Shown in pieces: positions 1 through 62,878 of a stretch of DNA of 62,878 nt; within the stretch, counting starts at the first letter, position 1, and every line of letters begins with the position of its first letter. The translations under genes and the position numbers were made by a program. The stretch spans positions 1 through 62,878 of the forward strand of contig NZ_QGDQ01000028.1 of the NCBI RefSeq assembly GCF_003149145.1, written 5' to 3'. The DNA comes from Quadrisphaera granulorum (GTDB lineage Bacteria; Actinomycetota; Actinomycetes; Actinomycetales; Quadrisphaeraceae). The notes beneath the pieces are model-generated. The model made no database searches, was not told where the DNA came from, and worked only from the letters and a program-made list of their open reading frames with translations.

Positions 1-361
1 ACCGCTCTGGACGCTGCACCAGCAATGACGGCATGATCAGCGAAGCTGACCTCGCAAGGTGACAACGGAAGTACACCACTCCGAGGGACGTGACCCAGGA
101 CTCCGGCTCGGGCAACGCCTCGGTCGGCTAAGGAGCCATCGACCTTCGACGTTCCCGGCGGCCGGGGCAGCCGATTGTCATGCGGTCGCGGCGAGGCCAT
201 CCATGCACGTTCTCACGATCATCGACCGGCGTGAGGAGGCCCAACGGTGCCCGGGGTGACCGAACCCGATCCCCTGCGGCGGGATCCCGCTGAGCGGTCC
301 TCGATCGAGACAGCGATCTCCGGCTCCACGGACGTGACCAAGAACGCCCCGCAACCGGCGG
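1..361. other. No gene recognised
   Basis: This stretch lies downstream of the minus-strand cation efflux gene that ends at 362. Short open frames exist on both strands, but none gives a recognisable motif, a good ribosome binding site or a family-like sequence. I see no clear hairpin or repeat. It may hold the edge of a neighbouring gene outside the window or be non-coding. Confidence 0.5.
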
Positions 362-1429
362 TCAGTGAGCGTGCAGGTAATCCGGGCGATGCTCACCGGC
401 CCGACCGGCGTGGGCGTGCCTGTGCACGTCGCCGTGAGCGGGATAGGCGTGCACTGTCGCTCGTGCGAGCTTGCGTATCGCTCGGGTCAGGTCCCGCTCG
501 GCGTCGTGAGCCACCTCGTGGGCCTGGGCCAGGCTCAGCGACGGGTCGACGTCGAGCTCAGCCTCAGCGACCAGCTCGTGACCGACCCAGCGCATCCGCA
601 CGGTGCGGACCTCGCGGACCCCGGGGCAGGCGGTCAGGGCACGCTCGGCGGTGGTGACCAGTGCGGGGTCGACGCCGTCCATGAGCCGGCTCAGCACGTC
701 GCGGCCAGCGCCCCACAGCACCGCCACGATCGCCACGGTGATGACCAGCCCGACGATGGGGTCGGCGATCGGGAAGCCCAGGGCCACTCCGCCGGCACCG
801 ACCAGGACCGCCAGCGAGGTGAAGCCGTCAGCGCGGGCGTGCAAGCCATCCGCCACGAGAGCGGCCGAGCCGATGCGGCGCCCGACGCGAATGCGGTACA
901 GCGCGACGGCCTCGTTACCCAGGAACCCGACCAGGCCAGCAGCAGCGACCCAGCCGACGTTGTCGATGGGCTGGGGGTCCAGCAGGCGCCGGATGGCCTC
1001 GTAGCCGGCGACGACCGCGGACAGGGCGATCATCGCCAGGACGAACAGGCCCGCGAGGTCCTCAGCGCGGCCGTAGCCGTAGGTGAAGCGCTTGGTCGCT
1101 GCTCGCCGGGACAGCACGAAGGCGATCCACAGGGGCACGGCAGTCAGGGCGTCGGAGAAGTTGTGGATGGTGTCGGCCAGCAGGGCCACGGAGCCGGAGA
1201 CGGCGACGATGACGACTTGCAGCAGTGCGGTCAGGCCCAGGACCACCAGGGAGATCTTGACGGCGCGGATACCGGCGCTGCTGGCTTCCAGGGCGTCGTC
1301 GATGGAGTCGGCGGCGTCGTGGCTGTGAGGGGCGAAGATGCCCTGCAGCACGCCCTTGACGCCGGTGGCGTGCTCGTGGCCGCGCTCCCCATGGTCGTGC
1401 GAGTGGCCGTGCTCGTGATGGGTGCCCAT
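362..1429 (-). CDS. Cation diffusion facilitator (CDF) metal efflux protein
   Basis: This 355-residue inner-membrane protein probably exports a divalent metal ion (Ni/Co or Zn) in exchange for protons. The N-terminus is His-rich (HHEHGHSHDH), followed by six hydrophobic segments. The two CDF metal-site motifs are visible: HNFSD (H89, D93) in the second segment and HARAD (H197, D201) in the fifth. The cytoplasmic C-terminal domain ends in another His-rich tail. The ATG was chosen because it overlaps the stop of the upstream regulator by one base (TGATG), so the two genes are translationally coupled. A longer frame upstream is only a shadow of the regulator gene. In mycobacteria the KmtR repressor controls a CDF gene, so Ni/Co is the favoured substrate by inference; the family itself handles several metals. 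Confidence 0.9.
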   Translation of the reverse strand: MGTHHEHGHSHDHGERGHEHATGVKGVLQGIFAPHSHDAADSIDDALEASSAGIRAVKISLVVLGLTALLQVVIVAVSGSVALLADTIHNFSDALTAVPLWIAFVLSRRAATKRFTYGYGRAEDLAGLFVLAMIALSAVVAGYEAIRRLLDPQPIDNVGWVAAAGLVGFLGNEAVALYRIRVGRRIGSAALVADGLHARADGFTSLAVLVGAGGVALGFPIADPIVGLVITVAIVAVLWGAGRDVLSRLMDGVDPALVTTAERALTACPGVREVRTVRMRWVGHELVAEAELDVDPSLSLAQAHEVAHDAERDLTRAIRKLARATVHAYPAHGDVHRHAHAGRAGEHRPDYLHAH

Positions 1430-1815
1430 CAGCCGGCCTCTACGCCATCGTGCAGGGCCGCAAGGCCGGCGGTGTCGCGGTGGTGCCCGGGGATACCTGA
1501 TCCGGCGTGCTCGGCGTTGTGAATGGCGTCGGTGACCAGCTGGGCGACGTGGTCGTTCTCCAGGCGGTAAAAGATCTGCACGCCGTCGCGGCGGGTGGCC
1601 ACCAGGCGCGCCATGCGCAGCTTGGCCAGGTGCTGGGAGACCGACGGGGTCGGCTTGCCGACGTGCGTGGCCAGCTCGCCCACGGGTAGCTCGCGGTCGA
1701 TCAGGGCCCACAGCAGCTGGACCCGGGTGGCGTCGGCGAGCATCCGGAAAACCTCAACCGCCAGGTCGACCTGGTCTGTGGGTAGCTGCCGCCGACACGC
1801 ATTACTTGCGTCCAT
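1429..1815 (-). CDS. kmtR: ArsR/SmtB-family nickel/cobalt-sensing repressor, KmtR type
   Basis: This 128-residue winged-helix repressor is expected to leave its operator when it binds Ni or Co, which induces the coupled efflux gene. The HTH lies around residues 44-70 (VGELATHVGKPTPSVSQHLA). The metal ligands known for Mycobacterium KmtR (His88, Glu101, His102, His110, His111, as I recall them) match H89, E102, H103, H111 and H112 here with identical spacing, which separates this protein from NmtR, CmtR and SmtB. I chose the ATG over a TTG six bases upstream because TACTCT lies exactly six bases before it, a typical leaderless start. The CDF gene overlaps its stop codon. Confidence 0.87.
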   Translation of the reverse strand: MDASNACRRQLPTDQVDLAVEVFRMLADATRVQLLWALIDRELPVGELATHVGKPTPSVSQHLAKLRMARLVATRRDGVQIFYRLENDHVAQLVTDAIHNAEHAGSGIPGHHRDTAGLAALHDGVEAG

Positions 1816-1821
1816 GCGCAA

Positions 1822-1827
1822 AGAGTA
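1822..1827 (-). promoter_or_regulatory. -10 box of a leaderless promoter for kmtR-CDF
   Basis: TACTCT on the minus strand sits six bases upstream of the kmtR ATG, so transcription would begin at or next to the start codon. About 30 bases further upstream is a short inverted repeat (GGGATC ... GATCCC, 1858-1878) that could be part of an operator. The -10 box is well placed; the operator idea is weak. Confidence 0.5.
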
Positions 1828-1952
1828 GAGGAAGGGATCGGCGCCTCCACACCTCGCGGGATCTCGGATGGCGATCCCCAGCGGAACATGATCGCGACCG
1901 CCGGCGGCGACAGCCCTGAGTGCCTCAGGTGTGCCGATCAGCGGTCGGCAGC

Positions 1953-1984
1953 GGCACGCTCCAACAGAGGCACGCTCCAGCAGA
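1953..1984. repeat. 16-bp tandem repeat, two copies
   Basis: GGCACGCTCCAACAGA and GGCACGCTCCAGCAGA stand directly next to each other, differing at one base. They lie in the roughly 330-bp gene-free stretch between kmtR and the BrnT-like gene. Nothing else in that stretch looks functional apart from the kmtR promoter. Confidence 0.7.
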
Positions 1985-2143
1985 ACGGTCGGCAGCTGGG
2001 ACAGGTGCTGACAAGGTCCCGACTGTGTCCTGTTCGAGCGTCAGTCCAGACGGCATCTACTGCCATCGCCTCCGGGCGAGCGTCAAGCAGCGGTCCAGTG
2101 AGGACTACCTCTAGCTGTAGTCGAACGGAATACACTTTGGTTC

Positions 2144-2446
2144 GTGGAGCGCTTCGACCTCGACGAGCTCGATGACGACGCGCCCTTCGAGGTCGACGTC
2201 CAGGCCGCACACCTGTTCAAGCACCCAGGGCTGGGCCTGGACGACGTCGAGGAGGTCTGGGCGAGCAGTCCGCTGTTCTACCCGGCCACCCCACCGGCGC
2301 ACTGGCTGATGGTGGCTGAAGTCGCCGGCCAAGTACTCACCGTGCCACTGGCGCCGTCCCGCTCCGGCGATCCGCGCCGGTGCCGACCGATCGGCTGCTA
2401 CCAGGCAGCCCAACACCTCGCCCGCCGCTACCGGGAGGACCGATGA
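2144..2446 (+). CDS. BrnT-like (DUF497-type) putative toxin
   Basis: This 100-residue protein resembles the BrnT ribonuclease-fold toxins in overall order. An acidic/aromatic start (APFEVDVQAAHLFKHPGL) is followed by an LDDVEEVW helix, a strand region with VAEVAGQVLTVPL, an arginine-rich RRCRPIGCY segment and a terminal basic helix ending ARRYRED. BrnT family members run near 90 residues, so the length fits. The start is a GTG. Its stop overlaps the start of the next gene by four bases (ATGA). In known brnTA loci the toxin comes first and a ribbon-helix-helix antitoxin second, as here. The sequence is divergent, so the family call is inference from pattern and context; activity is unproven. 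Confidence 0.55.
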   Translation: MERFDLDELDDDAPFEVDVQAAHLFKHPGLGLDDVEEVWASSPLFYPATPPAHWLMVAEVAGQVLTVPLAPSRSGDPRRCRPIGCYQAAQHLARRYREDR

Positions 2447-2709
2447 GCACCGCCGATCACGACCCCACCTCCACGACCGCCATGACGCCAGAGCAGGAGA
2501 ACGCCTTCTACGCCGACCCCCGCAACCAGACCCCTCAAGGGCCGCCGGTCCGCCGTCGCCGAGGCACCAAGGCCAAGCTGAGCGACCCCATCCCCGTGCG
2601 CTTCCCCGAGGACCTACTGCAGCAGGTGCGGGCCCGCGCGGCTGCTGATGACCGGTCGCTGTCGAACTGGATCCGACGAGCCGTCGAGCACGAGCTCTCA
2701 GGGCGTTGA
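2443..2709 (+). CDS. Ribbon-helix-helix protein, likely antitoxin partner
   Basis: This 88-residue protein has a disordered N-terminal half and a C-terminal ribbon-helix-helix fold at about residues 47-86: a strand (DPIPVRFP), helix A (EDLLQQVRARAAADDR) and helix B (LSNWIRRAVEHELSG). Such proteins dimerise and bind DNA, and antitoxins of this class usually repress their own operon and neutralise the toxin through the flexible segment. The ATG overlaps the stop of the preceding gene, and GGGAGG lies just upstream inside that gene. It differs from classical BrnA, in which the flexible part and RHH motif are arranged differently, so it could also be a plain CopG-type regulator. Confidence 0.6.
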   Translation: MSTADHDPTSTTAMTPEQENAFYADPRNQTPQGPPVRRRRGTKAKLSDPIPVRFPEDLLQQVRARAAADDRSLSNWIRRAVEHELSGR

Positions 2710-2793
2710 GGCTGAGGGCCGTCTCGCGCCCAGCAGACGATCCACACAGCAGCTTCCCGCACGAGGAGCGTCAGCGGGACACGATCGTGATCT

Positions 2794-2954
2794 TCAGCGG
2801 CAACGGCCGGTGAAGTCCACCCGCACGTCGGTGACGTCGGGCTGGCGCAGTGAGGCCAGGTCGGCATCCGTGAACCGATGGCCCCGCACCGTGACGAAGG
2901 GCGCCACGCGTGGTGACCGGCCTTGCCGCTGCCGGTGAAGACGATGCGCGTCAT
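2794..2954 (-). pseudogene. Possible frameshifted small ORF
   Basis: An ATG here begins MTRIVFTGSGKAGHHA. The more protein-like continuation (VTVRGHRFTDADLASLRQP and then DVTDVRVDFTG) is in another frame, so a one-base change near 2905 is suspected. The start overlaps the stop of a 42-residue ORF by four bases (ATGA). I do not recognise the product. It may be a decayed small gene or chance. Confidence 0.25.
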
Positions 2955-3079
2955 CTGACGCCAACCACGAAGATGGTCGTCGGGGCCTGCGGCACCGGCA
3001 GCGCCGCGACGGCGACGGCGGCGAGGACGACGACGACGGCGGCGCGGTCGCGCGATCGGATGCCTGCGGCACGGGTCAT
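2951..3079 (-). CDS. Possible 42-residue membrane peptide
   Basis: This short ORF starts MTRAAGIRSRDRAAVVVVLA, with an Arg-rich N-terminus followed by a long run of Val, Ala and Leu that could span the membrane once. Its stop overlaps the next minus-strand start by four bases, which is the reason for listing it. No ribosome binding site is obvious, and high-GC DNA readily gives such strings, so it may not be real. Confidence 0.25.
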   Translation of the reverse strand: MTRAAGIRSRDRAAVVVVLAAVAVAALPVPQAPTTIFVVGVR

Positions 3080-3132
3080 GCCTGATCGGTGCACGCTGGT
3101 GTTCTCCGTGGCCGGGGGGCTCGCCAGGCGCG

Positions 3133-3213
3133 TCAGCCCCCGCGGTCGGCGATGATCAGCTCAGCGATGCGGTGCTCGCGCAGCGTGAACCGGCGGTCGA
3201 GCTTGGCGACATG
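3133..3213 (-). pseudogene. C-terminal fragment of an unidentified gene
   Basis: Read on the minus strand, this ends with HVAKLDRRFTLREHRIAEL and a short tail before a stop. The mixed charged and hydrophobic composition looks like a real protein C-terminus. Upstream of about 3213 the frame runs into sequence antisense to a MarR fragment, so the gene body is missing. I cannot name the family. Confidence 0.3.
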
Positions 3214-3435
3214 CGAACGCTGGAGAAGAAGCAGCTCGTGACCCGGCGTACCGATGCGCGCGACCGCCGTGCCGTCCGCGTCAGCGCCACACCAGCCGGC
3301 GCCGCCCTCGCTCGGGCCGCGACCCAGGACGTCGAGGCCGCCGACCTCGCCTTCTTCGGCCCCGGCCACCACGAGGCCCGCTCACTGGTGGAGCATCTGG
3401 CCCTCCTGGACGGCACCGCGGGCACAGACGACTGA
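3211..3435 (+). pseudogene. Truncated MarR-family regulator (C-terminal half)
   Basis: The translation (RTLEKKQLVTRRTDARDRRA, then VRVSATPAGAALARAA) is the recognition helix/wing and dimer helix of a MarR regulator, where LVxRRxxxxDRRAxxVxxTPxG is diagnostic. The N-terminal dimer helices and most of the HTH are absent: at about 3211 the sequence switches to an unrelated fragment coded on the other strand. No plausible start with a ribosome binding site exists. Its 3' end overlaps the tail of the minus-strand aminotransferase by about 50 bases. This is a remnant left by a deletion or inversion. Confidence 0.6.
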
Positions 3436-4656
3436 CACGGCGTCCCGCCCAGCCGCTGAGACCTCCGTCCCCGAAATCTCGGCCACCGCAGCCGCCAGGC
3501 GTTCGATGCTCGACGCCGGCACCCCCGCGAGGTTGATGCGCCCACCCGGCATGCCGTGCACCGCGTGCTCGACCCGCAGCACCTCCATCTGCGACGGCGT
3601 CAGCGGCAGCTGCAGGAACATGCCGCGCTGCCCGCTCACCACGTCCGCCACCGACACCGCGCCGCGCGAGCACAGCTCCGCGACCAGCGCCTCCCGCAGC
3701 CGCGTCAGCCGCACCTGCGCGCCATCGAGCTCGGCACGCCAGAGGGAGCGCAGGTCGTCGTCGTCGAGGATCTCGGCTACCAGCTCGGCGCCGTGCCCCG
3801 GGGGCTGGGAGTACTGCGACCGCGCGGTCGACTCCAGCACGGTCTGCGCCGCGGCGACGCCCGCGCCCCCATCAGAAGCACCGACGACGACGGCGCAGCC
3901 CGTCCGCTCGCTGTACAGCCCGAAGGCCTTCGACGCACTGACCGCCACGAGCACCTCGGGCACGCGGTCGACCAGGAGCCGCAAGCCGGCGAGGTCGGCG
4001 TCGAGGCCATCGCCGAGCCCGTAGTAGGCCATGTCGACGAACGGGGTGACGCCCGCCTCGAGGCAGGCGGTCGCCAATGAGTCCCACAGCGACAGCGACA
4101 TCGAGGTGCCCGTCGGGTTGTGACAGCAGCCCTGGACGAGGTAGACGTCGCCGGGGCGCGCGGAACGCACGGCGGTGAGCAGGGCGGCCTCGTCGAGCGC
4201 ACCCGTCGACGTCGTCCACGGGTGCGTCACCACCGTCAGGCCAGCGGCGCGCAGCAGCGGCACGTGGTTGACGTACGCCGGTGTCCCGAGCAGCACGCGG
4301 CGCGTGGGACTGGCCACTGCCACGAGCTCGGCGAGCAGTCTCAGCGCGCCCGTGCCTGCCACCGTCTGCACCGTGGCGGCCCGCTCCACCCGCTCACACG
4401 ACCCGAGCAGCAGCGACGTCATCGCCGTCGTGAAGCGCGGGTTGCCGGCCATGCCCTGGTAGGCCTTCGAGCCGCGGCGGGCAGCGAGACGGTCGGTGGC
4501 GCGGGCGACGGCCTCCATGACGGGCACGCGGCCGTCGTCGTCGCGGTAGACCCCGACAGTGAGGTCGAGAGCCCCCGGGCGCCGGTCAGCGGCGGCTCGC
4601 GCCACCAGCGACCAGACCGGGTCGGGCGGACACGGGCGCAGCTGGGCGAGGAGCAT
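3382..4656 (-). CDS. Class I aminotransferase (aspartate/aromatic type)
   Basis: This 424-residue PLP enzyme would transfer amino groups between an aromatic or dicarboxylic amino acid and a 2-oxo acid in the cytoplasm. The AspC/TyrB-type signatures are present: HNPTGT, the Schiff-base lysine in SASKAFGLYSERTGC, and the substrate-binding Arg region near GMPGGRINLAG. The start ATG has GGAGGTCC a few bases upstream. The family usually ends near 400 residues, so the last 30 residues (after VAEISG) look like read-through into sequence that is antisense to the MarR remnant, possibly a result of the rearrangement there. It overlaps the 3' end of the upstream EamA transporter gene by 71 bases, so the two are co-transcribed. 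An Lrp-type regulator stands divergent, which fits amino-acid metabolism. Confidence 0.85.
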   Translation of the reverse strand: MLLAQLRPCPPDPVWSLVARAAADRRPGALDLTVGVYRDDDGRVPVMEAVARATDRLAARRGSKAYQGMAGNPRFTTAMTSLLLGSCERVERAATVQTVAGTGALRLLAELVAVASPTRRVLLGTPAYVNHVPLLRAAGLTVVTHPWTTSTGALDEAALLTAVRSARPGDVYLVQGCCHNPTGTSMSLSLWDSLATACLEAGVTPFVDMAYYGLGDGLDADLAGLRLLVDRVPEVLVAVSASKAFGLYSERTGCAVVVGASDGGAGVAAAQTVLESTARSQYSQPPGHGAELVAEILDDDDLRSLWRAELDGAQVRLTRLREALVAELCSRGAVSVADVVSGQRGMFLQLPLTPSQMEVLRVEHAVHGMPGGRINLAGVPASSIERLAAAVAEISGTEVSAAGRDAVSVVCARGAVQEGQMLHQ

Positions 4657-5590
4657 CGCGGACCTCCGGAGAGACAGAGCGGGCACGGCGAACAGGGCGG
4701 ACGTGGAACGCGAGGACGCTGGCGACGACCAGCACACCGCCGACGAGCACGCGGGCGTCGAGGTGTTCGCCGAGCAGGGGCACGGCGAGGACGGCGACGA
4801 GCACCGGGCTGAGCGCGCCGATCGTCGCGGCGCGCGGAGCTCCCAGTTCACGGATGGCGACGGCGTACGCGAGGCCGGCGAGCACCCCGACCCCGACGCC
4901 CTGCACCGCGGCGAACATCAGCAGCTCACGCGTGACAGAGGCCCCGGCCAGCAGATGCGACGGGAGCAGCCCCGTCACCGAAGCGAGCAGCACGACGACG
5001 AACGACGGCAGGCAGACGACGACGGCCGCCGACACCGGGTCGAGCCGGGTGGCGCGCAGCCCGAGCGTGTAAACGCTCCAGACGAGCCCGGCGGCGAGCA
5101 GCACCGCGGTGCCCGCGACGTGGCTCCCGCTCGATCCGCCGCCCGTCCCGGCGATGACGACGATCCCGACGACGACGCCGGCCAGCGCGACGAGCTGCCT
5201 GCGGCTGCAGCTCGCTCCCCACAGCGCGGCCACGAGCGCGGTGACGAACACGGGGACCGATCCGGGGACGACGACACCGACGAGCGTCGCCGAGGACATC
5301 GCTCCCCCGGCCGCGCAGACGAGGAAATACGGCAGACCGGCGCCGATCGCGAGCGCCGCCAGGACGGCGGGGCGTTCACCGCGGACGCGGCGCAGCGCCC
5401 GCGGCAGCCACGGCGCGAGTACCAGCAGCGGCAGGCCGAAGCGGAGCAGGGCGACGTCGGCCGGGGTCCAGGAGGAGGTGGCGATGGCGCGGATGCTCAG
5501 CGCGAACGACGCCCAGACGAGCACCGTGAGCGCCATCGCGAGCAGACCGAGACCCTGCCTGCGAGAGAGCGGCGGTCCGGAGGTCGGCAT
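4586..5590 (-). CDS. EamA-family (DMT) transporter, probable amino acid or metabolite exporter
   Basis: This 334-residue protein has about ten hydrophobic helices in two EamA repeats, the first beginning LAMALTVLVWASFALSIRA and the second beginning VAGTAVLLAAGLVWSVYTLG. EamA proteins often export amino acids or their derivatives. After the last helix (residue ~295) a hydrophilic tail continues into the region that also holds the aminotransferase start. The gene is divergent from an Lrp/AsnC regulator, with an 83-bp gap, a layout seen where the regulator controls an amino acid exporter. The aminotransferase lies downstream in the same operon. The substrate is unknown. Confidence 0.8.
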   Translation of the reverse strand: MPTSGPPLSRRQGLGLLAMALTVLVWASFALSIRAIATSSWTPADVALLRFGLPLLVLAPWLPRALRRVRGERPAVLAALAIGAGLPYFLVCAAGGAMSSATLVGVVVPGSVPVFVTALVAALWGASCSRRQLVALAGVVVGIVVIAGTGGGSSGSHVAGTAVLLAAGLVWSVYTLGLRATRLDPVSAAVVVCLPSFVVVLLASVTGLLPSHLLAGASVTRELLMFAAVQGVGVGVLAGLAYAVAIRELGAPRAATIGALSPVLVAVLAVPLLGEHLDARVLVGGVLVVASVLAFHVRPVRRARSVSPEVRDAPRPAAPVSARPGLVAGGASRR

Positions 5591-5673
5591 GCTGCGACGC
5601 TAGCCAGAACGGGTGAGCAGCCGATTGCGTCTTCTGCTGCGTGTCGGCGCTCACGTGGCAGGATCTGCCATTC

Positions 5674-6129
5674 ATGGACGAGATCGACAAGCACATCCTC
5701 CACGAGCTGCAACTCGACGGCAGGCTCTCCAACCAAGACCTCGCCGACCGCGTGGGCCTCTCGCCGTCGCCGTGCCTGCGGCGGGTGCGGCTGCTGGAGC
5801 AGCGCGGCCTCATCACCGGGTACACCGCGGTGGTGTCGGCACGGGAGGTGGGGCTGCCGATCACGGCGTTCGTGCGGCTGCGCCTGGTCTCGCACGCCCC
5901 CGAGGGCGTGACGCTCTTCGAGGAGCGCGTGCGGGCCCTGCCGCAGGTCATCGAGGCGTACCTGCTCGCCGGTGACCACGATTACCTCCTGAAGGTGGCC
6001 GTGGCCAGCTTCGAGGCGTACGAGCTGTTCGTGCGCACGCAGCTGCGCGGCATCCCCGGGGTGGAGTCCATCCAGACGACGTTCGCCTACGGCATCACCA
6101 AGCCTCCGAGCCCACTGCCCGTGGTGTGA
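5674..6129 (+). CDS. Lrp/AsnC-family transcriptional regulator
   Basis: This 151-residue regulator has an N-terminal HTH (LSNQDLADRVGLSPSPCLRR at about residues 18-37) and a C-terminal RAM ligand-binding/oligomerisation domain containing the turn LLAGDHDYLLKV and ending YGITKPPSPLPVV. Family members bind amino acids and assemble as octamers. I chose the ATG that gives MDEIDKHILHEL, the canonical start of the family; a GTG 33 bases upstream is possible. It is divergent from the EamA exporter and aminotransferase, which are its likely targets. Confidence 0.9.
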   Translation: MDEIDKHILHELQLDGRLSNQDLADRVGLSPSPCLRRVRLLEQRGLITGYTAVVSAREVGLPITAFVRLRLVSHAPEGVTLFEERVRALPQVIEAYLLAGDHDYLLKVAVASFEAYELFVRTQLRGIPGVESIQTTFAYGITKPPSPLPVV

Positions 6130-6183
6130 CACGCGACGCGTGATCGCCTCCTCAGCGCCACCGTGCGGTCCTACGCTGCGCGA

Positions 6184-7260
6184 GTGAACAGGGATCACCG
6201 CCGTCCTGACCCCTGGATCGGATGGGCCTTCGTGGCAGCCGCCGCGGTCTTCATGATCGCGGCGGGGAACTCTTGGCATCTGTGGCGGTCGGTCGAGTCG
6301 ATCGAGCCCGGCAGCTGGTGGAGTCACCACCATCGCGACCGGATGCAGTTCTGGCTCGCATGGTCAGGCGTCGCCGGTCTCGCCGCCGGGGTGGTGTGGG
6401 CCAGCCGCCGCTGGGGCCTTCGCGCAGCCAGCGAGCCCGATCCCGTGAGCACCCAGAACGCGCCGCTGGCGGGCGGCGCCTCGGCGGTGGGCTCCGTCGT
6501 CGTCGTCGATGTCCCCAGCACCACCCGGCTCGACTGGAAAGTGCCCACATCCCCCCGCCCCGTGCATTGGACGGACCGGCTGCGCTGGGCGCTCAGCGTC
6601 GGCTGGGTGGCGCTGCTGCTGGTCGGGGTGTTCGCCGGCACGCGGGTCAGCACCTTCGACGACGCACTGGCCGCGGTGTCCTCCGGAGCGGTCCGCGAGG
6701 TGACCGTCGCCGCCGGACCCGAGAACCCCGGAGCGGAGTGGTCGGGCTACCTCACACAGGAGGTGTCCTGGCGCGAGGGGTGGTTCCGGCACCGCGCCGA
6801 AGTGACGTGGTCGAACAGCCCTTCCGGCACGGATGCGAACACAGACGGCCTCAGCACGTCCGAGACGAACGGCGTTCCGGTGCTCGGACGCGACGTCGCC
6901 GACGTGCTGCGCGACGCGCGGCCGGCGCTCGTCGTGCATCGCACCGACGTCGGGAGCCTCAGCTCCACGACCTTCCTCGGCTGGTACCTGCCGGCGCCGC
7001 AGGTGCTCGGGCCGCTGATGCTCGCCGGGGCGCTGCTCCTCCTGTTCCTCATCCTCAACGTGCCGCCGACGTGGCGGCTGACGCGGTGGGCGTGGTTCTG
7101 GGTGGGCTTCACGCCGGTTGGCGCGATCCTCTTCGCGCTGTTCGCCGGCCCGACACCAGGCCTGCCCAGGCCTCGTTATCCCACGGAGAGATTCGGCGGG
7201 CTCGTCGGGTTCGTCGCGTCCCTGCTGGCCGGCGGGTTGCTGCACTGGGGTTCTCGCTGA
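6184..7260 (+). CDS. Membrane protein of unknown function
   Basis: This 358-residue protein has a hydrophobic helix at about residues 10-30, a second at 55-75, a third near 135-155, a long polar extracytoplasmic region, and two or three helices at the C-terminus (from about 270). I recognise no family. The GTG was chosen because TACGCT stands six bases before it, a leaderless start. A second GTG 21 bases upstream is in frame. The polar segment between the third and fourth helices could be an exported sensing or binding domain, but nothing shows what it does. Confidence 0.7.
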   Translation: MNRDHRRPDPWIGWAFVAAAAVFMIAAGNSWHLWRSVESIEPGSWWSHHHRDRMQFWLAWSGVAGLAAGVVWASRRWGLRAASEPDPVSTQNAPLAGGASAVGSVVVVDVPSTTRLDWKVPTSPRPVHWTDRLRWALSVGWVALLLVGVFAGTRVSTFDDALAAVSSGAVREVTVAAGPENPGAEWSGYLTQEVSWREGWFRHRAEVTWSNSPSGTDANTDGLSTSETNGVPVLGRDVADVLRDARPALVVHRTDVGSLSSTTFLGWYLPAPQVLGPLMLAGALLLLFLILNVPPTWRLTRWAWFWVGFTPVGAILFALFAGPTPGLPRPRYPTERFGGLVGFVASLLAGGLLHWGSR

Positions 7261-7276
7261 CTGGCAGACTCCCTCG

Positions 7277-7954
7277 GTGCTTGGAGTGATCGTCATGGCC
7301 GACCCGCGCGTCGCCGCCATCCCGGTGCGGGAGTGCGGCGAGCCGCTGGTCGACACCGCCGACAGCGAGCACCTGCGCGTCGACGACCGGATGGCCGACG
7401 AGCACGGGCAATGGCGGCTGCTGCGCGCCGGAGTGGTCGAGCGCCTCGAGCGGGCCGCACAGCTGCTGCCGCCCGGGGTCAGGTTGCTCGTGCTGGAGGG
7501 GTACCGGTCGCCGCAGCGCCAGGAACGAGGCTTCACCCGGTACCGCGAGACCTTGCGGGCGCTGCGCCCCGACCTCGACGAGGGCGCGCTGCGCGCGGCG
7601 GCCAGCCGCTACATCTCACCGCCGGAGGTCGCGCCGCACCCCTCCGGCGCCGCCATCGACCTGACCCTGTGCGACGACGACGGCACCGAGCTCGACCTGG
7701 GCTGCGCCTACGACGCCACCCCCGAGGAGAGCGACGGTGGCTGCTTCACCGCTGCTCCGGGGCTGCCCGAGCGGGCTGCGGCCAACCGACGGCTCCTCGT
7801 CGAGGTGCTCACCGAAGCGGGCCTCGTGAACTACCCCACCGAGTGGTGGCACTGGTCGTACGGAGACCGGTACTGGGCGCTGAAGACCGGGGCACCCGCC
7901 GCCCTCTACGGGCCGCACGACCTCACGGCGCCTGCACAAGCAGCAGCGGTCTGA
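7277..7954 (+). CDS. M15-family D-Ala-D-Ala dipeptidase (VanX-like)
   Basis: This protein of about 225 residues is a zinc dipeptidase of the VanX/DdpX group, which cleaves D-Ala-D-Ala and related dipeptides. The zinc and catalytic motifs are present: HPSGAAIDLTL (zinc His and Asp) and EWWHW (catalytic Glu, zinc His). YRSPQRQ supplies the conserved Arg. No signal peptide is visible, so it should act in the cytoplasm. GTG at 7277 is preceded by CAGACT at the leaderless distance; an ATG 18 bases later is the alternative. There is no vanH or vanA neighbour, so a peptidoglycan recycling role is more likely than glycopeptide resistance. Its 3' end overlaps the minus-strand acetyltransferase pseudogene by about 30 bases. 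Confidence 0.85.
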   Translation: MLGVIVMADPRVAAIPVRECGEPLVDTADSEHLRVDDRMADEHGQWRLLRAGVVERLERAAQLLPPGVRLLVLEGYRSPQRQERGFTRYRETLRALRPDLDEGALRAAASRYISPPEVAPHPSGAAIDLTLCDDDGTELDLGCAYDATPEESDGGCFTAAPGLPERAAANRRLLVEVLTEAGLVNYPTEWWHWSYGDRYWALKTGAPAALYGPHDLTAPAQAAAV

Positions 7955-8707
7955 CGGCGGCCAGCGGCACGCCGTCCAGAGCGGGCTGCAGGTGGGGGTC
8001 ATCGACGTGTCCGTCAAACTCGACGTGCGCTGAAGGCCCGGCGCTGCGCTGGGCGATCTCGGCGAACGAGCGAGCCAGCGCCCGACGCAGCAGGGCCACC
8101 CCCGTCAGGTGTCCCGGAACGCCGACCGCCGTCACGTCCGGAACGACGGTCTCTGCGACCGCCTCCCATCCGTCGTCGGCGGCGAACACGAGCACGGTCG
8201 CCGCGAGACGTCCGTCCCACCACACGCCTGAGCTGCACGCACGATCGACGTCGGCCACGGTGGCAGCGGCCACTTCCGCGAGCGCACGGCGGGGCGCCCC
8301 GGGTGACACCGGTGCCCACGGGGCATGCACCCACAGGTACTGCTCCACGAAAGCGGCGGCCACCTGGTCGCTGTCGAGCGCTTCGAGGGAGTCCACGACC
8401 AGCTCCGGCGGATCCTCCGTCTGCGCTAACCCGCTGTAGACGTCCACCCACGCGAGGACCTTCGGATCAGCGGCGTCAATGACCTGCCCGGGGCACCGCT
8501 GCCGCACCCCGCCACCGGTGGCTTCGAGAAAACCCATCGCCGCGGTGTTCGACGGTCGGACCTTGCTCGCGAGCGGCAGCGGCTCCGGGCGCGCCGCGCG
8601 GACCGCCGCGAGGAGGTTCCGGCCGATTCCCCGTCGGCGGGCTCCCAGGGGCGCACGTGCACAGACACGTGGTCGTTGGCTCCGGCGGCGTCACGGGCGG
8701 CGTCCAT
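7923..8707 (-). pseudogene. GNAT acetyltransferase with a frameshift
   Basis: The gene starts at an ATG preceded by GAGAGGATGCCGCC and reads MDAARDAAGANDHVSVHVRP. Near 8617-8625 the coding frame jumps. The following sequence, NLLAAVRAARPEPLPLASKV and then RPSNTAAMGFLEATGGG, is classic GNAT and lies in another minus-strand frame that runs to the stop at 7923. The second half (VWWDGRLAATVLVF, GVALLRRALARSFAEI) also looks like an acetyltransferase domain. The intact product would be about 260 residues. One missing base explains the shift; it may be a true mutation or a sequencing error. Confidence 0.65.
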
Positions 8708-8764
8708 GGCGGCATCCTCTCTACGGCCAGAGAGGACCTCGGAGGTCACTGCCACACTCGCCGC

Positions 8765-9910
8765 GTGATCGACGGTGTGATCAAGGAGCAGGACTGGAGG
8801 GCAGGGCGCCTCGCCCCGCGCACGGGCCTCGACGTGGCGGTCCTCGCGGTGCTACGTGCCGTCGACAGGGCGTGCACGTGGGGAACGCGCCGCCCGACCA
8901 CCGCCCCGACCACGCGGGCCGTCCGGCAGCTCACGCCCGACGGCCTCTCCCCGGACCAGGCACGCGCCCGCCTCGCAGCCCTCGGTCACCCGTGGCGCAC
9001 GCTGCACCCGCTGCTCAGGCACGACGGCAACTGGGGTTGGCGGGACGGCGACGAGCCCGCCGACGACGAGTACACGCGCGTGGGCTTGTCACCCCTGGGA
9101 CGTCTCGCGCTGCACGCGGCTGATGCTCAGTGCGGTCCGGTGCCGCTCGGTCTGGTGCTCGGCGACCTCCACCCCCGCTACCGGAAGCTGACCGAGTCGT
9201 CGTCGAAGGTGCCTGTCGCGGCGGCTGATCCGACACCAGCGCTCGGAGGTGAGGCACTCGCGATGCGCCCGGGGTTCGGACTGTCGGCAGTGCTCGACGC
9301 GCTGACGGCCGCCCGTGCCGGCGACACACGTCCGTCGCGCTTGCTGCCCGTGCCCCCGGCGCCGGCGGAGGCCGCCGTCGACGTCGACCTCCCCGCGCTC
9401 CTGGCCGGCGAGCCAGTGCGAGCGCGGCTAGGTTGCCGCTTCGACGTCGTCCCCGCGCCCGAGGTGCCGCCGGCTCCGCCGGGACCTCCGCCGGAGGTGA
9501 TCGCGGCAGCCCAGGCGCAGGGACTCACGGACTACGCGTGGGTCGCCTACGCCCCGCGCCAGTACGCGGGGCCTTCCCTGGTCGTCACCGGCACCCCGTC
9601 GGGCGTGGACCTGGGGTTGCTCGTGGACCAGCTCCTCGAGTCCGCCTTCGAGCTGAAACAGGCGCCGATGCGCATCGCCGGGATCGACGACGCGAGCACG
9701 AGCAAGGTCGGTACCCGCGTCCTTGTCCACACGGACGACCCCCACGCCGACATCGACGCGCTACGCGCGTGGGTCCAGCAGCTACCTGCCGCCACCGTCG
9801 ACGTGACCTGGCATCTGCCCGGCGGCGCCGATGCCGCGCTTCACCACTGGGCGAATCTGGTTGACGACGACGACTCAGGCCTCCAGCAGCTCGCGGCGCT
9901 CAGCGCCTGA
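8765..9910 (+). CDS. Compact GyrA/ParC-like protein, function unknown
   Basis: This 381-residue protein aligns in pieces with the breakage-reunion core of DNA gyrase A. Residues 88-103 (GNWGWRDGDEPADDEY) match the E. coli GyrA segment GNFGSIDGDSAAAMRY without gaps, placing Y103 on the catalytic tyrosine. The preceding PWRTLHPLLRHD fits PFSLRYMLVDGQ. Residues around 200 (RPGFGLSAVLDAL) recall PPHNLGEVVDAL. LVVTGTPSGVDLGLLVDQLL, followed by the IDDAS..VGTRVLV segment, recalls the GyrA stretch with VVTELPY and DES..GMRVVI. The arginine before the catalytic tyrosine is Glu here, and the long coiled coil and C-terminal pinwheel are absent, so enzyme activity is doubtful. CACACT six bases before the GTG suggests a leaderless mRNA. 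The family link is my inference. Confidence 0.6.
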   Translation: MIDGVIKEQDWRAGRLAPRTGLDVAVLAVLRAVDRACTWGTRRPTTAPTTRAVRQLTPDGLSPDQARARLAALGHPWRTLHPLLRHDGNWGWRDGDEPADDEYTRVGLSPLGRLALHAADAQCGPVPLGLVLGDLHPRYRKLTESSSKVPVAAADPTPALGGEALAMRPGFGLSAVLDALTAARAGDTRPSRLLPVPPAPAEAAVDVDLPALLAGEPVRARLGCRFDVVPAPEVPPAPPGPPPEVIAAAQAQGLTDYAWVAYAPRQYAGPSLVVTGTPSGVDLGLLVDQLLESAFELKQAPMRIAGIDDASTSKVGTRVLVHTDDPHADIDALRAWVQQLPAATVDVTWHLPGGADAALHHWANLVDDDDSGLQQLAALSA

Positions 9911-9944
9911 CGCTGCGCAGCGAGTTCGGGTCGGCGAGCTTGGA

Positions 9945-11597
9945 TCAGCCGGCGCGGGCCGCGTGGTGGCGGCGCTTGGCCGCGTACATGCGGTGGTCGG
10001 CCTCGCGGAGCAGCTCGTCGGCGCTCACGGGGCTACTCATCACGCCCGTCGCGACCAGCTCGCTGGAGGAGACCGCCCCGATGCTCGCGGATACCTGGTC
10101 CAGCACCTGCGCGGCGGCGCGGCCGCTGTCGTCGTCGTCCCCATCACCGGGGGCACTGAACGGCACCGACAGGGCAACGTGGAGCCGGTTGCGCAGGTCA
10201 GCGGCGGCGAGGGCGCCGTCGTCGTCCCTGGTTCCGGCGTCACGGATGAGGACGGCGAACTCGTCGCCTCCTAGCCGCGCGACCACGTCATCGGCACGCG
10301 CCACCTGCTGAAGGCGTGCCGCGACAGCGACGAGGAGAGCGTCGCCCTGGGCGTGGCCGCAGGCGTCGTTGACGGCCTTGAAGCCGTCGAGGTCGCAGAA
10401 GGCGACGACCACCGCCCGGCCGTGCACCGATGCCCGGGCGACAGCGTCGTCGAGTGCGGCGGTGAACGCCGCCCGGTTGGCCAGCCCGGTGAGCTGGTCC
10501 CGGTACGCCAGACGCGCGAGCACGTCCGTCCGCTCCTGGAGCGCACCGGCCAGCCGCCGGTTCTCCACCACCACGAGGGCCTGGCGCAGCAGGAGCACGG
10601 TGGTGAGGAGCAGGGTGCCTGCCAGTTCGACCACGCCGATCTGCCGGTGCGTCGCCACCACCAGCACGGCGGGTACCGCGATGAGCAGCGGCAGGTACGG
10701 CAGCCCCGCCAGCAGGCCGGCGTGCAGCCACCCGATCGGTCCGCGGTCCGAGGCGCGCCCGGCGCCGACGCCCGTCGGGCGGCGGACCACGGCCCCGGAG
10801 GTCAGCAGGACCAGTGAGATGGCACTGAGGACGGCGGTCCACCCGCCGGGGACGAACGTCCCGGAGCGGACGAGCATCAGGTACAGCACCTGGCTCGTCG
10901 CCGACACCAGACAGCCCGCCGCGAGGAGCTGCACCGACAGCGACGGCCGACAGCGCGCAGCCATGACGAGGGCGGCGGTGAGCACGGCGACGGCGGACAC
11001 CACGCTGCTCGACGGCAGGATGACCTGGCGGACGGTGACGCCACCGTCGTTGAGCGCCGGTGCGACGAGCCAGAGCCACCCCAGCAGGAGGAGTCCCCCG
11101 CCGGCCAGGAGCCCGTCAAGCAGGGTGCGCACCCGCGAGGTCGACGCGTGCGCCGCCCGCACGGCCAGCACCATGGCGACCGGGACGAGCGCTGCGGCCA
11201 CCAGGTAGCCGAGGTTGGTCAGCGGCTCGCCGCGCGGGTTGCCGCCGACCACCAGCTCCACCCAGGCGAAGCGCACCTGGGCTGCGCTGTAGCTGGCCAT
11301 GCCCGCCGCGTAGGCGGCCCAGGGCGCCACCTCCCGGGCATCGCCGCCCGCGCGGACGGTCAGCACGACGCGCCTTGCGAGCAGCACGGCGGCAGCCACG
11401 CTCAGCACGACGAGCAGCAGGTCGACCACGGCTTGGGACACGCCCGCCGGCAGCACGACCACGCTGCGGCCCGGCCCGACGATCACCATGAGCAGCACCG
11501 CGCCGACACCGAGGACTGCGCCAAGGCCGGCCCAAGGCACCCGACGACGACCACGCACCGCTCGGGTGCCGCCGGTCTCGTCAGGTGGAGCTGTCAC
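9945..11597 (-). CDS. Membrane diguanylate cyclase (GGDEF)
   Basis: This 550-residue protein has about nine hydrophobic helices in its first 350 residues, then a coiled linker and a C-terminal GGDEF domain that makes c-di-GMP from two GTP. The active-site loop reads RLGGDEF, and the product-inhibition I-site RADD lies five residues before it. YRDQLTGLANR is the usual start of the domain. The GTG start has GATGAC six bases upstream, a leaderless pattern. The gene runs toward the gyrase-like gene and ends about 35 bases from it. The membrane part resembles no sensor domain I can name. Confidence 0.88.
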   Translation of the reverse strand: MTAPPDETGGTRAVRGRRRVPWAGLGAVLGVGAVLLMVIVGPGRSVVVLPAGVSQAVVDLLLVVLSVAAAVLLARRVVLTVRAGGDAREVAPWAAYAAGMASYSAAQVRFAWVELVVGGNPRGEPLTNLGYLVAAALVPVAMVLAVRAAHASTSRVRTLLDGLLAGGGLLLLGWLWLVAPALNDGGVTVRQVILPSSSVVSAVAVLTAALVMAARCRPSLSVQLLAAGCLVSATSQVLYLMLVRSGTFVPGGWTAVLSAISLVLLTSGAVVRRPTGVGAGRASDRGPIGWLHAGLLAGLPYLPLLIAVPAVLVVATHRQIGVVELAGTLLLTTVLLLRQALVVVENRRLAGALQERTDVLARLAYRDQLTGLANRAAFTAALDDAVARASVHGRAVVVAFCDLDGFKAVNDACGHAQGDALLVAVAARLQQVARADDVVARLGGDEFAVLIRDAGTRDDDGALAAADLRNRLHVALSVPFSAPGDGDDDDSGRAAAQVLDQVSASIGAVSSSELVATGVMSSPVSADELLREADHRMYAAKRRHHAARAG

Positions 11598-11743
11598 ACG
11601 GTGGTCATCGGTGCAGCGGAGGACCCTCTGGAGCCGTCACCGACGTGTCACCCGCGTGCCTCCCCCGTGGCCGCGAGCACGCGCGGGGCCGGCGGCGAAG
11701 GCGCCAACCCGGCCCACCGCTACCGCCCGTGAGCGTCTCCGGG

Positions 11744-11811
11744 AGCTGTGAAGAGTTAGCCCCATCAGCGTGAGCGGCCGGTCACTCCCAAGGGGCCAAC
11801 AGTTCACAGCT
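11744..11811. other. Long imperfect inverted repeat upstream of the diguanylate cyclase
   Basis: AGCTGTGAA (11744-11752) pairs with TTCACAGCT (11803-11811), and the pairing extends inward through GTTaGCCCC / GGGGccAAC with some mismatches. It lies in the 364-bp gap between the tetR stop and the cyclase start, both on the minus strand, so it may terminate tetR transcription or regulate the cyclase. Apart from this and a small gene remnant I see nothing in the gap. Confidence 0.45.
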
Positions 11812-11861
11812 GCCCGCGAGGTCTTCCCCGCCCCAGGAGACACCTCGGCCGGGGCTGACCC

Positions 11862-11945
11862 ATGACTGGGGCGGTCACCGAGCTGGACGCTCCGCGCCGC
11901 TTGGTTGACGAACAGGTCCGTGGCCCGTTCCGCTCGCTGCGCCCA
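11862..11945 (+). pseudogene. Remnant of an SRPBCC-domain gene
   Basis: The plus strand reads MTGAVTELDAPRRLVDEQVR and then GPFRSLR before losing family character. The pattern TELxxPRRxVDEQVRGPF is typical of polyketide-cyclase/SRPBCC proteins. The segment is an internal piece: a stop lies just upstream, and the frame runs into sequence antisense to tetR. It appears to be a fossil of a lost gene. Confidence 0.4.
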
Positions 11946-11961
11946 TCACGGCTCTCGAGGC

Positions 11962-12675
11962 TCAGCGGCCGGCTTGCCGGCAGATGCCGTCGAGCAGCAG
12001 GTCGAGCCCGGCGACGAAGACGTCTTCGTCGTCGTGAGTGGCGAACTCGTCGACGATGTGGTGGACGAAGGGGTACTCAGCCTCGGGCAGGGCGCGCCAG
12101 TGCTCGACGGCGTCGTCGAGTCGCGACGTGTCCTCCCTGTCGAAGGTGGCCAGGTCCTGCGCGGCGCCGTCCTGCGGGTGACGGCCGAGGTCAGAGGCCA
12201 CACCGATGACGTACCCCGTGACCGCCGAGACGGCGTGGAACCGCTGACGGGCGGTGAGGTCGAGGCGCATCGCCTGCTGGCCCATGCGCTCGTAGAGGCG
12301 CAGCCCGTTGGGCTGCAGCCCTGAGTCGCGCTGGAAGTAGGCGCCCAGCCATGGCCGCGGGGCGATGACGCGATAGAACGCCACCGCCATCTCCCGCAGC
12401 GCGTCGACCGGGTCTTCGGCGGTGGTCACGCTCTCCGTGGCGGCGAGCACGTCGGTGAGCACGTGGTCGCTGGCGCGGGCGATGAGCTCGTCCTTGCTGG
12501 AGACGTACCAGTAGATGCTGCCGACGCCGCCGCCCAGCCGCGCGGCCAGCGAACGGAAGGTCAGCGCCGACTCGCCCGCCTCGTCGAGCAGCGCCACCGC
12601 ACCGGCGACGACGGCCTCCAGGGAGTGCGAGGCGCGTTGCCGGGTGCCACCTCGTGTGGTGCGTGCGTCCGCCAT
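11962..12675 (-). CDS. TetR-family repressor of the adjacent exporter
   Basis: This 237-residue regulator has an N-terminal HTH (LTFRSLAARLGGGVGSIYWY at about residues 38-57) followed by a C-terminal ligand domain of the TetR_C type with an AVTGYVIGVASD segment. It is divergent from a 14-helix drug exporter, with 105 bp between starts, and the gap carries two copies of a palindromic operator. It most likely represses both genes and releases DNA on binding a toxic compound carried by the pump. I took the ATG that begins MADARTT. The longer upstream frame would run through the operators and is rejected. Confidence 0.87.
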   Translation of the reverse strand: MADARTTRGGTRQRASHSLEAVVAGAVALLDEAGESALTFRSLAARLGGGVGSIYWYVSSKDELIARASDHVLTDVLAATESVTTAEDPVDALREMAVAFYRVIAPRPWLGAYFQRDSGLQPNGLRLYERMGQQAMRLDLTARQRFHAVSAVTGYVIGVASDLGRHPQDGAAQDLATFDREDTSRLDDAVEHWRALPEAEYPFVHHIVDEFATHDDEDVFVAGLDLLLDGICRQAGR

Positions 12676-12705
12676 GCCGACATCCCACCACATGCTTGCG
12701 CGCAA

Positions 12706-12743
12706 ACCGAACGTCGTTCTATGTTGACCGAACGCCGTTCGGT
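12706..12743. promoter_or_regulatory. Two TetR-type operators, phased by two helix turns
   Basis: ACCGAACGCCGTTCGGT (12727-12743) is a perfect 7-bp inverted repeat around a 3-bp centre. ACCGAACGTCGTTCTAT (12706-12722) is a second, imperfect copy. Their centres are 21 bp apart, so two dimers could sit on the same face of the DNA. TTGACC (12724-12729) inside this region may be a -35 box for the exporter gene. The position between tetR and the exporter gene supports an operator role. Confidence 0.75.
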
Positions 12744-12780
12744 TCGAGCGGCCGACCCCACCCTCGAGAGGAGGGACGCC

Positions 12781-14298
12781 ATGAGCTCCAGCGCGCCCAC
12801 GACAGCCCCCACCCCCCACACCACCGCTCCCACCACCACCACTGGGACGACGACGAGCGCGCGCACGTACACCTCGCTGCGCGCGGCGTGGATCCCCCTG
12901 CTCGCCCTGTGCCTAGCGTTCTTCGTGGAGATGGTCGACAACACCCTGCTGTCCATCGCCCTGCCGACCATCGGCCGCGACCTCGGCGGCAGCACCACCG
13001 CCCTGCAGTGGGTCACCGGTGCCTACTCGCTGACCTTCGGCGGGCTCCTGCTCACCGCCGGGTCGCTGGCCGACCGCCTCGGACGCCGCCGCGTACTGCT
13101 GGTCGGGCTGGCGGTCTTCGGCACCGTGAGCCTCACGGTGGTAGCCGTCACGACGACGAGCGAGCTCATCGCCCTGCGCGCGGCACTCGGCATCGCCGCC
13201 GCCGCGATGGCCCCGATCACCAACTCCCTGGTGTTCCGCCTCTTCGACGACGAGGCGCTGAGGATGCGCGCGATGACCGTGATGATCGTCGTCGGCATGA
13301 GCGGCTTCATCCTGGGCCCGCTCCTCGGCGGCACAGCGCTCGCGCACGTCAGCTGGGAGTGGCTCCTCGTGGTCAACGCCCCCGTCGCCCTGCTGGCATG
13401 GATCGGGGTGCGCCTCGGCGTGCCCGCCGACCACCGCGACGACCTCACCGACGACAGGCTCGACCTGCCCGGCGCGGTGCTATCGCTCACCACCATCGGC
13501 CTGGCCTGCTACACGCTGACCAGCGGTGTCGACCACGGATGGCTGTCACCGGCCACGATCGGGTGCGCGCTCGGCGCCGCCCTCGCACTCCTCCCGTTCG
13601 TCGCCCACGAGCGCCGGACGGCACAGCCCATGCTCGACCTGGCGCTCTTCCGCGACGGCACGGTCCGCGGCGCGTCCATCGCCCAGGTCGGCACGGCCAT
13701 CGCCATGTCCGCGGTGATGTTCGCCTTGATCCTGCACTTCCAGTACGCCTACGGCTGGAGCCCCGTCCGCGCCGGACTGGCCAACCTGCCGCTGATCATC
13801 ACGATGATCGCCGCCACGCCGATCTCGGAGAAGCTCGCGCAACGCTTCGGGCACCGCGTCGCCTGCCTCATCGGCGCCGCGCTGATGGCCGGGTCGCTCG
13901 TCGGCCTTGCGGTCTCCGTCGACCACGGCTACCCCGCCATCGCAGCCTGCATGGTGGTCATGACGGTCGGCCTGCGCACGGTGATGACCATCTGCGCGGT
14001 GGCGCTGGTGCGTGCGGCACCGGAGAACCGCACGTCGCTGGCCGCATCGCTCAACGACACCGCCCAGGAGGTCGGCTCCAGCATCGGCACCGCCGTGGTC
14101 GGCACCCTCATCGCCGTCCTCGTCACCACCGTGCTGCCCGCCGGCACATGGAGCACCGAGCTGGTCAGCGCGTTCTTCCGCGGCGAGCGGGTGGCGTTCG
14201 CCGCGCTCGCCGTCGTCGTCGGTCTGCTCGCGGGAGTCGGTGCGCTGACGCTCAGCAGCTCCCGCAGCACCGACGAGAACCCCATCCCCGCGGCATGA
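12781..14298 (+). CDS. DHA2-type MFS drug efflux transporter
   Basis: This 505-residue protein has 14 predicted membrane helices and expels drugs by proton antiport. Key features are the acidic first helix (FFVEMVDNTLLSIALPTIG), motif A in the first cytoplasmic loop (GSLADRLGRRRVLLVG) and the motif C region (GFILGPLLGG). The N-terminus is a Thr/Pro-rich tail. GAGAGGAGGGA lies just before the ATG. It stands divergent from its probable repressor. Its 3' end faces a convergent ABC transporter operon across a GC-rich hairpin. The substrate is unknown. Confidence 0.9.
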   Translation: MSSSAPTTAPTPHTTAPTTTTGTTTSARTYTSLRAAWIPLLALCLAFFVEMVDNTLLSIALPTIGRDLGGSTTALQWVTGAYSLTFGGLLLTAGSLADRLGRRRVLLVGLAVFGTVSLTVVAVTTTSELIALRAALGIAAAAMAPITNSLVFRLFDDEALRMRAMTVMIVVGMSGFILGPLLGGTALAHVSWEWLLVVNAPVALLAWIGVRLGVPADHRDDLTDDRLDLPGAVLSLTTIGLACYTLTSGVDHGWLSPATIGCALGAALALLPFVAHERRTAQPMLDLALFRDGTVRGASIAQVGTAIAMSAVMFALILHFQYAYGWSPVRAGLANLPLIITMIAATPISEKLAQRFGHRVACLIGAALMAGSLVGLAVSVDHGYPAIAACMVVMTVGLRTVMTICAVALVRAAPENRTSLAASLNDTAQEVGSSIGTAVVGTLIAVLVTTVLPAGTWSTELVSAFFRGERVAFAALAVVVGLLAGVGALTLSSSRSTDENPIPAA

Positions 14299-14301
14299 CC
14301 G

Positions 14302-14343
14302 CGCCCGGCCGCCTCCCCTGCGGACAGCGGAGACGGCCGGGCG
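14302..14343. terminator. Bidirectional hairpin between convergent genes
   Basis: CGCCCGGCCG (14302-14311) is the exact reverse complement of CGGCCGGGCG (14334-14343), with further weak pairing in the loop. It lies between the MFS stop and the stop of the convergent substrate-binding protein. There is no U tract, as is common in actinobacteria. Confidence 0.6.
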
Positions 14344-14358
14344 GTGGACGCGCAGAGG

Positions 14359-15285
14359 TCAGGCGGTCCAGCTGTCGACGAGCGACTGGTTGGTCTTGAT
14401 CCACTCAGCGGCTGCGGCCTGCTCCTGGCCCTGGCCCTTCTGCTGGATGAGCAGCTCCAGGCTGCCCAGCTGCTGGTCGTCCATCGTGAACTTGCTGATC
14501 CATCCGGACACGTCGGCCTGCTTGGTCGCGAAGCCCTTGGTGGCAATGGCCGTGACGTTGTCCGCCGCACCGAAGGCGCCCTTGGTGTCTTCGAGGACCT
14601 TGATCGGGTACTTGGTGAACGCCCAGTGCGGCTTCCACAGGGTGACGACGATGGGCTTCTGGTCACCGATGGCCTTCTCCAGCGAGGCGAGCATCGCGGG
14701 GGTGCTCGACTCCACGAGGGTGTAGTCGGTCAGGCCGTACTGCGGGATGACGGCTTCCTTGGTGAGGCGCATGAGGCCCGCACCCGGCTCGATGCCGACG
14801 ATCTGGCCGCCAAACTCGCCGCCCTTGCCGGTGAGGTCGGCGATGGTGTTGACGTCGCTGACGTAGTTCGGCGTGGCCAGCAGCAGGGTCGCGGGTGTGA
14901 ACCAGTCCGACACCTTCTCCAGCTTGTCGCTGTTCTTCTCCCAGTACGGCTGCTGCGTGGCCGGCAGCCAGGCGCCGAGGAACAGGTCGGCCTGACCTTC
15001 CGCCACCGCGAGGTAGGACTGGGCCACCTCGAGTTCGTTGACGGTGACCGAAAAGCCCTTGTCCTCGAGGATCTGCTTCCACAGGTAGGTCGCGGCCACG
15101 CCCTCGTCCCAGCCGGCGACCAGCGCGAGGGTGACCTTCTTCTCGCCGCCTGCGCTCGGGCTGCTGTCGCCACCGGACGTACTGCCGCCGACCTGGGCGG
15201 CCTGGCCGCTACAGGCGGCGACAGCGGGCAGGGCGAGTCCGGCGAGGGCCGCGCCGATGATGGCCCGGCGGGTGGGGTTCGACAT
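14359..15285 (-). CDS. Glycine betaine-type ABC transporter substrate-binding lipoprotein
   Basis: This 308-residue OpuAC/ProX-family protein captures quaternary ammonium osmolytes outside the membrane. The signal peptide carries a twin-arginine-like TRRAIIGAALAGLALPAVAA followed by the lipidated Cys25 (lipobox VAAC). The mature part shows the family pattern VAGWDEGVAATYLWKQILED, SYLAVAEGQADLFLGAWLP with a conserved tryptophan, PIVVTLWKPHWAFTKYPIKV and a C-terminal Trp. The tryptophans are typical of an aromatic cage for trimethylammonium groups. It is the last gene of a three-gene operon after the ATPase and permease, separated from the permease by 121 bp holding a short tandem repeat. Confidence 0.9.
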   Translation of the reverse strand: MSNPTRRAIIGAALAGLALPAVAACSGQAAQVGGSTSGGDSSPSAGGEKKVTLALVAGWDEGVAATYLWKQILEDKGFSVTVNELEVAQSYLAVAEGQADLFLGAWLPATQQPYWEKNSDKLEKVSDWFTPATLLLATPNYVSDVNTIADLTGKGGEFGGQIVGIEPGAGLMRLTKEAVIPQYGLTDYTLVESSTPAMLASLEKAIGDQKPIVVTLWKPHWAFTKYPIKVLEDTKGAFGAADNVTAIATKGFATKQADVSGWISKFTMDDQQLGSLELLIQQKGQGQEQAAAAEWIKTNQSLVDSWTA

Positions 15286-15356
15286 GGATGTCCTGTCTCG
15301 AGATGCGGTGGAGACCGGCGCGGCGGTACCGCGTCGGAAAGGGTTCCCGGGTGGTG

Positions 15357-15396
15357 CTGGGGAGCGGGAAGTACTGGGGAGCGGGAAGTACTGGGG
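15357..15396. repeat. 17-bp tandem repeat, about 2.4 copies
   Basis: CTGGGGAGCGGGAAGTA occurs twice in a row and begins a third time. It lies between the permease stop and the lipoprotein start. It could tune expression of the binding protein or be a neutral microsatellite. Confidence 0.75.
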
Positions 15397-15406
15397 CCGG
15401 GTCAGG

Positions 15407-16310
<904 letters not shown>

Positions 16311-16318
<8 letters not shown>

Positions 16319-17549
16319 GGGGAGCCTCCTCGGTGTTCGCGATGGCCGCCAGCAGAGCGGCGCGAGGGACGACGCCGACCAGGCGGCCGGCGTCGTCGGT
16401 GACCGCCAACGGGACGCTGTGCCGGCCGACGAGGGAACACAGATCAACCAGCGGCGCACTGTCGGGCACAGAGGCGTACTGGTCGGTGAGGTGGTCCGCG
16501 AGGCTCGTGCTGCGCTGGTGGACGGCGTCGGCCAGGCGGTCGTTGGACAGGACGCCGAGGATGCGGCCGTCCTCGTCGAGCACGTAGGCGCCCAGCCCCT
16601 CGGCCGCGCCGATGCGGTCCAGAACCTGCTCGGGTCGCTCGTCGAGGCGGGCAGTCACGAGCGGCTGGCGCATGATCGTGCCGGCAGTGAGCACGCGCGA
16701 CCTGTCGACGTCGGAGACGAAATCGGCTACGTAATCGTCCGCGGGCATCGACAGAATCTCGGCGCCGGTACCCAGCTGGACGACCTTGCCGTTGCGCATG
16801 ACCATGATCCGGTCACCGAGGCGCATGGCCTCGTTGAGGTCGTGGGTGACGAAGACGACCGTGCGCTGGTGGTCACGCTGGAGCTGCAGCAGGAGGTCCT
16901 GCATGTCGCGGCGGATGAGCGGATCGAGCGCGCTGAACGGCTCGTCCATGAGGAGGATGTCGGCGCCGCTCGCCAGCGCCCGGGCCAGGCCGACGCGCTG
17001 GCGCATGCCGCCGGAGAGCTCACCGGGCAGCGAGTCACCCCAGCCTTCGAGGCCGACGGTCTTCAGCGCCTCGTCGGCGCGCTGAGCAGCCTCGTTCTGG
17101 TTCACGCCACGCAGACGGAGCGCGTAGGCGGCGTTGTCGCGCACGGTGCGGTGGGGGAAGAGCGCGAAGTGCTGAAAGACCATGTTGATCTTCTTGTTGC
17201 GCAGCTCGCGGAGCTCGCCGTCGCGCAGGCGCGACACGTCGCGCCCGTCGATCGTCAGCGTGCCGGAGGTGGGCTCCACCAGCTTGTTGAGCATCCGCAG
17301 CAGGGTCGACTTGCCCGATCCGGACAGACCCATGATCACGAAGAACTCGCCCTTGGCGACGGTGAACGACACGTCAGCGACCGCGGGCGGCTTGCCGCCA
17401 CCGGTGTCGGAGCGGCCACGGCCGAGCCCTCGGCGCGCAGGCGCACCGAACACCTTGGTGAGGTGCGACACCTCGATGGCTACGGGAGCAGCCACACCGG
17501 TCTCACCAGCCGCCACAGGGTCGGCGGGCAACTCGAGCGAGGTGGTCAT
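16311..17549 (-). CDS. Glycine betaine-type ABC transporter ATPase with CBS domains
   Basis: This 412-residue ProV/OpuAA-family ATPase energises osmolyte uptake. Walker A is GLSGSGKST (residues 74-82), the signature is LSGGMRQRV and Walker B is ILLMDEPFSALD. The C-terminal 120 residues form a pair of CBS domains, which in OpuA-type systems sense ionic strength or c-di-AMP. The ATG with GGAG upstream begins MTTSLELP. It is the first gene of the operon, and a striking nested palindrome lies about 115 bases upstream. Residues 36-54 are an unusual Arg/Gly-rich insertion before the Walker A region. Confidence 0.9.
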
Positions 17550-17663
17550 GCGTGCTCCACGGGGGTGCGGCGACAGGTCAGAACCAGCAACACGACGGCA
17601 CAGCGACGACGACGGACTGAGGGTCAGCAGCGACTCCGCCACTGGTCCCAACACTGGCCCGCG

Positions 17664-17722
17664 ATCTCTTGTATTAGAGATGTATCAGGCATCTCTCGAC
17701 AAGAGGTTGCTCCAAGATCTCT
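17664..17722. promoter_or_regulatory. Nested palindrome upstream of the osmolyte transporter operon
   Basis: From 17666 to 17705 two inverted repeats are nested: CTCTTGT ... ACAAGAG outside and AGAGATG tatcagg CATCTCT inside. The left half is itself a palindrome, ATCTCT tgtatt AGAGAT. The word ATCTCT recurs at 17664, 17691 and 17717, about 26-27 bp apart. This AT-richer patch stands out from its surroundings and lies where the ATPase promoter should be. An operator for a dimeric regulator or a 5'-UTR stem-loop are both possible. Confidence 0.6.
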
Positions 17723-17846
17723 GACCAAGATTCACGTTCCTGAAACAATCAGCCACGCCTCAGTGGCCGATCGGCACCGCCTCGTGACGGTCCGTGCCGT
17801 ATGTCCCCTGGTGTCCCCTCACTGCGAGCGGGTGGACGTCGACGCG

Positions 17847-18005
17847 TCAGCTGGCGAAGCGCACGAAGGCTCGGAGAGGTCCCGCCGGGTGCTCACCGGC
17901 CTCCGCGAAGCCCAGCGAGGAGTAGAAGGCCCCATGGCGAGGCTCGTCGTCGGTGAGCAGCACCTGCTGGCGCACCCTGGCGTACGGGCGACGTTCAGCC
18001 CGCAC
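17847..18005 (-). pseudogene. C-terminal remnant of a GNAT acetyltransferase
   Basis: The 52-residue minus-strand frame contains VLLTDDEPRHGAFYSSLGFA, the C-terminal signature of GCN5-type acetyltransferases (FYxxLGF), and then runs to a stop. The acetyl-CoA binding half is missing: just upstream is the end of trpS. It begins at a possible GTG a few bases after the trpS stop but cannot form a complete domain. The rest of 17723-17846 shows no gene. Confidence 0.55.
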
Positions 18006-18009
18006 CCGC

Positions 18010-19128
18010 TCAGTAGGTCATGTCCATCACGGACCGAACCTCGGCCAGTGTCGCGTCGGCCAGGGCGTTGGCACGCTCGTTGCCGGCTCGCAGCACCGCG
18101 AGCCGGTGGCCCGGGTCGGCCACGAGTTCCGCACGCCGCGCCCGGAGCGGACGCAGGTGCTCGTTGACGGCCTCGGTCACGAGGGCCTTGAGCGCTCCCC
18201 CGCCGCCGCTGCCCACCTGCGCGGCCAGCTCTTCCGGCGCCTGCCCGGAGAGCAGCGCGGCAAGGAGCAGGAGACTGGCGACCTCGGGGCGACGCTCGGG
18301 CTCATAGGTAATGCCCCGCTCGCTGTCGGTCTTGGCTCCGCGCAGCAGCCTGGCGGTCTCGTCCTCGGTGGCGCGCAGTTCGATGGCGTTGCGTCGCGAC
18401 TTGCTCATCTTCGTGCCGTCCGTGCCCAGCAGGACGGGCGCCGCGGTGAGCAGGGCATCGGGCTCGGGGAAGATCTGCCGCCCGCCGGCGTACCGCTCAT
18501 TGAACCGCCGCGCCACCGTCCGCGTGACCTCCAGGTGCGGCAGCTGGTCACGCCCAACCGGCACCAGGTGCGCCTTGCAGAACAGCACGTCAGCGGCTTG
18601 GTGCACCGGGTAGGTGAGGAGCAACCCGGACAGGGGACGGCCACCCGTGGCCGCCAGCTCGGACTTCACCGTCGGGTTGCGGCGCAGCTCGGCGTCCGTG
18701 ACGAGACTGAGGAACGGCAGCATGAGCTGGTTGAGCGCGGGGACGGCGCTGTGCGCGAACACCGTCGTGCGGCTCGGGTCGATGCCGGCAGCCAGGTAGT
18801 CGGCGACCAGCTCCAGCACGGTCGCCGAGAGGGTCCCGACCCCGTCACGATCGGTGATGACCTGGTAGTCGGCCACCACCAGCACCACGTCCACCCCGGC
18901 CTCCTGGAGCCTGACGCGGTTGGCCAGGGTGCCGACGTAGTGCCCCAGGTGGAGCGGCCCGGTGGGGCGATCTCCGGTGAGCACGCGGAAGCGGCCGGGA
19001 TCATCGGCGACCTCCGCCTCCAGGGCGGCGCTGCGCGCGGCGGCAACGGCGAAGGAGTCGTCAGGGGTGGGAATCGCGGCGGTATCCGTGGCGGTCGCGG
19101 GAAGGGAGGGCGTGGCGGTCGTCGTCAT
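18010..19128 (-). CDS. trpS: Tryptophanyl-tRNA synthetase
   Basis: This 372-residue class I synthetase charges tRNA-Trp. The HIGH-type motif is PLHLGH (residues 58-63), KMSKS lies at 240-244, and the protein ends EVRSVMDMTY. The N-terminal 35 residues are an extra Thr/Ala-rich extension. The sequence resembles the auxiliary TrpRS type known from Streptomyces, which is less sensitive to indolmycin; that assignment is inference. Upstream is a leader peptide with two adjacent Trp codons and a set of alternative hairpins, so expression is very likely controlled by tryptophan charging. A truncated acetyltransferase follows downstream. Confidence 0.93.
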   Translation of the reverse strand: MTTTATPSLPATATDTAAIPTPDDSFAVAAARSAALEAEVADDPGRFRVLTGDRPTGPLHLGHYVGTLANRVRLQEAGVDVVLVVADYQVITDRDGVGTLSATVLELVADYLAAGIDPSRTTVFAHSAVPALNQLMLPFLSLVTDAELRRNPTVKSELAATGGRPLSGLLLTYPVHQAADVLFCKAHLVPVGRDQLPHLEVTRTVARRFNERYAGGRQIFPEPDALLTAAPVLLGTDGTKMSKSRRNAIELRATEDETARLLRGAKTDSERGITYEPERRPEVASLLLLAALLSGQAPEELAAQVGSGGGGALKALVTEAVNEHLRPLRARRAELVADPGHRLAVLRAGNERANALADATLAEVRSVMDMTY

Positions 19129-19187
19129 GGCAGATCTCCGGGTGAGTCGGGAGCTGCCTTCGGACGGTCACCGCACGAGACACGCAC

Positions 19188-19241
19188 GGGCTGTCCTTGG
19201 ACAGCCCATGGGGTCGGGTCAAGGCCGTCGCAAGGACGGCC
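19188..19241 (-). promoter_or_regulatory. Ribosome-mediated attenuator in the trpS leader
   Basis: On the minus strand, GGCCGTC cttgc GACGGCC (19241-19223) forms hairpin 1:2 and GGGCTGTCC aa GGACAGCCC (19207-19188) forms hairpin 3:4. The loop/arm word GTCCTTG of the first is the exact reverse complement of CAAGGAC in the second, so a 2:3 antiterminator can replace 3:4. The Trp codons of the leader peptide overlap the 5' arm of the first hairpin: a ribosome stalled there would free region 2. The 3:4 hairpin lacks a U tract. Confidence 0.78.
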
Positions 19242-19290
19242 ACCACCCGGTGCAGTGGATCAGCACGTACCGACCGTACCGACCGATCAC
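19219..19290 (-). CDS. trpS leader peptide (23 residues, tandem Trp)
   Basis: This short ORF starts at a GTG and reads MIGRYGRYVLIHCTGWWPSL followed by RRP. Trp codons 16 and 17 are adjacent TGG TGG. It ends inside the attenuator, 90 bases before trpS. Tryptophan is rare, so two in a 23-residue frame placed exactly over the 5' arm of a hairpin is strong evidence for a control peptide. No Shine-Dalgarno is obvious; the start may be leaderless. Confidence 0.75.
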   Translation of the reverse strand: MIGRYGRYVLIHCTGWWPSLRRP

Positions 19291-19306
19291 GCGCCGCACG
19301 CAAAGG

Positions 19307-19322
19307 TGTGACCCAGGTCACG
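19307..19322. promoter_or_regulatory. CRP/FNR-like palindrome between trpS and the Asp23 genes
   Basis: TGTGACCCAGGTCACG matches the TGTGA-N6-TCACA pattern bound by CRP-family proteins at nine of ten defined positions. It lies just upstream of the trpS leader peptide and about 165 bases upstream of the Asp23 gene. Only the sequence match supports it. Confidence 0.4.
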
Positions 19323-19486
19323 CGAAGTCGACCGTGACGATCCGACGCCACCTGACTCTCACCCACTGTCACGCGCTCCGGGCGCCACCGCCGGGAGCCC
19401 GACGCACGACAGATCAACGCCCGACAGATCAACGCAGACACAGTCGAGAGCCGGCCTCGCGCCGGCGCATAGGGAGGACGGAACCC

Positions 19487-19951
19487 ATGTCCCAGACCGC
19501 CGTGAAGCCCAGCACCGCCGTCGTGACCTCCACCAAGCCGGGCGCACTGGCCAGCACCCAGGGCTCCACCACCATCGCCGACACCGTCGTCTCCAAGATC
19601 GCCGGCATCGCCACCCGCGAGGTCAACGGCGTCTTCGCCCTCGGCGGCGGCACCGCCCGCGCCATCGGCGCCCTACGCGAGCGCATCCCCGGCGCCACCA
19701 CCAACCACTCCCAGGGCGTCTCCGTCGAGGTCGGCGAGAAGCAGGCCGCCATCGACATCGACCTCATCGCCGAGTACGGCGTCGCCATCGCCGACCTCGC
19801 CGCCGGCGTGCGCCGCAACGTCATCAGCTCCGTGGAGCGCATGACCGGCTTGGAGGTCACCGAGGTCAACATCGACGTCAACGACGTCCACATCCCCTCC
19901 GAGGACGACGACGAGACCGACGTCCCCACCAAGCCCGCCCGCGTCCAGTGA
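19487..19951 (+). CDS. Asp23/Gls24-family envelope stress response protein
   Basis: This 154-residue protein has the Asp23 core: TTIADTVVSKIAGIATREVN, a GVSVEVGEKQAAIDIDLIAEYG strand block and GLEVTEVNIDVNDVHIP. Such proteins are abundant, membrane-associated or filament-forming and respond to envelope or alkaline stress. The N-terminus is a flexible Thr/Ala tail and the C-terminus is acidic. AGGGAGG lies upstream of the ATG. Its stop overlaps the next gene by four bases (GTGA). The coding bases are unusually C-rich at third positions, which suggests strong expression. Confidence 0.9.
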   Translation: MSQTAVKPSTAVVTSTKPGALASTQGSTTIADTVVSKIAGIATREVNGVFALGGGTARAIGALRERIPGATTNHSQGVSVEVGEKQAAIDIDLIAEYGVAIADLAAGVRRNVISSVERMTGLEVTEVNIDVNDVHIPSEDDDETDVPTKPARVQ

Positions 19952-20304
19952 GCGGCACGGCCACGGGACTGCCCGCGGCGGACACCACCCCGTTCGACAC
20001 CGACGTCGCCACTGACTCGGACGCCGCGCTCGAGGCCGTCGAGGCGGTGGTCGCCGCCGTCCTCGCCGTCCCCGGGGTGGCCGGTCTGAGCGCGGGGCCA
20101 GTCGGCTCGGCCGCCACGCTGCTGCCGGGGCGGCGTATCGACGGAATCGCCCTGCGCGACACCGGCACCGAGGTCCACGTAGCGGTGGACTACGGCGTCG
20201 ACGTCCGGACCACCGCCCGCGCCGTCCACGAGGCCATCACGGCGCTGGGTACGACAGTGCCGCGTCCCGTGGAGGTCCACGTGGACGACGTGCTCGCCCG
20301 CTGA
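19948..20304 (+). CDS. Second, divergent Asp23-like protein
   Basis: This 118-residue protein is coupled to the preceding Asp23 gene through a GTGA overlap. It carries a reduced Asp23-like core: VVAAVLAVPGVAGLSAG, RRIDGIALRDTGTEVHVAVD and VEVHVDDVL. In actinobacteria a short partner of this kind often follows the main Asp23 gene. A strong GC-rich hairpin follows it. Confidence 0.75.
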   Translation: MSGTATGLPAADTTPFDTDVATDSDAALEAVEAVVAAVLAVPGVAGLSAGPVGSAATLLPGRRIDGIALRDTGTEVHVAVDYGVDVRTTARAVHEAITALGTTVPRPVEVHVDDVLAR

Positions 20305-20321
20305 GCGGCATTCGGCCGATC

Positions 20322-20353
20322 GTCGGCCCGGCACCCGACGGTGCCGGGCCGAC
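20322..20353 (+). terminator. Hairpin terminator of the Asp23 operon
   Basis: GTCGGCCCGGCACC pairs perfectly with GGTGCCGGGCCGAC across a CGAC loop, a 14-bp stem 18 bases after the operon stop. No U tract follows; instead a 10-bp tandem repeat begins. Confidence 0.75.
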
Positions 20354-20356
20354 GGC

Positions 20357-20384
20357 GTCGGCAGGTGTCGGCAGGTGTCGGCAG
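20357..20384. repeat. 10-bp tandem repeat, about 2.8 copies
   Basis: GTCGGCAGGT is repeated directly after the Asp23 operon hairpin. It lies in the 110-bp gap before the iminopeptidase gene. Confidence 0.7.
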
Positions 20385-20414
20385 CTGGCTGGTGGCAGCG
20401 ACGAAGATGAGCGG

Positions 20415-21413
20415 GTGCCCGACCGTAGCCACGCCCCGATCGAGCCCTACGAGACCGGCTACCTCGACGTCGGAGACGGCCATTCGCTGTACTGGGAGCA
20501 GTGCGGCAACCCAGACGGCAAGCCCGCTGTCGTGCTGCACGGCGGCCCGGGAACCGGCTGCCATCCGGGAATGCGCCAGCTGTTCGACCAGCGGCGATAC
20601 AGGGTGGTGCTCTTCGACCAGCGGAACTCCGGCCGGAGCCGACCGTGGGCGGGAGAGCCGGAGGTGGACCTCTCGGCGAACACCACACCCCACCTCGTGG
20701 CCGACATCGAAGCCCTGCGTGAGCACCTCGGGGTGTATCGCTGGCTCGTCTGGGGCGGTTCGTGGGGCGTGACGCTGGGACTCGCCTACGCGCAGGCGCA
20801 TCCGGCCCGCGTCACCGAGCTGGCCCTCGCCGCCATCACCTCGCCCGACCGCTGGCTGCTGCGCTGGATCACCCGCGACATCGGCCGCGTTTTCCCCCGC
20901 GAGTGGGAGGCGTTCCGCGACGGTGTGCCCCCGGAGGACCGCGACGGCGACCTCGCCGCGGCGTACAGCCGCCTGCTCCGCTCCCCAGACGCCGAGGTGC
21001 GCCAACGGGCCGCGCAGGCCTGGTGTGATTGGGAGGACACCCACGTTTCCCTCAGCCCCGGGGCACGACCAGCTCTGTCCGTAGCCGACCCCGCGTTCCA
21101 GTTGGCGTTCGCTCGGCTGGTGACGCACTACTGGGGCAACGGCTGCTTCCTGGACGACGGTCAGCTGCTCCGAGACGCTCACCGCCTGGCGGGCATTCCC
21201 GGCGTCATGGTTCACGGTCGCTACGACGTCAGCGGACCGCTCGACGTCGCCTGGCAGTTGGCGAAGGCCTGGCCCGACGGTGAGCTCGTGGTCGTCGAGG
21301 ACGCAGGGCACAACGGCGCGGGCATCGCGACTGCCGTGGTCGAGTTCCTGAACCGCGTCGCTGGCGGCGCGGGCACAGACACCAGCACTAACACCGACAC
21401 CGACACCACCTGA
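20415..21413 (+). CDS. pip: Proline iminopeptidase (peptidase S33)
   Basis: This 332-residue alpha/beta hydrolase removes N-terminal proline from peptides. The oxyanion motif HGGPGTG, the nucleophile Ser116 in GGSWGVTL, Asp271 in GRYD and His299 in DAGHNG form the expected triad. FDQRNSGRS and the C-terminal order fit the family. Length is normal apart from a short Thr/Asp tail (TDTSTNTDTDTT). The GTG start has GAAGAT six bases before it, a leaderless pattern. Confidence 0.92.
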   Translation: MPDRSHAPIEPYETGYLDVGDGHSLYWEQCGNPDGKPAVVLHGGPGTGCHPGMRQLFDQRRYRVVLFDQRNSGRSRPWAGEPEVDLSANTTPHLVADIEALREHLGVYRWLVWGGSWGVTLGLAYAQAHPARVTELALAAITSPDRWLLRWITRDIGRVFPREWEAFRDGVPPEDRDGDLAAAYSRLLRSPDAEVRQRAAQAWCDWEDTHVSLSPGARPALSVADPAFQLAFARLVTHYWGNGCFLDDGQLLRDAHRLAGIPGVMVHGRYDVSGPLDVAWQLAKAWPDGELVVVEDAGHNGAGIATAVVEFLNRVAGGAGTDTSTNTDTDTT

Positions 21414-21499
21414 GGTCACCGGCAACCTCCTGGCGGCTCGTGGGCCTCGCGTTGCCCCGGGGGCCGCCACCCGCAGTGCGCCCGTGTGAGGCTTGGGTT

Positions 21500-22057
21500 G
21501 TGGTGGACCCAGTCGCCGTCCCTGTCGCCTCCACCACCCCGGTGCCGTCCGGCCTCACCGGCGACCCGTTCGCCGTGTCTCTCGCTGACGAGCGCACCCA
21601 GCTCACCGCTTTCCTGGAGCACTACCGCGGGGCGATCGAGGCGACGCTGAACGGCCTCGGCGAGGAGCAAGCGCGCCGGCGGCTCGTCCCCTCGGCGACG
21701 ACGCTGCTGGGGCTGGTCAAGCACGTGACCTGGATGCAACGAGTGTGGTTCGAGGAGTGTGTGGGCGGGACACCGCGCGCCAGCCTCGGTCTCGTGGCCA
21801 CGCCCGAGGACTCGTTCCAGCTCACCGCGCAGGACACCATCAGGTCAGTGCTGGCGGCGCACCAGGGTGCCTGCGCGACAGCCCGCGCCCTGGTCGCGAA
21901 CCGGTCCCTGGACGACGTGGTGACGGGCCACCGCTCCGGGCCACGCACACTGCGGTGGGTGCTGCTGCAGGTCCTGCGTGAACTCGCCCACCACTGCGGC
22001 CACGCCGACATCCTGCGCGAGCAAGTGATCGCCGATGACCACCGACTGTTCACCTGA
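21500..22057 (+). CDS. DinB-like/DUF664 putative metal-binding protein
   Basis: This protein of about 185 residues has the DinB-like four-helix fold: LTAFLEHYRGAIEATLNGL, LGLVKHVTWMQRVWFEE with a metal-type histidine, and ELAHHCGHADILREQV with the HxxHxD-type site. Members of this group include mycothiol- and bacillithiol-dependent transferases and many uncharacterised proteins. I chose the GTG preceded by GAGGCT at the leaderless distance; the next codon is also GTG. The true substrate is unknown. Confidence 0.8.
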   Translation: MVDPVAVPVASTTPVPSGLTGDPFAVSLADERTQLTAFLEHYRGAIEATLNGLGEEQARRRLVPSATTLLGLVKHVTWMQRVWFEECVGGTPRASLGLVATPEDSFQLTAQDTIRSVLAAHQGACATARALVANRSLDDVVTGHRSGPRTLRWVLLQVLRELAHHCGHADILREQVIADDHRLFT

Positions 22058-22080
22058 TGGACTTCTAGCCCCGTTAAGCA

Positions 22081-23886
22081 GTGGCCGATGGACGAAGCGT
22101 GAGCGTTGATCTTCGTGCCGCCCTGGGCGAGCCGGTCTCCGAGACTGGGGACGTGTCGCACCTGTCCCGGCCGGTGCGCGTCGTGGCTCCCGACACGCCG
22201 TGCGCTGACGTCGACGAGGCCTTCCGCACCGATCCGGGACTCAGCTGTCTAGCGGTGTCCCCACGCCTCACGGCTGGTGATCAGCGGTGGGGTCTGGTCT
22301 CCCGCGGCCCCTTCCTCACCGCCATGGCGGGCCGGCTCGGGTACGGCCGCGCCGTCTACGGGCGCCAACCGGTGAGCGTCCTCGCGGACTGGGAGGCACT
22401 GGTCATCTCCCCGCGCGTCACGCTGGGGCAGGCCGCTCAGCGGATTCTCGAACGAGACCGCGCGGCCCGCTACAGCGAGGTGCTGGTGCTCGACGACGAC
22501 AACGGCACGAGCTGCCTGGAAGTGGAGGACGTGCTGCGCTGCCTCGCGGCGGAGCTCGCGCACAAGGCGCTCACCGACCCGCTGACCGGCCTGGCCAACC
22601 GCGAGCACTTCCTACGACAGCTCGACGTCACCCGCGGCCCACTGGCCCTGGTGTACGTGGACGTGGACGACTTCAAGGCCATCAACGACGGCTTCGGTCA
22701 CAGCACCGGAGACAAGGTGCTGCAGACAGTGGCCGAGCGGCTTCGCGGCGCCGTCCGCCCCGGAGACCTCGCCGCGCGCCTGGGGGGTGATGAGTTCGCG
22801 CTGCTGCTGCGTCCCCCCGTGGAGGAAAGCGACCTGGTCTCGTGGGCCCGCGGGATGGGGCAACGCCTCCTGGCGTGCCTCACGGAGCCCGTGCACCTGG
22901 GCGGCAGGGTGCTGCCCGGCCAGGCCAGTGTGGGGGTGGCGGTCACCGCCCAGACTCCCGGTGATCCAGGCGCGCTGCTGCACGAAGCCGACCTCGCCAT
23001 GTACGGGGCGAAGGCTGCCGGGGGCTCACGCTGCGCCGTCGTCGACGGCTCCGCCTCGCCGTGCACCATCACCGCCCACGCACCCGATCGCACGGAGCTG
23101 CACGCGGCGCTCGCCCAGGGGCGCTTCGTGCTGAACTTCCAGCCCATCTGCGAGGTCCTCACCGGGCAGGTCACCAGCACGGAGGCGCTCGTGCGCTGGG
23201 AGCACCCGCTCCGCGGTCTGCTCGCCCCGGGAGCCTTCCTCAGTGACGTGGTCGCTGCCGGGTTCGCCGCGGAGCTGGACGCCCACGTGCTGCGCGCCGC
23301 GCTGACCCAGCAGGCTCGCTGGCGCGCTGAGTTCGGCGAAGGAGCCCCACGCGCAGTCAACGTCAACCTGTCGGTCCCCGGGCTGCTCCGCGACGACCTC
23401 GCGCACGTCGTCCTCGCGGCACTGGACGCTGCGGGGGTACCGCCGCAGGTTCTCCACCTGGAGCTGCCGGAGATCGCCACGAGCGCCCAGCTGAACGCCG
23501 CCGCGAGCTCCCTGGCTGCCCTGCGCGAAGCAGGTGTGGCCATCGCGCTGGACGACGTCGGCTCCGGCGCCGCAGGCCTGGCGCACCTGCGGGACCTCCG
23601 GCTGGACGGCGTGAAGATCGACCGCCGCTACGTGGCGGGCATGCTCACCGACGAGCGCGACGCCGCCGTCGTGCGGATGCTCGTCGCCATGGCGCACGGA
23701 CTGGGCGCGGCGGTGACCGCGGAGGGTGTGGAGACGTCGGCCCACCTGCAGGCGCTGCGTGAGCTGGCCGAGGAGCGACCGGGGCATCTGGTCCACGCCC
23801 AGGGGTTTGCCCTCGGACGGCCGGTCCCCGCGGCCGAGCTGAACGAGCAGTGGAGGGCGGCGGCAGGCGCGGTCACGCCGCGGTGA
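22081..23886 (+). CDS. GGDEF-EAL c-di-GMP turnover protein
   Basis: This 601-residue protein has no membrane segment. An N-terminal region of about 155 residues, perhaps CBS-like, precedes a GGDEF domain (GGDEF at 235-239, I-site RPGD at 226-229) and an EAL domain (EAL at 368-370). The catalytic EAL positions all look intact: NVNLS, LELPE, LDDVGSG, VKIDR, AEGVET and QGFALGRPVP. It could therefore make and degrade c-di-GMP, with the N-terminal region as the switch. A GTG 18 bases downstream is an alternative start. It overlaps the 3' end of the minus-strand neighbour by 14 bases. Confidence 0.9.
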   Translation: MADGRSVSVDLRAALGEPVSETGDVSHLSRPVRVVAPDTPCADVDEAFRTDPGLSCLAVSPRLTAGDQRWGLVSRGPFLTAMAGRLGYGRAVYGRQPVSVLADWEALVISPRVTLGQAAQRILERDRAARYSEVLVLDDDNGTSCLEVEDVLRCLAAELAHKALTDPLTGLANREHFLRQLDVTRGPLALVYVDVDDFKAINDGFGHSTGDKVLQTVAERLRGAVRPGDLAARLGGDEFALLLRPPVEESDLVSWARGMGQRLLACLTEPVHLGGRVLPGQASVGVAVTAQTPGDPGALLHEADLAMYGAKAAGGSRCAVVDGSASPCTITAHAPDRTELHAALAQGRFVLNFQPICEVLTGQVTSTEALVRWEHPLRGLLAPGAFLSDVVAAGFAAELDAHVLRAALTQQARWRAEFGEGAPRAVNVNLSVPGLLRDDLAHVVLAALDAAGVPPQVLHLELPEIATSAQLNAAASSLAALREAGVAIALDDVGSGAAGLAHLRDLRLDGVKIDRRYVAGMLTDERDAAVVRMLVAMAHGLGAAVTAEGVETSAHLQALRELAEERPGHLVHAQGFALGRPVPAAELNEQWRAAAGAVTPR

Positions 23887-24397
23887 GACGCACCGGGCGG
23901 TTCCTCACCCGGCTGAGGGGCAAGACCCACAGCGGGTCGTGATCGACCGCGGCGCTCTGCGGCAGCACCGGGTCCCAGGCGGAACTGGCCGGATCCTGCA
24001 GCGTGCGCAGGTGCACGTCGCCAGAGGAGCCGCTCGTGAGGGCGTAGATCCAGTACCGATCCCCCAGCGCTCCGGCCACGAGCAGATCAGAGTGGCGGGC
24101 GCGCACGCACGGCTGGGGACCGCTGAGCAGCTGCACCTCGATAAGACGATCGGGGGCACCCTCCGCGTCGAAGCTCAGGTACCGCCGCCGCGCCCAGAAC
24201 GCCGTACCCCCGGGCACCGGTGCCCGCCAGGCGGTGCGGGCGAGGATGACGGCCTCGCTGTCGAGGTCGTCCCAGGACGCGAGTGTGGCATCGACCAGGC
24301 GACGGCCCTGCTCTTCCTCCCATCGCCGCACGACGGCGACGGGATCGGCGCGCTCGACACGCGCGCCCGCTCCCCCGGTCGTGCGGTGAGGTGTCAT
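23873..24397 (-). CDS. DUF3883-like protein of unknown function
   Basis: This 174-residue protein shows a pattern like DUF3883: RRYLSFDAEGAPDRLIEVQL, then SDLLVAGALGDRYWIYAL and DVHLRTLQDPA. DUF3883 domains have a restriction-nuclease-like fold and often sit in defence genes, but the catalytic residues are not convincing here (IEVQ where IEVK is usual). GAGG lies six bases before the ATG. A second ATG nine bases upstream is possible. No nuclease or methylase neighbour is present. Confidence 0.5.
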   Translation of the reverse strand: MTPHRTTGGAGARVERADPVAVVRRWEEEQGRRLVDATLASWDDLDSEAVILARTAWRAPVPGGTAFWARRRYLSFDAEGAPDRLIEVQLLSGPQPCVRARHSDLLVAGALGDRYWIYALTSGSSGDVHLRTLQDPASSAWDPVLPQSAAVDHDPLWVLPLSRVRNRPVRLTAA

Positions 24398-24468
24398 GCA
24401 CCTCATGATGTGCGGAGCTCCTGAACAGCGACTGAGGGGCGACTGAACATTCACACCCCGGAAACCTC

Positions 24469-24482
24469 ACATTCCGGAATGT
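24469..24482. promoter_or_regulatory. 14-bp perfect palindrome
   Basis: ACATTCCGGAATGT is a perfect palindrome in the 149-bp gap upstream of the DUF3883-like gene. The flanks hold related words (GAACATTCACACCCCGG before, TGTCACACCG after) and an outer GAGGGGC/GCCCCTC pair. It could be an operator or part of a terminator for the HD gene. Confidence 0.45.
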
Positions 24483-24546
24483 CACACCGAACAGCCCCTC
24501 GGACCTCACATCACCTCTCACGCGGCCAGGAAGGGGGCGGCTGCCG

Positions 24547-25290
24547 TCAGGCGGTGCTGACGTGCGCGGCGCGGGCGAGCATCAGCCTGTCCTCGGTGGC
24601 GCGCACCGCGGCGATGAGCGCCGGACCGCGCTGGGCGTGGCAGCGCGCCTGGGGACTGCTGGCGCCGTGCCGCTGGATCACCTCGTCGAGGCGCTCACGC
24701 ACGGTGACCCGCTGGCCGTCGGGCGCCGTCGTCTGGTCGGCCCATGTGAGCGCGTCGGCCACCGGGCCCGACCAGTACCCGGGCCGGGCGAACGGCTCCA
24801 GGTGGTGCTGCAGCTGACTGACGGCCGCCACGAATCGCGCTCCGGAGTGGTGGGCCACGAGCCCGGCGACCGCTGGAGGCCAGAGCGAGCGTTGCAGGTG
24901 GACGGCGCCGTCGACAGGGTGGAAGCCCGTGTGGGCGATCGCCGGGGCGTAGCCGATGTCGTGCAACCACGCCGCGGCGAGCAGCAGGTTCACCTGCTCG
25001 GGAGCCACCGCGTCTGCCGCCTCAAACGCTCGCGCCGCGACGGCCTGCGTGTGGCGCCAGCGAGAACCACCGTCGTCGAGGGTGCTGAGCAGCTGCTCGG
25101 CCAGCTCGGCAGCCTGGACGACCAACGCGTCGTCGAGTGCGACGGTGTGCGCCTCCCCCGGCCCACCGACCGTGACGTGGGACTGACCGACGCCGGCCGT
25201 GCCAGCCTCTCGCACGGTCCGCGCCGTCAGGTGCCCGGACGATCGCAGCGGCGACCACGCGGTGAACGCGGAGCGGCATCCAGACGACAT
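24547..25290 (-). CDS. HD-domain phosphohydrolase
   Basis: This 247-residue protein has the HD metal site: a first His in RWRHTQAVAARA, the HD pair in AAAWLHDIGYAPAI, and later histidines in FHPVDGA and VAHHSGA. Such proteins hydrolyse nucleotides or cyclic nucleotides. TACGTT lies seven bases before the ATG, which suggests a leaderless mRNA. It is divergent from an SRPBCC-domain gene. No substrate can be named. Confidence 0.8.
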   Translation of the reverse strand: MSSGCRSAFTAWSPLRSSGHLTARTVREAGTAGVGQSHVTVGGPGEAHTVALDDALVVQAAELAEQLLSTLDDGGSRWRHTQAVAARAFEAADAVAPEQVNLLLAAAWLHDIGYAPAIAHTGFHPVDGAVHLQRSLWPPAVAGLVAHHSGARFVAAVSQLQHHLEPFARPGYWSGPVADALTWADQTTAPDGQRVTVRERLDEVIQRHGASSPQARCHAQRGPALIAAVRATEDRLMLARAAHVSTA

Positions 25291-25428
25291 GGTCGTCAAC
25301 GTATCGGGTCGAGGAAGCATTGATCGTGTCCGACAGGTCGGCCGTAGACCCGAACGCGCAGCGGCGACGGCCTGGTCACCGGATCGGCCCGGAGGTGTGC
25401 TCCGGAGAACGGACCTACGCTCCCCGGT

Positions 25429-25839
25429 GTGGTCTGGCCGGCGCTGCACCTCACGTGCTCCATCGAGGCTCCACCCGAGCGCGTGGTGGCCCTCGCCGGT
25501 GACCCCGCCCAGCTACCCCGCTGGGCTTCGGGCCTGGCCGCCGGCGTCCGCGAGGAGGGCGGCCGATGGTTCACCGACTCGCCCATGGGCCGCGTGGAGG
25601 TCGCCTTCACTGGCCCGCTGGAGGCCGGCGTCCTCGACCACGACGTGACGCTGCCCGACGGCACCGTCGTCCACAACCCGCTGCGCGTGCTCGCCAACGG
25701 CACCGGCAGTGAGGTGGTGTTCACCCTCTTCCACCGCGACGGGGTCAGCGAGGAGGATTTCCGCACCGATGCGGAGCTGGTCCGCAGCGACCTCGCCCGC
25801 CTTGCCGCGCTGCTGGAAGGCGACGACGAACTGACGTGA
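25429..25839 (+). CDS. SRPBCC/polyketide-cyclase-fold protein
   Basis: This 136-residue protein matches the START-like SRPBCC fold: CSIEAPPERVVALAGDPAQL, then LPRWASGLA, GRVEVAFTGP and a C-terminal helix with DAELVRSDLARLAALLEG. Members bind hydrophobic ligands. The GTG has TACGCT seven bases before it. It ends 17 bases from the convergent RamB-like gene. Confidence 0.75.
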   Translation: MVWPALHLTCSIEAPPERVVALAGDPAQLPRWASGLAAGVREEGGRWFTDSPMGRVEVAFTGPLEAGVLDHDVTLPDGTVVHNPLRVLANGTGSEVVFTLFHRDGVSEEDFRTDAELVRSDLARLAALLEGDDELT

Positions 25840-25855
25840 GCTCCTGGCGTGGGCG

Positions 25856-27349
25856 TCAGCGCTTCGGGGCGTGCGCCTGGAGGAAGTCGTAGACGGCAGG
25901 AGTGTCCACACCGCCGAACGAGCCCACCGGCGTGGACGCGAGCAGGCTGGCAGGGGTGCGCGGGCTCGCCCATGAGCGGCCCTCCCACCGCGCGGCGACG
26001 TCGGGCGCGGCCTGCCGGCAGCACGCCGGGTCGGGGCAGCGCGAGGTCGCCCGCTCGGTGGTGGCGCGCCCGCGGAACCACTTGACGTGCGCGTACGGCA
26101 CGCCGAGGGCGACGGAGTGGTCCAGGGAGTCGCCCAAGGAGCTCGGCTGTGTGCGCGCCGTGCACCAGAACGTGCCGGCGGCGGTGTCCGTGTACTGGTG
26201 GTAGGGGCTGAGCTGGTCGGCGATGTCGAAGACGGTCCGCACGGTCCAGTGCCGGCACACCGGCTGGCCCTCCACCGCACCCAGCGCATCCGTGGGGAAG
26301 CGGACGCCGTCGTTCTCGTAGGCCTTGAGGATCCGCCCGGCCCGGTCGACCTTCATGAAGTGCACCGGGAGGTCCAGGTGCACGGTGGCCAGGTTGGTGA
26401 AGCGGTGGGCGGCGGTCTCGTAGGGGACGGCGAAAGCGTCGCGTAGGTCCTCCACGGACAGCTCCCGGTCTGCCTTGGCGCCGCGCAGGAACGCGACGGC
26501 GGAGTCTTGCGGCATGAGCAGCGCCGCCGACAGGTAGTTCGACTCGACGCGCTGGCGCAGCAGCTGGGCGTACGAGCGCGGCTCCTCGTGCCCGAGCACG
26601 ATGCTGGCGAGGGCCTGCAGCAGCGTGGTGCGCGGGTCGCCCGACCCACCCGCCCCACCGACGCGCAAGGCCGGCAGGTAGATCCGGCCGTGCTCGAGGT
26701 CGGTGACGCTGCGGGTGGTCGGCGGGAGGTCGCCGACGTAGTGCAGCGAGAACCCCAGGTGCGTCGCGAGCGCGGCAGCGCGGCCCTGTGAGAGCGGTCC
26801 GCCGGTGTGGCCGACGGCGCGCAGCAGCTCCGCGGCGCGCTCCTCCAGCTGCGGCTCGTGGTTGTCGCGGGAGCGCATCTGCGCGCGCAGCTCGGCGTTG
26901 GCGCGCCGGGCCTCCTCGGGGGTGGCCGACCGCTCGGCGTGCAGGCGCAGCACCTCCTCCTGCAGCCCCACCACGAGCTCGAGCACGTCGGTGGGCAGCC
27001 CGCGGCCCACGCGCACCTCGGGCAGCCCGAGCCCGGCGAACACCGCGCCGCGTTGGTGGCGTTCCAGGGTGATCTCCAGGGCGTCGCGGTGGGACGGCGG
27101 CGCCTCCTGCAGCAGCTCGGCCAGCGGGCATCCCAGCGCGCCGGCCACCGCCTGCAGCAGCGACAGCTTCGGCTCGCGCTTGCCGTTCTCCAGGACCGAC
27201 ACCTGACTGGGGGCGCGCCCGACGGCGGTAGCCAGATCCTCCAGGGTCATGCCCTTCGCGGTGCGCAGGTGCCGCACCCGGCGTCCGACAGTCAGGGCGT
27301 CCAGGCCCGTCTCCGGGGCAGTCGGGCGGGCGGTGGCGTCAGTGCTCAC
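25856..27349 (-). CDS. ramB: RamB-like transcriptional regulator of the glyoxylate shunt
   Basis: This protein of about 497 residues is an XRE-type regulator with a long C-terminal acyl-CoA/acetate-responsive region (COG3800 group). The HTH is at about residues 25-55 (MTLEDLATAVGRAPSQVSVL). A Zn-protease-like IrrE segment follows, and a Cys cluster near the end (RCPDPACC) is typical of this family. It is divergent from aceA, as ramB homologues often control aceA and aceB in actinobacteria. The start could instead be a GTG 27 bases upstream. The role as acetate regulator is inferred from family and location. Confidence 0.82.
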   Translation of the reverse strand: MSTDATARPTAPETGLDALTVGRRVRHLRTAKGMTLEDLATAVGRAPSQVSVLENGKREPKLSLLQAVAGALGCPLAELLQEAPPSHRDALEITLERHQRGAVFAGLGLPEVRVGRGLPTDVLELVVGLQEEVLRLHAERSATPEEARRANAELRAQMRSRDNHEPQLEERAAELLRAVGHTGGPLSQGRAAALATHLGFSLHYVGDLPPTTRSVTDLEHGRIYLPALRVGGAGGSGDPRTTLLQALASIVLGHEEPRSYAQLLRQRVESNYLSAALLMPQDSAVAFLRGAKADRELSVEDLRDAFAVPYETAAHRFTNLATVHLDLPVHFMKVDRAGRILKAYENDGVRFPTDALGAVEGQPVCRHWTVRTVFDIADQLSPYHQYTDTAAGTFWCTARTQPSSLGDSLDHSVALGVPYAHVKWFRGRATTERATSRCPDPACCRQAAPDVAARWEGRSWASPRTPASLLASTPVGSFGGVDTPAVYDFLQAHAPKR

Positions 27350-27385
27350 CGGTTCAGGGTGACAGACCGGCTGCACTTCGCGGAA

Positions 27386-27409
27386 GCAGAAGAAGCCCCG
27401 AACTTCTGC
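27386..27409. promoter_or_regulatory. Inverted repeat between the RamB-like gene and aceA
   Basis: GCAGAAG (27386-27392) pairs with CTTCTGC (27403-27409) across ten bases. It is just upstream of the regulator gene and about 175 bases upstream of aceA, where autoregulation would be expected. It is not the AAAGTTTGC type described for Corynebacterium RamB. Confidence 0.4.
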
Positions 27410-27579
27410 GGGGGAGACCCTGGCGACGACGAGAAGCGGGCGGGCAGAGTCCTCTCACGACGACGAACCGTCGTCCTGCTGGCGGGTGACCAACCTCCCA
27501 CCAACCTTCTGCCCGGCGCTGCGCAGACCCGTGGAGCGCCGGGCGGAACCCCCTCACCGCCACCGCACAGGAGACCACC

Positions 27580-28983
27580 ATGACCACGCTCGCAGACCGC
27601 CCCACGGCTCAGCCCCACCAGACCGCTCAGTCCCCCTCCACCGGCTCGACCCGCGCACCGCTGCCGGGCGACCAGACCGAGACCGCCGAGCAGATCGCCG
27701 CCCGTTGGGCGTCCGACCCGCGCTGGGCCGGCATCACCCGCACCCACACCGCCGACGACGTCGTGGCGCTGCGCAGCTCCGTCGCCGTCGAGCACACGCT
27801 CGCCCGCCGCGGCGCGCAGCGCCTGTGGGACCAGCTGCACACCCGCGAGTGGGTGCCCGCGCTCGGCGCGCTGACGGGCAACCAGGCCGTCCAACAGGTC
27901 CGCGCCGGTCTGGAGGCCATCTACCTGTCCGGCTGGCAGGTCGCCGCGGACGCCAACACCTCCGGGCACACCTACCCCGACCAGTCGCTGTACCCGGTCG
28001 ACTCCGTGCCGACGGTCGTCCGCCGCATCAACAACGCCCTGCTGCGCGCCGACCAGATCGACAGGCTGGAGAACGGCGGTACGGCCACCCGCGACTGGCT
28101 GGCGCCGATCATCGCCGACGCCGAGGCGGGCTTCGGTGGTCCGCTCAATGCCTACGAGCTCATGACCTCGATGATCGAGGCGGGTGCCGCGGGCGTGCAC
28201 TGGGAAGACCAGCTCTCGTCCGCCAAGAAGTGCGGCCACCTGGGCGGCAAGGTGCTGATCCCCACGTCCCAGCACCTGCGCACCCTCGCTGCGGCCCGTC
28301 TGGCGGCCGACGTCGCAGGCACCGACACGGTGATCATCGCCCGGACCGACTCCCTTGCCGCCGACCTCATCACCAGCGACGTCGACGAGCGCGACCGGCC
28401 CTTTCTCACCGGCGAGCGCACCGCCGAGGGCTTCTTCCGCACCCGCCCGGGCGAGGAGACCACCATCGTGCGCGGGCTCGCCTACGCCGAGGTCGCCGAC
28501 CTGCTCTGGGTCGAGACCGGCGTGCCGGACCTGGACCTCGCGCGGCGGTTCGCCGAGGCGATCCACGCGAAGTTCCCGGGCAAGCTGCTGGCGTACAACT
28601 GCTCGCCGTCGTTCAACTGGAAGCGCCACCTCGACGACGCCACCATCGCGCGCTTCCAGCGCGAGCTCGCGAGCATGGGCTACGCCTTCCAGTTCATCAC
28701 CCTGGCCGGCTTCCACGCCCTCAACCACTCCATGTACCAGCTGGCCCGCGGGTACCGCGAGCACGCGATGAGCGCCTACGTGGAACTGCAGGAGGCGGAG
28801 TTCGCCGCCGAGGCCGACGGCTACACCGCCACCCGCCACCAGCGCGAGGTCGGCACCGGGTACTTCGACAGGGTCTCCACCGCCGTCGACCCCGCCAGCA
28901 CGACCCTCGCGCTGCATGGCTCCACCGAGGCCGAGCAGTTCGACGGGCAGTTCTCCACCGAGTCCGAAGGGCAGGCCCACTGA
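27580..28983 (+). CDS. aceA: Isocitrate lyase
   Basis: This 467-residue enzyme splits isocitrate into succinate and glyoxylate. The catalytic cysteine motif KKCGH lies at 216-220, and the metal-binding segment DAEAGFGG and NCSPSFNWK are present. The N-terminal 30 residues are an extra Ser/Thr/Pro-rich extension. AGGAG stands eight bases before the ATG. The stop shares one base with the start of aceB, so the two shunt enzymes are translationally coupled. The divergent RamB-like protein is the probable regulator. Confidence 0.97.
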
Positions 28984-30824
28984 TGAGCGCGCAGACGACA
29001 CAGCAGACCCAGACCCGCGACTTCGGTGCACGGACGGGGTTCGCGCGGATGCGGGGGTGGACGGCGCCGCTCGTCGTCGTCCCCAGCAACCCTCAGGACG
29101 ACGACGGCGACGGCCAGCGGCGGCCGCTGCTGCGCAGCCACGGCGTCGAGGTGCGAGGCAGCCTGCCCGAGCGTTCCGAGGAGGTGCTCACCGAGGAGGC
29201 GTTCGCGCTCATCGGTGAGCTGCACCGCCGGTTCGCGGGACGCCGCCACGAGCTGCTCGCGGCACGCGTCGAGCGGCAGAAGCGCATCGACGGCGGGTTC
29301 ACGCCCGGCTTCCTGCCCCAGACCGAGCAGGTCCGGCGCGACCCGTCCTGGCGGGTCGCAGGCCCCGGACCCGGCCTGGAGGACCGCAGGGTGGAGATCA
29401 CCGGGCCGTGCGAGCCGAAGATGGCCGTCAACGCCCTCAACAGCGGCGCGCGCGTGTGGTTGGCGGACCTGGAGGACGCCTGCTCCCCCACGTGGAAGAA
29501 CGTCGTCACCTCCCAGCTGGTGCTGCGCGACGCCGTCCGCGGGCAGCTGACGCACACCGCGGCGGACGGACGCCGCTACGAGGTGCTGCCCGTGAGCACC
29601 GACGGCACAGCGGGCGAGCAGGTCATGGCGTGCGACACGACGATCGTCATGCGGCCTCGGGGGTGGCACCTTGCGGAGAAGCACCTACGGATCGTCGACC
29701 CGCGCGACCCGTCGGGGCAGGGCTGCCCGGCGTCGGCGTCGCTGGTCGACTGGGCGCTGTTCGCCACCGGGTGCGCCCGCGAGCTGGTCGCCTCCGGGAA
29801 GGGTCCGTACGCGTACCTGCCCAAGCTGCAGAGCCACCTCGAGGCGCGGCTGTGGGACGAGGTGTTCACCGTCACCGAGGAGCACCTCGGCCTGGCCCAC
29901 GGGACCGTGCGCGCGACGGTGCTCGTGGAGACGATCCACGCCGCCTTCGAGATGGAAGAGATCCTCTACGAGCTGCGCGACCACTGCGCCGGGCTGAACG
30001 CCGGGCGGTGGGACTACATCTTCTCGGCCATCAAGACCTTCCGGGAGCGCGGCCCGCGGTGGCTGCTGCCCGACCGCGCCGACGTCACCATGACCGTGCC
30101 ACCAATGGCCACCTACGCCCAGCTGCTGGTCCAGACGTGCCACCGGCGCGGGGCTCAGGCGATCGGGGGGATGAGCGCGTTCATCCCGCAGAGGTCCGAC
30201 CCCGCCGCGACGGCGCGGGCGCTGGAAAGGGTCCGCACCGACAAGGACCGCGAGGCGGCGATGGGGTTCGACGGCTCCTGGGTGGCGCACCCGGGGCTGG
30301 TGTCGGTGGCGCAGGCGGCGTTCGACGCCGAGCGCACCCGCGGCGGTGAGGCGTCGCCGCCGGAGCATCTGCCCTCGGAGTCCCTGCCCTCGGCGTCCCT
30401 GCCCTCGGACCCGACGACGGCAGCTCGACTGCTCGACCTCACGTCGGTGTCCGGGCGGATCACCTCCGACGGTCTGCGCACCAACGTCTCCGCCGCCCTG
30501 CGGTACGTGGCGGCGTGGCTGGGCGGTGCCGGCGCCGTCGCCATCGACGGGCTCATGGAGGACGCCGCCACGGCGGAGATCTCCCGGGCGCAGGTGTGGC
30601 AGTGGATCCGGTGGGGAGCCGTCACCGCCGACGACGGCCGGCCCGTCACCCGCGAGCGCGTCGAGGAGGTGCTGGACGACGTCGTCGAGTGGCTGCCGCG
30701 GCGCGAGGGCGACCACCTCGACGAGGCGGCGGCGGTGTTCCGCGAGGTGGCACTCGCCGAGGAGTTCCCGCCGTTCCTCACGACGGTCGCGTACGCGAAC
30801 CACCTCGTGGAGCCGCGCTCCTGA
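28983..30824 (+). CDS. aceB: Malate synthase A
   Basis: This 613-residue enzyme joins glyoxylate and acetyl-CoA to malate. It is the A isoform, with GPCEPKMAVNALNSGARVWL, LADLEDACSPTW, IVMRPRGWHLAEKH and ATVLVETIHAAFEMEEILYE carrying the catalytic Arg and metal-site acids. The family is usually near 530-550 residues. The excess includes a Ser/Pro insert (LPSESLPSASLPSDP) near residue 465, coded by a 15-bp tandem repeat, and an N-terminal extension. The gene overlaps aceA by one base. A long inverted repeat follows. Confidence 0.95.
   Translation: MSAQTTQQTQTRDFGARTGFARMRGWTAPLVVVPSNPQDDDGDGQRRPLLRSHGVEVRGSLPERSEEVLTEEAFALIGELHRRFAGRRHELLAARVERQKRIDGGFTPGFLPQTEQVRRDPSWRVAGPGPGLEDRRVEITGPCEPKMAVNALNSGARVWLADLEDACSPTWKNVVTSQLVLRDAVRGQLTHTAADGRRYEVLPVSTDGTAGEQVMACDTTIVMRPRGWHLAEKHLRIVDPRDPSGQGCPASASLVDWALFATGCARELVASGKGPYAYLPKLQSHLEARLWDEVFTVTEEHLGLAHGTVRATVLVETIHAAFEMEEILYELRDHCAGLNAGRWDYIFSAIKTFRERGPRWLLPDRADVTMTVPPMATYAQLLVQTCHRRGAQAIGGMSAFIPQRSDPAATARALERVRTDKDREAAMGFDGSWVAHPGLVSVAQAAFDAERTRGGEASPPEHLPSESLPSASLPSDPTTAARLLDLTSVSGRITSDGLRTNVSAALRYVAAWLGGAGAVAIDGLMEDAATAEISRAQVWQWIRWGAVTADDGRPVTRERVEEVLDDVVEWLPRREGDHLDEAAAVFREVALAEEFPPFLTTVAYANHLVEPRS
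30369..30410. repeat. 15-bp tandem repeat inside aceB
   Basis: Three units of the type CTGCCCTCGGNGTCC code for LPSES, LPSAS and LPSDP. They sit in a surface-loop region of malate synthase and keep the frame. Confidence 0.85.
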
Positions 30825-30842
30825 CACTCCCCTCCCGGCGTG

Positions 30843-30898
30843 ACCGTGGACGCTGACTTTCGGTTCGAGGCCCCATCCCGGAAGCCAGCGTCCACGGT
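30843..30898 (+). terminator. Long inverted repeat after aceAB
   Basis: ACCGTGGACGCTG pairs with CAGCGTCCACGGT, and pairing continues inward to about 22 bp with two imperfect positions, around a loop of roughly 13 bases. It begins 18 bases after the aceB stop. The 135 bases that follow, up to the next gene, show no gene I can name. Confidence 0.7.
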
Positions 30899-31033
30899 CG
30901 GCCCCACGCGACGCTCAAGCGAATCCGCGCCACCTCCCTCGCCGTCGATGGTGAGCCTGAAGCCCGGTGGGCAGCCAACCCGGATCGATCCGTAGCGGCG
31001 GCGGCCGTCGAGTGCTCGCCAACGGCGCGGCGG

Positions 31034-31804
31034 TCAGCTGGCGCTGAGCCTGCGGGCGGTCAGCCAGGTCGGCTCGACGGAGACGAGCATCGAGTCCGGC
31101 ACCCGCTCCCAGGGGTAGGAAGAGACCGCCGCGTCATCGGGTGGGAGCAGTCGCGCCGGGCCTCCCAGCAGCACCGTCCAGCCGTCTCGGTGATCGACTT
31201 CCACCAGGGCCTGCTCGCCATCGCGTGCCGCAACGACGACGCCGCTGCCGGCGCGGACCGAGAAGACCAGGGCGGCGCCGGACACCATGTAGTCGACCAC
31301 CCGCAGCGACGGCTCCCCGGCGGACGTGCGCGCCTGGAGCACCACCCTCGCCACGCCCCGGTCACCGACCATCTCCCAGCAGCGACGCGGGTCCGGCGCG
31401 CCGGAGCGGTGACCTCCGGAGGCCGCGAAGGAGCCAGGCTGGTCGTGCACCTGCACTCCGAGGAGGTGCTCCACCGTGGTGCCGAGAGCCCTTGCCAGCT
31501 TGAGGACGGCCCCCGCCGACGGCTGCGCCGAGGTCTCCTCGAGGTAGGTCAGGTAGCCCTCGTCCATGCGGGCGCGGGCGCTGACCTCGGCGCGGGTCAG
31601 CCCCATCGACTCGCGGACGCGGCGCAGCCGCTGCCCGGGCTCCGGCGACCCACCCCCCGGGCCGCTGCCCGAAGCGTCGTCGGGGGCGTGCGGCTCGCTC
31701 GCCCGCGCCTTGCTCGGCAGGGCCGGCATCAGCATCGTCATCGGTGCCTGAGCCCCCCGCGGTGATGGTTGCTGGCCGCGGTCGTCGTCCACGTGCTTGC
31801 CCAT
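31034..31804 (-). CDS. XRE-type HTH fused to a PNPOx-like domain
   Basis: This 256-residue protein has a disordered N-terminus, an HTH at about residues 60-110 (GLTRAEVSARARMDEGYLTY) and a C-terminal split-barrel domain like pyridoxamine 5'-phosphate oxidase/flavin-binding proteins (VARVVLQARTSAGEPSLRVV, AALVFSVRAGSGVVVAARDG, GWTVLLGGPARLL). This fusion suggests a transcription factor sensing flavin, F420 or redox state. GGAGGG lies before the ATG. A stand-alone PNPOx relative occurs about 5 kb away. Confidence 0.75.
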   Translation of the reverse strand: MGKHVDDDRGQQPSPRGAQAPMTMLMPALPSKARASEPHAPDDASGSGPGGGSPEPGQRLRRVRESMGLTRAEVSARARMDEGYLTYLEETSAQPSAGAVLKLARALGTTVEHLLGVQVHDQPGSFAASGGHRSGAPDPRRCWEMVGDRGVARVVLQARTSAGEPSLRVVDYMVSGAALVFSVRAGSGVVVAARDGEQALVEVDHRDGWTVLLGGPARLLPPDDAAVSSYPWERVPDSMLVSVEPTWLTARRLSAS

Positions 31805-31903
31805 GCTGCTTCCCTCCGCGGCTCCGGGAGTGCCTCGTTGCACCTCGGCCACCGGTCCGCCTGTCCACCCATCGTCCTCCTCGGCGAGGTGCCCGCGACA
31901 CCG

Positions 31904-31942
31904 CCGGGGGTCGGGTGGTGACCTGCACCACCCGACCCCCGG
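31904..31942 (-). terminator. 17-bp perfect hairpin
   Basis: The arms 31904-31920 and 31926-31942 are exact reverse complements around ACCTG. It lies 26 bases after the FIST gene stop in the direction of transcription and about 100 bases upstream of the XRE-PNPOx gene, so it should end FIST transcription. No U tract is present. Confidence 0.75.
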
Positions 31943-31967
31943 TGAGCTCCGACCTACATCACAACTG

Positions 31968-33212
31968 TCAGCCGAAGACGATGCCGGTCGCCGTCTGGTT
32001 GATGTGCGACACGAGCGACTCCCCGTAGGTGTGGAAACCCGCGGTGGGCATCCCGGCGAACATGCCCGTGAAAGCCCGGCCCAGGCCCCGCGTATCGATC
32101 TCCAGCCGCCGCAGGATGCAGTTGAAGACCACCGCCCCGCGAGGAGTGCCGCCGACGCGCGCCACGGCGGCGTCGAGAGCGGCGCGCGTGTCGGCGATGA
32201 GATCTCCCGAGGCCATGACCTCGACCTCCATGCCCTCCAGCACCTGGCAGTACAGGACCACCGCGTCGCCCTCGAGGCGCTGCGGCGAGCGGATCCACGG
32301 CTCGCCGTCCACCATCAGCCCCAGCGGTGAGTCCATGAAGCGGCTCGCCAGCTCGGCCACCGGCACCCCGAGCGCATCGGCGTAGGCCTGCGCCGCCGGC
32401 CGGCCGTCGAACTCCAGCACGGTGCGCCGTGCCGGGTCGGCGGCGGTGATCCGCAGCCGCCGTCCGGTGCTGGTGAAGCTGCACGTCTTGAAGACCGTGA
32501 ACGGCCCCTCCAGCTCCAGGACGACGACGACGGCGCCGTGCGCGCTGATGCGGCTCCCGAGCGCCACCCACGTGCCGGCGAAGGCGAGATCGTCGCCGGC
32601 GGATCCTCCGACGACGTCGAGCAGGGGGGCCGCGTTGCCGAGCGCCTCGTTGACCGCCTCCTCGTCTCCGTGCACCCCGTCGACCAGCAGGATCCCCACG
32701 TGACGGGCGGGGTCGAGGTCGCGCAGACGGCTGCCGAGCTGGCGCTCGAGGTCCGCGACGGCGAGGCCCCCCCCGGCCTTGGCGCCGCCACCCAGCGGCG
32801 CGAGCGCGGCGGCGACCCTCCGGACACCCGTGGCCGGCAGGGCCAGCGCGCTGATTCCCCCGGTGCCCGTGCTCTCGTCGGTGAACTCTCCGGCGGTCGA
32901 GCAGGCGGCGACGATCGCCTCGGGGAACGCGTCCTCGATGGTCGCGATCAGCGGGTCGGGCTCGATGTCGGAGGACGCGAACAGCAGGACCAGCGACGCC
33001 GCCTCCGCCTGCAGGCCGAGCCGCAGGTCGAAGGCGACCTCGCCGGCCGCCTCCGAAGGGTCGAGCTCGCTGGCGACGCGGCTCTCCGCCGACCAGAACG
33101 CGCGGGCGAGGGGGACTCGTTCCTGGCTGCTGCCGGGAGCGCCACTGACAACGTCGGACGCGGCGGCAGCGGACGTGCTGGTCGGTGTGGTGAAGAGCTC
33201 GATGCGGTTCAC
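31968..33212 (-). CDS. FIST-domain sensory protein
   Basis: This 414-residue soluble protein has the FIST N domain (SLVLLFASS, AIVAACSTAGEFTD, GILLVDGVHGDEEAVNEALG, VVGGSAGDDLAFAGTWV) and FIST C domain (EGDAVVLYCQVLEGMEVEVM, GAVVFNCILRRLEI, MPTAGFHTYGESLV). FIST domains are small-molecule sensors often linked to chemotaxis or signalling. AAGGAG stands six bases before the GTG. A 66-residue gene lies upstream in the same direction across a GTC-rich repeat. It is probably a cytoplasmic sensor; the ligand is unknown. Confidence 0.87.
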   Translation of the reverse strand: MNRIELFTTPTSTSAAAASDVVSGAPGSSQERVPLARAFWSAESRVASELDPSEAAGEVAFDLRLGLQAEAASLVLLFASSDIEPDPLIATIEDAFPEAIVAACSTAGEFTDESTGTGGISALALPATGVRRVAAALAPLGGGAKAGGGLAVADLERQLGSRLRDLDPARHVGILLVDGVHGDEEAVNEALGNAAPLLDVVGGSAGDDLAFAGTWVALGSRISAHGAVVVVLELEGPFTVFKTCSFTSTGRRLRITAADPARRTVLEFDGRPAAQAYADALGVPVAELASRFMDSPLGLMVDGEPWIRSPQRLEGDAVVLYCQVLEGMEVEVMASGDLIADTRAALDAAVARVGGTPRGAVVFNCILRRLEIDTRGLGRAFTGMFAGMPTAGFHTYGESLVSHINQTATGIVFG

Positions 33213-33240
33213 GGTGTTCTCCTTGAGATGGTGACGACGG

Positions 33241-33275
33241 GTCGTCGGCGTCGTCGGCGTCGTCGGGCTCGTCGG
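33241..33275. repeat. GTCGTCGGC-type short tandem repeat
   Basis: Units of nine bases (GTCGTCGGC) occur several times with decay just upstream of the FIST gene ribosome binding site. The stretch is in the likely 5' leader. Confidence 0.6.
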
Positions 33276-33363
33276 GGTCTTCGGGTTGCTGGGGTGGAGC
33301 TGGATCAGGGGTGCGGGCGACACCGCCCGCGGCGAGGAACGTTCGGCGGCAACGACGTCTGCG

Positions 33364-33564
33364 TCAGACCCGGTAGCCGAGCTCCGACAGGGCACCCACG
33401 ACGGTGCTGACGGCTCCGGCGTTGGCGAGCTGGTCGGGTCGGGGGGACCGCAGGTTGACCCCCGTGCGCAGCAGCACGCGGGTCGTGATGGACGGGAACG
33501 CTGTTTCACCGACGAGCGCCCGCAGCGCCGTCGCGACGGTCTCCAGGCTGAGGTGGACGGCCAT
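33364..33564 (-). CDS. 66-residue conserved-looking protein of unknown function
   Basis: The product begins MAVHLSLETVATALRALVGE and has a basic central stretch (TTRVLLRTGVNL) with a C-terminal helix (VVGALSELGYRV). GGAGG lies five bases before the ATG, and the composition is that of a real protein. I do not recognise the family. It is 150 bases upstream of the FIST gene in the same orientation and may share its mRNA. A DosR-box-like sequence lies about 120 bases upstream. Confidence 0.6.
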   Translation of the reverse strand: MAVHLSLETVATALRALVGETAFPSITTRVLLRTGVNLRSPRPDQLANAGAVSTVVGALSELGYRV

Positions 33565-33681
33565 GTGCGCCTCCAGGGCTGGTGGGATGCGCCGCGAGTG
33601 CGGCGCTCCGGCTGGATCGGCTGCGCTGACCGGGCAGACAGGGGGCGCAGACCGCGCACCCCCCGTGCGGCCGATCAGGTC

Positions 33682-33695
33682 AGGACGTCGGTCCC
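33682..33695. promoter_or_regulatory. DosR-box-like sequence upstream of the 66-residue gene
   Basis: AGGACGTCGGTCCC resembles the palindromic pattern GGGnCnWWnGnCCC at eight of ten fixed positions. The 317-bp gap 33565-33881 otherwise holds a terminator hairpin (33786-33819) and a 13-bp tandem repeat. Confidence 0.3.
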
Positions 33696-33785
33696 GGTGC
33701 CGCCGGAACGCTGGTCCGCGAACGACGGGCCTTCGGCGCCGGACACCCCGTTACCGGCGCCCACGGTCACCGCGGGCGGACACGC

Positions 33786-33819
33786 AGAACGACCACGACG
33801 TCGTCGTCGTGGTCGTTCT
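33786..33819 (-). terminator. 15-bp perfect hairpin after the alcohol dehydrogenase
   Basis: AGAACGACCACGACG and CGTCGTGGTCGTTCT are exact reverse complements around TCGT, 62 bases past the dehydrogenase stop. Next to it a 13-bp unit (GTTCCGCGCTGTG, 33828-33862) is repeated about 2.7 times. Confidence 0.75.
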
Positions 33820-33881
33820 GGTCAGGGGTTCCGCGCTGTGGTTCCGCGCTGTGGTTCCGCGCGGTTGGTGCAGTCAGGGGG

Positions 33882-34892
33882 TCAGAAGGTGAAGACCACC
33901 CGCGCCGGCACCTGCCCAGCGAGCACGTCGGCGAAGGAGTCGTTGACGGTCTCCAGCGGGCGGGTCTCGGTGATGACGCGGGTGCGGCCCGCGGCGTGCA
34001 AGGCGAACACGTCCTGGAGGTCGTTGCGGGTGCCGACGATGGACCCGATGACGGACTTGCCGGACAGCACCGTGTCGAAGATCGGCAGCGACATGTCCCC
34101 TTCGGCAGGCAGGGCCACACACACGAGACGTCCGCCGCGGCGGAGGGACCGGTAGGCCTGGTCGAACACTCGCGCCGAGGCGGCGAGCACGATGGCGACG
34201 TCCGCGCCGCCGCGCGCCTGGATCTGGGCGACGGGGTCGGAGCTGGCGGCGTTGACGAGGTGGTCGGCGCCGAGTTCCTTGGCGAGGGCGAGCTTCTCCT
34301 CGGTGATGTCGACGGCGGTGACGAAGCCACCGGCGATGCGTGCGTACTGCAGTGCCAGGTGGCCGAGCCCTCCGATGCCGAAGACGGCGACGGTCTCTGC
34401 CGGCTGCACGCGCCCGACCTTCACGGCCTTGTACGTGGTGACCCCGGCACACGTCAGCGGTGCGGCGTCGATCGAGGAGACCTCGTCGGGTACCGGGTTG
34501 GCGAAGGCGGAGCCGATGACGGCGTGCTCGGCGAAGGCGCCGTCCACCGAGTAGCCGGAGTTCTGCTGCTCCAGGCAGAGCGTCTCCCAACCACTGATGC
34601 AGTACCGGCACTCGCCGCACGCAGACCCGAGCCAGGCGACGGCCACCCGCTGGCCGAGGGTGCGGTCGGTGACTCCCGCGCCGAGGGCCTCGATGACACC
34701 CACGCCCTCGTGTCCGGGGACGAACGGTGGGGTGGGCTTGACGGGCCAGTCGCCGTGGGCGGCGTGGATGTCGGTGTGGCACAGGCCGCTCGCCTCCAGA
34801 CGCACGAGCACCTGACCGGGGCCGGGGACCGGTACTGGGCGTTCCTGCAGCTCCAGCGGGGCCTTGAACTCGGTGACGACGGCAGCCTTCAC
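33882..34892 (-). CDS. Zinc-dependent alcohol dehydrogenase (AdhP type)
   Basis: This 336-residue enzyme oxidises primary alcohols or reduces aldehydes with NAD(H). The catalytic zinc ligands lie in GLCHTD and GHEGVG, the structural zinc Cys cluster is GSACGECRYCISGWETLC, and the nucleotide-binding motif is GIGGLGHLALQYA. The GTG with GGAGG upstream gives the normal N-terminus MKAAVVTEF. It sits beside the universal stress gene and DosR-like elements, consistent with fermentative or hypoxic metabolism. A DosR-box-like sequence lies about 100 bases upstream. Confidence 0.92.
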   Translation of the reverse strand: MKAAVVTEFKAPLELQERPVPVPGPGQVLVRLEASGLCHTDIHAAHGDWPVKPTPPFVPGHEGVGVIEALGAGVTDRTLGQRVAVAWLGSACGECRYCISGWETLCLEQQNSGYSVDGAFAEHAVIGSAFANPVPDEVSSIDAAPLTCAGVTTYKAVKVGRVQPAETVAVFGIGGLGHLALQYARIAGGFVTAVDITEEKLALAKELGADHLVNAASSDPVAQIQARGGADVAIVLAASARVFDQAYRSLRRGGRLVCVALPAEGDMSLPIFDTVLSGKSVIGSIVGTRNDLQDVFALHAAGRTRVITETRPLETVNDSFADVLAGQVPARVVFTF

Positions 34893-34989
34893 GACGGACC
34901 TCCGAGAGGTGGCGGGGCGGCGGCCCCGGGCGGCGGCCCCCACGTCGGGGCCTCGCGTCGATGCTTCCGCCGCCTGGGCCCACGGCGGA

Positions 34990-35003
34990 GGGCCGAAGGT
35001 CCG
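34990..35003. promoter_or_regulatory. DosR-box-like sequence upstream of the alcohol dehydrogenase
   Basis: GGGCCGAAGGTCCG fits GGGnCnWWnGnCCC at nine of ten fixed positions. It lies between the universal stress gene terminator and the dehydrogenase start. Confidence 0.4.
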
Positions 35004-35017
35004 CGATGACCGGGTCG

Positions 35018-35037
35018 CCCGGTCCCTGTGGACCGGG
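35018..35037 (-). terminator. Hairpin after the universal stress protein gene
   Basis: CCCGGTCC and GGACCGGG form an 8-bp stem around CTGT, 13 bases past the stop. Confidence 0.6.
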
Positions 35038-35049
35038 CGGACCTCCTCC

Positions 35050-36075
35050 TCAGGACTGCTCGACGGCGTGCACGACAGCCACCGGGCAGTGCGAGCGATG
35101 CACCAGTTCGCGGCTGGTGGACCCCAGCAGGAGGCTGCGGACGGCTCCCCGTCCTCGGGACCCCACCACCACCAGTCCGGCCCGCAACGAGGCCGTCACC
35201 AGGGCGGCGACGGGGAGCTCGTCGGAGACCTCGACCTCGACGGACACCTCGGGGTGCGCGGCCCGAGCCAGGTCTGCGGCTTCCGCCGCCGCCTGCACCG
35301 CCGCGTGGTAGGCAGCCTCCTGTGCTCCGGACATGCCGCGCCGATCCGTGGATGGTCCCGCACCAGCGGCCGAGTCCAGGGCTCTACCAGCCGGCCCCTC
35401 GGCCGGCCCGTCGGCCAGCCCGTCCAGCGGAGCCACCGACTTGAGCCATGACGCGTGGACGCGCAGAGCCGCTCCGGCACGAGCCGCGGCACCGACGGCG
35501 AACGTGACGGCCGCCCGTGATGCCGGAGACCCGTCCACGCCGACGACCACCGGCCGCACCGGACCGGCGAGGTACCGGCTGCCCTCACCGACGACGACCA
35601 AGGGACAGTGCGCTCGGGCGGCGGCAGTGGCCGCCACGGACCCCAGCACGACCGCAGCCAGCTGAGCACGACCTCGGTCACCCACCACGAGCAGCTCAGC
35701 CCGCCGCGAGGCGTCGAGGAGCGCACGTCGGGCGACGCTCAGGTCGACGACGTGGTGGACGACGGTGCCCGCCGGGCCGTCGCCCGGGGGCGAGCAGGCG
35801 CGCACCACTTCCCGGGCCAGGTGCACACCCTCCGCCGCCACCTCGACGGCCAGCGCTGCGACGTCGGGAGTCGACACGGGATCGATCCAGTCGACGTAGG
35901 ACCCCGCTGCGTGAAGGACTGTCAGAGGGCATCCCCGGGACACCGCCTCGATCGCCGCCCACCGCACCGCTTCCCGCGCGCTCAGCGATCCGTTCCAGCC
36001 GACGACCACGCCCGGACGGACCGACGGCTCCGCCGCGAGTGTCCCGTGCCGGCTTCGCGAAGACTCACTGCTCAT
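35050..36075 (-). CDS. Universal stress protein with two USP domains
   Basis: This 341-residue protein has two tandem USP domains. Each ends with an ATP-loop signature: GDRGRAQLAAVVLGSVAATA and GSRGRGAVRSLLLGSTSREL. The first domain begins VVVGWNGSLSAREAVRWAA and the second VVVGVDGSPASRAAVTFAV. An Ala/Gly-rich segment separates strands in the second domain. GGAGGTGGGTG precedes the ATG. Tandem USPs are typical DosR-regulon members in mycobacteria. The gene is divergent from a GAF protein. Confidence 0.93.
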   Translation of the reverse strand: MSSESSRSRHGTLAAEPSVRPGVVVGWNGSLSAREAVRWAAIEAVSRGCPLTVLHAAGSYVDWIDPVSTPDVAALAVEVAAEGVHLAREVVRACSPPGDGPAGTVVHHVVDLSVARRALLDASRRAELLVVGDRGRAQLAAVVLGSVAATAAARAHCPLVVVGEGSRYLAGPVRPVVVGVDGSPASRAAVTFAVGAAARAGAALRVHASWLKSVAPLDGLADGPAEGPAGRALDSAAGAGPSTDRRGMSGAQEAAYHAAVQAAAEAADLARAAHPEVSVEVEVSDELPVAALVTASLRAGLVVVGSRGRGAVRSLLLGSTSRELVHRSHCPVAVVHAVEQS

Positions 36076-36130
36076 CACCCACCTCCGGTGCCGATCATGA
36101 GCCGGACCGGAGCCGGCCAGCACCGGCGAA

Positions 36131-36200
36131 GGTCCCGTGACCACGACCGCTGGTCCCGAACGCCGGACTTCTGGCGACCCGCTCCGCGGTGGGAGGGACC
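36131..36200. promoter_or_regulatory. GGTCCC half-sites between the USP and GAF genes
   Basis: GGTCCC occurs at 36131 and 36152, 21 bp apart, and its reverse complement GGGACC at 36195-36200. GGGACC/GGTCCC words are halves of DosR-type boxes. They sit in the 166-bp divergent promoter region, but no complete palindrome is formed. Confidence 0.35.
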
Positions 36201-36241
36201 TCGGGATACGGTCGCGCAGACGACCGACCCGGAGGTGCCGC

Positions 36242-36772
36242 GTGAGCACGACCGCCGCCCTCGACTGGCTGGCCGGCCGGGTGAGCAGCACGCGCGACAT
36301 CGGCCTCCGCGGGGTGCTGCAGGAACTGGTCGAGCACCTGTCGATGGCGAGCGGGGAGGCGGTGACCCTGCGGCGTCTGTCCGACGACGGCCAGCGCCTG
36401 GTGCCCGTGGCGTGGTTCCACCCCGACCCCAACGCCCGGGCAGCCATCGGCAAGATCATGAGCCACACCACCGATCTGAGCGATGCGGGGCTGTGGCGTC
36501 CGGTGGTCGAGAACCTGCGACCCACCCGGTGGCACCTGCCACCCGGCACCGCCGCGGCAGAGGCGACGGCCGAGCAGGTCGAGTGGTCGCAGCGCTATCC
36601 CCTACGTGCCGTCATGTGCGCGCCCGTCCTCGGGCGGGACGGCGAGCTGCTCGGCGGGGCCGCCCTGCTGCGCTTCGGGCGCGACGCCGCCTTCACCGAC
36701 GACGACGAGGCGATGCTCGTCTTCTTCACCGAGCAGGTGGCCGACCTGCTGGTGCTCCTCGACGTGCGCTGA
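36242..36772 (+). CDS. GAF-domain protein (paralogue 1)
   Basis: This 176-residue protein is a single GAF-like sensor: LQELVEHLSMASGEAVTLRR, VPVAWFHPDPNARAAIGKIM, YPLRAVMCAPVLGRDGELLG and a final ALLRFGRDAAFTDDDEAMLV. GGAGG precedes the GTG. A clear paralogue lies at 42917-43456 on the other strand, sharing the LRRLS-DG-RL-PVAW-HP order and the RFGxDAxFTDxDE end. It lacks an output domain, so it may work with the kinase or regulators nearby. Confidence 0.75.
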   Translation: MSTTAALDWLAGRVSSTRDIGLRGVLQELVEHLSMASGEAVTLRRLSDDGQRLVPVAWFHPDPNARAAIGKIMSHTTDLSDAGLWRPVVENLRPTRWHLPPGTAAAEATAEQVEWSQRYPLRAVMCAPVLGRDGELLGGAALLRFGRDAAFTDDDEAMLVFFTEQVADLLVLLDVR

Positions 36773-36860
36773 GGCCCGGTAGCCGGCGCGAAGCGCCCGT
36801 CAGCACCGAGCGGACCCGCGCTGAGGGACCACGTCGATCCGAGACGCACGGCCGGCACGG

Positions 36861-36876
36861 AGGGCCGATCGGCCCT
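36861..36876. promoter_or_regulatory. Perfect DosR-box-like palindrome upstream of the PNPOx gene
   Basis: AGGGCCGATCGGCCCT is a perfect 16-bp palindrome whose core GGGCCGATCGGCCC fits GGGnCnWWnGnCCC at all fixed positions. It lies 34 bases upstream of the ATG. In mycobacteria the DosR box has the same symmetric layout and a GGCCCT half is common. Confidence 0.55.
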
Positions 36877-36910
36877 GGCCCGTGTGGCAGCCCCCGCGTG
36901 AGATGTCGTC

Positions 36911-37411
36911 ATGAGCTCTCTCCGAGGTGACGGCGCCACTCGCTCCGCGGGGGCCAGCGTGCTGATGGGCGCTTCCTTGCACCTCACCTGTGACGGGCGG
37001 TGGCTCCCCACCCTCGACACGGCCGAAAGCTGGGAGCGGCTCCGGAGCCAGCGGGTCGGGCGCCTGGCCTACACCGACGCCGTCCTGCCGGCGGTCGTGC
37101 CCGTGAACTTCACGGTGGTCGGCACCGACGTCGTCATCGCCGCGACCCCCGGGGACAAGGTCACGGCTGCCGTCCGGGGAGCCGTGGTGGCTTTCGAGGT
37201 CGACCAGACCGACCCCGTCACCCGCACCGGCTGGTCCGTGACCGTCGTCGGTCCGGCCCGTTTGCTCGCCGACCCGCACCTGGCGGCACAGCTGCGCGAA
37301 GACGGGCTCGTGCCCTGGGCGCCGTCCCCGGTGGCGACCTACCTGGCGGTGTCGGTCCAGGTCATCGCCGGTCGCCGGCTGACCGAGGACGACGACGACG
37401 GCCAGGTCTGA
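36911..37411 (+). CDS. PNPOx-like flavin/F420-binding protein
   Basis: This 166-residue split-barrel protein shows the pyridoxamine oxidase-like order: ESWERLRSQRVGRLAYTDAV, LPAVVPVNFTVVGTDVVIAA, VAFEVDQTD...GWSVTVVGPARLL. Members bind FMN, F420 or heme and are frequent DosR-regulon genes. No strong ribosome binding site is seen. It has the best DosR-box-like palindrome in the window and ends against the convergent regulator gene. Confidence 0.82.
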   Translation: MSSLRGDGATRSAGASVLMGASLHLTCDGRWLPTLDTAESWERLRSQRVGRLAYTDAVLPAVVPVNFTVVGTDVVIAATPGDKVTAAVRGAVVAFEVDQTDPVTRTGWSVTVVGPARLLADPHLAAQLREDGLVPWAPSPVATYLAVSVQVIAGRRLTEDDDDGQV

Positions 37412-37416
37412 CGGCT

Positions 37417-37452
37417 GCGCGCCCCCGGGTTACCCCCGCGGCCCGGGCGCGC
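37417..37452. terminator. Bidirectional hairpin between convergent genes
   Basis: GCGCGCCC (37417-37424) pairs with GGGCGCGC (37445-37452) between the PNPOx gene and the response regulator. Confidence 0.55.
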
Positions 37453-37454
37453 CT

Positions 37455-38153
37455 TCAGCGGTGTCCGCCGATACCGCCACCGATCTTGAGCTCGGACGCG
37501 AGCACCGCGGCCTGCGTGCGCCGCTCCAGACCCAGCTTGGCCAGCAGGTGCGAGACGTAGTTCTTCACGGTCTTCTCGGCGATGAACAGCCGCTCCCCGA
37601 TCTGCCGGTTGGTCAACCCCTCACCGATCAGGGCGAGCACCTCCCGCTCCCGCTCCGACAGCTGCGCCAGCGGACCTGTCGGTTCGCTGCCTCGCCGCAG
37701 CCGCTGCATCACGAGGGAGGCCGCGCGCGGGTCCAGCAGTGAACCGCCCGCCGCCACGATGCGCACGGCCGCGACGAGGTCTTGCCCCAGGATCTGCTTG
37801 AGCAGGTACCCCGAGGCCCCCGCCATGATCGAGTCCATCAGCGCCTCGTCGTCGCTGTAGCTCGTGAGCATGAGCACCTTCAGCTCCGGCAGCTGCGAAC
37901 GCAGCTCTCGGCACACGCTGACGCCGTCGCCGTCGGGGAGGCGAACGTCGAGAACGGCGACGTCGGGCCGCAGTGCGGGCACGCGGGCAAACGCCTCAGC
38001 CGCGGTGCTCGCCTCCCCCACCACCCGGAGTTCCGGAACCGTGCTGATCATGTCGGCAACTCCTCGGCGGACGACCTCGTGGTCGTCCAGGAGGAACACC
38101 CGCACGATCGCGCTGGTACTCGGAAGGGCAGCAGGAGACGTCGCAGCGCTCAC
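37455..38153 (-). CDS. DosR/NarL-type response regulator (paralogue 1)
   Basis: This 232-residue regulator has a receiver domain with the acidic DDHE pocket, phospho-acceptor D69 ([13 protein letters not shown]) and Lys in YLLKQ, followed by a LuxR-type HTH ([20 protein letters not shown], ending [18 protein letters not shown]). It is divergent from the heme-sensor-like kinase, its probable partner, with 112 bp between starts. TAGCGT seven bases before the GTG suggests a leaderless mRNA. A near-identical paralogue lies on the far side of the kinase. Confidence 0.9.
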
Positions 38154-38265
38154 GCCGGTGACGCTAGGCGGGACCTTCCTCACCGACCAGGGTCCGAGGT
38201 CCTCCGCGGCGCGGACCCTGGAGGACGCTCGCCGACCGGGCACCCGGGCGTGCAGGCTGGTACCC

Positions 38266-39420
38266 GTGGAAGCCCGCCTGCGCCGCCTGCTCGACGCGGT
38301 GGTCGCCATCAACGACCTCGACCTCGACGCCGTCCTGCAGGGCCTGCTGCAGGCCGCCACCGACCTCGTCGGCGCGCGCTACGGAGCGCTCGGGGTGATC
38401 TCCGCCGACGGCCGCGGACTGGACCGGTTCGTGCACACCGGCATGGACCCCGAGGTCGCCGCGTCCCTGGGCCACCTGCCCGAGGGCCGCGGCGTGCTCG
38501 GACGGCTCATCGCCGACCCCCGGCCCCTGCGCGTCGACGACCTCACCGCAGATCCCCAGGCCGTGGGCTTCCCGCCCGGTCACCCGCCGATGCGCAGCTT
38601 CCTCGGCGTGCCGGTGGTGGTGCGCGGGGAGGTCTTCGGCAACCTCTACCTGACCGAGAAGTTCCCCGACCGTGACGCCGGCTGCTTCACCCGCGAAGAC
38701 TCCGAGGTCGCCCAGGCGCTCGCGGCCATCGCGGGCACCGCCCTCGCCAACGCGGCGCTGCACACCGATGCTCAGCGCCTCGCCGTCCTGGAAGACCGCG
38801 ACCGGATCGCGCACGACCTGCACGACCACGTGATCCAGCGGCTCTTCGCGGCCGGGCTGTCGCTGCAGGCTCTCAACGCTCGGCTGCACCGCCCCGACGA
38901 GGAGGAGGTCCGCACGCGTCTGGCGGGTGTGGTCTCCCAGCTCGACGAGGTGGTCCGCGACATCCGCACCACCATCTTCGGGCTGCACACCTCGCCCGGC
39001 TCCGACGGAGGCCTGCGCCGTCAGCTGCTGACCGTGGTCGAGGAGTTCACCGGGCGCGCCGCGACGACGGTGCGGACCACCGGGGCCGTCGACGTGCTCG
39101 TCACCGGAACGCTGGCCACCGACGTCATCGCCGTGGTGCGCGAAGGCACGAGCAACGCCGTCCGCCACGGACGGGCCGCGCACCTCGTGGTGACCGTCGA
39201 CGCGACGGCCACGGACCCGGCCAGCGGCGCTGACGCCGTGGTGGTCCAGGTCGACGACGACGGCGTGGGCATCGAGGCCGGAGCGGCGCGCAGCGGGCTG
39301 GCCGGCCTGGAGCAGCGGGCCGAGCGACGCGGCGGCACCTTCGAGGTGCGTCAGCGCCCCGAGGGCGGCACCCGTCTGCTGTGGTCCGCCCCGCTGGACG
39401 CCGTCGTCGCGGCGGGGTAG
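38266..39420 (+). CDS. DosS/DosT-like sensor histidine kinase with a heme-type GAF domain
   Basis: This 384-residue soluble kinase has one GAF domain (residues ~15-165), a HisKA_3 dimer helix with phospho-His186 in [14 protein letters not shown], and an HATPase domain ([34 protein letters not shown]). The GAF segment [16 protein letters not shown] places H106 on the heme ligand of mycobacterial DosS (His149), and Y128 (GNLYLT) sits 22 residues later, exactly like DosS Tyr171. Heme binding and O2/NO/CO sensing are therefore likely, though inferred. DosS has a second GAF that is absent here. Regulators flank it on both sides. Confidence 0.88.
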
Positions 39421-39427
39421 CCGGGGG

Positions 39428-40135
39428 TCAGCGGCGGCGGTCGGGTGCGCGGGTGCCCTTGAGTTCCGTACTCCCCCTGAGTTCGGTGCTGCCCTTGAGT
39501 TCGGTGGCCAGCACTGCGGCCTGCGTACGCCGTTCCATGCCCAGCTTCGCCAGGAGCTGGGACACGTTGTTCTTGACGGTCTTCTCGGCGATGAACAGCC
39601 GCTCCCCGATCTGCCGGTTGGTCAACCCCTCACCGATGAGTGTGAGCACTTCTCGCTCGCGTTCGGTGAGCTGAGCCAAGGGGCCGGGGTCTTCGGCGCC
39701 GCGCCGCAGCCGCTCCATGACGAGGGAGGTCGCACGCGGATCCAGCAGCGAACCGCCCGCCGCCACGGTCCGCACCGCCGCCACCAGGTCCTGCCCGAGC
39801 ACCTGCTTGAGCAGGTACCCCGACGCACCCGCCATGATCGAGTCCATCAGCGCCTCGTCGTCGCTGTAGCTCGTGAGCATCAGCACCTTCAGCTCCGGCA
39901 GCTGCGAACGCAGCTCCCGGCACACGCTGACGCCGTCGCCGTCGGGGAGGCGAACGTCGAGAACGGCGACGTCGGGCCGCAGCGCCGGCACCCGGGCGAG
40001 CGCCTCGGCGGCGGTGCTGGCCTCCCCCACCACGGTCAACGCCTCATCCGTGCTCAGCACATCAGCGACCCCGCGGCGCACCACCTCATGGTCATCGAGG
40101 AGAAAGACCCGCACCGGCGAGGAGGTTGCACCCAC
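39428..40135 (-). CDS. DosR/NarL-type response regulator (paralogue 2)
   Basis: This 235-residue regulator is nearly identical to paralogue 1 over the receiver and HTH (phospho-acceptor D60; [20 protein letters not shown] in the HTH, where paralogue 1 has [20 protein letters not shown]). Its C-terminus carries a short repeat, [17 protein letters not shown], coded by three 18-bp units. It converges on the kinase gene with seven bases between stops and is divergent from cydA. TACGGT six bases before the GTG suggests a leaderless mRNA. Confidence 0.9.
39455..39508. repeat. 18-bp tandem repeat at the regulator C-terminus
   Basis: Three units (GCCCTTGAGTTCGGTGCT type) encode ELKGST-like hexapeptides in response regulator paralogue 2. 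Paralogue 1 lacks the repeat. Confidence 0.85.
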
Positions 40136-40203
40136 CACTCCACCGTAGGCGACCGCGGTGCGCACGGCCGGTCGTCGCGTCCTCGCGGGTCAGCGGCGCA
40201 TCC

Positions 40204-40217
40204 GGGACCTCGGTCCT
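40204..40217. promoter_or_regulatory. DosR-box-like sequence between regulator 2 and cydA
   Basis: GGGACCTCGGTCCT is an almost perfect palindrome of the GGGACC/GGTCCC type, 57 bases before cydA and 68 bases before the divergent regulator. A further GGGACC follows at 40226-40231. Confidence 0.4.
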
Positions 40218-40274
40218 GGCAGACCGGGACCGGCGCCGCTGCTCTGAGCTTCCGCAGCGGCCGACAGTGGCTGA

Positions 40275-41759
40275 GTGGACACCCTCGACCTCGCGCGGTG
40301 GCAGTTCGGCATCACGACCGTCTACCACTTCATCTTCGTGCCGCTGACGATCGGCCTCGCACCGCTGGTGGCCGTGATGCAGACCGCGTGGGTCCGCACC
40401 GGGCACGACCACTGGCTGAGGATGACGCGCTTCTTCGGCGAGCTGCTGCTCATCAACTTCGCCATCGGTGTGGTGACCGGCATCGTCCAGGAGTTCCAGT
40501 TCGGTATGGCGTGGAGCGAGTACTCCCGCTTCGTCGGTGACGTCTTCGGCGCTCCGCTGGCCATCGAGGGACTGGCGGCGTTCTTCGTCGAGTCGACGTT
40601 CCTGGGGCTGTGGATCTTCGGGTGGGGCCGGCTGCCCAAGCTCGTGCACCTGGGGTGCATCTGGGCGGTCGCGCTGGCCGTGAACGCCTCAGCGTTCTTC
40701 ATCCTGGCCGCCAACTCCTGGATGCAGCACCCGGTGGGTGTCACCTACAACCCCACCACGGGGCGTGCGGAGATGACCGACATCGGCGCGGTGCTGACCA
40801 ACCCCACGCTGCTGGCCGCCTTCCCCCACACGGTGACGGGTGCGCTCGTGGTCGCCGGGACGTTCGTCGCGGGGGTGTCCGGGTGGTGGTGCGTGCACCT
40901 GCTGCGCCGCGAAGGCGGCGGCAGGGTCACCGGGCGCGCCGACGCCGCAGCGTTCCGGCCGGCGCTCGTCGTCGGGCTGGTGGCGCTGCTCGTCGGCGGC
41001 GTCGGGGTGGCCGTGAGCGGTGACGCCCAGGCCAAGCTGATGTTCGCCCAGCAACCCATGAAGATGGCGGCCGCCGAGGCGCTGTGCGACACCGAGACCG
41101 GAGCCGGCTTCTCTCTCATCGCCGTCGGCGACGTCGGCAACAACTGCGACGTGCGCCAGCTGACCGTGCCGGGCCTCACGAGCTGGCTCGCGACCGGTGA
41201 CACGCACGCGACGCTGGAGGGCGTGCGCGCCGTCCAGGCGCGCTACGTCGAGCTGTACGGCCCCGCCAACTACACGCCGCTGCTACCGGTGACCTACTGG
41301 ACGTTCCGCCTGATGATCGGGTTCGGGGTGTTCTCCGCCGCCCTCGCCCTCGCCGCGCTGTGGCTGCTGCGCCGTGGCCGGACGCCGTCGCAGGCATGGT
41401 TCGGGCGGCTGTCCCTGCTCGCGCTGCCGATGCCGTTCCTCGCCAACGCCACGGGGTGGGTCTTCACCGAGATGGGCCGCCAGCCGTGGGTGGTCGCGCC
41501 CAACCCGACGGGTCCCGCCGACGTCCGCCTGCTCACCGCGCAGGGCGTCTCCCGCGTCGACTCCTGGGAGGTCGCCATCTCCCTGGTCGCGCTCACCGCC
41601 GTCTACGGGGTGCTCGCCGCGGTGTGGTTCGGGCTCATCCGGCGCGCGGTGAGCCACGGGGCCCCGTCGAACGAGGAGGTGGCGGAGCTGGTCACCGCCA
41701 CCGCCCCGCTGCCGCCGGGAGCCAGTCCCGCAGAACGCCCGCTGCCCGTCGCGTACTGA
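40275..41759 (+). CDS. cydA: Cytochrome bd ubiquinol/menaquinol oxidase subunit I
   Basis: This 494-residue membrane protein reduces oxygen with high affinity. Heme ligands are visible: H18 (VYHF), H185 (FPHTVTGA) and the Met in GWVFTEMGRQPW. The conserved Glu pair lies in AIEGLAAFFVEST. The Q-loop carries a Cys pair in its second part. GACAGT six bases before the GTG suggests a leaderless mRNA. It is followed by cydB, but no cydDC assembly exporter is present in the window. Location next to the DosS/R-like genes fits induction at low oxygen. Confidence 0.96.
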   Translation: MDTLDLARWQFGITTVYHFIFVPLTIGLAPLVAVMQTAWVRTGHDHWLRMTRFFGELLLINFAIGVVTGIVQEFQFGMAWSEYSRFVGDVFGAPLAIEGLAAFFVESTFLGLWIFGWGRLPKLVHLGCIWAVALAVNASAFFILAANSWMQHPVGVTYNPTTGRAEMTDIGAVLTNPTLLAAFPHTVTGALVVAGTFVAGVSGWWCVHLLRREGGGRVTGRADAAAFRPALVVGLVALLVGGVGVAVSGDAQAKLMFAQQPMKMAAAEALCDTETGAGFSLIAVGDVGNNCDVRQLTVPGLTSWLATGDTHATLEGVRAVQARYVELYGPANYTPLLPVTYWTFRLMIGFGVFSAALALAALWLLRRGRTPSQAWFGRLSLLALPMPFLANATGWVFTEMGRQPWVVAPNPTGPADVRLLTAQGVSRVDSWEVAISLVALTAVYGVLAAVWFGLIRRAVSHGAPSNEEVAELVTATAPLPPGASPAERPLPVAY

Positions 41760-41821
41760 TCCGCGCTGACCTGCGCTGACCCGACGCCACCCTGACCTGA
41801 CGCCTGAAGGAGAGCTCCACC

Positions 41822-42883
41822 GTGGACCTGCAACTGGTCTGGTTCTTGCTCATCGCCGTCCTGTGGACCGGCTACCTCGTGCTGGAGGGCTTCGACTTCG
41901 GCGTCGGGATGCTCATCCCGGTGCTCGCCCGCGACGACCGCGAGCGCCGCCAGATCATCAACACCATCGGCCCGGTGTGGGACGGCAACGAGGTGTGGTT
42001 GCTCGTGGCCGGCGGCGCGACGTTCGCGGCGTTCCCCGAGTGGTACGCCACGCTGTTCAGTGGGTTCTACTTGCCGCTGCTGCTCATCCTGCTGGCGCTC
42101 ATCGTCCGCGGGGTCGCGTTCGAGTACCGCAGCAAGGTCGACAGTCCGACCTGGCGGCGCCGGTGGGATGCGTGCCTCGTGGTCGGGTCGGCGGTGCCGG
42201 CGCTGCTGTGGGGCGTGGCGTTCAGCAACATCGTGGCCGGGGTCCCCCTCGACGCCCAGCACCAGTTCACGGGCAACTTGCTGACGCTGCTCAACCCCTA
42301 CGCGCTGCTCGGAGGACTCACCACGCTGGGCCTGTTCCTGCTGCACGGGGCGCTGTTCCTCCAGCTGCGCACCCTGGGCCCGGTCCGCCGGCGCGCCCGC
42401 GCACTGGCGCAGCGACTCTCGGTGCCCGTGCTCGTCGTCGCCGCGGTCTGGGCGCTGTGGACCCAGCTGGCGCACGGGACGGCGTGGACGTGGGCCGCGG
42501 TGGCCGTCGCGGCGGTGGCGCTCGTCGGCGTCGTCGTCGCCGTCCCCCGTCGTCGCGAGGGCCTGGCCTTCGCGGCGACGTGCGCGGTCATCGTGTCCGC
42601 CGTCGTCCTCATCTTCGGGTCGCTGTTCCCCGACGTCATGCCCAGCTCCACCGACCCGGCCTTCTCGCTGACCATCCGCAACGCCTCCTCCACGCCGTAC
42701 ACGCTCGGGGTGATGACCTGGGTGGCCGTGGCGCTCGTACCGCTGGTGCTGGCCTACCAGGCGTGGTCGCTGTGGGTGTTCCGTCACCGGCTCTCCGCTG
42801 AGCACATCCCGGTGCCGCTCCTCCCAGCGCCGCGCAGCGGTGAGAGCAGCTCGCACGGTCAGCAGTCCCGCACCCGTCACTGA
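41822..42883 (+). CDS. cydB: Cytochrome bd oxidase subunit II
   Basis: This 353-residue membrane protein is the partner of CydA, with the family start FLLIAVLWTGYLVLEGFDFG, followed by GPVWDGNEVWLLVAGGATFA and FPEWYATLFSGFYLPL. About nine helices are predicted. AAGGAG lies upstream of the GTG. It is 62 bases after cydA in the same operon and converges on a GAF gene. Confidence 0.95.
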   Translation: MDLQLVWFLLIAVLWTGYLVLEGFDFGVGMLIPVLARDDRERRQIINTIGPVWDGNEVWLLVAGGATFAAFPEWYATLFSGFYLPLLLILLALIVRGVAFEYRSKVDSPTWRRRWDACLVVGSAVPALLWGVAFSNIVAGVPLDAQHQFTGNLLTLLNPYALLGGLTTLGLFLLHGALFLQLRTLGPVRRRARALAQRLSVPVLVVAAVWALWTQLAHGTAWTWAAVAVAAVALVGVVVAVPRRREGLAFAATCAVIVSAVVLIFGSLFPDVMPSSTDPAFSLTIRNASSTPYTLGVMTWVAVALVPLVLAYQAWSLWVFRHRLSAEHIPVPLLPAPRSGESSSHGQQSRTRH

Positions 42884-42916
42884 GGGGCACGCCGCCGAGG
42901 TCAGGTGCTCGGTCGA

Positions 42917-43456
42917 TCAGTCGGTCACGATGCGACGCAGCACGTCCACAAGACCGCTGACCTCCGCCGCGAACGTGGTGAGCAGCTCCTCGTCGCGATC
43001 GGTGAACGGGGCGTCCACGCCGAACCGGATCAGTGCGACACCCCCCACGACCTCGTCGGCCGAGCCGATCACCGGCGCGGCGATGCCAGCGCGGACGCGG
43101 TAGCGGGTGAGCACCTCGCTCTGGACCGCTGACACGTCGACGGGCAGGCGACCGCTCGGAACGTGGTAGCGGATCACCTGGCGCTCGCGGACCACGGAGC
43201 GCCAGGTGCCGCTGTCCTCCACGGCGGCGGTCGCCTCCATGATCCGGGGGACGGAATCCCTGAGCTCCTGGTGGGGGTGGTACCAGGCCACCGGTGGCAG
43301 GCGGAGCCCGTCGCCGCTGAGCCGGCGCAACGACGCGCCCTCCGAGGTGGCTAGGAACAGCTGCTCCAGCAGCTCTCGCAGCAGCTCGCTCAGGCGCTGC
43401 TCCCGCGTCGTGGCGACCTTCTGCAGCAGCCACTCCCGGGCAGCGTCCACGGTCAT
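42917..43456 (-). CDS. GAF-domain protein (paralogue 2)
   Basis: This 179-residue single-GAF protein is a clear paralogue of the one at 36242-36772: LRRLSGDGLRLPPVAWYHPH, YRVRAGIAAPVIGSADEVVG and LIRFGVDAPFTDRDEELLTT. It begins MTVDAAREWLLQKVATTREQ. It has no output domain. The upstream gap to the chemoreceptor gene holds GGGCCGATCGGC (43522-43533), the core of the DosR-box-like palindrome found at 36861, with a degraded right end. Confidence 0.75.
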   Translation of the reverse strand: MTVDAAREWLLQKVATTREQRLSELLRELLEQLFLATSEGASLRRLSGDGLRLPPVAWYHPHQELRDSVPRIMEATAAVEDSGTWRSVVRERQVIRYHVPSGRLPVDVSAVQSEVLTRYRVRAGIAAPVIGSADEVVGGVALIRFGVDAPFTDRDEELLTTFAAEVSGLVDVLRRIVTD

Positions 43457-43782
43457 CCCCCATCTCGCTGCCCCAGAGCGTCCCCGTCGACGGTCGTGCT
43501 CTCACCCTCGACGGGCGGTGCGGGCCGATCGGCGACAGTACCCGCGCCGTGCGCGCACGGCCCACCGAGATGCCCCTGCGTCACCGCGGCTGGGGACCAG
43601 CACGCCTTCGGAGTCGGAAGGCTCGCCATCGCGGGCCCTACGTCCCGTGACTCCCCGTCCTCCCTCGAGGACGCCACGGCGGTGCCGATGCTGCTCACCG
43701 TACTCACCGCTGAGCGCGCCGTGCGTCACTGCCAGAGCAGAGCAGGCAGTCGAACATGCAGTCGAACAAGGAGCTGACCCCG
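43457..43782. other. Gap between the GAF gene and the first chemoreceptor
   Basis: This 326-bp divergent region contains a partial DosR-box-like palindrome and the chemoreceptor ribosome binding site (AAGGAG at about 43769). Open frames in it are GC-driven shadows. I see no further gene. Confidence 0.5.
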
Positions 43783-45291
43783 ATGGGAACGTCACGGAAC
43801 CACCTCGCCGGAGCTGGTGCTGTGCTCACCGCAGTGGCCTGCGTTGCAGCCCTCGCCTCCGCCGCCACCGGCGCCACCGGCGGTGGTCTGCGGTGGGGCC
43901 TCGCGGGCGTCGCCGCGGCCGCCGCGGCGCTCGCGTGGTGGGTGGCTGCCCAGCGATCAGCCCGGGCCAGCCGCGTGCTCGCCCGGTGGTGCGCCGAGGT
44001 GGCCTCCGGTCGCCTCGACCACCTCGATCAGCTGCGGGCAGCAGGGCACGGGTCGCAGGCCGTGGCCGACGCACTGGCCTCGCTCGCCTCTCCCCTGGCC
44101 CAGATCGCCCCCGAGGCCCGGCTGTTGACGGTCGCCGGGGAGGAGCTCGGGATCATCGGCGACACCCTCGCGGACGGCGCGGAGGCCACCACCCGCGCGG
44201 CGCAGGCCATCTCCGCCTCCGCCGGAGAAGTGAGCGCTGGGGTCCAGGTTGCCGCGACCGCCTCGTACGAGCTCATGGCCTCCATCGAGGAGATCGCCCG
44301 CTCCACCACCGAGGCCAGCGACGTCTCGCGGCAGGCCGTCGCCTCCGCCACCGTCGCGAGCCAGTCGATCGAGGCTCTCGGCGTCTCCTCGGCGCAGATC
44401 GGCGACGTCGTGAAGGTCATCACCTCCATCGCCGAGCAGACCAACTTGCTAGCTCTCAACGCCACGATCGAGGCGGCGCGAGCGGGTGAGGCGGGCCGCG
44501 GCTTTGCCGTCGTCGCCAACGAGGTGAAGGACCTCGCGCGGGAAACCGCCGAAGCCACCGACCGCATCAGCCGCATGGTAGGCCAGATCCAGGAGGACTC
44601 CGCCGGAGCAGTCACCTCCGTCAAGGTGATCCGGACGGTGATCGACCAGATCATGCAGTCGCAGCTCACCATTGCCTCAGCTGTCGAGGAGCAGACCCAG
44701 GTCACCCAGGAGGTCAGCCGCGCGACAGCCGGAGTGGCATCGCAGGCGGGCCGCATCGCCGAGGAGATCGTCACCGTCGCCGAGCGGGCCCAGCTGAACG
44801 TCGACGCGGCCCGGCGCAGCCGGCTGGCAGTGCGCGAGATCGAGCGCATGGGACTGCAGATGACCTCAGTCACCTCGTCGATCGCCGTCGCGAGCGCGGG
44901 CGAGGAGGGGACCTTCCGGATCTCCTGGGACCGGACGAGCAACCGCCTCACGGACACGTGCACCGGCATCTGGTCGGACGAGACCTGCGCGGCGTACGTC
45001 CGGGAACTCAGCGCCGCCTACGAGACGGCACCCGCAGGGTGGACGTTCCTGGTCGACTTCAGCCAGCACCCGGCGCAGTCGGCGCGCATCCAGGAGACGC
45101 ACCAGTCGATGATGGCGGCGGCGGTGGCCCACGGACTCGTGCGGTGCGCGTTCATCGCCAACAACCCGCTCGTGGCGATGCAGATGCAACGGCTGTCGGA
45201 CAGGACGGGCTTCCCGGTCACGTACGTCGCGGACGCGGCGGAGGCTCAGGTGGTGCTGCGTGCCGCCGAGGCCTCCAGGCCTGTGAGCTGA
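43783..45291 (+). CDS. Methyl-accepting chemotaxis protein with a C-terminal STAS-like domain
   Basis: This 502-residue protein has two N-terminal membrane helices with almost no periplasmic loop, then a signalling domain whose hairpin tip is intact ([20 protein letters not shown], then [15 protein letters not shown]). After the signalling helices, about 120 extra residues form an alpha/beta domain ([52 protein letters not shown]) resembling STAS/SpoIIAA-like proteins. Classical receptors lack this. The ATG with AAGGAG nine bases upstream was preferred over one 27 bases earlier. Confidence 0.85.
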
Positions 45292-45377
45292 CCACTGACA
45301 CGACCCTCCGGCCGGAGCGGGAGCCACTCGCGGGCGTCCCGTCGCCGCATCTGTTCACGGACAAGAGCACGACGCAG

Positions 45378-45395
45378 GTCCTCCCCGGGGAGGAC
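45378..45395 (+). other. 18-base perfect palindrome in the leader between receptors
   Basis: GTCCTCCCCGGGGAGGAC lies in the 192-bp gap between the two chemoreceptor genes, followed by GAAAGACC, which can pair with GGTC just before it. It may be a terminator or a structured leader of the second receptor. It does not match the c-di-GMP-I riboswitch consensus that I know. Confidence 0.45.
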
Positions 45396-45483
45396 GAAAG
45401 ACCCATGGGCAGTAGCTCTCATCCCGACGAGAACACCGTGGGGTCCGCTTCGGGCCGTCCACTCGAGACCAGGGGGAAAACTC

Positions 45484-47070
45484 GTGATCCGCCGCTTCAC
45501 CGATCTGCGCATCGCAGCCAAGCTCCACCTCGGCTTCGCGATGGTGTGCGCGCTGCTGCTCGCCGTCGCCGGCATCGGAGCCGTCAAGCTGGGTGAGGCC
45601 CAGGATCGCCTGATCGACCTCGACGTCAGCGGGCTGCGATCCGTGCAGACCACGGAGCGCACGTGGACCGCCTTCCTGCAGGTGCGCTTCGACATGTCGG
45701 CTGCCGCCCTCGCTCCTGACCCCGCCGCCATAGCGACGGCGCTGCGGTCGCTCGATGACGACCAGCACGCGCTCGACGCGGCCTGGCAGGCCTACCTCGG
45801 CACCTCACCGAGCACCAGCGGCGCCCAGCGGGCGTCCTACACGGACGCCCTGGCCGCCTATCGGCAGACGCTTCCGCCCCTGGTGGCGCGCCTGCAGGCC
45901 GGCGACCGCGCGGGCTTCGCCGCGCTGCGGACGCAGACCACCGTGCCAGCGGCGAAGCGGGTCACGGACGCCCTGAGCGCGGTGGTCGAGGCTGAAGCTC
46001 GCGCGGCCGATGCCATGACGTCGCAGGGCCGTGCCGACCACCGCGACGCACTGCTCTTCCTCGGGGCGTGCACCCTGCTCGGGATGCTCCTGGCGATCGT
46101 CATCGCGACGGTGATGGCGCGGTCGGTGAGTCGTCCGCTGGCCCGCGTCGTCGACGTCGTCGACGGACTCGCGCAGGGACGGCTCGACGGGCGTGTGGGC
46201 CTGCACCGGCGTGACGAGATCGGCCGGCTGGCCGCCTCCACGGACGCCTCCGTGAGCGCTCTGCGGGAGGTGCTGCAGGCCATTCGGGACGAAGCCAACG
46301 ACCTGGGCACCTCGGCCAGCACCCTCGCGGGGGTCGCGGCCCAGCTCGCCTCGGGGGCGGAAGAGTCCAGCTCGCAGGCCCAGGTGGTCGCCGCGGCCTC
46401 CGAGGAGGTCACGGTGTCGATCTCGACGGTCGCGGCCGCCGGTGAGGAGATGACCGCGGCGATCACCCAGATTGCTACCGCCACCAGCGAGGCCTCGCAG
46501 ATGGCCGCCTCGGCGGTGACCGCGGCGGGCTCGGCGGGCGGCGCGATCGAGCGGCTCGGGGTGTCCAGCAAGGAGATCGGCGACGTCGTCAAGCTCATCA
46601 CCTCCATCGCCGAGCAGACCAACCTGCTGGCGTTGAACGCCACCATCGAGGCTGCCCGCGCCGGGGAGATGGGCAAGGGCTTCGCGGTGGTCGCCGGGGA
46701 GGTCAAAGAGCTCGCGCGGCAGACCGCCAAGGCCACCGAGGACATCACCGCCAAGGTGTCCGCCACTCAGGGTGACGCGGCGGCAGCAGCCTCCGCGGTC
46801 AGCGGCATCGGCGACGTCATCGCCAGGATCGACGAGGTGCAGGCGACCATCGCCGCCGCTGTGGAGGAGCAGTCGGCCACCACGTCCGAGATGGTTCGCA
46901 ACGTCACGGAGGTCTCCACCGGCTCAGCGCAGATCTCGGAAAACATCGCCGGCATCGCCACCGGCACCGAGCAGATCGGCGAGGGTGCCAGCACGACGGC
47001 GGCAGCCGCCGCCTCGCTGGACACCTCGGCGGCGCGCCTGCGCCAGCTCACCGGACGCTTCACCCTCTGA
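45484..47070 (+). CDS. Methyl-accepting chemotaxis protein with a 4HB sensor
   Basis: This 528-residue receptor has an N-terminal helix, a periplasmic four-helix-bundle sensor (about residues 35-190), a second helix, a HAMP domain ([20 protein letters not shown]) and a signalling domain with the tip [20 protein letters not shown] then [21 protein letters not shown] stands before the GTG. No cheA or cheW is in the window. Confidence 0.93.
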
Positions 47071-47114
47071 CAGCGCGCGCAGCGTGGCTCGCTGACCGTC
47101 GGGGATGCTGGGGT

Positions 47115-47873
47115 GTGACCTCGGACGAGCTTGTACGGCTCCTCGTCGGCGTCGTCGTCCTGCTCGCCGTCGCCGTCGTCGTGCTGCGCGTCGCCGGGGT
47201 GAGGGTCGGCGCGGCCCCGCTCACGGCCGTCCTGCGCGGCGGGGTCCAGCTCGCCGCGATCGGGCTGGTGCTGGGCGGAGTGCTCGACCACGCACCGCTG
47301 GCGTCCGCAGCCGTACTGGCGGTGATGCTCACCACCGCGGTGTGGACGGCGTCACGCCGACTGGCGTCGCTGCAGGGCCTCGCCGCCGCGCGACGCGCCG
47401 TCGCGCTGGCGTGCACGGCGGGCGCCGTCGTCGTCCTCGGGGTGGTCTTCGCGGTGGGGGTGCTGCCGTTCGAGGCGCGCTATGTGGTGGCTCTCGGAGG
47501 CATCGTGCTCGGCGGCACGATGACCTCGGCGACGCTCGCCGGGCGGCACCTACTGGCGGGGCTGATCGCGCGGCGCGACGAGGTGGAAGCGTGGCTCTCC
47601 CTGGGCGCCACCCCACGGCGGGCCGTGCTGGACGTGGCCCGCGCCGCGGTGGCCGAGTCACTCGTTCCGGTGCTCGACCAGACCCGCACCACGGGGCTGG
47701 TGACGCTGCCGGGCGCATTCATCGGTGCACTGCTCGGCGGCGCGAGTCCGCTGGACGCGGCGCGGTTCCAGCTCATCGTGCTGGCCGGGCTCATCGCCGC
47801 GGGCAGCGTGGTGGCGGTGCTCGTGACGACACTGCTGGGAGCCCCGCGGGTACTGCCGACCGGCACTCCCTGA
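47115..47873 (+). CDS. FetB/YbbM-type (UPF0014) ABC permease
   Basis: This 252-residue protein has about seven helices and the signature region VPVLDQTRTTGLVTLPGAFI, then GALLGGASPLDAARFQLIVL. In E. coli FetAB is linked to iron export under oxidative stress. No FetA-type ATPase neighbours it, so the partner must be elsewhere. GATGCT lies five bases before the GTG. Confidence 0.8.
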   Translation: MTSDELVRLLVGVVVLLAVAVVVLRVAGVRVGAAPLTAVLRGGVQLAAIGLVLGGVLDHAPLASAAVLAVMLTTAVWTASRRLASLQGLAAARRAVALACTAGAVVVLGVVFAVGVLPFEARYVVALGGIVLGGTMTSATLAGRHLLAGLIARRDEVEAWLSLGATPRRAVLDVARAAVAESLVPVLDQTRTTGLVTLPGAFIGALLGGASPLDAARFQLIVLAGLIAAGSVVAVLVTTLLGAPRVLPTGTP

Positions 47874-48005
47874 AGTGCCCGCACCTGCACGGCACCTGGG
47901 GCTTCGCATCCAAGGTGCTGGGCGGGGGCGCCGTCGTCATCTGCGCGTCAGACACCAGTCCTAGCGTCGGCCGAGCCCGCCGCTGATGACCTCAAGGAGC
48001 ACGCT

Positions 48006-48950
48006 GTGCAGCCCATCACCACCGCCGTCCTCGCGACGGCGTCCGCGGCGCCCGCCGCAGCGCACCACCTGAGCTGGATCGAGGCCGCCGTCGTCGGAAT
48101 CCTGCAGGGCGTCTCGGAGCTGTTCCCCGTGTCCAGCCTCGGTCATGCGGTGCTCGTCCCGGCGCTGGTCGGAGGCACCTGGGCGCGCGACCTCGACGTC
48201 TCCGCCCCCGGCTCGCCCTACCTGGCGTTCATCGTCGGGATGCATGTGGCCACGGCCGCGGCGCTGCTGCTCTTCTACCGCCGCGACTGGGCGCGCATCG
48301 CCGTCGGGCTGACCTCCTCGGTGCGTCACCGGCGGATCACCGGCCCCGACGCGCGCCTCGGCTGGCTGCTCATCGCGGCGACGGTGCCGGTCGGGCTCGT
48401 GGGCCTCGCGCTCGAGCATCCGCTGCGCACGCTGCTGGCCCGGCCCGTGCCGACGGCGGTGTTCCTCGTGCTCAACGGGGTCGTGCTGTTCCTGGTCGAG
48501 CGGAGCGCCCGCGGCGGCGTAGCCGCGCCTGCGTCCGCGTTGTCGTCATCAGAGCTCGCGACGGACCGGCGCCTGGCTGCGCTGTCACTGCGCACCGCCG
48601 TGCTGGTCGGGTCGGCGCAGATCGCGGCGCTCGCACCGGGCATCAGCCGCTCAGGCGTCACGATGGTCGCGGGGCTGCGCGCGGGGCTGCGCCACCAGGA
48701 CACCGCCCGCTTCTCGTTTCTTCTGGCCACGCCCGTCATCGCCGCGGCCGGGCTGCTGAAGCTGCCGGAGCTGTTCGGTCCGATGGGCGACGGCATTCGC
48801 GGGCAGGTGCTGCTCGGCAGCGTGCTCGCCGGGATCAGCGCCTACGTGGCGGTGCGCTTCCTGGACCGGTGGTTTGCCCACGGGTCGCTGCGGCTGTACG
48901 CCATCTACTGCGTGGTCGCGGGTCTGGTGAGCCTGGCGCTCCTCGTCTGA
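48006..48950 (+). CDS. uppP: Undecaprenyl-diphosphatase (UppP/BacA)
   Basis: This 314-residue membrane enzyme recycles the undecaprenyl carrier for cell-wall synthesis. The two catalytic motifs are present: GILQGVSELFPVSSLGHAVL near the N-terminus and PGISRSGVTMVAG later. About eight helices are predicted. The histidine-bearing first motif varies slightly from the usual SSTGH (SSLGH here). AAGGAG precedes the GTG. A perfect 25-bp hairpin follows. Confidence 0.93.
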   Translation: MQPITTAVLATASAAPAAAHHLSWIEAAVVGILQGVSELFPVSSLGHAVLVPALVGGTWARDLDVSAPGSPYLAFIVGMHVATAAALLLFYRRDWARIAVGLTSSVRHRRITGPDARLGWLLIAATVPVGLVGLALEHPLRTLLARPVPTAVFLVLNGVVLFLVERSARGGVAAPASALSSSELATDRRLAALSLRTAVLVGSAQIAALAPGISRSGVTMVAGLRAGLRHQDTARFSFLLATPVIAAAGLLKLPELFGPMGDGIRGQVLLGSVLAGISAYVAVRFLDRWFAHGSLRLYAIYCVVAGLVSLALLV

Positions 48951-48976
48951 ACGTGGGGCACCGGGCTGGCGCGCCC

Positions 48977-49035
48977 GTGATCATGCAGAAGACCCGCACT
49001 TCTCGGCCGAAAGTGCGGGTCTTCTGCATGATCAC
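48977..49035. terminator. 25-bp perfect hairpin between convergent genes
   Basis: The arms 48977-49001 and 49011-49035 are exact reverse complements around the nine-base loop CTCGGCCGA. The stem contains GAAGACCCGCACTT. It lies between the uppP stop and the convergent DedA stop and is AT-richer than its surroundings. Its size and symmetry recall dispersed palindromic elements that serve as bidirectional terminators in actinobacteria. Confidence 0.85.
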
Positions 49036-49042
49036 CGGGAGG

Positions 49043-49663
49043 TCAGGAACTGCGGCGAGCCCGGAGCAGCTCCACCGCCACCGGGATCAGCGAGACGAGC
49101 ACGACGACGGCGATGATCGGCAGCAAGTACGCGTCGATCCCCGGGATCCGCGTGCCCAGCACGTACCCCGCCAGGGTCACCCCCAGGCTCCACACCAGCC
49201 CGCCGACCACCTGCCACAGCGTGAAGCGCCCCGCCGGCACGCCGACCGTCCCCGCGAGCGGATTCATCAGCGTGCGGACCACCGGGATGAACCGGGCCAG
49301 CACCACCGCCCGCCCGTGGCCGTACCGCGCGAGCACGAGCTCGGCGCGACGCACCCCGGCCTGCAGCTTGGGCCTGTCGGGCCTGTCGAGCAGCGCCGGC
49401 CCCGCGCGACGGCCGATGAGGTAGCCGACCTGCGCCCCGATCAGCGCGCCCGCGGCTCCCGCGATCAGCGCCTGGCCCAGCGGCAGGTGTGCGGCGCTGG
49501 TCGCCGGGGTGGCCGCCAGCAGACCGGCGGTGAAGAGCAACGAGTCTCCCGGCAGGAAGAAGCCGATGAGCAGCCCCGTCTCGGCGAAGAGGATGACGAA
49601 CAGCCCCACCGCGCCGAACGACGCCAGCAGGTGCTGTGGATCGAGCACGCCCACAGGGCTCAC
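49043..49663 (-). CDS. DedA-family membrane protein
   Basis: This 206-residue protein has about five helices and the DedA signature FAETGLLIGFFLPGDSLLFT, with FIPVVRTLMNPLAGTVGVPA later. DedA proteins help recycle lipid carriers (undecaprenyl phosphate flipping) and maintain membrane energy. The GTG overlaps the stop of the upstream gene by four bases (GTGA). It converges on uppP, another carrier-recycling gene. Confidence 0.92.
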   Translation of the reverse strand: MSPVGVLDPQHLLASFGAVGLFVILFAETGLLIGFFLPGDSLLFTAGLLAATPATSAAHLPLGQALIAGAAGALIGAQVGYLIGRRAGPALLDRPDRPKLQAGVRRAELVLARYGHGRAVVLARFIPVVRTLMNPLAGTVGVPAGRFTLWQVVGGLVWSLGVTLAGYVLGTRIPGIDAYLLPIIAVVVLVSLIPVAVELLRARRSS

Positions 49664-50496
49664 TCTTCCAGCGCTGCGGCGGAACCACGCGTCTGAACGT
49701 CGGCGCGCGTCACCGCCAGGAACCCCACCAGGACGGCGATGGCCGCCAGCGCCACCACGGTCACCAGACCGTCACCGAGACCCACCCCACCGCCGATGTG
49801 CGCGGGCTTGCCGAGCCAGTCCGCGAAGGACGCCCCGAACGGACGGGTGAGCACGTACGCGCTCCAGAACGCCACCACCGGACTGAGGCCCAGCCGCCAC
49901 GCGACGAGCGGCACGAGCATCGCCGCGCCGAACAGCAGACCTGCGGGCAGGAAGCCCCAGCCCAGCGCCAACCCGGTGAGGTCACCGGCGGCGGTGCCGA
50001 GGGCGAAGGTCGCCAGCACCGTGGTCCAGTAGAAGAGCTCCCGGCGCGGCGTGTCGACGTCGTGGATCGACAGCGTGCCCTCCACGCGCCACCACACCGT
50101 GAACACCACCGCCACGGCAGCAGCCCAGCCCGCCGTGGTCAGGGCGTAGGAGAGCCCCGTGACCACGTGGGTGATGTCGGCGGTCATGGTGCCGAAGACG
50201 GCGACGGCGCTGACCGCCGTCCAGTAGCGCACCGCGGAGTACTCCCGCGCCCGCAGCTGCCACCACAGCGCCAGCACGAGCGACCCCACGCCGACAGCGC
50301 CGCCGATCACCAGGCTCGTCTCACCGAGCCAGTCAGAGGCGGCCTCGCCCATGCCCGTGGTGAGCACCTTCACCAGCCAGAACGCCACGGTGATCTCGGG
50401 CACCTTCGCCAGCCCCCGCCGCGCAGGTGCGGCGGCCGACACAGCGGCCGACGCGACGGATGTCCGGGGCGTCTGCGGCGTCCGGGATGAGGGCAT
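49660..50496 (-). CDS. COG4705-type membrane protein
   Basis: This 278-residue protein has about eight helices in a repeated pattern: VAFWLVKVLTTGMGEAASDW, then ADITHVVTG, FALGTAAGDLTGLALGWGFL and WSAYVLTRPFGASFADWLGK. The repeated T-x-GEx-x-DW and RP-GAS-ADWL motifs are typical of this uncharacterised membrane family. GGAG stands before the ATG. It is translated together with DedA and is divergent from a two-component regulator that may control it. Confidence 0.85.
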   Translation of the reverse strand: MPSSRTPQTPRTSVASAAVSAAAPARRGLAKVPEITVAFWLVKVLTTGMGEAASDWLGETSLVIGGAVGVGSLVLALWWQLRAREYSAVRYWTAVSAVAVFGTMTADITHVVTGLSYALTTAGWAAAVAVVFTVWWRVEGTLSIHDVDTPRRELFYWTTVLATFALGTAAGDLTGLALGWGFLPAGLLFGAAMLVPLVAWRLGLSPVVAFWSAYVLTRPFGASFADWLGKPAHIGGGVGLGDGLVTVVALAAIAVLVGFLAVTRADVQTRGSAAALEE

Positions 50497-50696
50497 GCGT
50501 GTCTCCAGCGGGGTACGGGGAGTGCTCGGCAGAGCTGCTCCGAGTCTGGGCAGCGCACCTGTCGCCCAGATGACGACTCGGCCGGTCGCGGCACCCGTCG
50601 GACCGTCGCCGCGGCCGTCGACTCTGATGCCAACGCCTGATGCGACAGGTCGCTGGTTCGATGGCCCCCAGCGACGGCGCAGGAGGGTGGGACGAC

Positions 50697-51374
50697 GTGC
50701 GGGTGCTCGTGGTCGAGGACGAGTCGCGCCTGGCAGCGCTGCTCGTGCAGGTGCTCACCGAGGAGGGCTGGAGCGCCTCCGCCGTGTACGACGGCGCGAG
50801 CGGGCTCGCGGCGGTGCGCGCGGGCGGTGTCGACGTCGTCGTCCTCGACTGGATGCTCCCCGACCTCGAAGGCCCCGCCGTCCTGCAGAGGCTGCGCGCA
50901 GAGGGACACGCTGTGCCGGTGCTCATGCTCACCGCCCGCACGGCGCTGGAGGACAGGGTCGCCGCGCTCGACGTCGGCGCTGACGACCACCTCGCCAAGC
51001 CCTTCGAGGTGGCCGAACTGCTGGCGCGCCTGCGGGCGCTGCACCGCCGGGCCAACCCGTCGGTGGTGGCCGCGCAGCGTGCCGGTGACCTCGTAGTGGA
51101 CCCGCAGACCCGGCGCGCCTTCCGCGGGCCGACCGAGGTGGTGCTCACCGCGCGCGAGTTCGACATCCTCGCGCTCCTGCTGCGCGAGGCCGGCCGCACG
51201 GTAACGCGGTACCGCATCCTCGACGAGGTGTGGGACGGCGACACCGACATCGCCAGCAACGTCATCGACGTCCACGTCGGCCGGTTGCGCGGCAAGATCG
51301 ACGGGCCGTTCGGGCGCAACGCCGTGCAGACGCTGCGTGGTGTCGGGTACCGGCTCGACCCCGCCGGTGGCTAG
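50697..51374 (+). CDS. OmpR-family response regulator
   Basis: This 225-residue regulator has a receiver domain (DD pocket VVEDESR, phospho-acceptor in VVVLDWMLPDLEG, Lys in HLAKPFE) and a winged-helix domain (LTAREFDILALLLREAGRTV, ending VQTLRGVGYRLD). AGGAGGG lies upstream of the GTG. Its stop overlaps the kinase start by eight bases. The COG4705-DedA operon stands divergent. Confidence 0.9.
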   Translation: MRVLVVEDESRLAALLVQVLTEEGWSASAVYDGASGLAAVRAGGVDVVVLDWMLPDLEGPAVLQRLRAEGHAVPVLMLTARTALEDRVAALDVGADDHLAKPFEVAELLARLRALHRRANPSVVAAQRAGDLVVDPQTRRAFRGPTEVVLTAREFDILALLLREAGRTVTRYRILDEVWDGDTDIASNVIDVHVGRLRGKIDGPFGRNAVQTLRGVGYRLDPAGG

Positions 51375-52959
51375 CTCTCTGGTCGGCCCGGTGGTGGCGC
51401 GGCTGCGGCGGCTGCCGCTGCGGGCCCAGTTGGTGGCGGGCTTCGCCGTCGTCATGGCCCTCGTGCTCAGCGCCGGTGGGGCGCTCATCTTCTGGCGGGT
51501 CGACGTCGCGCTGGACCGCCGCATCAACGGTGACCTGCGCGCGGACTCCGCCGAGCTGGCACCGCTCGTGCGGCCCGACGGGTCGATCGAGGACGGCGAC
51601 GCCGACGACGGCGCGGCGCTCTCGCAGCACCAGGTGCTCGACGCCACCGGGCGGGTCCTGGCTGCGGGCAGCGCCATCGGCACCGCGCCGCTGCTGCCCG
51701 AGCACGCGGTGCGCGAGGCGCTGACCGGTCCGCTGTTCTACGACGTCGGCTCACCGCTACCCACCGCGGAGCGGCAACTGCGCCTGTACGCCGTGCCGCT
51801 GGATGCTGCGGGCGGGACCGGAGCGGCAGGCACGGGAACGGCAGGCACGGGGCCGGCCGCCGTTCTCGTCGTCGCCACGAGCCGCGCAGCCAGCGACGAG
51901 GCGCTGCGCGAGCTGCTCGCCCAGCTGGCGCTCGTGGGCCTCACCACGCTCGTGCTGACCACGCTGGTCGGAGACCGGCTCGCGCTGCTCGCGCTGCGCC
52001 CCGTCGAGCAGTACCGCACCCGGGCGCTCGCCGTCGCGGCCGGTGAGCCGGGCGTGCGGCTCGACGTCCCCGAGAGCCGCGACGACGAAGTAACGCGCCT
52101 CGGCCACACGCTCAACGACATGCTCGCCGCCCTGGACGCGGCGATGGCTCGTGAGCGGCGCTTCGTGCAGGACGCCAGCCACGAGCTGCGCACTCCGCTG
52201 ACGCTGCTGCGGACCCGAGTGGAGCTCGCCCGCCGCCGGCCCCGCAGCCGCGAGGAGCTGGAGGTGGTGCTGGCCGAGCTCGACGTCGACCTCCGCGAGC
52301 TGCAGGCGCTCGCGCAGCAGCTGCTCGACCTCAGCCCGTCATCGTCGGCGTCGTCATCATCGACATCGTCATCGTCGGATCACCCACCGGAGCCGGCGGA
52401 CCTCGCGGCCATCGTCACCGACGTGGCACGACTGTCAGGGGACGGCGTCGACGGCCTGCCGCTTCGGTGGGCTACCACTGTCGACGACGACGGGCACGAC
52501 GACGACGCCGTGCCCGTCCGCATGGCCGTGCGCATGCCCGTGCGCGCGCTGCGGCAGGTGCTCTTCAACCTTCTCGCCAACGCCGCGCGGCACGGCGGGC
52601 CGCACGTGGCGGTGCATCTGGGTGTAGGCCGCGCCGTCGCCCGTCCTTCCTCTGCGGGCGAGACCGTGGCGGTGCTCACCGTCTCCGACGACGGCGCCGG
52701 CATGCCGGCGGAGTTCCTGCCCACCGCGCTGCTCCGCTTCGCCCGCAGCGGCGAGGCACGCGAACGCCCCGGATCAGGGCTCGGGCTGTCGGTGGTGGAG
52801 CAACTGGTGGCGGCCAGCGGCGGCGAGCTGCGGCTGTGCTCGCGCGGCGCTCACCACCGCGCGCACGAGCGCTTCGACATGCCGTGCGCGCACCCGGAGC
52901 AGGGCACCGCCGTCAGCGTGCTGCTCCCGATCACTGCGGGGCGCAGGCCACAGGGCTGA
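51367..52959 (+). CDS. Sensor histidine kinase
   Basis: This 530-residue membrane kinase has two helices flanking an extracytoplasmic region (about residues 45-170), a HAMP-like linker, the H-box QDASHELRTPLTLLRTRVEL, N-box LLANAARHGG, G1 SDDGAGMP and G2 GSGLGLSVV. A Ser-rich low-complexity stretch (SPSSSASSSSTSSSS) and an acidic loop interrupt the region between H and N boxes. Its 3' end overlaps the convergent apbE gene by 29 bases, and the stop lies in the first unit of a tandem repeat. Confidence 0.9.
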   Translation: MASSLVGPVVARLRRLPLRAQLVAGFAVVMALVLSAGGALIFWRVDVALDRRINGDLRADSAELAPLVRPDGSIEDGDADDGAALSQHQVLDATGRVLAAGSAIGTAPLLPEHAVREALTGPLFYDVGSPLPTAERQLRLYAVPLDAAGGTGAAGTGTAGTGPAAVLVVATSRAASDEALRELLAQLALVGLTTLVLTTLVGDRLALLALRPVEQYRTRALAVAAGEPGVRLDVPESRDDEVTRLGHTLNDMLAALDAAMARERRFVQDASHELRTPLTLLRTRVELARRRPRSREELEVVLAELDVDLRELQALAQQLLDLSPSSSASSSSTSSSSDHPPEPADLAAIVTDVARLSGDGVDGLPLRWATTVDDDGHDDDAVPVRMAVRMPVRALRQVLFNLLANAARHGGPHVAVHLGVGRAVARPSSAGETVAVLTVSDDGAGMPAEFLPTALLRFARSGEARERPGSGLGLSVVEQLVAASGGELRLCSRGAHHRAHERFDMPCAHPEQGTAVSVLLPITAGRRPQG

Positions 52960-53806
52960 CCAGCGAGACGGGGCTGACCAGCGAGACGGGGCTGACCAGC
53001 GAGACGGGGCCGACCAGCGAGACGGGGCTGACCAGCGAGACGGGCACGGGCTCGATCACCGTCGTCGTCCCGTTCTCCCAGACCACCAGCCCCGAGCGAC
53101 CCGGACGGCGCGCCAGCCACGCCGCGGCGTCAGGCCCCTGGGCGTAGGCGGCAGTGGCGTCGATGTCGGCGATCGTCAGCGAAGGGGCCACCACGGTCAC
53201 CGAGGCGACACCGCGCGGCGTCAGACCGGTGCGTGCGTCGACGAGGTGGCGCCCGCGGTGGGCGGTGCCGGAGGTGGCCACCGCGCCGGAGAAGATCGGG
53301 ACGACGGCGACGAGCGCGGTCGGGTCGTGGGGGTCCTCGATGCCGACGCGCCACGGCTCAGCGTCAGGATCGACGGTCAGGCAGGTCATGTCTCCGCCTG
53401 CGGACAGGCAGTGGTCGGTGTCCGGCAGCGCCGCGAGCGCGGTGGCGGCGCGCTCGACGGCCCACCCCTTCACCACGCCGCTGGGGTCGAGCCGGCGCCG
53501 CCCGTCAGGTCCGGGCAGGTGGGCGCTGAAGGCCCCGCCGGAGTCGCGCTCGGCCTGCTCCGCGAGGGCCAGCACCTCGGCGACCTCGGGTGGGCAGTCG
53601 GCCACCGTGACCTCACCCCGGTCAAGGCGGCTGATCCAGGAGTCGGGGCGGTAGGTGCTGAAGGCGGCGTCGACCTCGCGGAGGTGGTCCATGACGGAGC
53701 GCCAGGCGTCCTGCGCGGCGGCGTCGGCGGTGTGGTGGCCGCGCAGCGCCAGGCTCACGGGCATGCCCATGACGTGCTCGACGTACCGGGCCAGCTGCGG
53801 GTTCAC
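52931..53806 (-). CDS. apbE: ApbE-type FMN transferase with a C-terminal hexapeptide repeat
   Basis: This 291-residue enzyme attaches FMN covalently to threonine of target proteins. Expected features are present: FSTYRPDSWISRLDRGE, LDPSGVVKGWAVERAA, SAGGDMTCL and the metal-site Asp region DIDATAAYAQG. The C-terminus departs from the family: after VIEPV come six near-identical copies of PVSLVS before PVACAPQ. No signal peptide is obvious. It overlaps the upstream FMN-binding gene by four bases (GTGA), and that protein is its likely substrate. Confidence 0.9.
   Translation of the reverse strand: MNPQLARYVEHVMGMPVSLALRGHHTADAAAQDAWRSVMDHLREVDAAFSTYRPDSWISRLDRGEVTVADCPPEVAEVLALAEQAERDSGGAFSAHLPGPDGRRRLDPSGVVKGWAVERAATALAALPDTDHCLSAGGDMTCLTVDPDAEPWRVGIEDPHDPTALVAVVPIFSGAVATSGTAHRGRHLVDARTGLTPRGVASVTVVAPSLTIADIDATAAYAQGPDAAAWLARRPGRSGLVVWENGTTTVIEPVPVSLVSPVSLVGPVSLVSPVSLVSPVSLVSPVACAPQ
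52955..53044. repeat. 18-bp tandem repeat, five units, in apbE
   Basis: GCTGACCAGCGAGACGGG is repeated five times with one base change in the fourth unit. On the minus strand it encodes the PVSLVS hexapeptides of ApbE; the first bases also hold the stop region of the convergent histidine kinase gene. Confidence 0.95.
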
Positions 53807-54354
53807 GCCAGCCCCGCCTGGTCGAGGGCGCTCTGGAGGGAGGTGACGTACCCGTTGCTGGTGTAGGTCGCTCCGCTGACCATGTCGATCTTCGCGCTCT
53901 GGGCCGACAGCGTTTCGTTGACGAGGATCGGCAGCGCCCGAGCGTTGATCTGCTGGTCCCTGCCGTTGTGGTCGGGGTACTGCAGGACGTCGACGGCGGT
54001 GACCTTCCCGCCGCTCACGGTCAGCTGCACCTGCACGGGCCCGTAGCGGGTCTGCACCGCCTGCCCGGTGACCGTGGCGGGCGTGGACGCGCTGCTGGTG
54101 GCGGGTGCCGTCGCCGGTGCCGTCGCCGAGCGTGGCGCGGTACCGGACGAGCTGGACGTCGAGCTGGGCGCGCTACCCGAGCTGGCCGCGCCGAAGGTGG
54201 CTGTGCCGGCCGCGGCAGCGCCGTCCACCGCAGGAGCGGCCGAGGCCTGCTCGGTGGAGGTGTGGTAACCGAACAGCAGCACCAGTGCCGACAGGCTGCT
54301 CATGCCCCAGACCACGTTGCGGCGGGTGGCGCGGGCGTTGTGCGAGGTGGTCAT
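53803..54354 (-). CDS. FMN-binding (covalently flavinylated) membrane-anchored protein
   Basis: This 183-residue protein has an N-terminal anchor (VVWGMSSLSALVLLFGYH), an Ala/Ser/Thr-rich linker and a C-terminal FMN-binding domain of the NqrC/RnfG type. The flavinylation motif DMVSGATYT lies at 157-165, with the acceptor probably Thr163. It sits between an oxidoreductase and ApbE in one operon and should carry electrons outside the membrane. Confidence 0.9.
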   Translation of the reverse strand: MTTSHNARATRRNVVWGMSSLSALVLLFGYHTSTEQASAAPAVDGAAAAGTATFGAASSGSAPSSTSSSSGTAPRSATAPATAPATSSASTPATVTGQAVQTRYGPVQVQLTVSGGKVTAVDVLQYPDHNGRDQQINARALPILVNETLSAQSAKIDMVSGATYTSNGYVTSLQSALDQAGLA

Positions 54355-54361
54355 CTGCTCA

Positions 54362-55828
54362 TCACCATCCGAAGCTCTCGACGTGGACGTTCTCGGCGGG
54401 TAGCCCCGCCGCACGGGCGCTGGCGACGACGTCGCGGGCCCACTCCTCGGGCCCGCACACGAACAGGTCTCGCTGGGCGATGTCGGGCACCCACTGCAGC
54501 AGCGCCGTCGTGTCGTCGACGGGACCGACACCGTCGCCGAGCCAGGAGCCCGGGGCGCGGCGGCGTCCCGGCATCCACACCACCTCCAGACCGCGCCGCT
54601 CGACGAGGTGCTGCAGCTCGCGCTCGAACAGTGGCCGCGCGTGGTCGCGTCCGGAGTAGCGGTGCACGAGCACCACCTCGCCGGGGGCGTACGGCAGCGC
54701 CTCGGCCAGTGCCCGCAGCGGGGTCACGCCCACTCCGGCGCCGATGAGCGCGACCTTGCGCCGCGTGCGGGCGCGGGCGCTGAGCCGTCCGTACGGGCCC
54801 TCCACGAGCACCCGGGTGCCAGGACGGAGGTGACGCAGCGAGGCGCTGCCGTCACCGACCTCCTTGGCGGAGATGCGCAGGGTGCGTCCGTCCGGCGCCG
54901 CCGACAGCGAGTACGGGTGACCGCGCGTCCAGCCCGCCCCGGACAGGAACCTGAACGTGAAGAACTGCCCTGCCTCGGCGGCCAGGCCGGAACCCCGACG
55001 GGCAGTCATGTGGACGGAGACGACGCCGTCGCCCTCGTCCACCACACCGGTGACCCGCAGGCGGTAGCGGGCGCTGCGCCACAGGGGAAGCGCCACCCGC
55101 CACACGAGGACGGCGACGGCGCACGCCGCCCACAGCCCCCACCAGAAGACCGTGCGCGCCGTCGAGCCCTGGAAGTCCTGGCCCGTCCACAGCTGGTGCG
55201 GCAGGGCCAGGCCGACGCCTGCGTAGGCGTAGAGGTGGAGCAGGTGCCACGACTCGTAGCGCAGACGCTTGCGGGCCGCGCGGACGCTGGTGACCACCAC
55301 CATGACGAGGCACGCGGTGCCGGCGGCCGCCAGCAGCATCCCGGGGTAGCTGACGGTGAGGTCCCACAGCTGACCCGGCACGGCGGCCAGGTCACCGGCC
55401 GCGTAGCCCCAGGTGATGAGGCCGACGTGGGCGAGCATCGCCGTGAAGGAGGTGAAGCCGACCAGCCGGTGGGTCCGCGCGAGACGCTCCTGCCCGAAGG
55501 CCCTCTCCACCACCGGCACACGGGCCATGAGCAGCACCTGCAGCAGCAGCAGGTCCGAGGCGAGCAGCCCCGTCAGACGTCCCAGGGACGTCAAGCCGCT
55601 GGCCCAACCGACCAGGTCCTGCACGCCGCCGCCGGTCACCCACCAGTACGTGACCAGCAGGAGGCTGGCCCAGACACCGGCGAGCACGCCGAGGCGGACG
55701 CGCGCGTCCCACCGGGCGCGCTGCCCCAGGTCGGGTCCCACGTCCGGCCCGACGCCAGGCCTGATGTCGGGCCACATCTCAGGCCTCAGCTCAGTGCCGT
55801 CGCGGCGCGTGCTGGTCGTGCTGGTCAC
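54362..55828 (-). CDS. Ferric-reductase-like transmembrane oxidoreductase
   Basis: This 488-residue protein has six or so helices with histidines for two hemes (ARTHRLVGFTSFTAMLAHVG and SWHLLHLYAYAGVGLALPHQ), then an FAD domain (HPYSLSAAPDG) and an NAD(P)H domain (GAGVGVTPLRALAEALP, CGPEEW). It would move electrons from NAD(P)H across the membrane. The N-terminus contains a Gly/Pro/Asp repeat (RPGVGPDVGPDLG). GGAGGAG precedes the GTG. It is the first gene of the operon with the FMN-binding protein and ApbE. Confidence 0.9.
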   Translation of the reverse strand: MTSTTSTRRDGTELRPEMWPDIRPGVGPDVGPDLGQRARWDARVRLGVLAGVWASLLLVTYWWVTGGGVQDLVGWASGLTSLGRLTGLLASDLLLLQVLLMARVPVVERAFGQERLARTHRLVGFTSFTAMLAHVGLITWGYAAGDLAAVPGQLWDLTVSYPGMLLAAAGTACLVMVVVTSVRAARKRLRYESWHLLHLYAYAGVGLALPHQLWTGQDFQGSTARTVFWWGLWAACAVAVLVWRVALPLWRSARYRLRVTGVVDEGDGVVSVHMTARRGSGLAAEAGQFFTFRFLSGAGWTRGHPYSLSAAPDGRTLRISAKEVGDGSASLRHLRPGTRVLVEGPYGRLSARARTRRKVALIGAGVGVTPLRALAEALPYAPGEVVLVHRYSGRDHARPLFERELQHLVERRGLEVVWMPGRRRAPGSWLGDGVGPVDDTTALLQWVPDIAQRDLFVCGPEEWARDVVASARAAGLPAENVHVESFGW

Positions 55829-55908
55829 GAGCGCTCCTCCTCCATCGTCGACGTCGATCGTCGGCGCCCCGCGTCAGCGAGACCTGGAGACTGGCGCTCA
55901 AGAACCTC

Positions 55909-57477
55909 TCAGAAGCGGCTGTTCGGGCGGACCCCGTGAGAGCCGGCAGTCTCGTGGTGAGAGCCGTCGGTCTCCTCGACGAGCGGCAGCAGCAGCCGGA
56001 AGGTCGCCCCACGTGGTGCGTCGACGAGCAGCAGGTCACCGCCGTGAGCGCGGGCGATTCCCCGGGCGATCGCCAGCCCCAGTCCGCTGCCACCACCGCT
56101 ACGGGCGTCGTCGGCGCGGGTGAACCTGTCGAAGACGCTCCCGCGCAGGTGCTCGGGGATGCCGGGGCCGTCGTCGGAGACCTCGAGCCGCGCCCACGCC
56201 CTGCCGTCGACGTCCACCCCCCGGGCGGTGACCAGCACCGATGTGCCGGCCGGGGTGTGCAGGCGGGCGTTGGACAGCAGCCCGGTCAGCACCTGGTGCA
56301 GGCGCTGGCGGTCACCGGGCACGTCGATCGGCTCCTCCGGCAGGTCCGCGCTCCACGCATGGTCAGGTCCAGCGGCTCGGGCATCCACGAGGTCTTCCAG
56401 CACGAGCAGGCTGAGCGGCACCTGCTCGCGCCCCAGCGGTCGGCCAGCGTCGAGGTGGGCCAGCAGCAACAGGTCGTCCACGAGGTGGGCCATCCGCTCG
56501 CTCGCCACCCCCATCCTCTCCAGCGACGCGCGCACCCGGTCCGGATCGCCCGAGCGCAGGGCCTGCTCAACGTGGGCCTGCACCACCGCGAGCGGCGTCC
56601 GCAGCTCGTGGCTGGCGTCGGCCATGAACCGACGACGGCGCTCCTCCTCGCGGTCCCGCACCAGCAGGGCCGCCCGCACGTGCTCGACCATCGCGTCGAC
56701 GGCGCTGCTCAGGCGGTGCACCTCCCGGGTGGACCCTGCCGACGTCACCGGCCCGGGCAACCCCTCGGCTGAGCCCGCCAGCGGAAGCTCGGTGATCGAC
56801 TGGGCGGTCGCGGCGACGTGTCCCAGCGGTCGTAACCCCCGGCGCACCACCACGGAGGTGACGGCGCCGCTGACTGCAGCGGCGAACAGCCCCAGCAGCA
56901 GTTCGGCGACCACCACCCTCCGCAGCACCGCACCGACGGGAGCCAGCGGTAGCCCGGTCACCTGCACGAGCCCGTCATCGGCGATGACGCGCACGCGGTA
57001 GTCACCGAGCGTCCCGAGGTCCACGCTGCGCGGTGGGCCGCCCGCCGGCAGGGCAGCCAGCGCCGCGAGGGATCCGCCGTCCACATCAACGTGCGCCACG
57101 TCACCGTCAGGGGCCACGACGGAGGCCTCGAGCACCCCACCGCTGCGCAACAGCACGCCGAGCGTGCCGACGCTCTGCCCCTCCCCCACCCCGGCACCCG
57201 GACGTGCTCCGCCGCCGTGGTCGCGGCGCGGGAACGCACTGCTACCGCTGCTCGCGCCGCCGTCGTCGTCGCCGTCTCCATCGGGGCGCCCGTCGATCTC
57301 CGCCGAGTACCGGCCCCCCGCGCCCACCAGCTGCGTGTCCAGCTGCGACAGCAGAGCCGTGCGGACGACGATGACGGTCGCCACCCCCGTCACGGCCGCC
57401 ACCACGAGCACGAGGACGACGAGCGCCGCGGTCAGCCGTCCGGCCAGCGTCGGCCGCTCGCGCCGACGGGTCCTCAC
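55909..57477 (-). CDS. Sensor histidine kinase of the second OmpR-type system
   Basis: This 522-residue membrane kinase has two helices flanking a Gly/Asp-rich extracytoplasmic region, HAMP, the H-box MADASHELRTPLAVVQAHVE, N-box LLSNARLHTP, G1 SDDGPGIP and G2 GGGSGLGLAI. It follows its regulator by 13 bases on the same strand and lies directly upstream of the electron-transfer operon, which it may control. Confidence 0.9.
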   Translation of the reverse strand: MRTRRRERPTLAGRLTAALVVLVLVVAAVTGVATVIVVRTALLSQLDTQLVGAGGRYSAEIDGRPDGDGDDDGGASSGSSAFPRRDHGGGARPGAGVGEGQSVGTLGVLLRSGGVLEASVVAPDGDVAHVDVDGGSLAALAALPAGGPPRSVDLGTLGDYRVRVIADDGLVQVTGLPLAPVGAVLRRVVVAELLLGLFAAAVSGAVTSVVVRRGLRPLGHVAATAQSITELPLAGSAEGLPGPVTSAGSTREVHRLSSAVDAMVEHVRAALLVRDREEERRRRFMADASHELRTPLAVVQAHVEQALRSGDPDRVRASLERMGVASERMAHLVDDLLLLAHLDAGRPLGREQVPLSLLVLEDLVDARAAGPDHAWSADLPEEPIDVPGDRQRLHQVLTGLLSNARLHTPAGTSVLVTARGVDVDGRAWARLEVSDDGPGIPEHLRGSVFDRFTRADDARSGGGSGLGLAIARGIARAHGGDLLLVDAPRGATFRLLLPLVEETDGSHHETAGSHGVRPNSRF

Positions 57478-57490
57478 GAGGGCAGCCCCC

Positions 57491-58285
57491 TCACGTCGGC
57501 AGCCGGAGCACGTAGCCCGCGCCGCGGACCGTGTGGATGAGTGGGGTGCGGCCCGCGTCGACCTTGCGGCGCAGGTAGCTGATGTACAGCTCCACGACGT
57601 GCGCGTCACGCCCGAGGTCTTGCTGCCAGACCTCCGCGAGGATCGTCTGCTTGGACAGCACCTTGCGCGGCGTGCGCGCCAGCAGGCGCAGCAGGTCGAA
57701 CTCGGTGGCGGTCAGCTCGATGCGCTCGGCGGGGTCGGTGCCGCGGAACACCTCGCGGGTGTCTTCGTCGAGGCGCAGGTCTTCGAAGACCAGCTGCCGC
57801 CCCGCGGTCTCGCCGGACGGCGCCGCCGGGCCCGCGGCGCGGCGCAGCAGCCCGCGCAAGCGCACCACCACCTCCTCGAGGTGGAACGGCTTGGTGAGGT
57901 AGTCGTCGCCACCCAGACGGATTCCGGCCACCCGATCCTCCAGCGCCGACCGCGCCGTGAGGAACAGGACGACGACGGCTGGGTCCTCCCGGCGCAACCG
58001 CTCCAGCACGGCGAACCCGTCGAGGTCGGGCAGCATCACGTCGAGCACCACCGCGTCCGGCCGGAACGCCTCCGCCCGGTGCACCGCGGCGCTGCCCGTG
58101 TGCGCCACGGCCACGTCGAAGCCCTCCCCGCGCAGCACCGTGGAGAGGACGTCGGCCAGGTCGGGTTCGTCGTCGACGACGAGCACGCGCACCGGCGTCC
58201 CGTCACCGCGGACCGGCGCGTCGCCGCGAGGGATGGGCGCCACCGCGCTCGTCGTCGGGCCAGAACGACCGGGAGGCGCTGACAT
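57491..58285 (-). CDS. OmpR-family response regulator
   Basis: This 264-residue regulator has a receiver domain (VVDDEPD, phospho-acceptor in VVLDVMLPDLDG, Lys in YLTKPF) and a winged helix (LTATEFDLLRLLARTPRKVL, ending IHTVRGAGYVLRLPT). An extra 30-residue Pro/Gly leader precedes the receiver. GATGCT six bases before the ATG suggests a leaderless mRNA. It is the first gene of the regulator-kinase pair. Confidence 0.9.
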   Translation of the reverse strand: MSAPPGRSGPTTSAVAPIPRGDAPVRGDGTPVRVLVVDDEPDLADVLSTVLRGEGFDVAVAHTGSAAVHRAEAFRPDAVVLDVMLPDLDGFAVLERLRREDPAVVVLFLTARSALEDRVAGIRLGGDDYLTKPFHLEEVVVRLRGLLRRAAGPAAPSGETAGRQLVFEDLRLDEDTREVFRGTDPAERIELTATEFDLLRLLARTPRKVLSKQTILAEVWQQDLGRDAHVVELYISYLRRKVDAGRTPLIHTVRGAGYVLRLPT

Positions 58286-58399
58286 GCGGACAGCATCACG
58301 CCTCCGCCCCGGCTGAGCCGTCACCGCCCCTTGGCGATCAGCCTGCGGTCCACGCCGAGCGGCGCAGCAGCCGCAGCCGCAGCGGCAGCGACAACGTCC

Positions 58400-59056
58400 T
58401 CAGCGGCGCCAGAGCAGGTGGTGCACCACGCCGCTCGGACTCGGGACCACCTCGCGATGGAACCTGTCGTCGAGCTCCTCGGGGGCCTCCCACAGGCGTG
58501 TGCCGGCGCCGAGTTCGAGGGGGACGACGGCGACGTGCATCTCGTCCACGAGGTCGGCTTCGAGGAACGCGCGGATGCTCTGCGCACCTCCGCCGAGGCG
58601 CACATCGAGACCACCCGCAGCCTCCTTGGCCTGTGCGGCGACCTCCGCGGGGGCGGCGTCGGTGAAGTGGAACGTGGTCTGCCCGAGGGTGAACGAGGGG
58701 CGCAGGTGGTGCGTCATGACGAAGACCGGCGTGCGGAACGGCGGCTCGTCGCCCCACCAGCCCTGCCACTCCTGACAGGCGCGCTCGGTCCACGGGCCGC
58801 GGTGCGGGCTGAACTTGTTCGCCCCCATGATCTCGGCGCCGATGCCGTGGTGGAAGTCGCGGACCAGGCGGTCATCGAGGCCGCGGCTGCCTCCCGGCCC
58901 GGGGCGGCCGGGGAAGCTGGCGGTGGCGAACATCCACCCGGCCATCTGCCGCGGGTCGGCGTGGCCGAAGGGTCGCTCGAGGCTCTGCCCCTCGCCTGCA
59001 CCGTAGCCGTCCGAGGAGACGGAGAAGTTCTGGACCTTGAGCAGCTGCTGTGGCAT
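58400..59056 (-). CDS. Dihydrofolate-reductase-fold protein (RibD C-terminal type)
   Basis: This 218-residue protein matches the RibD_C/YyaP group: KVQNFSVSSDGYGAGEGQSL, EIMGANKFSPHRGPW, PVFVMTHHLRPSF, TTFHFTDAAPAEVAAQAKEA, VRLGGGAQSIRAFLEADLVD and MHVAVVPLELGAGTRLWE. AGGAGG precedes the ATG. These are NADPH-dependent reductases of unknown substrate. Confidence 0.87.
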   Translation of the reverse strand: MPQQLLKVQNFSVSSDGYGAGEGQSLERPFGHADPRQMAGWMFATASFPGRPGPGGSRGLDDRLVRDFHHGIGAEIMGANKFSPHRGPWTERACQEWQGWWGDEPPFRTPVFVMTHHLRPSFTLGQTTFHFTDAAPAEVAAQAKEAAGGLDVRLGGGAQSIRAFLEADLVDEMHVAVVPLELGAGTRLWEAPEELDDRFHREVVPSPSGVVHHLLWRR

Positions 59057-59194
59057 GGGCGTCCTCCTGGTGGTGATGCGGCACGCCCTCCGGTGGCGTC
59101 GTCCCCCACGACCGGGTGGCACCGCGAAACTCATCGTCGACCCCGGCACCGACGGTGGGGCGCACGGTTCACCGCGGGGCGTACGGTCCGCCGC

Positions 59195-60064
59195 GTGACC
59201 GATGAGCGCAGCGACCGGGAGACCGAGCTCGCCGTCTGGGCTGCGGTCGCCTTCCCGGGACGTCCGTGGCACCGCGCGCGACACCACCACGGCGCGTTCC
59301 ACGACGTCCTCCTGATTCCGCACGTCGGGGCGCTTCGCGTGCCGATCGGCGACGAGGCTTCCGTGCGAGCTGCCCGAGAGGTCGAGGTACTCCGCGCCGT
59401 CGGACGGGCATCGCTGGGCATCGTCATCCCCGAGCTCCTCACGGGGATCGTCGAGAGCGACGGGCGCTGCGGGTACCTCGTCGAGGCCCTCCCCGGTGGG
59501 GCTGCGCCGGAGGCGCCCTGGTCGCGCCATCGCCCGGCGTTGGTCGACGTCCTGGCCGCACTGTCATCTGCATCGATCGACGTCCCCCTGCCGCCCCCGC
59601 GCAGTTGGTGCGGCGGGGCAGATTTCCCCGCCGTCGTGACACGAGACCTCCTGCCGCGCCTCGGCGGCTCGGCTGCGGCGGCAGAGCAGGCTGTCCAGGC
59701 GCTGGCTGACCTTCCGCCGCCACGACGCCCGGGACTCGTCCACGGCGACTTCGGGGCGCACAACCTTCTGTGGGCCGAAGGGCGCCCGACGGGGCTGATC
59801 GACTGGGACCACGCGTGCATCGGGGACGTCGCTATCGACATCGCTCCGCTGGTGGGAGCACACGGCTCCGCGGCCGTCTCGACGATGGTGGACGACGACG
59901 ACGTGCTTCGGCGAGCCCTGGCCCACCGCGCCACGCTTCCCCTGCAGGTGGCAGCCGCGGCACACCTGGCCGGCCGAATCTCGCTGCGGGACCACGCGCT
60001 GGCGAACTTCTCGCGCCGCTGCAACGACGGGACGCTGCACGACCCTGACGGTGCGGAACCCTGA
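59195..60064 (+). CDS. Aminoglycoside-phosphotransferase-fold kinase
   Basis: This 289-residue protein has the APH signatures GLVHGDFGAHNLLW (Brenner motif) and GLIDWDHACIGD (metal site). The N-lobe is short. TACGGT seven bases before the GTG suggests a leaderless mRNA. The family covers antibiotic and small-metabolite kinases; no evidence points to a substrate. It is divergent from the RibD-like gene. Confidence 0.82.
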   Translation: MTDERSDRETELAVWAAVAFPGRPWHRARHHHGAFHDVLLIPHVGALRVPIGDEASVRAAREVEVLRAVGRASLGIVIPELLTGIVESDGRCGYLVEALPGGAAPEAPWSRHRPALVDVLAALSSASIDVPLPPPRSWCGGADFPAVVTRDLLPRLGGSAAAAEQAVQALADLPPPRRPGLVHGDFGAHNLLWAEGRPTGLIDWDHACIGDVAIDIAPLVGAHGSAAVSTMVDDDDVLRRALAHRATLPLQVAAAAHLAGRISLRDHALANFSRRCNDGTLHDPDGAEP

Positions 60065-60246
60065 CGGCTTCTTGGTCGGCGATCACGCAGCCGGCCTTGA
60101 GTACTTCAAGATCACCCTGCCTTGCTCCCGTTATCAGGCTCGTCAATGGCGCCGACTTTCGCCCGCCCGCCCCAGCCGCCCGACCGCCGAGGTCGCTGCC
60201 CGTGGGCTGCGGCTCTCGCTGCCGGACATCGGCCACGGGGAGAGGC
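60065..60246. other. Gap between convergent genes
   Basis: This stretch lies between the kinase stop and the DUF222 stop. I see no strong hairpin and no gene. Confidence 0.5.
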
Positions 60247-62763
60247 TCAGCTCGCGACGTCAGGGAGAACCTCTGCGAGGTCGGGCAGAACCGGCGTGGC
60301 TCGCCGGTGGTAGACCAGGCCGGTCGGTGAGGTCCACACGAAGCTGCCCGGACTCGGCTGCTCCAGGGTCCAGTCTCCGTGGGTCTTGGCTTGGTGCCAG
60401 GGCACGCAGATGCTGCCGAGGTTGCCGGCTTCGGTGAGCCCTCCGCGCAGGCGGGTGGGGGTGTGCGGTCCGTAGGCGACGGTGTGATCCAACTGGGTGG
60501 CTCCGCCGCGGGTGGGGTGGTGGCAGACCGGGGAGATGCAGGTCGCGTCGCGGGAGCGCACGAACGCGGCCAACAGGGTGGAGGGCCGGTAGGCGACCTC
60601 CACGCGGGTGCGGGGATCTTTCGGGTCCGGTGCTGCGGGCTGGGCCAGCAGCAGGTCCAGCTGTTCACCGGTGCTGACAGCTCTGGCAGGACGATCTGGG
60701 CGGTTGGGGGCGGGCAAGGTCCAGCGGGAGCGGTGCAGCAGCACCCCGGTGCTCTGGTCGGCGACCAGGCGTCGCCAGCGGGCAGCGCGGATCGCGGCGC
60801 GGGTGATCTCCGGTGAGAGGCGTCCGGCACCGGGGACGTACCCGAACGGTCCGTACCCGGCCAGGGGCCGGCGGGCACGGCGAGCGGCGCGGGCAGCGCG
60901 TAGCCGCGCCGACCCCGTTGCCACCGTCGAGGGGGTCGCGTTGTCGCTCGTGGCGTCAGTCGCGGCAGCAGCGGGCCCGGCGCCGGCGGCAGGGCTGGTG
61001 ACGTCGGCAGGGCTGGTGCCGTCGGTGGAGGCGCTGAGCGAGTTCGGGGCAGGTGGTGGTGCCCCGGTGGCCTCGGGACGGGCCTCGGGACGCCGCGGGC
61101 AGGGCGCGGTCGAGTGAGCCGGGGACTGCCCCGGCTGATCGCGAGTGGGGTGTGGAGTTGTGCGGCGGGGTCGATCTCGGCCCGGACCTGGCGGGTTCGC
61201 TGGCGTCGAGCTCGGCGGGCTCGGCGGGCTCGGTGACGTCACCGCACTCCGCGGTGGAGTCGGTGATGGGGTCGGTCGTGGGGTCGGTGGCGACCCCGAC
61301 GACCAGCCAGCCGAACCGCCGGAGTCATCGGAGTCGTTGCGGCTGCTGCCACTGTCGCTGCCGCGCTCAGATGTGAGGCCGCTGTCGTCGGAGTTGTCCT
61401 CGGGCCGATCTTCGGACCGGTCCTCGGGCCAGTCCTCCCAGTCATCGAGTTCGTCGTCGCGGCCGAGCCTTCCCTCAGGCCCGCCACCCGCGCCGCCGTC
61501 CCCGGGTTCGCTGCCCCCGGGACCGCCGCTCGGCCAGTCGCCGGGCCATCCGTCTGGATCCTCGTCCGGCCAGTCGTCGGCATCACCCTCCGGGCCGTCC
61601 TCCGGGCCGTCGCCTGGTCCGCCGGGCCCCTTGGGGTCTTCGGGGTCCTCGGGATCTTCGTCGGCGCCAATGTCTTCGTCGTCGTCTTCGTCGTCCTCGT
61701 CGTCGATGAGGTCGTCAGCCAGGACCACGATGTGAATCTCCGACAGCCGAGCCCGCTGCTCCGGAGTCGGTATCCGCACCGGCGCCCGGTTATCCGCAGG
61801 CCCGGGCGCAGGAGCCGTCACCGACTCAGCACCAGCGTCCTCGGCGAAGTCGGCGTCGGCGTAGTCCTCGGCATCGGCGTCGAAGTCGCCGTCCTCGCCG
61901 AAGGTGTCCTCACGGTCGCTATCGGGGTCGCCGAACAGGTCCCGAGCGTCGTCGTGCGCGGCAGCGGCGGCCTGGTGGTCAGTGGGCTGCGCGGGGATGG
62001 GCTGACCCAGGGCCTGCGCGATCGTCTCCGGGGTCGCGGCGATGTCGCCCACCACCAGACTGGCCAGCACATCAGCACGCAACTGCGCCTTGGTACGCCT
62101 CTCCTGCTCCCCCTGACCTTCACCGGCACCATCGTCGGGGTTCTCGGTATCACCGGCCAACGCATTCGCAGCGATCTGATTGATCACCTGCCACACCCGC
62201 GCCGCGTCCCCCGCCTCCAGATCCGCCACGATCCGCGCACACCCCGGCAACGGTGAGGGCCGCAGCACCACATCACGGTCGTTGATGCCCGCCGCCATCG
62301 CCCGCGCCGCATACCCCGGATCAGCAGCCAACGCCGCTTCCTCCAACGTTGCTGCCAGACGAGCCCGGCTCAGCGTCGCCGCAGCCGCCACCGCCGTGGC
62401 CTCCACGACCCGGCGGGCCCGCTCACCCTCGACGCCTTCGGGCAGGCGCCGGCACACCGTGACCAGCTCCCTCCACTGCGCCGGAGTCATCTCCCCACGA
62501 CTGAGTGCTTCTTCAGCAGCGGGTAGGTCCACCAGCTGACGGGCCAGGCCCACCAGGCAGGTCGCTGACCGCCCTGAGATCCGCAGCACCGGCGCCAACT
62601 CCTGCGAGGCCGGGTGGCGGGAGTCCTTCGACAACGCCCGCGAGGGCTGCTCAGCCAACTTCGCAGCGTCCAGCCCGGCGATGAGATTCAAGTGCAACGC
62701 GTACAGGTAGGACCCACACCGGTCGCTGGCGGCGATGACCTCGACCCACTCCCGACTGGACAA
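60247..62763 (-). CDS. DUF222/13E12-type HNH endonuclease-like protein, 5' end uncertain
   Basis: The frame gives 838 residues from a TTG. Residues 1-330 are the DUF222 helical domain (MTPAQWRELVTVCRRLPEGV, then VQLRAD-like AQLRADVLASLVVGD). Residues ~330-640 are an extremely acidic, Gly/Pro/Ser-rich linker. The C-terminus holds an HNH site (CISPVCHHPTRGGATQLDHT, NLGSICVPWHQAKTHGDWTL). In-frame sequence before the TTG (DPSTFSATFNSGGAWWGLSS) also looks like the family but is closed by a stop at 62827-62829 with no ATG or GTG, so the N-terminus may be truncated or frameshifted. These repeated genes are common in actinobacteria, and their role is unknown. Confidence 0.8.
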   Translation of the reverse strand: MSSREWVEVIAASDRCGSYLYALHLNLIAGLDAAKLAEQPSRALSKDSRHPASQELAPVLRISGRSATCLVGLARQLVDLPAAEEALSRGEMTPAQWRELVTVCRRLPEGVEGERARRVVEATAVAAAATLSRARLAATLEEAALAADPGYAARAMAAGINDRDVVLRPSPLPGCARIVADLEAGDAARVWQVINQIAANALAGDTENPDDGAGEGQGEQERRTKAQLRADVLASLVVGDIAATPETIAQALGQPIPAQPTDHQAAAAAHDDARDLFGDPDSDREDTFGEDGDFDADAEDYADADFAEDAGAESVTAPAPGPADNRAPVRIPTPEQRARLSEIHIVVLADDLIDDEDDEDDDEDIGADEDPEDPEDPKGPGGPGDGPEDGPEGDADDWPDEDPDGWPGDWPSGGPGGSEPGDGGAGGGPEGRLGRDDELDDWEDWPEDRSEDRPEDNSDDSGLTSERGSDSGSSRNDSDDSGGSAGWSSGSPPTPRPTPSPTPPRSAVTSPSPPSPPSSTPANPPGPGRDRPRRTTPHPTRDQPGQSPAHSTAPCPRRPEARPEATGAPPPAPNSLSASTDGTSPADVTSPAAGAGPAAAATDATSDNATPSTVATGSARLRAARAARRARRPLAGYGPFGYVPGAGRLSPEITRAAIRAARWRRLVADQSTGVLLHRSRWTLPAPNRPDRPARAVSTGEQLDLLLAQPAAPDPKDPRTRVEVAYRPSTLLAAFVRSRDATCISPVCHHPTRGGATQLDHTVAYGPHTPTRLRGGLTEAGNLGSICVPWHQAKTHGDWTLEQPSPGSFVWTSPTGLVYHRRATPVLPDLAEVLPDVAS

Positions 62764-62878
62764 CCCCCACCATGCCCCACCACTGTTGAACGTCGCTGAG
62801 AAAGTCGACGGATCGGGCGGGCGGCGTCACTGAGGATGCCGACGTCGCGGTGAGCCACGGGTACGTCAGGGTGCCGAC
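62764..62878. other. Possible upstream coding sequence of the DUF222 gene
   Basis: Minus-strand translation in the DUF222 frame stays protein-like up to an in-frame stop at 62827-62829. The window ends before any alternative start can be judged. Confidence 0.4.

Follow-up and report, generated by a model that had tools for sequence, protein, structure and literature searches.

The window, by which we mean the whole stretch of 62,878 nucleotides that was analysed, contains an open reading frame of 381 codons at positions 8765-9910 on the plus strand (GTG start, stop included). The working name mini-GyrA, or mini, is used here for the short paralogue of the GyrA/ParC core that it encodes. The gene is real, as judged from a syntenic orthologue in another genome of the same genus (G004) with 66% identity over the alignment and conserved gene order; dN/dS between the two was 0.34-0.36. 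Because the ATG of this orthologue falls a few residues from the window start, an alternative GTG at 8777 is possible. A promoter scan for the gene found none.

Along the plus strand, the winged-helix region starts with residues 19-34 (8819-8866), RTGLDVAVLAVLRAVD, which in the alignment are the counterpart of GyrA RDGLKPVHRRVLYAM; the T, G and L were retained in 10/10 family members and the K/R/R of GyrA were lost. Residues 69-121 (8969-9127) span the former active site and were matched to GyrA directly by single-sequence search. Within them lies the former active-site loop (residues 88-103, 9026-9073), GNWGWRDGDEPADDEY, with the pattern GN.G..GD.PA..xY and with E102-Y103 at the place of the catalytic Arg-Tyr. 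An earlier sequence-only reading of this DNA had aligned the segment with the active site of GyrA and put Y103 at the catalytic tyrosine, which both our alignment and the PDB match described below bear out. Residues 125-180 (9137-9304) are a shortened counterpart of GyrA 'RFPNLLVNGSxGIAVGMATNIPPHNLREVxxA', from which the loop isoleucine is absent, and residues 195-225 (9347-9439) correspond to the tower stretch 'GPDFPTGG..G..GI..AYRTGRGS...R', both by alignment and by profile-profile comparison. In the ten-member alignment a proline-rich insert of the Quadrisphaera members, of which a shorter one occurs in G442, follows at residues 227-268 (9443-9568). Alignment and profile-profile comparison placed residues 269-323 (9569-9733), VVTGTPSGV...GIDDASTSKVGTRVLVHT, opposite GyrA VVTELPYQV...ADVRDETSGKTGQRLVI as a tower segment, and confirmed the earlier observation that the later blocks LSAVLDAL, VVTGTPSGV and IDDAS..GTRVLV follow the order of GyrA. 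The C-terminal motif of the family, W......D..GL..L..L in the ten-member alignment, occupies residues 362-379 (9848-9901), where GyrA would run on into the coiled coil.

The family retains an RTGL segment that corresponds to RDGLKP, the GN.G..GD.PA loop preceding the tyrosine position, a shorter version of FPNLLVNGS...IPPHNLREV, the strand PTGG...AGR and the tower strands VVTE.P.gV...DVrDEts..G.RvvV. The N-terminal arm, the coiled coil, the C-gate, the pinwheel and the loop with the intercalating isoleucine are absent from the minis, which stop near the tower end; the profile alignment was limited to GyrA columns 19-319. We take the GyrA counterpart of VVTGTPSGV...GTRVLV to belong to the tower of the enzyme. 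The mini is, as far as its sequence predicts, a winged-helix/active-site region with a shortened tower, without coiled coil, C-gate or pinwheel. The sequence-only reading had described tower, coiled coil and pinwheel as missing; the latter two are indeed absent, and the tower is present, since VVTGTPSGV...IDDAS..VGTRVLV aligns to the GyrA tower. An AlphaFold model from a 3-sequence alignment had a mean pLDDT of 35.6, and the best Foldseek match of that model had an E of 0.22.

The genes beside the minis vary between lineages and inside genera. In the window and in G004 the neighbours are an acetyltransferase-like gene (by reading) and a GGDEF gene; elsewhere a methyltransferase gene (G005), ispG/GcpE (G510), leuA (G862) or pyruvate kinase (G864) was found, and an Lhr-type helicase adjoins the mini in G164 and, by similarity, in G099. 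No topoisomerase subunit gene was identified among the neighbours, part of which were scanned with Pfam. The acetyltransferase-like gene of the window (7923-8640, minus strand) looks broken: it matches residues 96-328 alone of the 331-aa frame in G004 (E=3e-95), and the start of the gene appears to be gone, apart from 11 residues that match in a different frame (E=0.35). At 11962-14298 a TetR-type regulator (minus strand; TetR_C_1, E=8e-12) lies beside a putative MFS efflux-type transporter (plus strand), and the transporter is kept in G004.

Distribution of the family

Ten members of 299-381 aa were found, all in Actinomycetota: four in Quadrisphaera (the window genome included) and two, three and one in three other genera. 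All ten reading frames are uninterrupted, and 45 columns of their alignment are invariant over the four genera, the C-terminal motif among them. A genus-level search found the gene in four of six Quadrisphaera genomes (window, G004, G003 and G005) and not in G001 and G002. At the level of the order, a profile made from the four Quadrisphaera members alone gave a match in 7 of 248 genomes, namely the four Quadrisphaera ones, G099 and G164 from one other genus, and G049, the match of which was judged by its 873-aa frame to be a full-length A subunit. At the level of the class, a six-member profile gave a match in 139 of 394 genomes, with minis in the window genome, G510 and G442; the remaining matches extend as far as the former active site, lie mostly in frames above 750 aa and were read as GyrA/ParC. 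For seven GyrA-type matches of this search the frame was 308-586 aa long: three (L041, L049 and L058) survived the filter for full length, one (L039) is a normal GyrA truncated by the contig end, and those in G294, G304 and G323 stood outside the full-length check. In the orders to which G442 and G510 belong, 1 of 293 and 3 of 166 genomes were matched, the latter adding G862 and G864, and at the level of the phylum one of 296 genomes was matched, the window itself. The large genome searches scored 5-12 candidates per genome; family-profile searches covered Actinomycetota, and a wider contig scan used two Quadrisphaera peptide patterns only.

Phages and plasmids were searched with the window protein, the phages also with L074 and the plasmids also with L025 and L074. 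The window protein had no match in either. Partial matches alone, with less than 60% identity, were obtained for L074 in phages and for L025 and L074 in plasmids, and we therefore rejected the idea that the mini is phage or plasmid cargo. Nothing of the mini family was found in the viral contigs searched. Of eleven plasmid matches, five are annotated as gyrA or parC; the other six, as well as six matched pieces of Listeria phages (3.6-11 kb), are unannotated at the match and were taken by us to be GyrA/ParC. The three minis of genus g147 (L063, L074 and L075) lie at three chromosomal sites, beside ispG, leuA and pyruvate kinase, a difference hinting at gene movement.

Relationship to GyrA and ParC

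The window protein alone gave E=8.3e-4 and 18.8 bits against Pfam PF00521 (cut-off 31) and E=1.1e-3 against GyrA in the PDB, and the single-sequence search found the active-site stretch alone, marginally. Because these matches are weak, the earlier claim of a GyrA core needed relatives, and with them it was borne out by homology. A profile of eight members matched PDB GyrA 3ilw, which we take to be that of M. tuberculosis, at E=2.3e-19 in two stretches, and 2nov, the PDB molecule name of which is ParC55, in one continuous stretch (profile 8-295 against chain 34-318). When all ten members were compared with 13 GyrA/ParC sequences, profile against profile, as the sequence-only reading had proposed, GyrA/ParC was found at 99.1% and E=1.1e-18 over GyrA columns 19-319, and the collinear match starts at the 'RDGLKP' helix, crosses the active-site loop and takes in the tower strands. 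The ten-member profile scored 126.6, whereas the highest of 60 column-shuffled controls reached 23.1 and the reversed profile 13.7; the four Quadrisphaera members alone reached 66%, E=5.6e-5 and a score of 43.5, against at most 24.1 in 60 shuffles. A chance match was rejected by the E-values and the shuffled controls.

Taken by itself, the G164 protein clears the PF00521 cut-off (35.7 vs 31 bits) and matches GyrA in the PDB at 1.5e-13; G099 and G862 stay below the cut-off. At E<=0.01, PF00521 matched 8/10 members and NCBIfam NF004044 matched 9/10 (best E=1.3e-16), the latter far below the model cut-offs in the six members with scores listed. Among the PHROGs, phrog_551 (DNA topoisomerase II) matched six members and a nameless family matched one (E=0.0027); apart from this weak match, no family kind other than topoisomerase appeared in the ten-member scans. 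PADLOC matched none of the ten minis, and a known defence gene was rejected on this ground. None of the curated models scanned (Pfam, NCBIfam, PHROGs, PADLOC) names the mini family. No description of a mini-GyrA-like protein was found in the open-access literature searched, passages of PMC9348778, PMC9825172 and PMC7897471 included.

The alignment with GyrA/ParC held 59 sequences, ten minis and 49 full-length loci (L039 was dropped by the length filter); its stretch from the RTGL helix to the active-site loop is gappy, and single columns there depend on the alignment. In a tree of 40 of these 59 sequences, for which long branches meeting and an odd letter make-up in six minis were flagged, a branch supported at 100/100 separates the minis from 18 GyrA-labelled and 12 ParC-like rows, labelled by motif. 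The tree places the minis together without fixing their attachment point.

A PF00521 search of 13 genomes, the ten hosts included, found at least one full-length A subunit in every genome and two in 11 of them. Two full-length A subunits are present in eight of the ten hosts, one being intein-split in the window genome; the G164 host has one, and the G864 host has one and two partial matches. The split gene of the window genome (G000:C26:25001-31000, L106, minus strand) encodes a ParC-like A subunit with an in-frame intein-like insert of ~420 aa, which starts CVTANTRV, ends FVNHN and follows directly after the catalytic Tyr. At this site the gene is uninterrupted in the five other Quadrisphaera genomes.

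A gyrA fragment or frameshift debris was also rejected as the origin of the mini, since a comparable short gene, uninterrupted and with the common C-terminal motif, recurs in ten genomes and since each host has at least one full-length A subunit. We concluded from sequence comparison that the mini is almost certainly a genuine, though highly divergent, paralogue of the A subunit of type IIA topoisomerases (GyrA/ParC). The minis would thus belong to GyrA/ParC by descent and not by function, and may be placed near the topoisomerases.

Catalytic and basic residues

The catalytic Arg-Tyr pair reads E-Y, E-F, E-H, A-H, R-Y, R-Y, E-F, D-Y, A-Y and Q-Y in the ten members, the window member being E-Y. 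Arg is kept in 2/10 and Tyr in 6/10 (Phe in two, His in two), and the closely related G099 and G164 kept both. The replacement of Arg by Glu, which the sequence-only reading had pointed out and wished to see surveyed, holds for the window (E102) and not for the family, in which Glu stands at the Arg position in 4/10 members (E,E,E,A,R,R,E,D,A,Q). H78 and H80, which we take to be the active-site His pair (HPHGD), and I174, presumably the intercalating Ile, were each retained in 0/10. With Arg lost in 8/10, both His in 10/10 and Tyr in 4/10, the earlier description of a non-cleaving protein is probably right, and we hold it likely, from these replacements, that the mini does not cleave DNA.

A similar loss was seen for the basic residues of GyrA that we counted as DNA-touching (E. 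coli-style numbering set by Y122). K42, R46, R47 and K65 were each retained in 0/10 and R91 in 1/10, with R38 as the exception (9/10); D87 was retained in 0/10. Among 117 columns that are invariant in the 49 full-length proteins, the 22 K/R/H columns were kept in 18% of the mini cells, compared with 37.5% for the 60 G/P/N/L/V/I/W columns. A hand count over columns 38-124 gave 23/130 cells kept for 13 invariant K/R/H and 106/180 for 18 G/P/N/L/V/I. The net charge of the winged-helix part was -4 to -12 in the six non-Quadrisphaera minis, and -3 to +2 in the four Quadrisphaera minis and six full-length proteins; the whole-protein pI of the minis was 4.7-5.9.

These residues bear on the possibility that the mini is a DNA-binding protein, either a transcription factor or a nucleoid protein, which re-uses the GyrA winged helix without cutting. 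The winged-helix region is kept, and in the window member it is slightly basic (net +2), which speaks for this explanation. Against it stand the loss of K42, R46, R47, K65, H78 and H80 in all members and of R91 in all but one, the acidic winged helix of the six non-Quadrisphaera minis and the low pI, and we regard it as unlikely. DNA binding in the manner of GyrA, as the sequence-only reading had suggested, is disfavoured by the same residues and by the same acidic winged-helix part. The overall pattern suggests a small extra GyrA relative that has turned regulator or decoy.

Proposed role and comparison with known systems

As the best explanation overall we tentatively propose that the mini is a dead pseudo-topoisomerase which contacts and modulates the host gyrase or topoisomerase IV. 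We consider an accessory pseudoenzyme acting by protein contact because positions of the fold have outlasted the basic and catalytic ones, the minis appear to share a one-clade origin, the genes are under constraint, and their sites are patchy and varying. Catalytically dead, and neither binding nor cutting DNA as GyrA does, the mini would offer its DNA-gate/tower-like surface to proteins. It may contact gyrase or topoisomerase IV on the TOPRIM side of GyrB/ParE or at the GyrA/ParC half of the DNA gate, and such a contact would damp or protect the host enzyme, with the mini as an accessory protein that is of use under some conditions. The most economical partner would be the parent enzyme, be it gyrase or topoisomerase IV. 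In GyrA the N-terminal arm contacts GyrB; because this arm is absent, the mini would bind GyrB differently, if at all. That the mini acts by modulating host topoisomerases, a role of the kind suggested in the sequence-only reading for gyrase, is possible but uncertain, and the specific picture of a DNA-blind, GyrA/ParC-derived 'half gate' which controls or shields gyrase or topoisomerase IV by binding to it is rather doubtful.

A different partner might be encoded by a small nucleotidyltransferase-like (NTase-like) reading frame (VGGTAR...DLDV...VDT..GPLDVF) that overlaps the mini start by 4 bases in G099, G164 and G862 and of which a 43-codon remnant is found at the mini in G864. The frames are 99-113 aa as cut (L030:7353-7649, L029:7094-7390 and L074:1180-1518, the last on the minus strand; motif VGGTAR..DLDV..PLDVF), and the G862 copy matched a PHROG nucleotidyltransferase at E=6e-4. 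In a toxin-antitoxin- or defence-like module the mini could be a regulator or target mimic of this upstream gene, and the finding that strong NTase matches (E<1e-40, 16 genomes) occurred in 3/10 mini genomes, beside the mini, and in 0/6 others is consistent with this. However, the conserved adjacent NTase of an AbiE-like toxin-antitoxin system is present beside three of ten minis, with one remnant, and not beside the window gene. The other six minis have no upstream NTase (frame reading in the window, G003, G005, G510 and G442; motif search in G004) and no strong match in their genomes. For the two NTase copies scanned, there was no Pfam match above cut-off and, as for the ten minis, none in PADLOC. 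We judge such a module improbable.

About equally improbable is a paralogue in decay, which is turning into a pseudogene and has no present function. dN/dS was 0.34-0.46 in five pairs of minis, which exceeds the ratio of 14 out of 15 neighbouring gene pairs (0.07-0.43), and constraint is therefore moderate; this fast evolution, the loss of catalysis and the sporadic presence would all fit decay. Yet in each of the five pairs the ratio stays far from 1, by which the minis are shown to be under purifying selection, and both the ten uninterrupted frames and the 45 columns invariant over four genera, with the C-terminal motif among them, argue against it.

The mini might instead, as the sequence-only reading had also suggested, protect gyrase from inhibitors, as a decoy DNA gate that binds or dislodges quinolone-like or natural-product inhibitors. 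It derives from the drug target itself, its distribution is patchy with chromosomal sites differing within a genus, and the window has the TetR-type regulator and the putative MFS-type transporter 2-4 kb downstream of the mini, with the transporter present in G004 too. But the helix HPHGD...YD, which with D87 we take to form the quinolone contacts, is rewritten, D87 being kept in no member, and next to minis from other genera the transporter pair was not observed, so that we find this role hard to credit. Least probable is a minimal subunit still cleaving DNA with the host GyrB/ParE in at least some members, for which the Arg-Tyr within 'ADARYT.VRLSP' of G099 and G164 could speak, since both active-site His and the intercalating Ile are gone in 10/10, Tyr is Phe or His in four and the second dimer gate is absent.

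Type IIA topoisomerases are essential drug targets. A free-standing paralogue which, like the proposed dead pseudo-topoisomerase, preserved the scaffold sequence but shed catalysis and most of the DNA contacts would be a pseudoenzyme in this family, and no such pseudoenzyme was found described in the open-access literature searched. If the mini touches gyrase or topoisomerase IV, it would offer a naturally occurring probe for those surfaces by which the DNA gate is controlled, and if it were a half gate, it would stand for a class of regulators built from the enzyme's own scaffold. For annotation, mini genes may be taken for gyrA fragments or stay nameless.

Compared with GyrA/ParC (PF00521; NF004044, TIGR01063), the mini is collinear from the RDGLKP helix to the tower strands, but at 299-381 aa, compared with about 820-900, it lacks the N-terminal arm, coiled coil, C-gate and pinwheel, its catalytic and basic residues are eroded, and it is extra to the host's own A subunits. 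The breakage-reunion fragments GyrA59 and ParC55, which are laboratory constructs, resemble it as A subunits without the pinwheel. These constructs retain the catalytic residues, the coiled coil and the C-gate, whereas the mini is shorter still and natural. GyrA59 appears in PMC7897471. GyrA-like sequences are described in PMC9348778 from Bacillus and Lactococcus phages and from human-associated virus contigs; the phage and viral-contig searches made here did not turn up the mini family. With the pentapeptide-repeat modulators Qnr/MfpA the mini would share the proposed outcome, a non-enzymatic modulation of gyrase. It has no pentapeptide repeats (no such Pfam match for the window protein at E<=1 or for the ten members at E<=0.01) and, unlike Qnr/MfpA, the mini is homologous to gyrase itself.
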